This document shows positions 1 to 33,580 of a DNA stretch of 33,580 bases, piece by piece. The notes beneath the pieces were generated by a model that was given only the letters and a program-made list of their open reading frames with translations, did no database searches and was not told the origin of the DNA. Numbering within the stretch: position 1 is the stretch's first letter; each line of letters starts with the position of its first letter. The stretch spans positions 1 through 33,580 of IMG/VR virus record IMGVR_UViG_3300038711_000037; one strand, written 5' to 3'. The position numbers and the translations under genes were made by a program. The DNA comes from a virus.

Positions 1-55
1 ACTGAAGAGTAGGCAACATTTTATTGTATTTACATACTTGACGACGAATACTCAT
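1..55 (-). CDS. Start of a gene running off the left edge (partial)
   Basis: An open frame begins with ATG at 55 and runs leftward off the window; only about 18 residues are visible (MSIRRQVCKYNKMLP...). An excellent Shine-Dalgarno AAGGAGG lies about 8 nt upstream, inside the end of the isomerase-transferase gene that stops at 59, so the two genes look translationally linked in one minus-strand operon. Too little is present to identify it. Confidence 0.5.
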   Translation of the reverse strand, partial: MSIRRQVCKYNKMLPTLQ

Positions 56-58
56 TTG

Positions 59-904
59 TTATACCTCCTTTATGCTATTAATTATACTGGTAGAAGAGTA
101 ACCTTCTTTAAAAGGGTAAACGTATATCTCTATATTTTGAGGTATACGGTCTCTTTGTCTAATTTTTTCAGCAGTCCACTCTCCTCCTTTAACAACAATT
201 TGGGGTTGAATTTGTTTAATAAGGTCTAATGTATATACAGAATCGAATATAATAACTTCGTCCACGGCTTTAAGTGATTCGATGATTTTTTTTCTGTCTT
301 TTTCTTTGTTAATAGGTCGAGTTTTTCCTTTTAGCTGTTTAGTGGAAGCGTCGGAGTTTATTCCTACCACTAATTTATCTCCTAATAATTTGGCAAAGTT
401 GAGAAGATCAATATGGCCGCTGTGAATCAAGTCAAAAACCCCGTTGGTAAAAACTATTTTATTATGAGGATTACGATCAATTTTAGCCACTCTTTTTACG
501 TGTCGGTATTCACCGAATTTAGCGTTTAGCCAATCTTGTACGATTTCAAGACTAACTTCTTTATTTACCACCCAAGCACTTAAACAAAGTATATTCGCGT
601 TATTGTGTTCTTTAGTTAATGGAGCTGTTTCTGTGTTGTGAACTAATGCTGCACGAATTCCTGGAACTTTGTTGGCCGCAATGCTCATTCCTACTCCAGT
701 TCCACAAACTAAAATTCCGTATTGAGCATCATTATCAGATATTATTTTACCTGTTTGATAAGCATAATCAGGATAGTCAACTTTAGTATTATCAAAAGGT
801 CCTAAGTCAATAGGATTGTAATTTGAGTTTTGTCGTAAATAATTTTTAATTTCCTTTTTTAATTCAATTCCGTTATGATCAGCGGCTAATATAATATTAC
901 GCAT
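59..904 (-). CDS. Ribose-5-phosphate isomerase B-like / HldE-type nucleotidyltransferase fusion
   Basis: Two enzymes in one 281-residue chain. Residues 1 to about 140 are an RpiB/LacAB-type sugar-phosphate isomerase: start MRNIILAADHNG, the CGTGVGMSIAANK active-site loop with the catalytic Cys near 67, and a later conserved His. Residues about 148-281 match the C-terminal adenylyltransferase domain of HldE (RfaE): TNGVFDLIHSGH with the HxGH nucleotide motif, NSDASTKQLKG, VVKGGEW and a GYSSTSII end. HldE makes ADP-heptose from heptose 1-phosphate; its N-terminal kinase domain is replaced here by the isomerase. The neighbours are a HAD phosphatase and a GT9-like transferase, fitting an ADP-heptose-like route. 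The true sugar is unknown. Domain calls are firm; the pathway is inference. Confidence 0.9.
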   Translation of the reverse strand: MRNIILAADHNGIELKKEIKNYLRQNSNYNPIDLGPFDNTKVDYPDYAYQTGKIISDNDAQYGILVCGTGVGMSIAANKVPGIRAALVHNTETAPLTKEHNNANILCLSAWVVNKEVSLEIVQDWLNAKFGEYRHVKRVAKIDRNPHNKIVFTNGVFDLIHSGHIDLLNFAKLLGDKLVVGINSDASTKQLKGKTRPINKEKDRKKIIESLKAVDEVIIFDSVYTLDLIKQIQPQIVVKGGEWTAEKIRQRDRIPQNIEIYVYPFKEGYSSTSIINSIKEV

Positions 905-912
905 ATTACTTT

Positions 913-1221
913 TTATATCCAGTCTTTAACATTTAACGCTTTGTCGTCAATGTAAATATCGGCAGGAGGTTTTTTACCAATATTAAGTTTGTGGTAAGGT
1001 ATGCCGTATTTTTGTAATTGAGATTCTGTTAATTCGGTATAATCTATTCCCGACCCTGATCCTCGTGCAGTTTGAATAACAATTTTGTGTCCTTCTTTGT
1101 ACAATTTTCTTAGTTTTTCAATATGTTTGTATATAGGTTGAGCTTTATGGTAATGCGGTTTTCCAGAGCCGTCCTCTGTACTCGTAACAAGTGTTCCATC
1201 AAGATCAAAACAATAAATCAT
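913..1221 (-). CDS. Small HAD-family phosphatase
   Basis: A 102-residue HAD hydrolase without a large cap domain. Motif I is FDLDGTL at residues 5-11 with the nucleophile Asp; motif II is the Thr of VIQTARG; motif IV is DIYIDDKA near residue 90. This is close to the minimum size and resembles phosphatases annotated in capsule or sugar-nucleotide clusters. Its start overlaps the stop of the glycosyltransferase by one base and its end lies 8 nt before the isomerase-transferase fusion. In an ADP-heptose-like pathway it would take the GmhB role, removing the 7-phosphate from a sugar bisphosphate; that role is inferred from position only. Confidence 0.8.
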   Translation of the reverse strand: MIYCFDLDGTLVTSTEDGSGKPHYHKAQPIYKHIEKLRKLYKEGHKIVIQTARGSGSGIDYTELTESQLQKYGIPYHKLNIGKKPPADIYIDDKALNVKDWI

Positions 1222-2147
1222 TAGATTAAAAAATTACTTAATTCTAAAGTTTCTATAACAGTATTAACAGGCGGATTCCACCCATTATCTGTTTGAGAGT
1301 TAGGATATTTTACTAAGGTGACTGGAGTTTGAAAGGGGTTCCAGTCTTCTTTGTAACGTCTTTCGTTATCTTTTCCTCCGCTTTCTACACATTCAGAAAT
1401 TAGTATTTGGGGACATTTACATAAAGTAGCAAAGTGCATGGGACCACTAGATGTTCCAATAATACATTTAGAACTTTTTAAAATATTCGCAGTTACCTCT
1501 AAAGGTTGGTTCATATAATTGTCACTGTGTGGGACTAAGTAAGCTTCTTCATCAATACCAATAGATGCTACTTTTAAGTTTCTGCTATGCAGTGTTTCTC
1601 CTAGTTCATTCCATTTTTCGATGGGCCAGTTTTGGTTCCCTGTTTGACGTTTATTAGTAGCGCGTGCATGAATCACAACATCATATTGTAACTTTTCTTG
1701 ATGAACGCCGTAGTCTTTAAATATTTGACGTTGTTTAAAAATTTTCATGTATTTATCGTATTCGGGACCGCTTGCGTGATAATTAATAATAAATTGTTGA
1801 GTAGGAATCCATAAACATTGGTCAAGATTTAGTTCTTGCATAATTTTTTCGTGAATATTTTCTACGCTCCAGTCCATACATAAAGCACCTGTTAGTGCTT
1901 TTCCAGGACAGTCCCATTCAATATAAGTATCACAAAAATCTTCATAAAGAATACCTCTTCCTGTTCTGCTAATAATGGTAAAAGATTTAAGATGTGAATT
2001 ATTCTTATGAAGATTTCTTAAATAGCCTTGATAGCAGAATAATTCCCATCCAAATTCTCCTACCCACGGACCTGCTAAAACGTGTTGAGCTTCTGTTATT
2101 TGTTGTTCTACTGTTTCGTGGTCTAATTCTTGGCTATATCCTGTCAT
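1221..2147 (-). CDS. GT9-like (heptosyltransferase-type) glycosyltransferase
   Basis: A 308-residue protein whose C-terminal half resembles the nucleotide-binding half of GT-B transferases of the heptosyltransferase type: VVIHARATNKR, W(P)xEKWNELGETL, then IIGTSSGPMHFATLCKCPQILIS, which matches the family's G(T)xSGPxH...A signature. The N-terminal half has VGEFGWELFCYQGYLR, which I do not recognise as a named motif. It sits between a DUF3553 gene (one-base overlap at 2147) and the phosphatase (one-base overlap at 1221). It probably transfers a sugar made by the neighbouring genes to a phage or host surface acceptor. The donor is inferred from the adjacent HldE-like domain. Confidence 0.7.
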   Translation of the reverse strand: MTGYSQELDHETVEQQITEAQHVLAGPWVGEFGWELFCYQGYLRNLHKNNSHLKSFTIISRTGRGILYEDFCDTYIEWDCPGKALTGALCMDWSVENIHEKIMQELNLDQCLWIPTQQFIINYHASGPEYDKYMKIFKQRQIFKDYGVHQEKLQYDVVIHARATNKRQTGNQNWPIEKWNELGETLHSRNLKVASIGIDEEAYLVPHSDNYMNQPLEVTANILKSSKCIIGTSSGPMHFATLCKCPQILISECVESGGKDNERRYKEDWNPFQTPVTLVKYPNSQTDNGWNPPVNTVIETLELSNFLI

Positions 2148-2356
2148 TATATATCTTTTCTTGTATTTTGGTATTCTTCAATATCATAAATAAGCTCTAA
2201 ATTAACTATATTAGTATTAATTAAGAGTTTTCCTTTGTTTTCAAAGTTAACAGTTACCCTGTGTCTATCCATAGACTGTACTTGTCCTATTCCCCAATTT
2301 GGTTTATCAGGATTGTGAACAAAAGAACCTAATTGGAAAAAAAAGTTTAAAGCCAC
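2147..2356 (-). CDS. DUF3553 small protein
   Basis: A 69-residue protein with the FVHNPDKPNWGIGQVQS segment followed by RVTVNFENKGK, the hallmark of the DUF3553 family common in alphaproteobacteria. The fold is probably a small beta barrel; function is unknown. It overlaps the upstream methyltransferase by 10 nt and the downstream transferase by one base, so it belongs to the same operon. Its family range supports an alphaproteobacterial host. Confidence 0.8.
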   Translation of the reverse strand: MALNFFFQLGSFVHNPDKPNWGIGQVQSMDRHRVTVNFENKGKLLINTNIVNLELIYDIEEYQNTRKDI

Positions 2357-3147
2357 GGTCTTTTTAAAATAGTTAGTCCGTTACAATTTTCAAAATGCTC
2401 GTCTATAACCCATCCTGTCCATGGATTTTTTACAAATTCTCGAAGCGCAGTTCCGATTCCTTTAGTTTCCCAAAGAGGGCACAGGTAGTTTCCTTTTTCG
2501 TCTTTTGAATCTTGTCCTTTATCTCCATAAAATTCTGTATCGTGTAAAATAATATATTTTTTTACCTTTGTAGCGTGAAGTTGAAGTTCTCCCATTAATT
2601 GGGTATAAGTATGCAGACTGTCGATAAATAATAGATCTACAGAATTAAATGAGAATTCCAATGAACTTTGTTGAATAAACCTAAAATCTACACCGTTAAT
2701 TGTCGCTATCTGATTTATCGTATTTTTATCTAATTTAATAACCATTGGTTTTTCGTCTGGTTTTCTGTTAGGACTGAATGGTTCAAAAGTAAGAGAAAAA
2801 ATATCAGGATCAACAATATCTAAACTTATAAAGTGTTTGGGAAATCCGCTGATTAGCCCTATGCTACTAGTAAAATCATTAGTTCCAAATTCACAAACAG
2901 TGTTACAACGAGAGGCGTATTTTCTTAGAATAGGTAAGTGCTCGTTTATATCGGAAGGATACCATCTCACAAAATCGTATACTAAATCTAAATGAGGAGG
3001 TTCGCCTTTTTCTCCTTCAAAATTAAAAGTGACGCCTCCGGCATCAGTAAATTTGCTTAGTTCTTGATTTAAGTACTGTTCACGCTCAAATTTAGTTGTG
3101 ATCTCTTCTTCTTTAATTTCTCTTTTTATAGGAGTTGAATCAACCAT
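2347..3147 (-). CDS. Class I SAM-dependent methyltransferase (Methyltransf_24/CmcI-like)
   Basis: The motif VCEFGTNDFTSSIG is the glycine-rich SAM loop (motif I), followed by HFISLDIVDP as the acidic ribose-binding strand, DLLFIDSLHTYTQL as the post-motif region and KYIILHDTEFYG. The D-S-xH...HDT arrangement is typical of cephalosporin-hydroxylase/Methyltransf_24 proteins seen in surface-glycan clusters. I chose ATG 3147 (266 residues) because the upstream gene stops at 3149-3151, although the frame is open to 3183. The substrate is unknown; neighbours suggest a glycan. Confidence 0.75.
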   Translation of the reverse strand: MVDSTPIKREIKEEEITTKFEREQYLNQELSKFTDAGGVTFNFEGEKGEPPHLDLVYDFVRWYPSDINEHLPILRKYASRCNTVCEFGTNDFTSSIGLISGFPKHFISLDIVDPDIFSLTFEPFSPNRKPDEKPMVIKLDKNTINQIATINGVDFRFIQQSSLEFSFNSVDLLFIDSLHTYTQLMGELQLHATKVKKYIILHDTEFYGDKGQDSKDEKGNYLCPLWETKGIGTALREFVKNPWTGWVIDEHFENCNGLTILKRPWL

Positions 3148-3148
3148 T

Positions 3149-3844
3149 TTATAATCTATTCCAAACTTGATTCCAATCAACAACTGGACTCATATGATAT
3201 TTAGTAAGGTGGGTAGCAACTCCTGGAATGGGACTAATACATGGATGCTGTGTAAAAGCTTCTTCTGTAAAATTATGAGGAGCGTGTTTTCTAATAGTGC
3301 TTAATGCAGAATTCCACGTGTCTCTTTTAGCCATTAAAGTATATGTGGCGCTGGGATTAGTTCTCCAATGACAGGAGGGGCCTACTATAACTCCGCAGGG
3401 ATTTTTATCAATAGTGTAGCGATCAGGATAGTCATAGGGAATAACAAAATGTTCCCAAAATTTAAAAATTTCTTTACATTTAGAGAGAGAATCTCGGGTG
3501 TGAAGATAATCATCTTCTACGATATAATGAATTTTGTTATCTTCATCCTCTTTTAGGTTTTCTTCTAAAACAGATATTAGTTTAAACGTATGCGCCCTAT
3601 CTTGAATATTATGAGGTTCTATTTCTATAAAGTTAGTGCTACAAGTGCAGCTTTCTTTAAGAAACTGTAAGCTGTCAGGATGCAGTTCGTCGTGAAGTAC
3701 AACAAAGCTATCGTCTTTAGGAACAGCAGCTAGTTGTAAACTCATCCAACATTTTAAAACCATTTCGTCTTTGCTACACTCAACCCAACGTTCTACTCCG
3801 CTTACAGTTTCTTTTTTGCTGGTGCATCTAAAATAAATAATCAT
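3149..3844 (-). CDS. Probable glycosyltransferase-like protein
   Basis: A 231-residue protein starting MIIYFRCTSKK. The ATG at 3844 overlaps the upstream stop as ATGA, which fixes the start although the frame is open to 3868. It has a YIVEDDYLH segment resembling the DxD-type metal site of GT-A transferases, the sequence SFVVLHDELHPDSL, and conserved-looking aromatic and His residues near the end (THLTKYHMSPVVDW). I do not recognise a specific family. Position between two methyltransferases in a sugar block supports a glycan-related role. It could instead be another nucleotide-dependent enzyme. Confidence 0.55.
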   Translation of the reverse strand: MIIYFRCTSKKETVSGVERWVECSKDEMVLKCWMSLQLAAVPKDDSFVVLHDELHPDSLQFLKESCTCSTNFIEIEPHNIQDRAHTFKLISVLEENLKEDEDNKIHYIVEDDYLHTRDSLSKCKEIFKFWEHFVIPYDYPDRYTIDKNPCGVIVGPSCHWRTNPSATYTLMAKRDTWNSALSTIRKHAPHNFTEEAFTQHPCISPIPGVATHLTKYHMSPVVDWNQVWNRL

Positions 3845-4569
3845 TGAGTAATAACTCCTAGTCCACAACTTCCTACAAATCCGTTGTGTTTATATTTGGG
3901 GTGGTTAAAGAATTTTTCAAAAGCGGGTCTTTCGTGAAATTGATATAACCATTCAGAACGCGAAATATAATTTATTTCTGGTGGCCCTGAGATAGTTGAA
4001 AGAGACCATTCATGATAAGCATAAGTGGCATTAGGAAAAGAGTCGTGAAGTAGTTCAGCTATTTTCGTACAAAAAGGTTGGCGATGATCTGCGTCAACAA
4101 AAATAAAGTCAGGGATTTTATCAATTTCTGCTAAAAATTCAAATGCATCGGCTTCGTAAAACTCAATTGTGTCTTTTTCCATAGCTTTCGTAAAGTGGGT
4201 ACTTATTCTATGTGGTAATTTGTTATCTACACATAAAATTTTATCATTATTAGAGTTTTTTATTACAGCTTCTGCCATTAGAGCTGCGCTCATTCCCTGG
4301 GCTGTACCAATTTCAAAGACAACATGCGGTTTAATTCTTCGAATTAATGTGTACAGAATCAATCCTTCAATATAATCTAAAGTTCCTGATCCTGCATATT
4401 CCCCTCCAAAATCTGCGTGACATCGGATAGATTCTTCTAAAAACCATTCATCCCAGATTAGATCATATTCTTTTTCTTCTAAAGTATAGTCTTTAAAAAA
4501 ATTAGCTAATTGTGTTCGAGAAAGATTATCTGTTTTGTATTTGGTTTTAGTTTCTTTTTGTAATATCAT
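3841..4569 (-). CDS. Class I SAM-dependent methyltransferase, first gene of the sugar operon
   Basis: A 242-residue protein with VFEIGTAQGMSAALMAEA (SAM loop), ILCVDNKLPH (acidic strand) and DFIFVDADHRQPF, a Methyltransf_24-like layout. The frame is open to 4605, but ATG 4569 is preferred: a good promoter (TTGCTA, 17-nt spacer, TATAAT) ends 8 nt before it, so the transcript would begin at or next to the start codon. No Shine-Dalgarno is possible, which suggests leaderless translation. It is the first gene of the run toward 59 and follows the tmRNA terminator. Confidence 0.75.
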   Translation of the reverse strand: MILQKETKTKYKTDNLSRTQLANFFKDYTLEEKEYDLIWDEWFLEESIRCHADFGGEYAGSGTLDYIEGLILYTLIRRIKPHVVFEIGTAQGMSAALMAEAVIKNSNNDKILCVDNKLPHRISTHFTKAMEKDTIEFYEADAFEFLAEIDKIPDFIFVDADHRQPFCTKIAELLHDSFPNATYAYHEWSLSTISGPPEINYISRSEWLYQFHERPAFEKFFNHPKYKHNGFVGSCGLGVITQ

Positions 4570-4576
4570 TATATAT

Positions 4577-4605
4577 ATTATACATAAATTTTTAAAAAAT
4601 AGCAA
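4577..4605 (-). promoter_or_regulatory. Sigma-70-type promoter for the sugar operon (leaderless)
   Basis: On the minus strand TTGCTA (4600-4605) and TATAAT (4577-4582) are separated by exactly 17 nt. Transcription would start near 4570, next to the ATG at 4569. Confidence 0.65.
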
Positions 4606-4637
4606 GTGGGGGTGTAAATACAGACAGGATTAAAAGT

Positions 4638-4661
4638 AAAAAAAAGGAGGTCCAAAGGACC
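4638..4661 (-). terminator. Intrinsic terminator of the tmRNA gene
   Basis: On the minus strand, GGTCC-TTT-GGACC (4649-4661) is followed by TCC and a run of eight T (4638-4645). It lies just 3' of the tmRNA coding piece and upstream of the next promoter. Confidence 0.8.
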
Positions 4662-4950
4662 CCATGTATAAGATATATTCTTAGTGTATGAGATGGAGGC
4701 TTCTGTTGCCAGGTGCCTCCGAACCCCGAGAAAATTAAGCTGCTAAAGCATATTCCTCAAATGCCTCATTATCGTTGGCATTTATAAGTTTCTTGCAGTT
4801 TAGGTTGCTTGCTCACCTGTCTCTCCAGTTGCTTTTACTACATCAGTCGATCCTAATTCACCCCCTATGAAACTTTTTGTAATACTGGTGGTGGAGGTGA
4901 CGGGTACTGCCCCCGTGTCCTGTCTGCTTATTTTGCTTCTATCATCGAGA
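4662..4950 (-). ncRNA. ssrA: Circularly permuted two-piece tmRNA
   Basis: On the minus strand the 3' (acceptor) half comes first: a T-arm with CGGG/CCCG stem around GGCAGTA, then CACCTCC-A-CCA with the CCA at 4889-4891. After a 23-nt intervening segment (4866-4888) comes the 5' half, starting GGGGGTG at 4865 and followed by a GGATCGACT D-arm-like segment. The halves pair as a 7-bp acceptor stem GGGGGUG/CACCUCC with a G-U at the third pair, the alanine identity element. The tag frame (4738-4779, stop 4735-4737) encodes ANDNEAFEEYALAA. A GGAGGC...GCCTCC hairpin and the terminator follow. This order is that of alphaproteobacterial permuted tmRNA, which rescues stalled ribosomes and tags the product for proteolysis. 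Ends of the precursor are approximate. Confidence 0.93.
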
Positions 4951-4954
4951 CTAT

Positions 4955-5236
4955 TTATTCTAGACATTCATTAGTAGTAAGATTTGTCCATTTACTACGA
5001 CACTTTCCTCTACCTATTTTCCAATTAGGATGTGGGGCGAGATTATAAAAGTCGCTAATACTCAAGTGTTTTATAACAAGTGTACGGTGTTTCCAATTAT
5101 TAAAGTCAAATTTTATAGGTTTTTCTTGGGGAGTGGTGAGAGTGGGGGATGTTGCTTCTTTAGAGAACGCTGTTTCTCCTACGAAACTACAAAGTAAGGT
5201 GATTAAGCATAGTTTTGTAAGAATGGGGTTATTCAT
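4955..5236 (-). CDS. Small exported protein, unknown
   Basis: A 93-residue protein with a signal peptide: charged start MNNPILTK, hydrophobic core LCLITLLCSFVGETAF and probable cleavage near FSKEA. The mature part is about 65 residues with two cysteines (GKCRSK and NECLE). No family recognised. It overlaps the stop of the coiled-coil gene by 4 nt (start 5236), and its stop lies next to the tmRNA 5' end, so the tmRNA might be cut from the same transcript. Confidence 0.65.
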   Translation of the reverse strand: MNNPILTKLCLITLLCSFVGETAFSKEATSPTLTTPQEKPIKFDFNNWKHRTLVIKHLSISDFYNLAPHPNWKIGRGKCRSKWTNLTTNECLE

Positions 5237-5538
5237 TGTTGCTCCTTCTGTTTTAGTTTTTGTATCTCTTTATGTAGTTCTTTATTTTTATATGTTAGAG
5301 ATACGATTTCATTTTGTAGATTTCTGTTTTCTTCTCTAATTTTATCAAGTTTCACAGAAAGGCTCATTAAATTTGGTTCTGAAATTGGTGTTCTCCATCT
5401 ACTTTCGTCATTAAAAATTTTTTTTTCATCATACATCTTATCAAATTTGGTATGAGTACAAACTTGAGGCCATTTACTTTTTTTAGCTGTGTTATTCCAA
5501 AAATGGTATAAGTCTTTTTTAAAATCAAAATTAATCAT
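5233..5538 (-). CDS. Coiled-coil protein, unknown
   Basis: A 101-residue protein. The N-terminal half is basic and aromatic (KDLYHFWNNTAKKSKWPQ), and residues about 60-98 form a strong coiled coil rich in Leu, Lys and Glu (LDKIREENRNLQNEIVSL and KNKELHKEIQKLKQKEQQ). It overlaps the exported-protein gene by 4 nt and starts 4 nt after the gp62-like fragment. No function can be assigned. Confidence 0.65.
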   Translation of the reverse strand: MINFDFKKDLYHFWNNTAKKSKWPQVCTHTKFDKMYDEKKIFNDESRWRTPISEPNLMSLSVKLDKIREENRNLQNEIVSLTYKNKELHKEIQKLKQKEQQ

Positions 5539-5541
5539 CTT

Positions 5542-5643
5542 TCAAAGCGGTTTTAGCATCGACTCCCATTGTTCATCCTTAGTATCCAAAAGAGGTTCTT
5601 TTGTGTAATTTATAGCATTTAGGTAATCTTTTAATTCATACAT
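5542..5643 (-). pseudogene. Short gene resembling the N-terminus of T4-type clamp-loader subunit gp62
   Basis: A 33-residue frame beginning MYELKDYLNAINYTKEP and then LLDTKDEQWE. From memory, cyanophage-type gp62 proteins start with a very similar MYELKDYL-INxxK-x-LMDxxD-xxWE segment and continue for another hundred residues. Here the frame stops at MLKPL. It starts at the very edge of the left copy of the 40-bp repeat, so it may be a remnant left by the rearrangement that created the GC-richer block. It could instead be a genuine small protein. The similarity is recalled, not computed. Confidence 0.45.
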
Positions 5644-5644
5644 G

Positions 5645-5684
5645 ATCAATAATATCTATTTTTGTTGTACTTTTTTTATTTCTC
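5645..5684. repeat. 40-bp perfect direct repeat, left copy
   Basis: Identical over 40 bp to 8547-8586, starting ATCAATAATATC and ending in a T-rich stretch ATTTCTC. The two copies bracket about 2.9 kb of visibly GC-richer DNA. On the minus strand each copy includes the end of a frame finishing in EK-stop and the AT-rich spacer after it. Confidence 0.9.
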
Positions 5685-5771
5685 CCTCCCATATAATTCT
5701 TTACAAGCGTTATCTAATCCAATTTGATCGCTAAAGTATTTTGTATGCTTATCGCGTAAGCCCAGAATCAA
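5676..5771 (-). CDS. Possible small protein (31 residues)
   Basis: A minus-strand frame ending HTKYFSDQIGL...CKELYGREK, with no ATG; TTG at 5771 or CTG at 5774 could start it, with GGAG upstream. The composition is AT-rich like the phage rather than the adjacent GC-richer gene. It may be the 3' remnant of a longer gene cut by the rearrangement. Weak evidence. Confidence 0.3.
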   Translation of the reverse strand: MILGLRDKHTKYFSDQIGLDNACKELYGREK

Positions 5772-5780
5772 CAGTATGTT

Positions 5781-6167
5781 TCAGTCTCCTAAATAGAATT
5801 GACTACAAAACGCTCTCAGAACTGCGGTGTCCGTCTCGAACGGGACACGCTCCCACTGTGTGAACCAATCTTGGTTCTGTAGCTCGACCCGATCCGGCAC
5901 ACCGTACTTGCCCAAGGTTCCCCAGATGCGGACCGCCGGACCACCTGTTCCCAGTAGGATTTCGAACTCTTCGGGACCGTCGTATGCTGGCGCTCCGACT
6001 TCTCGCCAGCCATCGCGAACCATGACCGACAGTGGCATCTCGCACATGCGGTCTCGTATGTTGTCCGCTAGACGGTCTCTCATGGTTTCTATAGCCCAGT
6101 TGTGAATTTTGACTAAGCGCTTGATCTCTGAGTAGTCGCCACTCCCGGCTGTCCTTTCGTTTGTCAT
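5781..6167 (-). CDS. Orphan protein in the GC-richer block
   Basis: A 128-residue protein starting MTNERTAGSGDYSEIKR at ATG 6167, preceded by a GAAAGG ribosome site. The frame is open upstream to 6263, but that extension (MTTFVKES...) is partly made of an 18-bp segment that recurs at 6352-6369 in another frame, so I do not favour it. The body has an N-terminal helix (HNWAIETMRDRLADNIRDR) and a C-terminal part rich in Trp and Glu. No family recognised. Codon use and GC content are far above the phage background, suggesting transfer. Confidence 0.6.
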   Translation of the reverse strand: MTNERTAGSGDYSEIKRLVKIHNWAIETMRDRLADNIRDRMCEMPLSVMVRDGWREVGAPAYDGPEEFEILLGTGGPAVRIWGTLGKYGVPDRVELQNQDWFTQWERVPFETDTAVLRAFCSQFYLGD

Positions 6168-6244
6168 CGTTTTGCCTTTCAGTTTCGGAGGTAGCTGCCT
6201 CGTCAGACCCCGGACACAACGCCGGGATGACGCCTCGGCGCTTT

Positions 6245-6262
6245 CTTTCACGAATGTAGTCA
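6245..6262. repeat. 18-bp direct repeat (copy 1)
   Basis: CTTTCACGAATGTAGTCA here is identical to 6352-6369. The two copies bracket the 69-bp repeat at 6278-6346. Confidence 0.8.
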
Positions 6263-6266
6263 TTAT

Positions 6267-6374
6267 TTAAACCTCCTCAACAAAATTGACTGTATTAATC
6301 ATCATCCTAAATTTTTCTACGGCATTCTCATATGAGGCATCCAACATTTTCCTTTCACGAATGTAGTCAGCCAA
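6267..6374 (-). pseudogene. Gene fragment paralogous to the small gene at 8375-8494
   Basis: A minus-strand frame reading DYIRERKMLDASYEN, then AVEKFRMMINTVNFVEEV and stop. It could start at TTG 6374 (35 residues) or ATG 6347 (26 residues). Its C-terminal half closely matches residues 16-36 of the small protein at 8375-8494 (TSYENALEKFRMMVNTVNF), and the DNA is 96% identical over 69 bp. It is probably a duplicated, truncated gene end, with GAGGAGG available as ribosome site for the next gene. Confidence 0.5.
6278..6346. repeat. 69-bp near-identical direct repeat, left copy
   Basis: Matches 8389-8457 with three mismatches in 69 bp. Both copies are in the same orientation and encode the same FRMMxNTVNF segment on the minus strand. 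Confidence 0.9.
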
Positions 6375-6400
6375 ATTGTTCGCACTCTCTTCTGTTCAGG

Positions 6401-6550
6401 TTATTCCTCTGGAACAACCATCTTGGTTTCGATCAAGAACTCATGGATCTCCTCCTCTTCAGGAAGATCCTCCCATCTGTTTGCAGAGAAGTGAGAGGAA
6501 AAACTACGGGTGAAATTTTTCCCATTCCTTTTCGCAGAAATCCGTTTCAT
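6401..6550 (-). CDS. Small acidic-tailed protein (49 residues), unknown
   Basis: ATG at 6550 opens a 49-residue frame inside the 3' end of the 6504-6914 gene (47-nt overlap). It has a basic start (MKRISAKRNGKNFTRSF) and an acidic end (RWEDLPEEEEIHEF and then KMVVPEE). The charge segregation and the overlap are like other small phage genes. No family recognised. Confidence 0.4.
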   Translation of the reverse strand: MKRISAKRNGKNFTRSFSSHFSANRWEDLPEEEEIHEFLIETKMVVPEE

Positions 6551-6914
6551 CAAGGATAGGGTAATCCTCTTTACTGCAATGAAACTCAGTCACCATCAGA
6601 GCTTGAGGAGTCGGCTCGTTCTCCTTATTCACGAGCTTGATTGTGATCGACTCTACCCAGCCTACAGCCCAATGACCTGCCCTCTCAATCATCCAACCAT
6701 TCTCTTCGGACTCTTCTCCAAATTTCTCTGTAAGGGCTTTGGTTACTACGTCCCAATTGGAACGCTCAAGGGCATCAGAATCCCTTGACTGCCCCCAAAC
6801 AGGCCCCCAAGTGGCTGTTGAGTGGTATTGATCGAGGTCACCATGATAGACAAAATATGGTGGCTTCTTTCGAGCCTGCTCTATCAAATTTTCTGCGTGG
6901 TCTCTAATATCCAT
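6504..6914 (-). CDS. Orphan protein of the GC-richer block
   Basis: A 136-residue protein starting MDIRDHAENLIEQARKK. It is rich in Trp (TATWGPVWGQSRDSD, HWAVGWVESITI) and has HCSKEDYP and FCEKEWEKFHP near the end. The WGPVWGQxRDSD segment looks conserved-domain-like, but I cannot name the family. GC content is higher than in the surrounding phage genes. Function unknown. Confidence 0.65.
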   Translation of the reverse strand: MDIRDHAENLIEQARKKPPYFVYHGDLDQYHSTATWGPVWGQSRDSDALERSNWDVVTKALTEKFGEESEENGWMIERAGHWAVGWVESITIKLVNKENEPTPQALMVTEFHCSKEDYPILDETDFCEKEWEKFHP

Positions 6915-7378
6915 TTTCTTCCTCTCTTAGTTCCGTTACAACAGCAACGATGAAGTTTTTCACTCTCTCTTGTATTCCGCGAGACTTGCTCTCACGATTC
7001 CCTGCGACATTGAGGGTTTCAATGCCCTTGGTTTAACCATCACCATAAATGTGCGATTTATCCCATAATAATTAATCGGATTCCGTCTGTAAACCCCTTA
7101 TAGGGTCCAACTTGGTGGCTTTTTAATAGCGCGACTCACGCCTTGAAGCCAACTGGACGTAATATCAACCACGCGGACGTACAGCACCGATCCACCATTG
7201 TTTATAACAAAGTGGCAACCGGTGCGCGGCAATTGCTGGCCGCATAATCCCCCTGGACTCTTTCAGACAACGGCCCCTCCTGTAGGAGGGGCCTTTTTTT
7301 GCCCTCGAACCCCTGGCTCAATGCACCACTATTCCCCCCTCCCTTGAAACAAGCGTTGGCTCCTGGTAATTAAAAGAA
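6915..7378. other. 464-nt gene-free stretch in the GC-richer block
   Basis: I see no convincing gene. A plus-strand frame from about 7090 to 7249 is open without a start codon and reads ...GRNINHADVQHRSTIVYNKV before its stop, followed 22 nt later by a strong plus-strand terminator. This could be the broken 3' end of a transferred gene that was oriented opposite to all present neighbours. The rest shows no RNA gene that I recognise. Confidence 0.4.
7272..7300 (+). terminator. Strong intrinsic terminator, plus strand
   Basis: A perfect 9-bp stem GGCCCCTCC-TGTA-GGAGGGGCC (7272-7293) followed by seven T (7294-7300). It is read on the plus strand although every gene here is on the minus strand, and it is much more GC-rich than other terminators in the window. 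Confidence 0.85.
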
Positions 7379-8236
7379 TCAATCATATATGGCACACCCC
7401 TGTTCGGCAGCAAGTCTGAACCACTTCACCGCAGTCTTATCATCCTGTGGAACACCCCATCCTTGTTGGTACATCAAACCCAGATTGTACTGGGCCATGG
7501 CATACCACTGTTCGGCAGAAAGCCTGAACCACTTCACCGCATTCTTGTAGTCCCGTGGAACACCTTGTCCATTACGGTACATCAAACCCAGATTGTACTG
7601 GGCATCGGCATCCCCCTGTTCGGCAGAAAGTGTGTACCACTTCACCGCAGTCTTGTAGTCCTGTGGAACACCCCATCCTTGTTGGTACATCAAACCCAGA
7701 TTGTACTGGGCAAAGGCAACCCCCTGTTCGGCAGAAAGTGTGTACCACTTAACCGCTGTCTTACCGCAATCCTGTGTAACCCCCCATCCTTGTTGGTACA
7801 TGAAACCCAGTTTGTTCTGGGCCAAGGCATACCCCTGTTCGGCAGAAAGTGTGTACCACTTCACCGCAGTCTTGTAGTCCTGTGGAACACCTTGTCCATT
7901 ACGGTACATCAAACCCAGTTTGTTCTGGGCATATGCATCCCCCTGTTCGGCAGCAAGCCTGAACCACTTAACCGCTTTCTTGTAGTCCCGAGGAACCCCC
8001 CATCCTTGTTGGTACATGAAACCCAGTTTGTTCTGGGCATATGCATCCCCCTGTTCGACAGCAAGTTTGAACCACTTAACCGCTTTCTTGTAGTCCCGAG
8101 GAACCCCCCATCCTTGTTGGTACATCACACCCAGATTGTACTGGGCATTGGCATTCCCCTGTTCAGCAGCAAGTCTGAACGACTTCACCGCTGTCGTTTC
8201 GTCCATTGTCGTTTTATCCAGTGTTTTTAGTCGCAT
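7379..8236 (-). CDS. Sel1-repeat (SLR/TPR-like) protein
   Basis: A 285-residue protein made almost wholly of Sel1-like repeats of 36 residues: seven full units plus a truncated eighth ending GCAIYD. Each has the A-VKW-x-LxAEQG-A-AQ-x-LG-MYxxGxGV-xDxK pattern of paired helices. The units are nearly identical in DNA as well. Unit 4 has one extra residue (TQDCGK) and unit 7 has EQW for EQG. No signal peptide is visible, so it is probably cytoplasmic and a protein-binding scaffold. ATG 8236 is preceded by a GGGGGG purine run. Sel1 proteins are usual in bacteria and unusual in phages; the high GC supports acquisition. Confidence 0.88.
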   Translation of the reverse strand: MRLKTLDKTTMDETTAVKSFRLAAEQGNANAQYNLGVMYQQGWGVPRDYKKAVKWFKLAVEQGDAYAQNKLGFMYQQGWGVPRDYKKAVKWFRLAAEQGDAYAQNKLGLMYRNGQGVPQDYKTAVKWYTLSAEQGYALAQNKLGFMYQQGWGVTQDCGKTAVKWYTLSAEQGVAFAQYNLGLMYQQGWGVPQDYKTAVKWYTLSAEQGDADAQYNLGLMYRNGQGVPRDYKNAVKWFRLSAEQWYAMAQYNLGLMYQQGWGVPQDDKTAVKWFRLAAEQGCAIYD

Positions 8237-8378
8237 CACTATCCCCCCTTTGAAACCTCTTTGATATTTCAGAAAGTGTCATATTTCCTGGGAAAATTTT
8301 ATTGTGTTTCTTTAGTATTAATTTTTTTAGGTTAAAATCCTTGGCTTTACTCCTAAAAATAAATACGGTTTTTTTCAT
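8214..8378 (-). CDS. Small basic protein (54 residues), unknown
   Basis: ATG at 8378 overlaps the stop of the upstream small gene (ATGA). The product starts MKKTVFIFRSKAKDF and is very lysine-rich (NLKKLILKKHNK), ending DSDATKNTG. Its last 23 nt overlap the start of the Sel1 gene, so translation of the two may be coupled. The DNA changes here from AT-rich to GC-richer. No family recognised. Confidence 0.45.
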   Translation of the reverse strand: MKKTVFIFRSKAKDFNLKKLILKKHNKIFPGNMTLSEISKRFQRGDSDATKNTG

Positions 8379-8494
8379 TTCTCCCCCCCAACAAAATTGA
8401 CTGTATTAACCATCATCCTAAATTTTTCTAGGGCATTCTCATATGAGGTATCCAACACTTCACTTTCGGTGAAGTTCTTATTCATCCAAGCCAT
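8375..8494 (-). CDS. Small protein (39 residues), paralogue of the fragment at 6267-6374
   Basis: ATG 8494 starts MAWMNKNFTESEVLDTSYEN; a longer version from GTG 8533 adds 13 residues. The C-terminal FRMMVNTVNF region is duplicated at 6278-6346. It overlaps the next small gene by 4 nt. Function unknown. Confidence 0.4.
   Translation of the reverse strand: MAWMNKNFTESEVLDTSYENALEKFRMMVNTVNFVGGEK
8389..8457. repeat. 69-bp near-identical direct repeat, right copy
   Basis: Matches 6278-6346 with three mismatches, same orientation; lies inside the small gene at 8375-8494. Confidence 0.9.
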
Positions 8495-8546
8495 TATCTT
8501 ATACTTGTAATTTCCACAATCCTTGTTCAGCACCTTTGTTAATCAT

Positions 8547-8586
8547 ATCAATAATATCTATTTTTGTTGTACTTTTTTTATTTCTC
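8547..8586. repeat. 40-bp perfect direct repeat, right copy
   Basis: Identical to 5645-5684. This copy includes the last three codons of the 8578-9057 gene and the spacer after it, and marks the right border of the GC-richer block. Confidence 0.9.
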
Positions 8587-9057
8587 TATTCCACACTCGT
8601 CGTCGCTTACACACCAACTGGCGTATTTTTTTATACGTTTTTGGGCTTCACTATTATACTCTGCGAGAACAATACCCGCGTGATTAACTTCTACAAGTCG
8701 AACAAGGCCCATATGCATTAATTTTGTTGTAGCATTGTGTAAGTCAGTGGTTGAAATACCTGTGGCACGATGAAGTGCGCTAAGACTCATATTATGTTTT
8801 GATAAGCGACAAACTATTGCTCTCATTGCGGTATTAGTTGAAATTGCTAACCAATCTTCTACCTCACGAACAAATAAAGTAAAGCGGGCTAATTCAGTAT
8901 CTTCTATATCTGCACCCGTTCGACCACAGTGTTCACAGGTTTGATCTTCCATAGGTTCTTCATCGCCCACACCCCACATATTATAACCTCCAGGAAGAGG
9001 TTCTGCATAACTTGTAGTAATAAGGATTAAAAAAACAATAAATGTTATAAATTTCAT
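8578..9057 (-). CDS. Exported protein with CxxC and winged-helix-like C-terminus
   Basis: A 159-residue protein. Residues 1-18 look like a signal peptide (MKFITFIVFLILITTSYA). A CEHCG motif follows near residue 40. Residues about 90-140 resemble a winged helix-turn-helix of the ArsR type (MSLSALHRATGISTTDLHN, then a KLMHMGLVRLVEV wing). An exported DNA-binding-type fold is odd; the domain may serve protein binding, or the start may be unusual. The start overlaps the DUF192 stop by 4 nt, which supports it. Two more Cys lie at the end (SWCVSDDECG). Confidence 0.6.
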   Translation of the reverse strand: MKFITFIVFLILITTSYAEPLPGGYNMWGVGDEEPMEDQTCEHCGRTGADIEDTELARFTLFVREVEDWLAISTNTAMRAIVCRLSKHNMSLSALHRATGISTTDLHNATTKLMHMGLVRLVEVNHAGIVLAEYNSEAQKRIKKYASWCVSDDECGIEK

Positions 9058-9461
9058 TCAGTATCTCCGAAAACAGAATGATACACTTTATCACCAGGCA
9101 TAATTCCTAATTGTGCACCAGCTATAAGTTCTAGTGCTGCTCTTACTTTAGTACCGGAAGATATGTGGTAAGTAGAATATGGACGCGTATTAGGTACAAT
9201 AGATGCTATTTTTCCATCACTTTTAATGAAAAGAATATCTAAAGAAAAAGGAGTATTAAGCATAGACATGTGAACAGTTCGTTCTGTTCCTAAATCAAAC
9301 AACATTCCACGATCTGGGGTTAGTTTTGCTCTTCCCATTAGACCAGTAGTTTGTTGCTCTTTAGTATGAGCTACTTCAACTCTAAAAAGTCGTTTACCTT
9401 CCTTTGTTTCTATGGTCAATTTTTCTAAGGGTAATTCAGGTTGTGCTCTTTGTGCAAACAT
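9054..9461 (-). CDS. DUF192 family protein lacking a signal peptide
   Basis: A 135-residue protein covering the DUF192 domain: FRVEVAHTKEQQTTGLMGR, RGMLFDLG, MLNTPFSLDILFI, AALELIAG and GIMPGDKV are the family landmarks. Function is unknown; homologues occur in bacteria and marine T4-like phages and usually carry a signal peptide. Here the chain starts at MFAQRAQPELPLEKL, which looks like the residues just after a signal cleavage site, with an in-frame TAA immediately upstream of the ATG. The ribosome site is GGGAG. Confidence 0.85.
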   Translation of the reverse strand: MFAQRAQPELPLEKLTIETKEGKRLFRVEVAHTKEQQTTGLMGRAKLTPDRGMLFDLGTERTVHMSMLNTPFSLDILFIKSDGKIASIVPNTRPYSTYHISSGTKVRAALELIAGAQLGIMPGDKVYHSVFGDTE

Positions 9462-9480
9462 TTATTTTCTCCCTGATATT

Positions 9481-9729
9481 TTATATAAAATATTGATCAC
9501 TTACTTCATATTCTTTAATAGATTCAATTTGTGTTTTCCAATTAAAAATACGAAAGTCATCTTCTTCTAAATCCCAAACTAATTCCATTCCTTTAGGGTA
9601 TTGTAACTCATTTCCAGTTCCGGCAACTTTATTAGTTAAAAAATTACTTGGTAAGTCTTTAATTTTAGCGAAAAACATAATACGTTCTTCGCCAGATTTT
9701 TTCTTAAAAACACCTTGAAAAGCTCTCAT
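9481..9729 (-). CDS. Small hypothetical protein (82 residues)
   Basis: Starts MRAFQGVFKKKSGEERIMFF with AGGAG 7 nt upstream. The C-terminal half contains KGMELVWDLEEDDFRIFNWK, which gives the impression of a small conserved beta-rich domain. I think similar proteins occur in marine phages but cannot name a family. A TTGAAA-17-TATAAT promoter lies just upstream, so it may head a sub-operon with DUF192 and the exported protein. Confidence 0.6.
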   Translation of the reverse strand: MRAFQGVFKKKSGEERIMFFAKIKDLPSNFLTNKVAGTGNELQYPKGMELVWDLEEDDFRIFNWKTQIESIKEYEVSDQYFI

Positions 9730-9759
9730 ATAAATATCTCCTATTAATTCAATATTTAT

Positions 9760-9788
9760 ATTATAGCGTATTTTTAAGTATGTTTCAA
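9760..9788 (-). promoter_or_regulatory. Internal sigma-70-type promoter upstream of the 82-residue gene
   Basis: On the minus strand TTGAAA (9783-9788), 17-nt spacer, TATAAT (9760-9765), overlapping the 3' end of the bS21-like gene. The predicted start near 9753 leaves a 24-nt leader that contains AGGAG. Confidence 0.65.
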
Positions 9789-10073
9789 TTTTTTATTAGC
9801 TTTTATTGGAGTTATGCGTCGAGAGTAATGAGAATTAGTTTGGGAAGATCTTCTTCTTTGAAACCTTTCAGATCGCTCTAACGCTTTTAAGAGTTTCTTT
9901 TCTTGTTTTTTCCAACGGGCAATAGCACGTTTACGTTTAACTCTGCTGTTTTCTCCTTTACTAAGATAGAACTCTTTTTCTTTTAGTTTCTTTAAAACCC
10001 CTTCGTTATTTAACTTTTTTTGTAATATTTTATACGCTTTTCCCACGTCGTTTTTATAAACTTCTATTCTCAT
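9774..10073 (-). CDS. rpsU: Ribosomal protein bS21-like protein
   Basis: A 99-residue protein whose first 65 residues match bS21: a beta start MRIEVYKNDVGKAYKILQKK, then EGVLKKLKEKEFYLSKGENS and RVKRKRAIARWKKQEKK, the typical V-L-x-x-x-x-x-x-FY...R-K-x-A pattern. The C-terminal 35 residues are extra and very basic. bS21 contacts the anti-Shine-Dalgarno region of 16S rRNA; phage copies are known in pelagiphages and large phages and may bias ribosomes to phage messages. It overlaps the flavodoxin-like gene by 4 nt. Confidence 0.8.
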   Translation of the reverse strand: MRIEVYKNDVGKAYKILQKKLNNEGVLKKLKEKEFYLSKGENSRVKRKRAIARWKKQEKKLLKALERSERFQRRRSSQTNSHYSRRITPIKANKKLKHT

Positions 10074-10642
10074 TTTATTTTTTTACCTAACTTGAATACT
10101 TTATCTAAATATTTTTTTCTTTTTTCGTCTGTGACGAATGGAACTGACCAGCAATTAAATCTTTTAATTTTCTTTACTCCGCACATCTTAAGAATACCAC
10201 GTTTGAGTCGTCTAAAAGGGATATTCATATAAAAATACTTAGTAGCGATAGCTGGTGATCCATATGTGTTAATTATAAGTGCTTGTTTACATGGTAACAA
10301 TCCTATAGGACGTCCATAGTTACCTACTAAGTGTTTAAATTTAAAAGCAAACCCAGGAGTAAAAACTCTATCAAACCACCCTTCAAGAATCGCAGGTGCT
10401 CTAAACCACCAAATAGGGTAAATAAAAACTAAATAATCACAGTTTTTAAGTTTCTTTTGATATCTATTAACAATAGGCGTGATTTGGTTATCTCCTGGAG
10501 AAGCGGGATTAAATTCATCCCTATAGAGATCTATAATCTTAACCGTGTGTTCATTAGTTCTAACCCCCTCAATGAAAGTGTCTCTAAGAGCAGCACAAAA
10601 GCTATGAGGATTAGGATGTGCAAAAACTATTAATACATTCAT
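10070..10642 (-). CDS. NAD(P)H:quinone oxidoreductase, flavodoxin-like fold
   Basis: A 190-residue flavoprotein of the MdaB/KefF/YwrO type. FAHPNPHSFCAALRD at residues 7-21 is the flavin phosphate-binding loop, DYLVFIYPIWWFRAPAILEGW near residue 90 is the family signature for flavin and quinone contact, and FDRVFTPGFAFKF follows. It would reduce quinones or similar acceptors with two electrons using FMN or FAD. It overlaps neighbours on both sides by 4 nt. Confidence 0.85.
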   Translation of the reverse strand: MNVLIVFAHPNPHSFCAALRDTFIEGVRTNEHTVKIIDLYRDEFNPASPGDNQITPIVNRYQKKLKNCDYLVFIYPIWWFRAPAILEGWFDRVFTPGFAFKFKHLVGNYGRPIGLLPCKQALIINTYGSPAIATKYFYMNIPFRRLKRGILKMCGVKKIKRFNCWSVPFVTDEKRKKYLDKVFKLGKKIK

Positions 10643-10878
10643 ATTAAGAGTTTACGTTTAAGAGTTTTATAAGGATATTTTCCTATTATAAAACGGGTTA
10701 ACACATTGTTTTTTAAGAGTATAAAAGCAGGAAATCGTGAAATTTGGTATTTTTCACATAAAGGATTGTCTTTATAAAATTGGGATTCTCTATCACTAAT
10801 GTTTGTACATTGAGTTAATGTCCAGTCCACATAAGTTTTTTGATTTGAATCTAAATATATTCCGATTAGCTTAAACAT
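10639..10878 (-). CDS. Thioredoxin-like fold protein without CxxC
   Basis: A 79-residue protein starting MFKLIGIYLDSNQK at ATG 10878; a TTG start at 10896 would add six residues and overlap the upstream gene. CEKYQISRFPAFILLKNNVL is typical of the second half of a thioredoxin fold with the cis-proline (RFPAF). The usual WCxxC is absent, so the protein is short and probably not a classical oxidoreductase, although it retains Cys residues (LTQC, NPLCEKY). It overlaps the flavodoxin-like gene by 4 nt, suggesting a redox pair. Confidence 0.6.
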   Translation of the reverse strand: MFKLIGIYLDSNQKTYVDWTLTQCTNISDRESQFYKDNPLCEKYQISRFPAFILLKNNVLTRFIIGKYPYKTLKRKLLI

Positions 10879-10885
10879 CGTTTTT

Positions 10886-11065
10886 TTATTTGCCAAAACC
10901 TTTTAAATTTGTTATTATAGATTCAAGATTAGTAACACGTTCTTGAAGTTGGGTAATATCTTCATTAATGCTGCGTATTGTTCCATTAAAGTCAGAAATT
11001 ACTTCTCGAATTTGGCCGTGTAAATCTCTGATCTCGACTTTTAAATCTTGTCTAGTAATGTACAT
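10886..11065 (-). CDS. Small coiled-coil protein, first gene of the minus operon
   Basis: A 59-residue protein reading MYITRQDLKVEIRDLHGQIR to NLESIITNLKGFGK. Nearly the whole chain has heptad spacing of Ile, Leu and Val (VISDFNGTIRSINEDITQL), so it is probably a helical oligomer. Its ATG at 11065 is 8 nt from a perfect-consensus -10 box, so the message appears leaderless. Function unknown. Confidence 0.6.
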   Translation of the reverse strand: MYITRQDLKVEIRDLHGQIREVISDFNGTIRSINEDITQLQERVTNLESIITNLKGFGK

Positions 11066-11072
11066 AATTTTT

Positions 11073-11101
11073 ATTATATATTATTTCTATTCAAGTGTCA
11101 A
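11073..11101 (-). promoter_or_regulatory. Perfect-consensus sigma-70 promoter, minus strand
   Basis: TTGACA (11096-11101), exactly 17 nt, TATAAT (11073-11078) on the minus strand. It drives the leftward operon from the divergent region 11066-11129. The predicted start is at the ATG of the first gene. Confidence 0.85.
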
Positions 11102-11129
11102 ATAAAAACTGATAACATAAGGACTACTA

Positions 11130-11441
11130 ATGCCAAGAAAAAAATCATCATCTTCACCTTCTATATTCAGTATCGGAATAACAGATGTTATATCTGTGAT
11201 AAAAGATGCTAAGTACGTAGTAAAATGGAATATTCCTCTTGCTATGTCTTGGATGAGCGAGGCTGCTATGCGGGTTTCTGCTAGCAGGGAAATAAATGAA
11301 TATAATTACTCTGCCAAAGAAATTAATGATTTTCTAGATATTCTAGAAAATATGAAATACTATAATAAACAAGAGATGTGGGGACTTTTACCTCCGTGTA
11401 GGATAGAGTTACTTACTTATGCTTTTGCCGGAGATAATTAA
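11130..11441 (+). CDS. Hypothetical protein, first plus-strand gene
   Basis: A 103-residue protein starting MPRKKSSSSPSIFSIG with AAGGA upstream. A possible amphipathic or membrane-associated helix lies at VVKWNIPLAMSWMSEAAMRV; the rest is predicted helical (EINDFLDILENMKYYNKQEM). No family recognised. It opens the rightward gene series. Confidence 0.55.
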   Translation: MPRKKSSSSPSIFSIGITDVISVIKDAKYVVKWNIPLAMSWMSEAAMRVSASREINEYNYSAKEINDFLDILENMKYYNKQEMWGLLPPCRIELLTYAFAGDN

Positions 11442-11446
11442 ATATT

Positions 11447-11827
11447 ATGAAAATACAGAAAAAATCTAAAAATCCGTATCTTAATTTAATTAAGAATCTT
11501 CGGAGAGTACACAGAGAGTCTTCTCTCTCAGTTTCCCAAAAATTAGAAAATTTTTATCAAATATTTACTTTTTTAGAAGCAGATTTACGTCAATATAAAT
11601 TTTATACTCATCCGTCTTTTAATAATAAGTGGTATGGAGAAAAGTGTTCTGAAAATTTAACTAACCATTTAAACTTAAAAAATCCTTGGCATTTGTTTTT
11701 CTATAATTTTAAAAAAATTATAAATTCTCATTTTTTAAATGATGGTATAAAATTTAATACTATTTCTAAAGAGCTGGGATGGTTTTATAATACTTATCGA
11801 GTACATGATTGGGTAGAAAGGAAATAG
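11447..11827 (+). CDS. Hypothetical basic protein
   Basis: A 126-residue protein starting MKIQKKSKNPYLNLIKNLRR, rich in Lys, Asn, Phe and Tyr, for example LNLKNPWHLFFYNFKK. No signal peptide or membrane segment. It starts 5 nt after the preceding gene. No family recognised. Confidence 0.55.
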   Translation: MKIQKKSKNPYLNLIKNLRRVHRESSLSVSQKLENFYQIFTFLEADLRQYKFYTHPSFNNKWYGEKCSENLTNHLNLKNPWHLFFYNFKKIINSHFLNDGIKFNTISKELGWFYNTYRVHDWVERK

Positions 11828-11829
11828 TA

Positions 11830-12084
11830 GTGAGTGGTGGAATGGAGTGGGCTGCCGAAGAAGAACGAAGGCAGTTAGGTAATTTAATAAAGAATGTTAT
11901 TAGTAACGAATTTAGTAGTGAGAGGTTAGGTCGTTGGTATCAAGAGTTAAAACTGATAACTAGTGAGATTGTTAATGATGGAAAATTTTCTAGAAAAGGT
12001 ATTCGGTGTCTTGATAGGTTAGAATCACTTCAAAAAATATTAATAACGGAGAAAAGAAAAAATGAAATTTACGAAAGACGATGA
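11830..12084 (+). CDS. Small helical hypothetical protein
   Basis: I start this at GTG 11830 (84 residues, MSGGMEWAAEEERRQ), just after the previous stop, rather than at ATG 11809 inside the previous gene; GAAAGGA lies upstream. The protein is largely helical and charged, ending EKRKNEIYERR. It overlaps the next gene by 23 nt. In T4-like phages small late-transcription genes sit beside dsbA, but nothing here allows that assignment. Confidence 0.5.
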   Translation: MSGGMEWAAEEERRQLGNLIKNVISNEFSSERLGRWYQELKLITSEIVNDGKFSRKGIRCLDRLESLQKILITEKRKNEIYERR

Positions 12085-12313
12085 AAAATTAATGCGGAAA
12101 ATGCAGAACGATTTATGGGAGGTAATTAACCATTTCTCCCAAAACCCTCAAGACAGGATGAAAATGGCTGGAGCTTCTTTAAAAGTAGCCGTTGAACAGT
12201 ATCAACATTTATTAGCTAATAACGAAGCTGTGGCTAATATGTTGTCATATGCAGCTTCTAATTTAGACGAAATTCATCCTACTGTTGTTTTTAAAAATAG
12301 GATGTTACATTAA
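12062..12313 (+). CDS. Small helical hypothetical protein
   Basis: An 83-residue protein starting MKFTKDDEKLMRKMQNDLWE, helical throughout (MKMAGASLKVAVEQYQHLL). GGAGAAAAG precedes the ATG. The stop overlaps the Fpg start by one base (TAATG). Function unknown. Confidence 0.6.
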   Translation: MKFTKDDEKLMRKMQNDLWEVINHFSQNPQDRMKMAGASLKVAVEQYQHLLANNEAVANMLSYAASNLDEIHPTVVFKNRMLH

Positions 12314-13176
12314 TGCCTGAAGGACCAGAAGTAACTACGATTGCACGACAACTAAATGGGGTTGTGCAAAATAAAACTATTGAAGATATTGAAATTTTAT
12401 CGGGTCGTTATACTAAAAAAGAGCCTGATGGGTTTGTTGATTTTAGAGATTGGGCTGTTAATTATGATCCCCAAACAGTATTAGGAGTTAGTAATAAAGG
12501 TAAATTTATTTATTGGGTAATGAATTCGGGAGTTATTTTTTCAGGTCTGGGAATGACGGGAACCTATAAAACTCAGGCTAATAAGTATGCCAGAGTTAGG
12601 TGGCTTTTTACTGATCAATCTGAAATTTATTATTGTGATATGAGAAACTTTGGAACATTAAAGTTTTTTAGTAGAGCGTTATTTATGGAAGCATTGAATA
12701 GAAAATTAGCAGAAATAGGTCCTGATATGTTAAATGCACCTTGTTCTATAGAAGAGTGGTTAAAAATCTGTTATAAACGTTCTAAAGATACTCTTGTCAA
12801 ATTTTTAATGGAACAAAAAAATGTCTCAGGAGTCGGAAATATTTATAAAAGTGAAAGTTTATTTTTAGCTCGCCTTCATCCAGCAAAAACTATTCAAGAA
12901 TGTTCGGAAAGAGAGTTGCGTCAGTTATATCATGCTGTTTGTAAAGTGTTACAAAACAGCTTTGAAACAGGAGGGGCAACAATTAAAAATTACTCTGATT
13001 TGTACAATAATCAGGGTAAGTATGTTGCTTTTCCGTCCCAGGCAAAAGATATGACAAAAGCTAGAACAGGCATAATGGTATATTCTCAAAGCGAAGATCC
13101 TTATGGGAATCCCGTTAAAAAGCTGCATTTAAATGATAATAGAACAACTTATTTTTCACCAGAGGTACAAATATGA
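12313..13176 (+). CDS. Fpg/Nei-family DNA glycosylase-AP lyase with zincless finger
   Basis: A 287-residue DNA repair enzyme that removes oxidised bases. It starts MPEGPEVTTIARQL, so Pro2 (the Schiff-base nucleophile after Met removal) and Glu3 are present. A conserved Lys lies in VSNKGKFIYW, and QKNVSGVGNIYKSESLFLA is the helix-two-turns-helix region. In the C-terminal finger the DPYGNPVKKLHLNDNRTTYF segment keeps the DNA-intercalating Arg, but the four Cys zinc ligands are gone: the usual CP-x-CQ end is SPEVQ. This is the zincless-finger form known in NEIL1 and some viral and plant enzymes. Overlaps both neighbours. Confidence 0.92.
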   Translation: MPEGPEVTTIARQLNGVVQNKTIEDIEILSGRYTKKEPDGFVDFRDWAVNYDPQTVLGVSNKGKFIYWVMNSGVIFSGLGMTGTYKTQANKYARVRWLFTDQSEIYYCDMRNFGTLKFFSRALFMEALNRKLAEIGPDMLNAPCSIEEWLKICYKRSKDTLVKFLMEQKNVSGVGNIYKSESLFLARLHPAKTIQECSERELRQLYHAVCKVLQNSFETGGATIKNYSDLYNNQGKYVAFPSQAKDMTKARTGIMVYSQSEDPYGNPVKKLHLNDNRTTYFSPEVQI

Positions 13177-13634
13177 GAGTTAAAGGGTATAAAAAATTAA
13201 TTACTACTGTTGGCAAAATTTTAGGAGGAGAACCCCAAGATATTATTGACGAAGAGGAAGGTTTAATCTATGTAGGAGGACTATGGGAATTAGTTCATCC
13301 TCGTCATGTAGATGAAAGTGATGAAGCACTTGCGCCTGATTTAAAAGCGGAATTATTAGAGAATCCTCGTAAAATTGGGTCTGCTAATTTGTTATACGTT
13401 CAAAATATGATTGAAAAATACTGGCAAGATAATCCAGTAGTAATAACAAAAAAACTTCCTCCAACTTCTAACGTAGTTAATAAAGAAGAGTGTGTAAAAG
13501 CGTTTACTACTCATGTTTTAGATGAGCTTGTACAAGAAAGATTGGTAAGAATTATACCAGATATTAAACGTAAACAAGTGCTTAAATTAGTTGTAGATAA
13601 TACAGAGAAAGAAGATAGAAATGTCGCAATCTAA
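13173..13634 (+). CDS. Hypothetical protein downstream of Fpg
   Basis: A 153-residue protein. The first part has beta character (DEEEGLIYVGGLWELVHPRH), the rest is helical (LLYVQNMIEKYWQDNP, CVKAFTTHVLDELVQERLVR). It overlaps the Fpg stop by 4 nt and the next gene by 14 nt. I do not recognise a family. Confidence 0.55.
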   Translation: MRVKGYKKLITTVGKILGGEPQDIIDEEEGLIYVGGLWELVHPRHVDESDEALAPDLKAELLENPRKIGSANLLYVQNMIEKYWQDNPVVITKKLPPTSNVVNKEECVKAFTTHVLDELVQERLVRIIPDIKRKQVLKLVVDNTEKEDRNVAI

Positions 13635-13884
13635 AAAAGAAAAGGTTGTTTCACCTTTGAATGGAACCGAAATAAAAGTTAAAATTACTGAAATTGTTCA
13701 TCAGTTGGTTTTACAAGAAGATTCTAGAGAAACTGTAAATGGGCTTATTAAATCTTTAAAAGAAGAATACGACTTATCACCAGCTGTTATTAGGGCTACG
13801 GCTAAAATTGTTCATAAGCGTAATAAAGAAGAGACAGAGGATAAGAATGAGCAAGTTAATACTCTTTTATCTTTTTGTCTTTAA
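13621..13884 (+). CDS. DsbA-like (T4 double-stranded DNA-binding type) protein
   Basis: An 87-residue protein. Residues 40-85 (VNGLIKSLKEEYDLSPAVIR and a following IVHKRNKEETEDK) resemble the second half of T4 DsbA, which reads IRIRAKDELGVDG...LLALYHKDNRDVFE and is about the same length. T4 DsbA binds double-stranded DNA and helps late transcription. The match is recalled rather than aligned, so treat as likely. The gene ends the first plus-strand series and is followed by a promoter. Confidence 0.5.
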   Translation: MSQSKKEKVVSPLNGTEIKVKITEIVHQLVLQEDSRETVNGLIKSLKEEYDLSPAVIRATAKIVHKRNKEETEDKNEQVNTLLSFCL

Positions 13885-13923
13885 AGTAATAAGCAGAATT
13901 AAAAAAAATGAAGAAAATTTTTA

Positions 13924-13952
13924 TTGAATTTTTCTTACTCGTGTGCTATACT
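13924..13952 (+). promoter_or_regulatory. Sigma-70-type promoter with 5' hairpin
   Basis: TTGAAT (13924-13929), 17-nt spacer, TATACT (13947-13952). The predicted start near 13959 coincides with a hairpin AGACTC-8 nt-GGGTCT (13959-13978), so the message would begin with a stem-loop. GGGGAG then precedes the ATG at 14002. Confidence 0.75.
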
Positions 13953-14001
13953 TTTTACAGACTCAATAATTGGGGTCTAAAAAATAAGGGGAGAAATAAA
14001 A

Positions 14002-14319
14002 ATGAAGAAAATGTTTATTGGAATGAGTTTCTTGCTTGGAATGGGACTTATAACTAGTCCAGTTTTAGCAGAAGGAGGGCTCTCATTGACTGATGGTCTC
14101 AGCGTGGGATCACGATATCAATTTGATACAGATGATGGAACTCAGAATAGAATGAGACTTTTTGTTACAAAAGAGTTTCTACAAAATCATTCCTTGAGGG
14201 CGGCCTGGGATCGTCAAGTCGGAAGATCACCTAACTTTCTTACGAAACGTACTTCCGAAGGAATCGATTACGGCGAGAATGCTGGTCAAATATTTTTTGA
14301 ATACGTTTATAAATTCTAA
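14002..14319 (+). CDS. Small exported, probably outer-membrane-like protein
   Basis: A 105-residue protein with a clear signal peptide (MKKMFIGMSFLLGMGLITSP, cleavage near VLAEGG). The mature part has beta-strand character with alternating residues (GLSVGSRYQF, NRMRLFVTKEF, SLRAAWDRQV) and ends in Phe after GQIFFEYVYKF, the terminal aromatic seen in outer-membrane beta proteins. It may be a small phage-encoded periplasmic or outer-membrane factor. It has its own strong promoter with a 5' hairpin, suggesting separate high expression. Confidence 0.6.
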   Translation: MKKMFIGMSFLLGMGLITSPVLAEGGLSLTDGLSVGSRYQFDTDDGTQNRMRLFVTKEFLQNHSLRAAWDRQVGRSPNFLTKRTSEGIDYGENAGQIFFEYVYKF

Positions 14320-14339
14320 ATTCTAAATTAATAATTATC

Positions 14340-14368
14340 TTGACAGATAGGTTAATTTAGTGTATTAT
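14340..14368 (+). promoter_or_regulatory. Sigma-70-type promoter of Hsp20
   Basis: TTGACA (14340-14345), 17-nt spacer, TATTAT (14363-14368), 79 nt upstream of the Hsp20 start. A hairpin GGGAGT/ACTCCC (14388-14411) lies in the leader, followed by AAAGGAG before the ATG. Confidence 0.8.
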
Positions 14369-14387
14369 AATTATAGACTAAACCAAA

Positions 14388-14411
14388 GGGAGTTGCACAA
14401 TGTGGACTCCC
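14388..14411 (+). promoter_or_regulatory. Leader hairpin upstream of Hsp20
   Basis: A perfect 6-bp stem GGGAGT/ACTCCC encloses a smaller CAC/GTG pairing. No T run follows, so it is not a terminator. It may protect the RNA end or respond to temperature, but it does not cover the ribosome site. Confidence 0.5.
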
Positions 14412-14446
14412 GTATTAATCTTGCTTAATAAAGGAGAAACGAGAAA

Positions 14447-14887
14447 ATGGTTACAAATTTACCTAGTGTTTTTGACTGGGCACCTTATCGACGTCAAACT
14501 GTAGGGTTTGATCATATGATAAAGCTTTTAGACACCTTGTTGGAAGATCCTGCTGGTGTATCTAATTATCCGCCTTATAATATTCATAAAAGTGATAGCG
14601 GAAAATACATAATTGAACTTGCTTTAGCGGGTTTTACTGATAAAGAGATTCAAATAAAGTATGTAGACGGAACTTTAACAATTACCGGACAGAAAGAAGA
14701 AAAAGAAATAGATGATTTTTCTCATTGGTATCGCGGTATAGCTACTCGGAGCTTTGTTAGAAAGTTTAACATTGCAGATGACGTAGTAATTAAAGGAGCG
14801 TCATTGAAAAACGGATTACTTTCGATTGGTTTAGAAAAAATTCTACCAGAAGAAAGAAAAGAGAGAATTATAAATATCTCTACATAA
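14447..14887 (+). CDS. Hsp20 / alpha-crystallin small heat-shock protein
   Basis: A 146-residue IbpA-type chaperone. The crystallin domain runs from YPPYNIHKSDSGKYIIELAL to about residue 135, including FTDKEIQIKYVDGTLTITGQ, the central beta strands, RSFVRKFNIADDV, and LKNGLLSIGLEK, which holds the G-x-L motif of the edge strand. It binds unfolding proteins without ATP. Hsp20 is common in T4-like marine phages, where a scaffold or capsid-assembly role is suspected. It has its own promoter and a terminator right after it, so it is a single-gene unit. Confidence 0.95.
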   Translation: MVTNLPSVFDWAPYRRQTVGFDHMIKLLDTLLEDPAGVSNYPPYNIHKSDSGKYIIELALAGFTDKEIQIKYVDGTLTITGQKEEKEIDDFSHWYRGIATRSFVRKFNIADDVVIKGASLKNGLLSIGLEKILPEERKERIINIST

Positions 14888-14905
14888 TAAAAGCTTATTT
14901 AACTA

Positions 14906-14930
14906 GGGGGCAAAAGCCCCCTTTTTTTTT
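14906..14930 (+). terminator. Intrinsic terminator after Hsp20
   Basis: GGGGGC-AAAA-GCCCCC (14906-14921) followed by nine T. It ends the Hsp20 unit and lies only 3 nt before the next ATG. Confidence 0.9.
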
Positions 14931-14933
14931 AAA

Positions 14934-15863
14934 ATGGCATTTCTTGAATATGATCCTCGCCAGTTAAATTGTTATGAAAAATTAAAAGAACCTGCAGTAG
15001 ATATTCCAACTACTGATAATGTTGCTTGGGCTTATTTTAAAGAGGACTGTTGGGTATATAATAAACTGCAGGTAGTTTTGTCACAAAATGTTCCGGGAGG
15101 ACCAATAGGGGTAACACCCTCTAAATATCCTATTGTAATAAAACCTATTTATAATATGTTTGGAGGCGGAATCGAAGCAAGAAAAATTAATAACTCGACA
15201 GAGTTGGAAAAATATTACCACCCAGGATGTATGTGGATGACGTGGGTAGATGGAATTCATTACAGTCATGATATTATGGTAGTAAAAGGATTACCTGTGT
15301 GGGCTGTGAGTTTTAAAGGTCATTCTATAGGAAAAGGAATGTTTGACTACTGGGAAGTTGAAACTCCTTCTGACCTGATTATGCATTATATTTGTAACTG
15401 GATAGAGGCTAGATTACCTAATTATACAGGGTGTGTTTGTTTGGAAACTATTACTGATATTACACCTGTAATTATTGAAGTTCACTTACGAATGGGTGAT
15501 ATAGATCGTCTGGGTAATTATAATTTAATGAATAGTATTATTGGTCTTTATGAAAATCAAGTTTGGGAATTTAAAGATCAAATAGATAAATTTTATTTAT
15601 TTGCTATTTGGGGAGAAAGTGGTGTAAAATATAAAATCTGTCTAAAGAAAGTAAAAGAGTTATGTAAAAACTTAGTTAGTTACCAAATTGATCGTCCTGA
15701 GTTATATTATCAGAACCCAATTGGCGGAATTCGCCTCGCAATTCTTAATGGATACGATAAGAAAGAATGTATCAGAGTAAGAAACGAGATGATTCCGTAT
15801 TTTAGTCCTCAGATTCCTGATTATCTTCGTAAAAAGATAACAAGTTCAAATACTACTTGCTAA
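14934..15863 (+). CDS. ATP-grasp-like protein
   Basis: A 309-residue protein with ATP-grasp features: PIVIKPIYNMFGGGIEAR resembles the Lys-containing strand and glycine loop that hold ATP, MTWVDGIHYSHDIMVV the central E/D-rich strand, and PVIIEVHLRMGDIDR the E-x-H/N-x-R metal site. Such enzymes join a carboxylate to an amine or thiol using ATP. The C-terminal 80 residues are extra. The ATG lies 3 nt after a strong terminator and has no Shine-Dalgarno, so how it is expressed is unclear. The fold call is moderate; substrate unknown. Confidence 0.55.
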   Translation: MAFLEYDPRQLNCYEKLKEPAVDIPTTDNVAWAYFKEDCWVYNKLQVVLSQNVPGGPIGVTPSKYPIVIKPIYNMFGGGIEARKINNSTELEKYYHPGCMWMTWVDGIHYSHDIMVVKGLPVWAVSFKGHSIGKGMFDYWEVETPSDLIMHYICNWIEARLPNYTGCVCLETITDITPVIIEVHLRMGDIDRLGNYNLMNSIIGLYENQVWEFKDQIDKFYLFAIWGESGVKYKICLKKVKELCKNLVSYQIDRPELYYQNPIGGIRLAILNGYDKKECIRVRNEMIPYFSPQIPDYLRKKITSSNTTC

Positions 15864-15885
15864 ATGGTTATTTTTATGATACTAT
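15857..15885 (+). promoter_or_regulatory. Sigma-70-like promoter of peptide deformylase (leaderless)
   Basis: TTGCTA (15857-15862), 17 nt, TACTAT (15880-15885), overlapping the end of the previous gene. The ATG at 15892 is 7 nt after the -10 box, so the RNA would start at the start codon. Confidence 0.5.
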
Positions 15886-15891
15886 ACATTC

Positions 15892-16398
15892 ATGTCTAAA
15901 TTAAAACTTTTAAACGAATCTTCTAAATTTTTACGTCAATCCGTAAAAGAGTATGATTTAAATCTTTACTCTGAAAAAAGTTTTTTAGAAGAAGTTAGTA
16001 ATGACTTATTAAATCTTATGTATACTCAAGGTGGGATAGGTTTGTCTGCTAATCAGACAGGTTTAAATTTTAGAGTTTTTGTTATGGGTAATGAGGAAAG
16101 AAGGTATGTTTGTTGGAATCCAAAGATACTAGAAAAATCTGAAATTCAACAGGAAAATATTGAAGGATGTCTTAGTTTTCCTGATTTGTATCTTAAAATA
16201 AAAAGATGTCAATATATTAAAGTAGAGTATTACGATCAGTTTGGTTCAGTGCGTAAACATGATTTAGTAGATGATTGGGCACAATGTTTTCAACATGAGT
16301 TAGATCATTTAAATGGGGTTGTATTTACTGAAAGAGTTAGCCGTTTGAGACTTCGAATGGCTAAGAAAAGACGAATAAAAGTGAGAACACAGATATGA
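15892..16398 (+). CDS. def: Peptide deformylase
   Basis: A 168-residue Fe/Zn hydrolase that removes the formyl group from new proteins. All three motifs are present: GIGLSANQTG (motif I), EGCLSFP with the metal Cys (motif II) and QHELDHLNG with the two metal His and catalytic Glu (motif III). It has the full domain with a basic tail RMAKKRRIKVRTQI. Phage deformylases are frequent in marine T4-like phages. It overlaps the next gene by 4 nt. Confidence 0.96.
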   Translation: MSKLKLLNESSKFLRQSVKEYDLNLYSEKSFLEEVSNDLLNLMYTQGGIGLSANQTGLNFRVFVMGNEERRYVCWNPKILEKSEIQQENIEGCLSFPDLYLKIKRCQYIKVEYYDQFGSVRKHDLVDDWAQCFQHELDHLNGVVFTERVSRLRLRMAKKRRIKVRTQI

Positions 16399-16802
16399 AA
16401 AAATATTTTATAGCATTTTTATTTGTGCTAATTAGCAGTTTTGCTAGTTTAGCACAAAATTTAAATAGACCATCACCTCCTCCTACGGACTTTGATATTC
16501 ATAAAGATCGTATTGTAGGTGGAATAAAATATAGTATTATTCATATGCATGTGTGTAGCAGTACTCAAACTGTTCAGGAACAGGTTATAGAACATTATAA
16601 GGAAGAAAGTGCTTTTAGTGGAATTGATTATAAAGGAAAATTTATTTATGAAGTTTATTTTAATCCTACTACGCAAACTTTTACTTTTGTAGAGCATTTT
16701 ACTTCCGGTAACTCTTGTGTTTTAGCAATAGGACAAGGTTTTACTAAGGGTTTTGATAAACCTTCTTCAGGGCCTACTAAGATATCTTATTCTATAAATT
16801 AA
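16395..16802 (+). CDS. Exported protein, unknown
   Basis: A 135-residue protein with a signal peptide (MKKYFIAFLFVLISSFASLA, cut before QNLNRPSPPP). The mature part is beta-rich, with two Cys (HMHVCSST, GNSCVLAIG) that could form a disulfide. ATGA overlap with the deformylase gene. No family recognised. Confidence 0.65.
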   Translation: MKKYFIAFLFVLISSFASLAQNLNRPSPPPTDFDIHKDRIVGGIKYSIIHMHVCSSTQTVQEQVIEHYKEESAFSGIDYKGKFIYEVYFNPTTQTFTFVEHFTSGNSCVLAIGQGFTKGFDKPSSGPTKISYSIN

Positions 16803-16803
16803 A

Positions 16804-17463
16804 GTGTTTGATTACCAGTATAATATAAATTCGGAAACCTTACCGTCAGGGCGTACTTATTTTACTCCTGACGGTGATTTTCCTTCTATTACTACTGTTT
16901 TAGGAAAAACAGCTAACCAGGCTTGGTTACAAGCATGGAGAGAGAAAGTAGGGGAAGAGGAAGCTCAAAGAATTTCTAAATTGGCTACAGATCGTGGAAC
17001 TTTAATTCATGAATATGCAGAGAAATTTTTTAATGATGAAGATATTTATGGTAGTTTAGCAAAAGAATCTTTAGACGTTATTCAAATGACTAAGGATTTG
17101 ATTAAAGAGGTTGAGAAAGGGATAACAGAGGTATGGGGACAAGAATTAGTTTTGTGGAGTAAAGATTTAGAGTTTGCTGGCCGTACTGATATGGTTGGGA
17201 AATGGAAAAATGTTCCTGCTATTATTGATTTTAAAACTTCAAGGAAGAAGAAGTATGTTAAGCAAATTAAAGATTACTTTATTCAGTGTGCGGCTTACGC
17301 TTATGCTCATAACGAGCTTTATGAGACTAATATTAAAAAAATAATAATTGTAATTACGGTGGAGAACAACGAGCCACAAATTTTCGAAACTAATGCTTTG
17401 GTTCATATTCCTGATTTAAAATACAGGATTAATCAATTTTATAAGTTGAAATTAGAAAAATAA
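16804..17463 (+). CDS. PD-(D/E)XK exonuclease (RecB/Cas4-like)
   Basis: A 219-residue nuclease. DRGTLIHEYAEKFFND holds the early His/Glu helix, ELVLWSKDLEFAGRTDMVGK the first acidic residue, AIIDFKTSRKKK the D-x-K centre, and QIKDYFIQCAAYAYAHNE the Q-x-x-x-Y helix. This order is that of RecB/Cas4-type exonucleases, and similar proteins are found in marine T4-like phages. The start is GTG 16804, one base after the previous stop; no ribosome site is obvious. Probable role in phage recombination or host DNA breakdown. Confidence 0.85.
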   Translation: MFDYQYNINSETLPSGRTYFTPDGDFPSITTVLGKTANQAWLQAWREKVGEEEAQRISKLATDRGTLIHEYAEKFFNDEDIYGSLAKESLDVIQMTKDLIKEVEKGITEVWGQELVLWSKDLEFAGRTDMVGKWKNVPAIIDFKTSRKKKYVKQIKDYFIQCAAYAYAHNELYETNIKKIIIVITVENNEPQIFETNALVHIPDLKYRINQFYKLKLEK

Positions 17464-17471
17464 ATATTGCT

Positions 17472-17687
17472 ATGAGGACGAAGGTTACTTATAATAAAAA
17501 TTATATATCTAAAAGTTTAGAAGATTTTTTTCTTTTTTGCCCTTTAATTACTATTGAAAGGAAGATAATAAGAGATTGTTTGACTGCTCAACTTCAATAC
17601 GGTAAATTAACAAATCGTAGGTGGGAGAGGGTCGTGCAGATTTATCACAAGTATAAAGACTATGATCACGATAACAGAGTCGGCTAA
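17472..17687 (+). CDS. Small hypothetical protein
   Basis: A 71-residue basic protein starting MRTKVTYNKNYISKSLEDFF, with RKIIRDCLTAQLQYGKLTNR in the middle. It overlaps the A-type Fe-S gene by 26 nt. No family recognised. Confidence 0.5.
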   Translation: MRTKVTYNKNYISKSLEDFFLFCPLITIERKIIRDCLTAQLQYGKLTNRRWERVVQIYHKYKDYDHDNRVG

Positions 17688-17982
17688 GTCTCATTTATTA
17701 GATATTATGCATACTAATGATAAGAGAGTAAGATTAGCTGTTAAAGGCGGGGGATGTTCAGGATTTACTTATGATTGGCAGTTAGTAGACTTGCCATTAA
17801 GTGATGATGAAGAGTTTCCTTTGGATAAAAGCAATAATTTAATTGTAGATGCAATGAGTTTGCTTTATCTTGCTGGAATGAGAATTGATTATAAGAAAGA
17901 TATTTTTGGTAGCTTACTGAAATTAGATAATCCTAACATTAAGTCTTCGTGTGGTTGCGGGGAGTCGTTTAATGTACTCTAA
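17662..17982 (+). CDS. A-type iron-sulfur carrier (HesB/IscA family)
   Basis: A 106-residue protein with the whole family signature: start MITITESAKSHLLDIM, KGGGCSGFTYDW with the first ligand Cys, DIFGSLLKLDNPN, and the terminal SSCGCGESF giving the Cys-x-Cys pair. It carries 2Fe-2S or 4Fe-4S clusters to target enzymes. In this phage the four radical SAM proteins about 4 kb downstream are obvious candidate clients, which is inference. Similar genes occur in cyanophages and pelagiphages. Confidence 0.93.
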   Translation: MITITESAKSHLLDIMHTNDKRVRLAVKGGGCSGFTYDWQLVDLPLSDDEEFPLDKSNNLIVDAMSLLYLAGMRIDYKKDIFGSLLKLDNPNIKSSCGCGESFNVL

Positions 17983-18008
17983 TTTCATATGCTACAAAGA
18001 GGTTAGTT

Positions 18009-18104
18009 ATGAAAGGAGGATTATTATACCTATTTGTTATTGCGAATAAGATCCCTCCTACAGCTTTTGTACCAAGTGTAGTAATAAATTCACAATATAA
18101 TTAG
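18009..18104 (+). CDS. Possible 31-residue peptide
   Basis: ATG 18009 opens a short frame MKGGLLYLFVIANKIPPTAF ending NSQYN. It sits between the Fe-S carrier and a small membrane protein with only a weak ribosome site (AGAGG). Could be chance. Confidence 0.25.
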   Translation: MKGGLLYLFVIANKIPPTAFVPSVVINSQYN

Positions 18105-18112
18105 GAAATACG

Positions 18113-18271
18113 ATGGATGATATTTTAGGAATTACTAATACCGTATGGCCAATGCTACTTGCTTTTATTACCTTAGTTATAGTGTTGGCAAAAATGCACT
18201 CTTCAATTCAAGTATTGCAAGATAAGGTTCGATCTTTATTTGACTTGTATAATAACATCAAAGATAGGTAA
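18113..18271 (+). CDS. Small membrane protein (52 residues)
   Basis: Starts MDDILGITNTVWPMLLAFIT with AGGAAA upstream; one membrane helix (about residues 10-30) followed by a helical tail SSIQVLQDKVRSLFDLYNN. Its stop overlaps the ATG of the lipoprotein gene (TAATG), so the two are coupled. This N-in single-span layout with a coiled tail is like small phage lysis or membrane accessory proteins. No family recognised. Confidence 0.55.
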   Translation: MDDILGITNTVWPMLLAFITLVIVLAKMHSSIQVLQDKVRSLFDLYNNIKDR

Positions 18272-18609
18272 TGAAAAAAGCAGCATGTGTATTTTTAGTA
18301 TGTTGGTGGTTAACAGGGTGCGGGCTTTTTGAGGTTCCTTTATTTTTAGAAGTAGTTGGTTGGTCTAAGACAATGGTTGATGGCGCGCTATTATTTGAAG
18401 ATAAGCCCCCTACTCATGACTTATTGTTGAGCGAAATAACAAAAAAAGATTGTCGGTTTCTTAATATGGTTGAAGGTAAAAAAGTATGCCAAGACAAACT
18501 TGTTGATGAAATGATGGAAATGAATTGTAAGATTTATGTGTGGGAGAATAGTGAAGAATATCATTGTGAAGAAGAAAGCAGATTAAATAATGTTGAGAAG
18601 CGAAGATGA
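18271..18609 (+). CDS. Lipoprotein, unknown
   Basis: A 112-residue lipoprotein: signal MKKAACVFLVCWWLTGC with the lipobox LTGC, so the mature chain begins at Cys17. The body has SEITKKDCRFLNMVEGKKVC, a D-C-R-x-x-N...G-K-x-V-C pattern I associate with small proteobacterial lipoproteins of unknown role. Further Cys residues follow (MNCKIYV, YHCEEE). It overlaps the previous gene by one base and the next by 20 nt. A superinfection or envelope role is possible, not shown. Confidence 0.7.
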   Translation: MKKAACVFLVCWWLTGCGLFEVPLFLEVVGWSKTMVDGALLFEDKPPTHDLLLSEITKKDCRFLNMVEGKKVCQDKLVDEMMEMNCKIYVWENSEEYHCEEESRLNNVEKRR

Positions 18610-18796
18610 AATCAACAAAATTAAAAATGACGTACTTGAGAGGCTGAAATTAGCAGATAATAATAACAGAGTCGATGATAAATATACTCAAAGGGATACT
18701 AACTGGTGGAAAGCTTATCGTCATGATATACGAGAATTACTAGGAGTAATAGATGATTATGAAGAAACTCTTAGTAAGTTAGCGAATCCTCCTTAA
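18590..18796 (+). CDS. Small helical hypothetical protein
   Basis: A 68-residue charged protein starting MLRSEDEINKIKNDVLERLK; helical with WWKAYRHDIRELLGVIDDY. It overlaps the lipoprotein gene by 20 nt. I do not recognise it; similar short proteins with W-K-A-Y-x-x-D-I-R are found in marine phages, as far as I recall. Confidence 0.5.
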   Translation: MLRSEDEINKIKNDVLERLKLADNNNRVDDKYTQRDTNWWKAYRHDIRELLGVIDDYEETLSKLANPP

Positions 18797-18820
18797 TTTT
18801 AAGGAATAAATTTTAGACGG

Positions 18821-19063
18821 ATGTTGGTACTCAGAAAAAAGATTTTAACTACTGTAAATGTATTATATTACAGACCCCAATATAACACTTTGATACAAGA
18901 GTTTATTTGGCAAACGATGGATCGTCAGCCGCACTATCCACGTATACATAAATTTTTAAATTTTTGGCACAAAGAAATAAATACAGTAATTAAAGAGGTT
19001 ATCATAATGAATAGCGAAAGTTCTCAGATTCGCCATGTGAGAGATTTATCCTGGCTGAAGTAG
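18821..19063 (+). CDS. Usg family protein
   Basis: An 80-residue protein whose first 65 residues match the Usg family of alphaproteobacteria: LTTVNVLYYRPQYNTLIQEF, WQTMDRQPHYPRIHKFLNFW, then a basic end. Family function is unknown. The last 18 residues (MNSESSQIRHVRDLSWLK) are atypical; they may be the out-of-frame start of a second small gene, as a frame without a start continues to 19140. AAGGA precedes the start. The family supports an alphaproteobacterial host. Confidence 0.75.
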   Translation: MLVLRKKILTTVNVLYYRPQYNTLIQEFIWQTMDRQPHYPRIHKFLNFWHKEINTVIKEVIIMNSESSQIRHVRDLSWLK

Positions 19064-19140
19064 AATTAGAAGCAAAATTTGATAAAAAAATTCAATATGC
19101 GTTAGAAAATCCGTTGGCTAAAATGCAAACTGGGTCGTAA
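19007..19140 (+). pseudogene. Possible frameshifted small gene after usg
   Basis: ATG 19007 starts MNSE in the usg frame, but the frame that continues to a stop at 19138-19140 (FSDSPCERFILAEVELEAKF and on to NPLAKMQTGS) has no start of its own. A one-base change near 19018 would join them into a sensible 44-residue acidic-helical protein. This may be a natural frameshift, a sequencing error or chance. Confidence 0.3.
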
Positions 19141-19150
19141 CGCATACACT

Positions 19151-19167
19151 AAGTGACTTTAGCCGCC
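19151..19167. repeat. Inverted repeat arm, left
   Basis: AAGTGACTTTAGCCGCC is the reverse complement, with two mismatches in 17, of 19674-19690. The arms flank exactly the pair of small membrane-protein genes. Confidence 0.65.
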
Positions 19168-19195
19168 AAATTGAATTACATAAGGAGAATTTAAT

Positions 19196-19441
19196 ATGGA
19201 TTGGCTTACAAAAGTTAGAGATTGGGCAGGTTCTATAACCGAGTTAGGTATTGTAGTTGTCGCCCTTGTGGTTGTACTACAAGTTATATTTGGAGGAACC
19301 GTAATCCCGTTCTTTGGAGTAGATGTTATAGGCAATATTACCAAAATTGTAGCTGACCTTGGCAGTCAGGGACTCGTAGGGTTAGTAGCTGTTGGCGTAA
19401 TTGCTTGGGCATTTCATCGTAGAGGAGCTACCTCCGAGTAA
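19196..19441 (+). CDS. Small two-span membrane protein (holin-like)
   Basis: An 81-residue protein starting MDWLTKVRDWAGSITELG with AAGGAG upstream. Two hydrophobic spans (about residues 18-33, IVVVALVVVLQVIFGG, and 57-72, LGSQGLVGLVAVGVIAWAF), and a basic end HRRGATSE. Size and layout fit a class II holin, and spanin-like genes follow, but no endolysin is seen in this window, so this is a structural guess. Confidence 0.6.
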   Translation: MDWLTKVRDWAGSITELGIVVVALVVVLQVIFGGTVIPFFGVDVIGNITKIVADLGSQGLVGLVAVGVIAWAFHRRGATSE

Positions 19442-19460
19442 TAATGTTTAGGAGATAATT

Positions 19461-19634
19461 ATGAAAGTAGTAGATTGGATTAAAGCAAGAGTAGCAGAAA
19501 AAAGCTCATGGAATGGTATTCTAATTGGCGCTGCTGCGTTATTTGTTTTGATTGGCGGCTTTAGTTTAGTAAAGACCGCCGTTTATGTAGCTATTATTTG
19601 GGCTATTTATAATATTGTGTGGAAAGAAGATTAA
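19461..19634 (+). CDS. Small membrane protein (57 residues)
   Basis: Starts MKVVDWIKARVAEKSSWNG with AGGAGAT 5 nt before the ATG. Two closely spaced hydrophobic segments (ILIGAAALFVLIGGF and TAVYVAIIWAIYNIVW) and an acidic end. The MxxxDWxKxR start resembles the preceding holin-like protein's MDWLTKVRDW, so they may be relatives. Possible holin or antiholin partner. Confidence 0.6.
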   Translation: MKVVDWIKARVAEKSSWNGILIGAAALFVLIGGFSLVKTAVYVAIIWAIYNIVWKED

Positions 19635-19673
19635 TACTTTTTACCCAATATTACCACAATGATGGGGAAAAAC

Positions 19674-19690
19674 GGTGGCTAAAGTCATTT
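19674..19690. repeat. Inverted repeat arm, right
   Basis: GGTGGCTAAAGTCATTT pairs with 19151-19167 at 15 of 17 positions. Confidence 0.65.
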
Positions 19691-19719
19691 TTTAAACTAA
19701 TGAAAGGAATGCAGTAATT

Positions 19720-20205
19720 ATGGGATTAAAAATAGCTGCAATACTTCTTGTTGTCTTAATGGCGGCAAGCGGCGGGTTCTATTGGTACTACCAGGACACC
19801 CAAAAAAGAATAGCTATTTTACATGAGAATAACGCTAAATTAGAACTTTCTGTGGAAACACAGAAAGCTACTTTAAAACAACAAGCCAAGGATATAGCTT
19901 TAGCTCATGACTTAGCAACTGAAACTCAAAAAAAGTTTGAAGAGTCCCGACAACAAGTTGAAGATTTACGTGGAAAATTCAATAAAGTGAGTAAGTTACT
20001 AGGACAACGTGATATAGGAAAATTAGCTGTGGTAAAACCACGGCCTATTGCTAGGATTATTACTAAAGGTACAGTAGATTCGTTACGTTGTTTTGAATTA
20101 TTGAGTGGCGCTACGCACACGGAAAAGGAGTTACAAGCTGAAAAACCAAGTCAAATTAATAAAGCATGTCCAGCTGTTGCTAATCCCAATTATCTTGGGA
20201 ATTAG
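19720..20205 (+). CDS. Inner-membrane spanin-like (Rz-type) protein
   Basis: A 161-residue protein with an N-terminal membrane span (MGLKIAAILLVVLMAASGGF) and a long periplasmic coiled coil (about residues 28-95: RIAILHENNAKLELSVETQK and on), then a Pro/Arg-rich and Cys-containing end. This is the layout of an i-spanin, and a lipoprotein gene begins inside its 3' end in another frame, as in Rz/Rz1 pairs. Spanins fuse the inner and outer membranes at lysis. No sequence family is claimed. Confidence 0.6.
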   Translation: MGLKIAAILLVVLMAASGGFYWYYQDTQKRIAILHENNAKLELSVETQKATLKQQAKDIALAHDLATETQKKFEESRQQVEDLRGKFNKVSKLLGQRDIGKLAVVKPRPIARIITKGTVDSLRCFELLSGATHTEKELQAEKPSQINKACPAVANPNYLGN

Positions 20206-20605
20206 TGTTACTTCATGTAGTAGTGTTAAAAAAATAGAAGTTCTAACTTCTCCTGTAGAAAAAGTTCCACTTTTGTTACCCCCTGTAGAACAAATTAAGC
20301 TTGATGCTATAGAATGGGTAATAATAACAGAAGCTAATGTAGATCAAGTTTTTGCTCAGTTAGAAAAGAAAAAATATGATGCTGTTGTGTTTGGAGTAAA
20401 TGATAAAGGTTATGAATCTTTAAGTGTTAATTTAGCTAAAATTAGGCAATTAGTTGAACAACAAAAAGCTGTGATTGTTGCTTACGATAAGTATTATAAC
20501 CAACAAAGTATTAATATTGAGCAGGCGCAGAATAATCATGACGAAAAAAAACAACAAATGGAAGAGAAAAGCAAATCCGAAAAACCGTGGTGGGAAGTTT
20601 GGTAA
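20105..20605 (+). CDS. Outer-membrane spanin-like lipoprotein
   Basis: A lipoprotein overlapping the preceding gene by 101 nt in a different frame. The signal (HVQLLLIPIILGISVTSC) ends in a VTSC lipobox. ATG 20105 gives 166 residues and a long basic N-region; I see no better start. After the Cys comes SPVEKVPLLLPPVEQIKL, a Pro-rich linker as in o-spanins, then a folded part (WVIITEANVDQVFAQLEKK ... GYESLSVNLAKIRQLVEQQ) and a charged helix ending PWWEVW. The folded part is larger than in Rz1. Confidence 0.6.
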   Translation: MALRTRKRSYKLKNQVKLIKHVQLLLIPIILGISVTSCSSVKKIEVLTSPVEKVPLLLPPVEQIKLDAIEWVIITEANVDQVFAQLEKKKYDAVVFGVNDKGYESLSVNLAKIRQLVEQQKAVIVAYDKYYNQQSINIEQAQNNHDEKKQQMEEKSKSEKPWWEVW

Positions 20606-20808
20606 TGAGTGTTTATACTGCTATTTTACGGTGTCCTACGTGTGGTAAAACCCAGGAAACGTGGGTAAAAAGAGGTAAGTTTCTTCCGCATAATACAGCT
20701 GCGTGTGAAAACTGTCAAAAACTATATCCAGCTGATGAAAATCTGTTTCAAGTTTTTTTAGCAAACTCGGTAGTTTCTAGTCTTTCAATGCTCAATGCAA
20801 ATGTATAA
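20605..20808 (+). CDS. Zinc-ribbon-like small protein
   Basis: A 67-residue protein with two CxxC pairs: RCPTCGKTQETW and AACENCQKLYP, spaced as in a small zinc ribbon. I start at ATG 20605, which overlaps the previous stop (TAATG), rather than at 20587. The C-terminal tail is non-polar (FQVFLANSVVSSLSM). Function unknown; it may bind nucleic acid or protein. Confidence 0.6.
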   Translation: MSVYTAILRCPTCGKTQETWVKRGKFLPHNTAACENCQKLYPADENLFQVFLANSVVSSLSMLNANV

Positions 20809-20814
20809 TTTAAC

Positions 20815-20843
20815 TTGACATCTCCTTTTCTTTATACTATACT
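20815..20843 (+). promoter_or_regulatory. Strong sigma-70 promoter upstream of the modification operon
   Basis: TTGACA (20815-20820), exactly 17 nt, TATACT (20838-20843). The predicted start is near 20850. It is the nearest clear promoter for DUF3310, ThyX and the radical SAM genes downstream. Confidence 0.85.
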
Positions 20844-20849
20844 ATAAGT

Positions 20850-20926
20850 AATAATTTTTGTATAGAGAAGGGATTCAGTGCTAATATGTTTTACGAGTCC
20901 TATTCTGAAGAAGAGGGACTTTTTTT
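20850..20926 (+). ncRNA. Possible short RNA or attenuated leader
   Basis: The stretch between a strong promoter and a terminator-like hairpin would give a transcript of about 77 nt. It may be a stand-alone small RNA or the attenuated leader of the operon that follows. A 41-residue frame (20886-21011, MFYESYSEEEGLF...) runs through the hairpin and could act as a leader peptide, but may be chance. Confidence 0.4.
20896..20926 (+). terminator. Terminator or attenuator hairpin
   Basis: AGTCC (20896-20900) pairs with GGACT (20916-20920), with an inner TTC-TGAA-GAA hairpin, followed by seven T up to 20926. It lies 50 nt after the -10 box and before the first gene, the position of an attenuator. 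Confidence 0.6.
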
Positions 20927-20970
20927 ATGGTATTATGGTGGCATTTTGAAGATACCGGTTATTACTACGT

Positions 20971-21327
20971 ATGAAGAAAGCTTTTGGAAAGGGGGTTGGT
21001 TTGGAAACTAGTAAGCTAAAAGATTTAGCGCAGGTAAAAATGTTTAGTGATGAGATGGGTTTTAATACCTCTAATGTTACTTTTAGTTGGGGTTCTCCGC
21101 AGGAAAGAGCGGATTTAGTTAACCACCCTCCTCATTATAATAAAGGAATTGAAACTACTCAGTATATTAAGTCGTGGGGAATGAATTGGAACCAGTCTAA
21201 TGTTATCAAGTATGTGAGTCGCTATAATTTAAAAAGTAGTAACCTTAAATTACAGATTCAAGATTTAAAAAAGGCTCAATGGTATTTAAACGATTTAATA
21301 AATGATTTAGAAAATAATGACAGTTAA
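20971..21327 (+). CDS. DUF3310 family protein
   Basis: A 118-residue protein whose second half is the DUF3310 domain: VNHPPHYNKGIETTQYIKSW, NVIKYVSRYNLKSS and DLKKAQWYLNDLI. The family is common in phages and sometimes labelled nucleotide kinase without proof. The first 45 residues are not conserved as far as I can tell; a start at ATG 21040 is possible. It overlaps thyX by 11 nt, fitting nucleotide metabolism. Confidence 0.85.
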   Translation: MKKAFGKGVGLETSKLKDLAQVKMFSDEMGFNTSNVTFSWGSPQERADLVNHPPHYNKGIETTQYIKSWGMNWNQSNVIKYVSRYNLKSSNLKLQIQDLKKAQWYLNDLINDLENNDS

Positions 21328-21976
21328 ACTTGTTGGGGTAACGAGGCCAATAGATGAGTTTGGGGATAGTGCTAGTGATGTAGTAGCATATTGTGCCAGA
21401 GTTTCTAACCCTAATAATCAAAGTAATTTTGGAACAGGGTCTAAGTTATTAAGTTATATGATTAGGGAAGGGCATTGGAGCCCTTTTGAGATGGTTCATA
21501 TAACAATGGAAATTGAGACTACGCGGGATATTGCGCGACAAATTTTACGTCATCGTTCTTTTGCTTTTCAAGAATTTTCTCAGCGGTATGCAAAAGTTAA
21601 AACTTTTTCTTTAAGAGAAGCAAGGTTACAAGATCATAAGAATCGCCAAAATTCTGTGAAAACGAATGATGAAAACTTATTACAATGGTGGTATAAAGTA
21701 CAAACCACTATACAAGAAAAAAGTGATAAATATTACCAACAAGCTCTTTTTAAGGGGATTGCTAAAGAACAAGCAAGAGCTTTGTTACCGGAGGGGTTAG
21801 CTGTGAGTAAACTTTATATGGCTGGAAGTTTACGGTCTTGGATTCATTACTGTCAGCTTAGAACAGGGCACGGAACACAGCAAGAGCATATTGAAGTAGC
21901 AAAAGCATGTTGGAAAATCATAAAAACAGAATTTCCTGATGTGACGGCTGCGGTTGAACAATTATGCGAAGCTTGA
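21317..21976 (+). CDS. thyX: Flavin-dependent thymidylate synthase
   Basis: A 219-residue enzyme making dTMP from dUMP with FAD, NADPH and methylenetetrahydrofolate. The ThyX motif is RHRSFAFQEFSQRY (about residues 72-85), differing from the usual RHRxxSxxxxSxRY by Ala for the first Ser. Other landmarks are GHWSPFEMVHITMEIET, the LLPEGL segment and SWIHYCQLRTGHGTQQEH. Length is normal. The stop overlaps the first radical SAM gene's ATG (TGATG). ThyX is standard in marine phages. Confidence 0.95.
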   Translation: MTVKLVGVTRPIDEFGDSASDVVAYCARVSNPNNQSNFGTGSKLLSYMIREGHWSPFEMVHITMEIETTRDIARQILRHRSFAFQEFSQRYAKVKTFSLREARLQDHKNRQNSVKTNDENLLQWWYKVQTTIQEKSDKYYQQALFKGIAKEQARALLPEGLAVSKLYMAGSLRSWIHYCQLRTGHGTQQEHIEVAKACWKIIKTEFPDVTAAVEQLCEA

Positions 21977-23004
21977 TGGTATATTTGAAAACAACGGAAA
22001 CATGTCAATTAGATTGTGCTCATTGTTTTACTTCTGGGAGTCGTGGGAGAAAAATATATTTTAATGCAGAAAAAACGATAGATTGGTTTAAAAGGATTAA
22101 AAATGATATTTCAACGATTAAAGATATCCATGTGGAGTTTCATGGAGGAGAACCGTTTTTGGCACCCCTTAGTGACATGTGGTCTGTGTGGAGAGGCACT
22201 CATCATTTGTGGGATAGCTCTAGCTATGGGGTTTGTACAAATTTGGTTTTTAATTTAGATGATGATAAATTAGAATTTATTGAGACAGCTTTAAGGGGAC
22301 AAATTGGGACGAGTTGGGACCCTACCATTAGGTTTGCTAATTCTCAACAATATGATTTATGGTTAAAAAATATTAATACTTTAACTCAGAACTCTGATAA
22401 TTATGTTTCTTTATTTGTTTCGTTAAGTAAGGATGTTATTGCTAAAAGACCTATTGAAATTTTACGATTTGTTAAGTCTTTAAATGTGGATGCTTTGCAT
22501 TTAGAGCGTATTACTGTGAATGGGAGTGCAAGAAAAAACAACCATATTTTACCTTCTAATAAAGATTTAGATAGATGGTTTGTTCAACTGTACGAAGATA
22601 CGGTACATCATAATGCTTTTGGCTGGTTTGATAATGTATTTTTAAATTCGATTTTAAGAAAATTTACTCATGGCACTAAAGAAGCTACTTTTTGTCGTAA
22701 CTGTGAACAAAAAATATTTACTATCAACGCTGACGGTACTATTGGAGGGTGTCCAAATTCAGCGCCTGAAGATTTTTATGGACATATCGATGATAATATA
22801 GTAAAATTATTATATAATCCCAGTAGACAACATATAATTGCGTGTGAGCTTTCTCGTGATCCTAGGTGTTATGAGTGCCCTGTTTTTGCTTATTGTGGTG
22901 GAGATTGTCATCAATTGGCTTGGGAGGACGACCAATGTGGTTCAGCTAGGAGTTTAATGGTAAAGTTAAAAGAAAGGAACGCTACTGAAAAGTTAGTAGC
23001 ATAA
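21976..23004 (+). CDS. Radical SAM/SPASM enzyme 1
   Basis: A 342-residue enzyme. The 4Fe-4S motif CQLDCAHC (Cys 10, 14 and 17) is near the start, and HVEFHGGEPFL holds the GGE strand for SAM. The C-terminal SPASM-like domain has CRNCEQK, GGCPNSAPEDF and CYECPVFAYCGGDCHQL, enough Cys for two more clusters, as in sulfatase and peptide maturases. I start at ATG 21976, overlapping the thyX stop, though the frame is open to 21964. It would generate a 5'-deoxyadenosyl radical to modify a protein or peptide; the CHxS protein 324 nt downstream is the natural candidate. Confidence 0.93.
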   Translation: MVYLKTTETCQLDCAHCFTSGSRGRKIYFNAEKTIDWFKRIKNDISTIKDIHVEFHGGEPFLAPLSDMWSVWRGTHHLWDSSSYGVCTNLVFNLDDDKLEFIETALRGQIGTSWDPTIRFANSQQYDLWLKNINTLTQNSDNYVSLFVSLSKDVIAKRPIEILRFVKSLNVDALHLERITVNGSARKNNHILPSNKDLDRWFVQLYEDTVHHNAFGWFDNVFLNSILRKFTHGTKEATFCRNCEQKIFTINADGTIGGCPNSAPEDFYGHIDDNIVKLLYNPSRQHIIACELSRDPRCYECPVFAYCGGDCHQLAWEDDQCGSARSLMVKLKERNATEKLVA

Positions 23005-23013
23005 AAAGTTATA

Positions 23014-23316
23014 ATGAAATATAAAATTATACTACCAATTTTAATGGTTTTTACGATTTCAACGCCAACTTTTAGTTTTAGTCCAGAAAGTTGTAGTTCT
23101 AGAATCGACTCTATTACTGGAAAATTCACCTGGCCGTATGGCTTTGATTCAAGAACAATTATAAAACAATGTGCTTTTCAAACCTTTAGATTTGGTAGAG
23201 AAGAAAAGATTTTTTTAAATTGTGTAGAAGATAGGTTTAATAAAGTAATACACGATAGTGTATACGCAGAAAAATTCGCTAAAAAAGCTTTGCGTAGAAT
23301 TAAACGTAACTGTTAA
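23014..23316 (+). CDS. Small exported protein next to the CHxS protein
   Basis: A 100-residue protein with a signal peptide (MKYKIILPILMVFTISTPTF, cut near SFSPES). The mature 80 residues are basic with four Cys (ESCSSR, KQCAFQ, LNCVED and a terminal Cys), likely forming two disulfides. It sits between radical SAM 1 and the CHxS protein. Function unknown; it may be a periplasmic partner of the modified product or unrelated cargo. Confidence 0.6.
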   Translation: MKYKIILPILMVFTISTPTFSFSPESCSSRIDSITGKFTWPYGFDSRTIIKQCAFQTFRFGREEKIFLNCVEDRFNKVIHDSVYAEKFAKKALRRIKRNC

Positions 23317-23328
23317 TAGGAGATAATT

Positions 23329-23919
23329 ATGAGTGATACTCCTTCAAGTGGTGAAGCTGTAACCAAACAGCGAATGGTAAATAGTTTTCTTGATAATGTA
23401 AGAGACAATATTGAGAGTGCTATTGTATGGGATAGTGGTAACAGGCCGAGTAATTCTACTGGGCAAACGCTGCAAAATGCCATTCCTGCGGCACTTACTA
23501 CAGGAGCGATTGGGTTAGGAAGTGGTACTTTAGGAACTCCTGGAACTGATAAAATTACGGATTCTAAAATTACAGCAGCACAATTAGCTACAGTTTTAGT
23601 TAATTACGTTTCTATTTTTACAAAAATTCGCAAGGTTAATTTACAGCAGTATCGAGATAACGACACTATTGATTCAAACGAAACAAACGTTACTCATTTA
23701 AGTTCTAATACTTACGAACAGTCCAATACTTTGTCAAGTTTAGCAGCAGCTGATGACGTTGAGACTGATGAAGAAATTGATGCGTCTAATTTTAATGACT
23801 TTACGACAGCACTTTATAATCAGTGGAATTCTTTAAAAGATAACGCTGTAACAGTTCAAGAGTTTTATTGTCATTCTAGTTGTCATACTAGTTGTCACGG
23901 TTCGAGAGGAAGGAGATAG
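23329..23919 (+). CDS. Putative modified protein with C-terminal CHxS repeats (RiPP-like precursor)
   Basis: A 196-residue protein. Residues 1-175 are rich in Ser, Thr, Asn, Asp and Ala, with no signal peptide and no Cys. Residues 181-192 are three perfect Cys-His-Xaa-Ser tetrads (CHSS, CHTS, CHGS), followed by RGRR at the end. All three Cys and three of the four His lie in this tail. The tetrads recall the His-Xaa-Ser systems, whose substrate is modified by two radical SAM enzymes. Four radical SAM and four HxD...H oxygenase genes surround it. It has the best ribosome site in the cluster (AGGAGAT). The long N-terminal part could be a virion or fibre domain rather than a leader. Function is inference. 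Confidence 0.7.
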   Translation: MSDTPSSGEAVTKQRMVNSFLDNVRDNIESAIVWDSGNRPSNSTGQTLQNAIPAALTTGAIGLGSGTLGTPGTDKITDSKITAAQLATVLVNYVSIFTKIRKVNLQQYRDNDTIDSNETNVTHLSSNTYEQSNTLSSLAAADDVETDEEIDASNFNDFTTALYNQWNSLKDNAVTVQEFYCHSSCHTSCHGSRGRR

Positions 23920-24644
23920 TGTTAAATATAGATACTCCTGATCTTGGTAATATTATAAATTGTGTAGTCCCTATAGAAATTGAAAATTTAAGAAAGTATT
24001 TTGAAAATAAAGACTTATCATTTCATATTGATTACTCTTGTAGTAAATTGCAGGATAAAAAACTTTTAGTTTACTTGTCTAACTTAGATGTTCCTGCGGA
24101 TTTAACTTTTTCTAAAGCTTTAGATTTTGAAAAAAGGTCATCGCTTCTTTATGAGTATATGACTTTACCAGCAGTAGTTAATCTTCCAGTATTTAATTTA
24201 GCTGCTTCTTCTATAGTATTTCGTTATAAAGGATATGATATAGAGAATGCTTATCCTAATCCTTATTTTTCTCTTTCGGAAGCAGATCTTTATATTAGGC
24301 AAAATACGAGTACTGTTTCGCGTTGGGTAACTTTTTTAGATTCTTGTACTATTTATGCACAAAAATGTTTACCCGAATTAAATGATGAAAAATTTTTAAC
24401 TGACGGGATAGAAATAGTTACTAACAGGGAGTATGTGGGTTATAGTATAGTTAATTTATTTTCTTTAGATTTCTTTTTTCATAATTACTATCAAAAACCT
24501 TTAGGAACCCTTTATTACTTTAAGCCGCAATTTGAAGAGTATATGTTTCATGGAAAAAATTTATTTTATTATTATGCTACTAAGCATAATTTTCTTCTTT
24601 CTATGCTTAAGGCCTTAGGAAAGGATTACACTGATGCACATTAA
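23919..24644 (+). CDS. Unknown protein of the CHxS cluster
   Basis: A 241-residue protein starting at GTG 23919 (MLNIDTPDLGNIINCVV), which overlaps the stop of the CHxS gene by one base and has AAGGAG just upstream; the open frame to 23892 is inside the repeat tail and disfavoured. Aromatic-rich (YQKPLGTLYYFKPQFEEYMF, NLFYYYATKHNF), no Cys cluster, no known motif. Its position directly after the substrate candidate suggests a recognition or chaperone role, such as binding the substrate for the enzymes. That is a guess from position. Confidence 0.6.
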   Translation: MLNIDTPDLGNIINCVVPIEIENLRKYFENKDLSFHIDYSCSKLQDKKLLVYLSNLDVPADLTFSKALDFEKRSSLLYEYMTLPAVVNLPVFNLAASSIVFRYKGYDIENAYPNPYFSLSEADLYIRQNTSTVSRWVTFLDSCTIYAQKCLPELNDEKFLTDGIEIVTNREYVGYSIVNLFSLDFFFHNYYQKPLGTLYYFKPQFEEYMFHGKNLFYYYATKHNFLLSMLKALGKDYTDAH

Positions 24645-25260
24645 AAATATGTCATTTTTTGCTTTTGAAACTCACATTATTTGGCGTGAGTATGATTTGG
24701 AAGATAGTTGGTATACTAATTTAGCTAACCAAATGCAGGCTAAGTTAGAGCTATTAAAGGCAGAAAAAGGAATTGATTATGTGGAGGCAGGAGATGCTGA
24801 TGCTAATGTTTTTGAGGAAGGTACTCCAGAGCAATTAGAACTTAAGGCTATGTTTACTGACGCTTTTGGTGAGTTGGGACGTCGACATGGACATAATTTA
24901 AGCTTCTCTTTGTCTGTTGACTCTTTGTCACGCATTACTCCTATGAAAAAGTTTGATTATAAACCCGCCCATTCTCATTCGGATGTAGATGCGTTTGCTG
25001 TTTTTTATTTGGATGTAGTACAAGGACAGGGAGGAGATTTGCTTCTGCATGATCCTAAGTTTATTAATCAAATTACTTTTTGTAGTCCAAAAACGAAAAC
25101 TATTGTTCCAGTTCGTGGAACCCTTGTGGCAGCTCCTGCTTATATATGGCACGAAGTTTCTCGTTATTTGGGAGAACATACTCGATGGGCAATTGTATGT
25201 AATTGTATAGTTGACTGGGAATCTAAAAAGGATATTGTTTCAACGGACCGCGCTCCCTAA
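24634..25260 (+). CDS. 2OG-Fe(II) oxygenase-like protein 1 (prolyl-hydroxylase type)
   Basis: A 208-residue protein. KPAHSHSDVDAFAVFYLD gives the HxD metal pair (HSD), GQGGDLLLHDP a typical strand, and PAYIWHEVSRYLGEHTRWAI the distal His and the Arg that binds 2-oxoglutarate. This is the layout of phage 2OG-Fe(II) oxygenases of the P4H-like group, which hydroxylate protein side chains. Many T4-like marine phages carry such enzymes; here it is overlapped on both sides (11 nt and one base) by cluster genes, suggesting it acts on the same substrate. Confidence 0.82.
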   Translation: MHIKNMSFFAFETHIIWREYDLEDSWYTNLANQMQAKLELLKAEKGIDYVEAGDADANVFEEGTPEQLELKAMFTDAFGELGRRHGHNLSFSLSVDSLSRITPMKKFDYKPAHSHSDVDAFAVFYLDVVQGQGGDLLLHDPKFINQITFCSPKTKTIVPVRGTLVAAPAYIWHEVSRYLGEHTRWAIVCNCIVDWESKKDIVSTDRAP

Positions 25261-26273
25261 TGGAGATATTAGATTACGCTGAAAAAAGAACTATAAACGG
25301 GGAAATTATTGTTACCCTATTTGAACAATGTAACTTAGCGTGTCGCTTTTGTCCTCAAGATCACTCTTCTAGGGAAGGTCTTTACAATATAAAAGAAAAA
25401 AAAGATTACATTATTAAAGCAATTCTTAATTTAAAAAAAGCTGGTCGTACTCAATTTTCTGTTCATTTGATGGGAGGTGAGGTATTTTCAGATTTAATAG
25501 AAAAAAGCACATTTAAAGATTACTATGATCTTGTAAGTTCTTTATTTGAGTGGGCTCACAGGTTTGAAATATCTTTAGAAGTCGCATTTACTACTAATTT
25601 AGTTTTTTCGGATTATAAACGAGTGGACGAGCTGATGGCTCGTTTATTTTTATTAGATTCTCGTGTGTATTTAATGACTTCTTATGATCCACACTCACGG
25701 TTTAATAACGAAACTTTTAGTGTTTTTAAGAAAAACGTAAGAGAACTTAATCACTGGATTCGAACAGTTAATGTTATAATGACAAAACCAGCTATTAATA
25801 AATTTTTGTCTTATGAGACACCTTTTTTTGGTTATTTATATACTCATTTTGATATTTATTTTGATTATTACACACCTGAAAATCATTCAACACAATTTAT
25901 GCCTAAGGATGTAGATTTAAAAAAATTAATGTTGTTCTTAGTGGATAATTATCCTGACTGTCTACCTATCAAAGATTACTTTTCTCGTAAAAAAATAAGA
26001 ATGAGTTGTCAAGATACTTACACCATTTTACCGAATAATAGGTCGGGAATGTGTACGATTTTACTAGGTGGTTATTATGAGGGATATAAAAGAAATAAGA
26101 ATGATATGGAACGTAGGTTTATGGAAGATTATAATTGTTTAGAGTGTCATCATTTTAGCCGATGTTCTTTAGGGTGTTATTTGAGCCATGACTTGTCTGA
26201 TACTCGAACCCAGGAAGAGTGTTGGTTAAAAGACGTGTACGATTACGTGGACAGTCATGGAACTCATTATTAA
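25260..26273 (+). CDS. Radical SAM enzyme 2
   Basis: A 337-residue enzyme with CNLACRFC (Cys 24, 28 and 31) and a GGE-type strand in HLMGGEVFS. The C-terminal region carries more Cys: RMSCQDTY, GMCTILLGG, YNCLECHHFSRCSLGCYL and EECW, a SPASM or twitch-like set for auxiliary clusters. Overlaps the oxygenase stop (TAATG) and the next radical SAM gene by 17 nt. Divergent from enzyme 1 in length and spacing, so it probably performs a different step. Confidence 0.9.
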   Translation: MEILDYAEKRTINGEIIVTLFEQCNLACRFCPQDHSSREGLYNIKEKKDYIIKAILNLKKAGRTQFSVHLMGGEVFSDLIEKSTFKDYYDLVSSLFEWAHRFEISLEVAFTTNLVFSDYKRVDELMARLFLLDSRVYLMTSYDPHSRFNNETFSVFKKNVRELNHWIRTVNVIMTKPAINKFLSYETPFFGYLYTHFDIYFDYYTPENHSTQFMPKDVDLKKLMLFLVDNYPDCLPIKDYFSRKKIRMSCQDTYTILPNNRSGMCTILLGGYYEGYKRNKNDMERRFMEDYNCLECHHFSRCSLGCYLSHDLSDTRTQEECWLKDVYDYVDSHGTHY

Positions 26274-27312
26274 GCCAACGGAGTTATGTAATTTTAAATG
26301 CACTTTTTGTTCTTCTACCCGTATCGCTGCTCATAAATCCGACTTATTATCTCATGATTATATCTTTCGTTTTTTAAAACGTTTTCCGCAGACTAAAACA
26401 ATTATTGTTAATGGAGGAGACCCTTTAATGGTTGATCCTTCTTATTACTGGAAAATTATTGAGTATTTAGATAATTATAATTTATCTACTTCTATTGCTT
26501 TAACTACAAATCTGTGGCCGTTTTATAAAAACCCTAAGAAGTGGGTATCATTGTTTGATAATGAACGAGTAGGAGTTACTACTTCTTTTAATTATGGAGA
26601 TGGCAGGCTTAAAGGAGATTATAGTTTATTTACTGAAAGTGATTTTTGGTATTGCTCCGATGCTATGTTGGAATATGTTGGATACCGTCCGGACTTTATA
26701 TCTGTTATTACTAAGGGTAATGAGCAGTTCGCTGTTAAAAATGTAGAGTTGGCACGAAAAATGAGTAATTTTGAGGAGCCACAGGGAACTTTACATAATT
26801 ATAATAGATCAGAAAAAGTTGGAGTTGAGTGTAAATTAAACTACGCTATGGCTTCTGGAGATCAAAAAGATCCTTATTTGTTATCTAAAATTTATGAAAT
26901 TTATTTAGAAGTTTACAACGAAGGACTGGCTCCTTGGGAATTTAACACTAAACAGATGATGACAAGGCTCAGTATTGGAAACACTTCTTGTCCTCAGTGC
27001 CGCAACTGCGACGAGGGAATTAGAGCTTTTAATCCAAGCGGAGATTACTATTCTTGCGGTGCTTTTGGAGATGATCAGGATGAGTCTATAAGTTTTAAAA
27101 AAGAAATGGAAGGGCAGTTTTTTACTCCGCTTCAGGATAATCCAGATTTGGTAAGTCTAAAAAATGAGTGTTTTACTTGTCCTATGTTTAGTATTTGTAA
27201 TGGTTGTAGGAAAACTGTTAAAGACTTAAAAGAGGCTGATGTTGTAGAGCAACACTGTGTTAAGATGAAGAGAATAGCTTCCGATATTATGAGGATAAAT
27301 AAACTGAATTAA
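26257..27312 (+). CDS. Radical SAM/SPASM enzyme 3
   Basis: A 351-residue enzyme. CNFKCTFC (Cys 11, 15 and 18) binds the radical SAM cluster, and IIVNGGDPLM is the GGE-equivalent strand with Asp in place of Glu. The end has CPQCRNCDEG, DYYSCGAFGDD and ECFTCPMFSICNGCRKT ... QHCVKMK, a SPASM pattern. Overlaps its neighbours by 17 nt and one base. Likely works with enzymes 1, 2 and 4 on a shared peptide substrate (inference). Confidence 0.9.
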   Translation: MELIIKPTELCNFKCTFCSSTRIAAHKSDLLSHDYIFRFLKRFPQTKTIIVNGGDPLMVDPSYYWKIIEYLDNYNLSTSIALTTNLWPFYKNPKKWVSLFDNERVGVTTSFNYGDGRLKGDYSLFTESDFWYCSDAMLEYVGYRPDFISVITKGNEQFAVKNVELARKMSNFEEPQGTLHNYNRSEKVGVECKLNYAMASGDQKDPYLLSKIYEIYLEVYNEGLAPWEFNTKQMMTRLSIGNTSCPQCRNCDEGIRAFNPSGDYYSCGAFGDDQDESISFKKEMEGQFFTPLQDNPDLVSLKNECFTCPMFSICNGCRKTVKDLKEADVVEQHCVKMKRIASDIMRINKLN

Positions 27313-27857
27313 TGCTAGAAGATTTTGAAATGTGGAAAGCAGTTAGGCATAGACGTTATCATACTCCTCTTTTGTCTAAAGGTTTTTTACGCTTTAATGA
27401 TAAGGAATCTTTTAAGTATTTAGAGAATTTTAACATTACCTGGGTCGATACCGATGGTTTTAAAGTTTGTGCTAAAAATGAGAGGTTATTAAACTCTCTT
27501 GTAAAAACTCATCGGTACGTAGGTAAAAAATATATTAAGAAACATTTTGGTAAATACTATTTAGGCGATAATGATGGATTTGTTAATGGCGTAGATCCTG
27601 GAACTGATGTGTGGCACAGTGATACTAAAGAAGGTTCTAATATAGCAGTTCTTTTATACTTTAGTAACATGAGTAAAAAAACTGGTGGAGCGTTACAAAT
27701 AAGAAATGCATTTACTAAAGAAGAGATGGGGTGTATTTACCCTGCTAAATATGATGTAGTTATTTTAGATCATACTTCTATGTGGGAGCATAAAGTAGAG
27801 TATTTAAAATTGGATGTTGATAGAATTGTTACAAGTTTTGGTTTTGTGCACGATTAA
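27312..27857 (+). CDS. 2OG-Fe(II) oxygenase-like protein 2
   Basis: A 181-residue protein. VWHSDTKEGSNIAVLLYFSN has the HSD (HxD) metal motif and following strands, then KKTGGALQIRN; WEHKVEYLKLDVDRIVTSFG carries the distal His and the Arg for 2-oxoglutarate. All required residues are present. It starts with ATG overlapping the radical SAM stop. Substrate unknown; cluster membership points to the CHxS protein. Confidence 0.78.
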   Translation: MLEDFEMWKAVRHRRYHTPLLSKGFLRFNDKESFKYLENFNITWVDTDGFKVCAKNERLLNSLVKTHRYVGKKYIKKHFGKYYLGDNDGFVNGVDPGTDVWHSDTKEGSNIAVLLYFSNMSKKTGGALQIRNAFTKEEMGCIYPAKYDVVILDHTSMWEHKVEYLKLDVDRIVTSFGFVHD

Positions 27858-27872
27858 GGATTGCGTATTGTA

Positions 27873-28571
27873 ATGTTTTCACTAGATGATTATTTTCATA
27901 AAGGTTTTACTACTTTAGATATTGAACCAACTATGTATAACCAATTTTTGTCAATGATGGAGGAAGAAGATTATACTCTTGAAGTTGCAAACGATAAAGT
28001 AGAGAATATTTTTTCTCCGTGTTGGGATGGCCCTATAGCGCATCGTACTTCTGATTATTATTTAAACTGTACAAGGTATAATGATTTACTATCTTCTCTT
28101 ATTCAGTCTAGAAAAGAGTTTACTTTTTGGAAAACTTTATACGGAAGTTTTGATAATTATAATATTATGATAAATAAAGTTCTGGGAAAAAATTCTATAC
28201 CTTGGCATTGGGATGGTTTTGATTCTTCTTTTATGCAAATTTTAGTTTATGGAGGAGAACTGCCTAATGGCATTTTTAGAGTGGCCAAGGTAGATAAGTG
28301 TACTACTTCTTCTAACACTCAAATTCCTCATTATTATCCCGAAGAGTATTTTGACAGGATTTCAAAAGAAGCTGTTTTTGAGGAGGTATATGAAATAGAG
28401 CCTAAACCTAATGAGGTTATTATCTTAAATAACATGAATCCTCTTTTTGTACATCACGGACTTGATTATTTTCAAAAAGATACTTCCCGTTACGTTTTAA
28501 TGTGTGGTTGCGGTTTTTCTTATAATTTTATTAATAATGCTCTTATTCATGGCGCGGAGGTATTTGATTAA
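27873..28571 (+). CDS. 2OG-Fe(II) oxygenase-like protein 3
   Basis: A 232-residue protein starting at ATG 27873 with AAGGA upstream; the frame is also open to TTG 27861. IPWHWDGFDSSFMQILVYGG provides HWD as the HxD pair, and NPLFVHHGLDYFQKDTSRYV the distal His and an Arg in the expected place. The region between is about 100 residues, longer than in protein 2. Similar core to P4H-like or phytanoyl-type enzymes but not close to a named family. Confidence 0.7.
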   Translation: MFSLDDYFHKGFTTLDIEPTMYNQFLSMMEEEDYTLEVANDKVENIFSPCWDGPIAHRTSDYYLNCTRYNDLLSSLIQSRKEFTFWKTLYGSFDNYNIMINKVLGKNSIPWHWDGFDSSFMQILVYGGELPNGIFRVAKVDKCTTSSNTQIPHYYPEEYFDRISKEAVFEEVYEIEPKPNEVIILNNMNPLFVHHGLDYFQKDTSRYVLMCGCGFSYNFINNALIHGAEVFD

Positions 28572-28574
28572 ATA

Positions 28575-29189
28575 ATGTTTCCAAAACTTTTTTTACTTAA
28601 ATACCTATTATTAAAAAAACATGATTATTTAGATTTTATTCAGTTTGGGAATAAGCAAAAACCCGCTTGCTTATTAGATGCACGATTTGCTCTTAATCCT
28701 CTTTTTGTCTACTTTTGTAAAAAACTTCACGTTCCACTCTTTTATCTTAAAGATAAATCGGATACAGCCATCTTTGTGAGTTATAGTATTTCTTTTGATA
28801 TTTTTAGAGAGGCTTGGAAAAACGATGATCACGAGAAAATAGGTTTAATATTAGGATACCCCAGTTGTTGTGTAGAAAACTACTCAAAAAATAACCTTGC
28901 TACTGCCCATTCTAAAACTTCATATTACGAATTATATAAAAAACAGATATTGCGTTCCCAACTTGTTAAAAAGTATTATACTAATATTACCATGTACCCT
29001 TTAGACCCTCACCGTATGTGTAGCCATATACCTTGTTCGTGGTCTTGTGTTAGAACTTTAGATAATAACAGAGAAAGAAAAAAGATATGGGATTATCAAC
29101 CTAAACGCTTAAAATTATGGGTAGATGCGACTTATAATTTTGTTACCCGTAAACCATCAGTTCCTTTGTCTGAGATTATTTTTCAGTAA
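28575..29189 (+). CDS. Cys-motif protein of the CHxS cluster (possibly DUF483-like)
   Basis: A 204-residue protein. GLILGYPSCCVENYSKNN near residue 95 and CSHIPCSWSCVRTLDNN near residue 155 form two Cys-rich motifs that could bind a metal or Fe-S cluster or carry an intermediate. The GYPxCC-x-x-x-Y/F pattern reminds me of DUF483 proteins, but I cannot confirm that. The N-terminal half is aromatic and hydrophobic (FPKLFLLKYLLLKK) without a clear membrane span. It lies between oxygenase 3 and radical SAM 4, the latter overlapping by one base. Confidence 0.55.
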   Translation: MFPKLFLLKYLLLKKHDYLDFIQFGNKQKPACLLDARFALNPLFVYFCKKLHVPLFYLKDKSDTAIFVSYSISFDIFREAWKNDDHEKIGLILGYPSCCVENYSKNNLATAHSKTSYYELYKKQILRSQLVKKYYTNITMYPLDPHRMCSHIPCSWSCVRTLDNNRERKKIWDYQPKRLKLWVDATYNFVTRKPSVPLSEIIFQ

Positions 29190-30115
29190 TGTTTACTGTT
29201 AGTGTGAATCCTACTTATTATTGTAATTTTAGATGTAAGTTTTGTTATCTTACATCACCTCAGTTATCAGACAGGCTAACTACTCCTTTAACTGTTATTG
29301 ATAGTAGATTAGCGTCAGTATCTGAACAGGTAGAAATTACGCATATAGATTTATACGGTGGAGAAATAGCTTTATTACCTTCTAGATACTTAAATACTTT
29401 GCTACCTATGTTAGAGCAGTATTCCTCTTCTATTAATATTATTACAAATTTTTCTGCAATGGTTCCTGTTTTATTTAGGAAAGGGGTTGATTTAACAGTT
29501 AGTTATGATTTTGATTGCAGAGAAAAACGTAGATTAGTTTTTAATAATATGATGTTTTCTTCTAAACCTTTAGCTGTATTAATTTTAGCTTCTCGTTGTA
29601 TACTTAAAAAAAACGTAGAAGAAATGATCAGTGAATTAAACTTATGTTCAGCTATTAAAAGTGTAGAAATTAAACCCTATTCTACTAGTCAAGCTAATTC
29701 TCAAGATATTTTATACACAGAATACGAAAAGTTTGTTATTAAGTGGATTACAAGTGGGGTTCCCAAAAATTTTGAATTTATTAATGAAAAGTTAATTAAA
29801 GGTAGTATTACCAAAAGCGGTTCTTATTATAAGAGCGCCTTTAGTGATAGTCATGTTTATTTAACTCCTACTGGCAAGTTCGCTACTTTAGAGTTTGATA
29901 AACAGGATAACGAGTACTTTTTAGAGTTTGATTGTTTTGAAGAATATTTAGAGTGGACTGATGTGGAAAAAGAAAGAGTGAGTAATAATTTGTATTGTTC
30001 TAAATGTGATTATTTAGGTTCGTGTTTATCTGAGCATTTGAGAGATGTTAAAGACTTAACATATTCGTGTAATGGATTTAAGCATTTGTTAGATTGGTAT
30101 AATGAAAGATTTTAA
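29189..30115 (+). CDS. Radical SAM enzyme 4
   Basis: A 308-residue enzyme with CNFRCKFC (Cys 12, 16 and 19) and HIDLYGGEIALLP as the SAM-binding GGE strand. The C-terminal part has a smaller set of Cys (LYCSKCDYLGSCLSEH, YSCNGF), so perhaps a single auxiliary cluster (twitch-like). It is the shortest of the four. ATG overlaps the previous stop (TAATG) and its end overlaps the next gene by 14 nt. Confidence 0.9.
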   Translation: MFTVSVNPTYYCNFRCKFCYLTSPQLSDRLTTPLTVIDSRLASVSEQVEITHIDLYGGEIALLPSRYLNTLLPMLEQYSSSINIITNFSAMVPVLFRKGVDLTVSYDFDCREKRRLVFNNMMFSSKPLAVLILASRCILKKNVEEMISELNLCSAIKSVEIKPYSTSQANSQDILYTEYEKFVIKWITSGVPKNFEFINEKLIKGSITKSGSYYKSAFSDSHVYLTPTGKFATLEFDKQDNEYFLEFDCFEEYLEWTDVEKERVSNNLYCSKCDYLGSCLSEHLRDVKDLTYSCNGFKHLLDWYNERF

Positions 30116-30659
30116 AAATAGTTTTTTAGCTTTAATGTCTATTGCTTCTAATGTTAATAGAGTTGGTAAAGCTACCTATATTCCTGACAGGTCTTTAGAT
30201 ATTTATTATGAGGATGTGATATTAGATCCTAATTATTTTAGTACTGAGTCTATATTTTTTATTGATTCTTCACAAAATAGTTCGTTAGTTAATCATCATT
30301 GTCACTCAGTGGCAGAGTTGTATGGTTTTTTAAAAGAAAAATCATTAGTTAAAATTAATAATATAGAAAGTTATAATAATAACTATATTAAATTTTGTGA
30401 AAATTTACAGCGAGCTTTTGGTGCTTCAAAAGTAGATTGTCATATATATTTTGGAAAGAAAAATTCTTTTTCTTTTAATTTTCATCAAGATCCTATGGGT
30501 GTTTTGATATACTGTTTACGAGGAAAAAAGGATATTAAACTTAAAAAACGCCGGATTTCTTTAGGCACAAATGATTGGGTTTATCTTCCAAAAAATACTA
30601 ATCATAAAGCATATTATCCTACGGATTCTATCACACTGAGTTTTGGAATCTATAAATAA
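30102..30659 (+). CDS. Cupin/JmjC-like Fe(II) oxygenase candidate
   Basis: A 185-residue protein. NFHQDPMGVLIYCLRGKKDI gives HQD (HxD) and the glycine turn typical of cupin and JmjC strands; KKRRISLGTNDWVYLPKNTN-H follows with the second His of the metal triad in a P-x-x-x-x-H setting, as in ribosomal-oxygenase-type proteins. It would hydroxylate a protein side chain with Fe(II) and 2-oxoglutarate. Last gene of the overlapping run; the next gene has its own promoter. The fold call is fairly safe, the activity is not shown. Confidence 0.72.
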   Translation: MKDFKNSFLALMSIASNVNRVGKATYIPDRSLDIYYEDVILDPNYFSTESIFFIDSSQNSSLVNHHCHSVAELYGFLKEKSLVKINNIESYNNNYIKFCENLQRAFGASKVDCHIYFGKKNSFSFNFHQDPMGVLIYCLRGKKDIKLKKRRISLGTNDWVYLPKNTNHKAYYPTDSITLSFGIYK

Positions 30660-30662
30660 TTA

Positions 30663-30692
30663 TTGCAGAGTCGTTCTTTTTTGTGTTATTAT
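30663..30692 (+). promoter_or_regulatory. Sigma-70-like promoter of the SprT-like gene (leaderless)
   Basis: TTGCAG (30663-30668), 18-nt spacer, TATTAT (30687-30692), with ATG 30699 seven nt later. The same -10-to-ATG spacing occurs at 4569, 11065 and 15892. Confidence 0.5.
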
Positions 30693-30698
30693 ATAAGA

Positions 30699-31259
30699 AT
30701 GAATAATACAGCATATTTAAATTATAAAGATTATTGGAATTGTTATGCCAAACATCAACTAACTCAATTAGAGGAGTGGTTACAAGAATCTTCTGCTTAT
30801 TCTAGTATGAGAAAATTCCAACTTACACACATTCGTTTAGATTGGAGTACTCACCGTCGTTTTTCACGAGGTGGGTGGTATAACCGACATGGAGGCGCAG
30901 GCGTTTCTATGGCTATGTGGCGTGTTTGTGGGCGTAAAGCCCCTAATGCGAAAGTTCCTCAAAAAGTGTATGAATACGCATCTTATCAGGATGATTCTGA
31001 AATTGGAAATTTTTATACGGATAATACCCATGATCGCTTAATGATGCAGTTGTGTCATGAGGTAGCGCATGCTGCTCAGTATACTCATAAAAGAGTTCAT
31101 AATATGATTGGAATTAAACCACATGGTGACGTATTTAAAATGTTTTATCGGGAAATTAGAAATCAGTGGTTAAATACCTATTTACCCGATCAAAACGAGA
31201 TGGGTCGGTTATATCGGGATCATAGAAAGATGAGCGTATTACAGGAGTTTGCAATATAA
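30699..31259 (+). CDS. SprT-like zinc metalloprotease domain protein
   Basis: A 186-residue protein starting MNNTAYLNYKDYWNCYAKH at ATG 30699. The frame extends to 30663, but that part is the promoter. LCHEVAHAAQYTHKR is an HExxH zinc-protease motif, and the third ligand is probably the His of GIKPHGDVFKMFYRE. The overall H-E-x-A-H ... H-G-x-x-F layout is that of SprT-like proteins. It could trim a protein, for example a leader from the CHxS product, but an independent role in DNA-protein crosslink repair is equally possible. Confidence 0.75.
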   Translation: MNNTAYLNYKDYWNCYAKHQLTQLEEWLQESSAYSSMRKFQLTHIRLDWSTHRRFSRGGWYNRHGGAGVSMAMWRVCGRKAPNAKVPQKVYEYASYQDDSEIGNFYTDNTHDRLMMQLCHEVAHAAQYTHKRVHNMIGIKPHGDVFKMFYREIRNQWLNTYLPDQNEMGRLYRDHRKMSVLQEFAI

Positions 31260-31393
31260 TGGAATTGTTATTGGCTATTTTCTTTTTTATTATTATTATT
31301 CTTCCTATTGGTTTAATGGCAGGTAATTTAGCTAGTGGATTAATGTATTGGGCAGCAAATGAAAAACGTAGATATGAAGAAGAAACCGACTAA
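31259..31393 (+). CDS. Small membrane protein (44 residues)
   Basis: ATG 31259 overlaps the SprT-like stop (TAATG). MELLLAIFFFIIIILPIGLM is a membrane span, followed by a helix and a charged tail EKRRYEEETD. It overlaps the next gene by 35 nt. Function unknown. Confidence 0.55.
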   Translation: MELLLAIFFFIIIILPIGLMAGNLASGLMYWAANEKRRYEEETD

Positions 31394-31631
31394 GTTAGGG
31401 AAGTCTCTTTTAAAAGTTTTACAAAAGTATTTAAAAGATGAAGAACCGGATTTTAGTGACATTACTACAGCAGATTTGGGAATTTTTATGAAACGTTCTC
31501 AAAGAAGTGTTGCGGGAATTGTTACTCAGTTACAACACATTAATTTAGTTTATGTAAAACGAACTTCTGTTCACGGAGATAAAATGACTTTTGTGTACTT
31601 AACTGATCAAGGAAGAGCGTATAGTGTTTAG
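31359..31631 (+). CDS. Small winged-helix-like protein
   Basis: A 90-residue basic protein; ATG 31374 (MKKKPTKLGKSLLKVLQKYL) is an alternative start. The segments TADLGIFMKRSQRSVAGIVT and HINLVYVKRTSVHGDKMTFV look like the recognition helix and wing of a MarR/ArsR-type winged helix. It may be a phage transcription regulator. It lies just before the tRNA gene. Confidence 0.55.
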   Translation: MKNVDMKKKPTKLGKSLLKVLQKYLKDEEPDFSDITTADLGIFMKRSQRSVAGIVTQLQHINLVYVKRTSVHGDKMTFVYLTDQGRAYSV

Positions 31632-31657
31632 AGAGGAGTATCTATTTTTCTGTTAAT

Positions 31658-31731
31658 GCGGATATGGTGTAATGGCAGCACAAGAGCCTTCCAAGCTTTT
31701 AGTACCGATTCAAATTCGGTTATCCGCTCCA
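31658..31731 (+). tRNA. tRNA-Gly (anticodon TCC)
   Basis: A 74-nt cloverleaf. Acceptor GCGGATA pairs with TATCCGC; D-arm region TGGTGTAATGGCAGCA; anticodon stem AGAGC/GCTTT around CTTCCAA, anticodon TCC (reads GGA); T-arm ACCGA-TTCAAAT-TCGGT; discriminator T and an encoded CCA. It sits inside the gene series, 26 nt after the previous stop, and is probably processed from the same transcript. GGA is a likely common Gly codon in this AT-rich genome. Confidence 0.96.
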
Positions 31732-31747
31732 AGAGGATTAAGAAATA

Positions 31748-31930
31748 ATGACGCATGATGAAGTTATCGCAGAAATTAGAAAGTTACCTCGACAGGATTC
31801 AGAGTTTATTATAGGTTGGCTTATTGCTCAGGTTGTGGACGCCAATACTCAATTAGAAGAGCTTAGTGCTCGTTTACAGGTAGTAATTACTCAACTAGAG
31901 TTGTATCAAAAAAAAGTAACTATTAATTAA
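31748..31930 (+). CDS. Small coiled-coil protein
   Basis: A 60-residue protein starting MTHDEVIAEIRKLPRQDSEF. After an acidic N-terminus, residues 25-55 form a helix with heptad hydrophobics (VDANTQLEELSARLQVVITQ). It begins 16 nt after the tRNA with AGAGGA upstream. Function unknown. Confidence 0.5.
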   Translation: MTHDEVIAEIRKLPRQDSEFIIGWLIAQVVDANTQLEELSARLQVVITQLELYQKKVTIN

Positions 31931-31931
31931 G

Positions 31932-32081
31932 ATGAAAACACAAGAAGACAATTTTAAGTTATTAGCAGAGTGTATATACTCAGAGCAGGTTCCGAAGGAA
32001 GATATTTTTAAGTTATTTAGAGATAATCCAGGACTTGAAGATTACTATAGGAGGATACGTAATTTAAGTTCTGAAATATAA
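31932..32081 (+). CDS. Small acidic protein (49 residues)
   Basis: ATG 31932 lies one nt after the previous stop. The product is MKTQEDNFKLLAECIYSEQV ... YYRRIRNLSSEI, soluble and helical, too short to classify. Translational coupling with the previous gene is likely. Confidence 0.5.
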   Translation: MKTQEDNFKLLAECIYSEQVPKEDIFKLFRDNPGLEDYYRRIRNLSSEI

Positions 32082-32101
32082 TCTCAAGGGTAGATTAAAA
32101 T

Positions 32102-32386
32102 ATGGTTAAAAAATTTTTATTAAGTTTAAGTATATTTTTACTTAGTGATAGGGCATACGCAGATGATAGTTTAGTAATTCTTTGTCGTGATGACGTGCAG
32201 TCGGGTTCGATTATTCTTTCTAATCCTCCTATTGTTAATTGTATGGATTTGTCAATCGCAAAGTTGATGTTTGGTTCTGGTATTGTTTTAAAACCTTGGC
32301 AAAACTTTGCTCAGTTACAAGATGTGGTTCGTAAAGCTAAAGATTTGCACGCTTACGCTATGTCTTATCAGAAAGGAAAAAATTAA
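32102..32386 (+). CDS. Exported protein, unknown
   Basis: A 94-residue protein with a signal peptide (MVKKFLLSLSIFLLSDRAYA, cut before DDSLVI). The mature part has two Cys (VILCRDDV, VNCMDLS) for one disulfide and a helical end. No family recognised. The next gene begins 2 nt after its stop. Confidence 0.6.
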   Translation: MVKKFLLSLSIFLLSDRAYADDSLVILCRDDVQSGSIILSNPPIVNCMDLSIAKLMFGSGIVLKPWQNFAQLQDVVRKAKDLHAYAMSYQKGKN

Positions 32387-32388
32387 AA

Positions 32389-32607
32389 GTGAGTAAAACT
32401 ATTACGGTAGAGACCGATCCTGATTCCCATGTCACGCATGTGGAGGTTGCACAACAAGCATCTTCTGACGAGGGTGTTTCTTTTCAAGGACTTAAAATTG
32501 ATACTGGAGAAGCGGCTTATGATATTTTATTAATTATTGTTGTTGTTGCATTTCTTTATTCAGGAAAAAAATTAATAGATTATCTGTATGAAAGTTTTAT
32601 AAAGTGA
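32389..32607 (+). CDS. Small single-span membrane protein
   Basis: A 72-residue protein starting at GTG 32389. Residues 1-45 are acidic and polar (ETDPDSHVTHVEVAQQASSD), then a membrane span (YDILLIIVVVAFLYSG) and a short basic tail. The stop overlaps the GTG of the NDUFS4-like gene. Function unknown. Confidence 0.55.
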   Translation: MSKTITVETDPDSHVTHVEVAQQASSDEGVSFQGLKIDTGEAAYDILLIIVVVAFLYSGKKLIDYLYESFIK

Positions 32608-32969
32608 AAGACGTGCGTATATATCAACGAGCTCGCAGTGTGATGCAAGCGGATTTAAAACATAATAAGCATTGGACAGTTGAATACAACCTTTCTTCTC
32701 CTCAGTATATTGAGCCTTTAATGGGGTGGACTGGGTGCGACGATGTGAATAAACAGGTGGGGGAGCACTTGCGTTTTATCAGTAAAGAAAAAGCAATAGC
32801 TTTTGCTAAAAGAAAGGGACTTAGTTATGAAGTCATTGAGACTAATAAACGAAAGTTTCGTCCTAAATGTTATGTTGATAACAATGATAAGTATACTTTG
32901 AGAAATTTTTTTCATGAATTAAGAAAAAAGATACGAGAGAAGTTTATTGACAGTTTAAATAAGGATTAA
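32604..32969 (+). CDS. NDUFS4-like (complex I accessory subunit) protein
   Basis: A 121-residue protein whose first 80 residues match the conserved region of NADH dehydrogenase accessory subunit NDUFS4 (ETC complex I subunit family): VRIYQRARSVMQADLKHNKH, WTVEYNLSSPQYIEPLMGW-TG, and FISKEKAIAFAKRKGLSYEV. These give the R-I-Y-x-x-A-R, P-L-M-G-W and EAIAFAE..G landmarks. In alphaproteobacteria and mitochondria it stabilises the NADH-oxidising arm. The last 40 residues, very basic and helical, replace the usual end. GTG start overlapping the previous stop by 4 nt. Phage role unknown. Confidence 0.85.
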   Translation: MKDVRIYQRARSVMQADLKHNKHWTVEYNLSSPQYIEPLMGWTGCDDVNKQVGEHLRFISKEKAIAFAKRKGLSYEVIETNKRKFRPKCYVDNNDKYTLRNFFHELRKKIREKFIDSLNKD

Positions 32970-32979
32970 GGAGATAAAA

Positions 32980-33546
32980 ATGGGGAGAGATACCCGTATG
33001 AAAGTGATGCTTGGAACTTTAGTTTTGTTGTTAACACTGATGGAACTAACTTTTCCTCGTTTGACGAAGGGAGAGGAAAATTATATAGAATCTTATGCGA
33101 TGAATGATCCTTATAACATTAGGAAGTTAGAAAATGGCGAGTACCTGTATCGGATAGGTAAAGACCTACGTTCGAACGCAGTTTATTGGGCGAGAATGGG
33201 TAATTCGAAAAATATGATTGTTACTGTTCCTTCTGCTTCTCATTTAATTAGGAATGAAGGAATTGAAGAGGCAGTAATGACAGTTGCCAAATTACCTAAA
33301 GGATTTGGAGGATGTGATTGGGATGGGACACATACTGCTAGAGTTACTATTATTCCTGAAGATTTTAAAACTATAGTAGGGGAAGAACCAGATATGTTTA
33401 GACCTGTTTATGGAACAGGTGAGATTACTTTTAACCGTTATGGTCGAGGCCCTACGGTATTACATTCTATTACAGACAATATAGAGGAAATCATGACTTT
33501 TGGAGATGTGACTGTAAGAAGATATAATGACTTATATCGTAACTGA
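32980..33546 (+). CDS. Membrane-anchored or exported protein, unknown
   Basis: A 188-residue protein with AAGGAG upstream. The N-terminus MGRDTRMKVMLGTLVLLLTL is basic then hydrophobic, either a signal peptide or an anchor; start at the second Met is possible. The rest looks like a folded domain with Gly- and Trp-containing turns (PKGFGGCDWDGTHTARVTII, TGEITFNRYGRGP). No catalytic motif recognised. Last complete gene of the window; nothing is seen in 33547-33580. Confidence 0.6.
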   Translation: MGRDTRMKVMLGTLVLLLTLMELTFPRLTKGEENYIESYAMNDPYNIRKLENGEYLYRIGKDLRSNAVYWARMGNSKNMIVTVPSASHLIRNEGIEEAVMTVAKLPKGFGGCDWDGTHTARVTIIPEDFKTIVGEEPDMFRPVYGTGEITFNRYGRGPTVLHSITDNIEEIMTFGDVTVRRYNDLYRN

Positions 33547-33580
33547 TATCTGTATTAAGTGTAAGTATATGGATTGTGTA

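Follow-up and report, generated by a model that had tools for sequence, protein, structure and literature searches.

Introduction

In His-Xaa-Ser (Hxs) systems (HxsA-HxsB-HxsC-HxsD), a repeat protein adjoins SPASM-type radical SAM enzymes and each repeat contains His-Xaa-Ser. A second point of comparison is the group of triceptide or cyclophane RiPPs (FxsB, GrrM, XyeB, DynA). Radical SAM genes have also been remarked on in giant phages, eight in Aeromonas phage 332-Vera (PMC12390700) and twelve in the TARA T4-like EVG (PMC5332604). As far as the available text of these two papers and of those on FLC6 (PMC8066314) and SURPRISE13 (PMC11898562) goes, many such genes lie in the structural cluster of each phage, and the genes are only listed, with no named substrate, tail motif or function. 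On the bacterial side, the predator Bdellovibrio displays mosaic adhesive trimers (MAT fibres), surface fibres that contain S74 chaperone domains (PMC10769870).

Here we analyse a stretch of viral DNA of 33,580 nucleotides (the window; IMG/VR record IMGVR_UViG_3300038711_000037, positions 1-33,580), in which a protein with a Cys-His-Xaa-Ser (CHxS) tail is encoded together with four radical SAM enzymes, four oxygenase-like proteins and one partner protein. A literature search gave no paper describing this cassette, in agreement with an earlier sequence-only reading of the window, which knew of no described system of this kind. The cassette is RiPP-like in that the gene for a proposed substrate, which has a short conserved motif, lies beside those for SPASM-type radical SAM enzymes. 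It differs from Hxs in its repeat, Cys-His-Xaa-Ser/Asn/Ala, which is located at the extreme C-terminus and followed by RGRR; in having at least four radical SAM enzymes together with JmjC/2OG proteins; and in the absence of HxsD, for which none of the ten cassette proteins gave a match with the NCBIfam models, as the earlier reading had also noted. With respect to the triceptides, the radical SAM enzymes rSAM A and rSAM E reach only low scores against DynA and related models, and the cassette maturases stay below the cut-offs (DynA, 42 vs 450 bits; XyeB, 19.9 vs 450; FxsB, 25.2 vs 370). The cassettes also differ from triceptide systems in that the proposed substrate is a protein of 130-300 residues in a fibre locus, served in each case by several unrelated radical SAM families.

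Results

The cassette genes overlap or abut in an almost continuous run (Table 1), much as the sequence-only reading had described, except for a 100-residue ORF between the first radical SAM gene and the CHxS gene; the run begins at 21964 and not at 21976, where that reading had placed it. Its four radical SAM enzymes are borne out: all carry CxxxCxxC near the N-terminus and match phrog_1802 (E values from 1e-34 to 5e-63), and only one of them, rSAM E, passes the cut-off of Pfam PF04055. rSAM E is also the most conserved cassette enzyme, with full-length identities of 48-62% to its jumbo-phage orthologues. The orthologues of rSAM A (37-51% identity) are encoded directly 5' of the CHxS gene or with one gene between.

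The four proteins in which the earlier reading saw HxD...H oxygenase signatures differ in their matches. JmjC/cupin protein G is over the JmjC_2 cut-off, the proteins starting at 24634 and 27312 are just under theirs, and the one starting at 27861, which has the HxD...H signature but no Pfam match, groups by BLAST only with the 27312 family and is a tentative oxygenase. The 241-residue protein, here partner C, has that length from a start at 23919 and 250 residues from a TTG at 23892; the true start is likely near 23919. Its AF2 model has a pLDDT of 90, and a fold search with this model gave no PDB match at E<=0.001; considered for RiPP-type leader recognition (RRE or similar), the protein matched no Pfam or NCBIfam family. 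The protein that had been singled out for its two Cys motifs matches DUF483. Neither this protein nor the 100-residue ORF was seen in the other cassettes, and they have no family in our gene clustering. A gene for a SprT-like metalloprotease follows the cassette, and the A-type Fe-S carrier encoded elsewhere in the window could possibly provide clusters for the radical SAM enzymes. No virion structural gene was recognised within the window itself.

Table 1. Positions of the cassette genes and related features in the window.
Feature	Position	Strand	Evidence
A-type Fe-S carrier	17662..17982	+	PF01521 E=3.1e-19
rSAM A, radical SAM/SPASM enzyme	21964..23004	+	phrog_1802 E=4.6e-63; TIGR04085 (SPASM) 34 bits vs cut-off 27
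100-aa ORF, signal-peptide-like start	23014..23316	+	sequence; no family
CHxS protein S, proposed substrate, 196 aa	23329..23919	+	C-terminal CHSSCHTSCHGSRGRR-stop
Core tail, three CHxS tetrads then RGRR	23869..23916	+	column frequencies, 72 distinct proteins
Partner C (phrog_20767)	23892..24644	+	phrog_20767 E=2e-54
2OG-Fe(II) oxygenase-like, family o9	24634..25260	+	PF13759 E=1e-5, slightly below Pfam cut-off
rSAM D	25260..26273	+	phrog_1802 E=2.4e-37; equal position in jumbo phages
rSAM E	26257..27312	+	PF04055 over cut-off
2OG-Fe(II) oxygenase-like, family o12	27312..27857	+	PF13640 E=1.5e-5, slightly below cut-off
HxD...H protein grouped with o12	27861..28571	+	BLAST cluster; tentative oxygenase
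DUF483-like protein, Cys pairs	28575..29189	+	PF04467 27.6 bits vs cut-off 25
rSAM F	29189..30115	+	phrog_1802 E=1.4e-34; equal position in relatives
JmjC/cupin protein G	30102..30659	+	PF08007 JmjC_2 27 bits vs cut-off 22

The CHxS protein (S) ends in three tetrads and RGRR, as had been read from the sequence. Its match to phrog_35144 is limited to the last 44 residues, and the part common to S, jumbo-phage proteins and viral contigs is the tail, a near-invariant run of the last 16 residues with the Cys-His-Xaa-Ser repeat. S had no relative in a plain tblastn search of phages, even though DT01 has the tail, probably because the short tail was masked as low-complexity sequence; relatives were therefore sought by DNA patterns and through the partner proteins. 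More than 120 viral stretches contain the tail pattern, and in nearly all of them it is in frame and forms the very C-terminus, which excludes chance. Matches in the genomes of Streptomyces, Pseudoclavibacter and others were out of frame and were rejected as chance.

In an alignment selected by the tail, its Cys, His and Arg residues are fixed while the bodies are only about 26% alike per column. Since this set had been picked by the tail pattern itself, we discounted the invariance seen in it and used sets seeded with partner C and rSAM E instead. In 72 distinct proteins from sets not selected on these positions, His is present in all 216 tetrads, and the fourth position is occupied by Ser (195), Asn (15) or Ala (6) and never by Gly, which is frequent at the neighbouring X. 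Nor did any matching tail in IMG/VR have Gly as the fourth residue of its first or second tetrad. The number of tetrads ranges from three to five, and the general form of the tail is (Cys-His-Xaa-Ser/Asn/Ala)n followed by Arg-Gly/Ser-Arg-Arg. The same tail is also found on large unrelated bodies. S gave no significant fold match in the PDB, its model being only moderately confident, and its matches among viral structure models were confined to tail-bearing or unnamed phage proteins.

Among isolates, the cassette is found in jumbo phages of Agrobacterium, Sinorhizobium, Burkholderia and Pseudomonas; FLC6 and SURPRISE13 both carry it. Uncultured viral contigs with the cassette number well over a hundred. 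The usual gene order is tail fibre-JmjC/cupin-rSAM A-CHxS-partner C-c6-rSAM D-rSAM E-rSAM F. Partner C immediately follows the CHxS gene in most loci, and protein G, which is 5' of rSAM A in most relatives, is 3' of it in the window. The enzyme sets differ between cassettes, with c6, c17, c18, rX and 2OG proteins present or missing, and some cassettes also hold a B12-dependent radical SAM enzyme. Regular occurrence of CHxS tails without these enzymes, which the sequence-only reading had named as evidence against itself, was not seen. Where a tail-bearing viral locus had 3 kb or more of flank on each side, a cassette radical SAM gene was present (29/29). Conversely, the tail was found in 77 of the 78 loci fetched by partner C alone, the single exception running into a contig end, and in 49 of the 52 rSAM E loci that extended 9 kb or more upstream; the other three represent a rearranged second form in which CHxS genes are expected past the fetched end.

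A tail fibre gene lies 5' of the cassette in most phage loci with enough flank. The gene preceding protein G, rSAM A and S is a tail fibre of phrog_19602 in 26 of 30 loci, and contains a Peptidase_G2 chaperone domain in 11 of the 30. In Atu_ph07 the cassette lies among baseplate wedge and structural genes, and virion mass spectrometry of this phage gave a virion-protein cluster spanning CDS 170-215 (PMC6102473), the first CDS of which, gp170, is S. We rejected gp170 as a proven virion protein because all three published clusters are exactly 46 CDS long, and gp170 may be merely the edge of a drawn 46-CDS window. On balance, we consider it probable that S is associated with the fibre or virion.

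The sequence-only reading had called the cassette phage-encoded. This applies to the window but not exclusively, as the cassette also occurs on the chromosomes of a few predatory Bdellovibrionota. Phage contamination of these metagenome-assembled genomes was rejected, at least three matches being chromosomal (MutL, MiaA, S20, SecA and cytochrome oxidase, from translations). The cassettes adjoin genes for pilin-like fibres that contain a chaperone domain of the tail-spike type: in 5/6 predator genomes, each of which holds just 1-4 N-methyl/Peptidase_S74 fibre genes, one of these genes is approximately 3-15 kb from S. These fibres share the S74 domain type with the MAT fibres but start with a pilin-type N-methylation signal; pilin is unmentioned in the text of PMC10769870.

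Discussion

The same enzyme block around a near-invariant tail, beside fibre genes both in phages and in predatory bacteria, which are unrelated settings, suggests that the end of an attachment-fibre protein is chemically rebuilt. We put at roughly 0.6 the probability that the cassette is a dedicated maturation pathway for a fibre-associated surface protein, the tail of which radical SAM and Fe(II) enzymes cross-link or remodel in another way. The co-occurrence data argue strongly for the tail as the substrate of a multi-step maturation, as the sequence-only reading had proposed; that the tail is modified, and how, is inferred.

In such a pathway, S would combine a body that varies with a C-terminal tail that does not, and would probably be held or presented by partner C, together with c6 where present. 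Four or more SPASM/twitch-type radical SAM enzymes would work on the tetrad repeats, most likely abstracting H from the beta-carbon of Ser, Asn or Ala and joining this carbon to the His ring or to Cys of the same tetrad. A three-residue aromatic-X-Ser/Asn motif would suit a beta-carbon cross-link, as in triceptides. For His-Xaa-Ser/Asn in the tail we offer this bond tentatively and as doubtful. The absence of Gly from the fourth position could instead reflect folding or metal binding. The product would then be oxidised or hydroxylated by the JmjC and 2OG-Fe(II) enzymes, with a B12-dependent radical SAM enzyme taking part where a cassette has one. The result would be a rigid, metal-capable tail on or beside a trimeric fibre (a tail fibre in phages, a pilin-anchored spike in predatory bacteria), contacting the surface of the host or prey.

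The tail could also be a metal-binding tip, with Cys and His residues of three chains holding Fe or Zn at the point of a trimeric needle and the enzymes building or loading the metal cofactor, and no cross-link being made. The only fixed residues are Cys, His, Ser/Asn/Ala and Arg, fibre genes are close by and the window encodes an Fe-S carrier; moreover, radical SAM enzymes can also build metal cofactors, and His motifs coordinate metal at the tips of known phage spikes. To our knowledge, however, metal-capped spikes require no modifying enzymes, and a metal tip leaves the JmjC and 2OG enzymes and the fixed fourth position unexplained. We regard it as unlikely.

Still harder to reconcile with the data is a precursor function, in which S would serve as a carrier: the tail, once modified, would be cleaved from it, releasing a small cofactor or an antibacterial peptide in the manner of PQQ and other RiPPs. 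The variable number of tetrads resembles RiPP cores, and the identical tail on large unrelated bodies and the metalloprotease gene behind the cassette are consistent with release, but the cassette gene clusters contain no exporter or conserved protease family, the location beside fibre genes is constant and the tail is fixed through its very last residue. A divergent Hxs system is highly improbable and was rejected on HMM scores: His-Xaa-Ser does occur inside every tetrad, rSAM A has a weak match to TIGR03978, the HxsB model (E=6.6e-10), and an HxsB is annotated in a Leptospira phage, but the scores are far below the cut-offs (HxsB, 38.3 vs 370 bits; HxsC, 26.9 vs 267.9) with other families scoring better, HxsD is missing, the radical SAM families number at least four and not two, and S, with Cys in each CH-x-S/N/A unit, has no significant NCBIfam match as an HxsA repeat protein.

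If the maturation pathway is taken further, it may represent a new class of post-translational modification, although we would not yet bet on it: at least four radical SAM enzymes with JmjC/2OG proteins, and sometimes a B12 enzyme, would build a repeating cross-linked Cys-His-Xaa-Ser/Asn spike at the fibre end. The same machinery would serve giant phages on their tails and predatory bacteria on fibres with a pilin anchor, in both cases to grip or break through a bacterial envelope. The radical SAM gene clusters of giant phages, so far odd and unexplained, are now tied to one motif and to attachment fibres. If the tail is indeed modified, phages carry out complex radical chemistry on one of their surface proteins, which could yield new peptide cross-links, and they would share with predatory bacteria a tool for attacks on Gram-negative envelopes.

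Cassette content

The genes singled out by the sequence-only reading, namely the CHxS protein S, four radical SAM enzymes (A, D, E and F) and the partner C, are all where it had placed them, in a nearly unbroken run of overlapping genes (see table); the window, a virus record of 33,580 bases, also has phage features elsewhere (spanin, phage exonuclease, ThyX, Hsp20). Each radical SAM enzyme matches phrog_1802 in a domain search. The four HxD...H proteins that had been read as oxygenase-like are also present, with the oxygenase identity of one still tentative; 2OG-Fe(II) folds are supported for two genes, at scores slightly below Pfam cut-offs, and G exceeds the cut-off for JmjC_2. The window encodes an alphaproteobacterial-type tmRNA, hinting at an alphaproteobacterial host of the virus.

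Features of the window and of related loci
Feature	Record or locus	Position	Strand
Permuted tmRNA gene	window	4644-5001	-
Sel1-like repeat protein (sequence reading only)	window	7379-8239	-
A-type Fe-S cluster carrier (PF01521)	window	17662-17982	
Radical SAM enzyme A	window	21964-23004	
S, CHxS protein	window	23329-23919	+
C, partner (phrog_20767)	window	23892-24644	
Radical SAM enzyme D	window	25260-26273	
Radical SAM enzyme E	window	26257-27312	
HxD...H protein, identity tentative	window	27861-28571	
Radical SAM enzyme F	window	29189-30115	
G, JmjC/cupin protein	window	30102-30659	
SprT-like metalloprotease gene immediately past cassette (slightly below cut-off)	window	30663-31259	
c17, B12-binding radical SAM protein (subset of cassettes only)	L057	4475-6022	
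Annotated HxsB, Leptospira phage vB_LnoZ_CZ214-LE1	KF114877.1	80210-81220	
CHxS cassettes beside N-methyl/Peptidase_S74 genes, Bdellovibrionota	PAMZ01000003.1 (L223-L226)		
Same	JAUHVL010000003.1 (L227-L228)		
Same	DDVI01000089.1 (L229-L230)		

Relatives and co-occurrence

Searching 50,697 phage records by tblastn with C, A and E showed the cassette to be rare and confined to jumbo phages: Atu_ph07 (Agrobacterium), Phosso (Sinorhizobium), three Burkholderia phages and DT01 (Pseudomonas). In the four loci read through, CH.SCH.SCH.[SA]R[GS]RR ends the gene immediately, or second, upstream of C. An IMG/VR scan for the tail pattern matched at least 120 stretches, and among the matches listed the tail is in frame and exactly C-terminal in 117 of 120. 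The usual order is a baseplate-like gene, tail fibre, G, A, S, C, c6, D, c17 or c18, 2OG genes, E and F, whereas in the window G comes last, c6 is absent and a DUF483-like gene is extra.

Because loci selected by their tail are unfit for testing its conservation, searches were seeded from other cassette genes. The CHxS tail lies upstream in 77 of 78 new loci fetched via C, the remaining one starting at a contig end, and in 49 of the 52 E loci whose upstream sequence spans 9 kb or more; the three others have a rearranged layout, with the substrate genes expected past the fetched end. Nor do tails regularly occur without the enzymes, the finding that the sequence-only reading had named as counting against it: a cassette radical SAM gene is present in all 29 tail loci with enough flank.

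A second cassette form has two tandem CHxS proteins (each about 127 aa) together with rX, a different radical SAM family, and a homologue of C (98.9% by hhalign). The two substrate types have scarcely similar bodies (hhalign probability 57%) but the same tail, an argument for the tail as the functional element.

Tail composition and proposed maturation

Residues were counted in 72 distinct proteins, from sets unselected for His or the fourth tetrad position. His is invariant (216/216). The fourth residue is Ser in 195 tetrads, Asn in 15 and Ala in 6 but never Gly, which occupies the X position in 50 of 216. Scanned directly, IMG/VR yielded no tail with Gly as the fourth residue of tetrad 1 or 2. 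Tails with four and five tetrads occur, one with Asn in each unit. Ser, Asn and Ala share a beta-carbon that Gly lacks. A beta-carbon there is what such a cross-link within a His-Xaa-Ser/Asn triad would need, and mainly for this reason we tentatively propose one, although metal binding or folding could also keep Gly from this position.

Among known systems, the His-Xaa-Ser and triceptide maturases come nearest in idea, but the cassette enzymes all score far under those family cut-offs, and HxsD is absent, as first noted. The His-Xaa-Ser system may also be carried by phages, judging from the annotated Leptospira-phage HxsB. The accessible open-licence literature reports radical SAM-rich phages without substrate or function.

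Gene content and order, conservation of the tail, co-occurrence and closeness to fibre genes are direct observations. We infer that S is modified, probably first by A, because A is adjacent to it. Holding or presenting S would fall to C and c6, and oxidation to G and the 2OG proteins; c17 may methylate. The model of C is confident (pLDDT 90); a PDB fold search with it gave no match. The phage-encoded carrier would help to supply the many Fe-S enzymes; a marine T4-like genome is reported to have a carrier of this type along with twelve radical SAM genes (PMC5332604).

Association with fibre genes

In phages, the gene ahead of G-A-S is a tail fibre, matching phrog_19602 in 26 of 30 cases; a Peptidase_G2 intramolecular chaperone domain occurs in 11 of the 30. 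In Atu_ph07, a baseplate wedge and large structural genes precede the cassette. According to its virion proteome study, virion proteins are abundant in a cluster spanning CDS 170-215 (PMC6102473), and S is CDS 170 (numbering verified against capsid and baseplate genes); this is suggestive only, since all three published clusters have exactly 46 CDS (PMC6102473).

Beyond phages, a scan covering 84,980 species, with one genome each, gave 19 matches, the in-frame ones exclusively from metagenome-assembled or binned genomes. At least three cassettes lie on true Bdellovibrionota chromosomes, flanked, as the translations show, by MutL, MiaA, S20, SecA or cytochrome oxidase genes. Beside the cassettes of the three contigs tabulated lies a protein some 200 aa long, with GRHWVKVK or a similar sequence at its end. 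The chromosomal cassettes adjoin genes whose products combine a pilin-type N-methylation signal with a tail-spike chaperone, Peptidase_S74; each genome has only one to four S74 genes, and in five of the six one of these is close to the cassette or a CHxS gene. S74 fibres serve Bdellovibrio in prey recognition (PMC10769870). The cassette adjoins fibre genes in two unrelated settings, the strongest pointer to its function.
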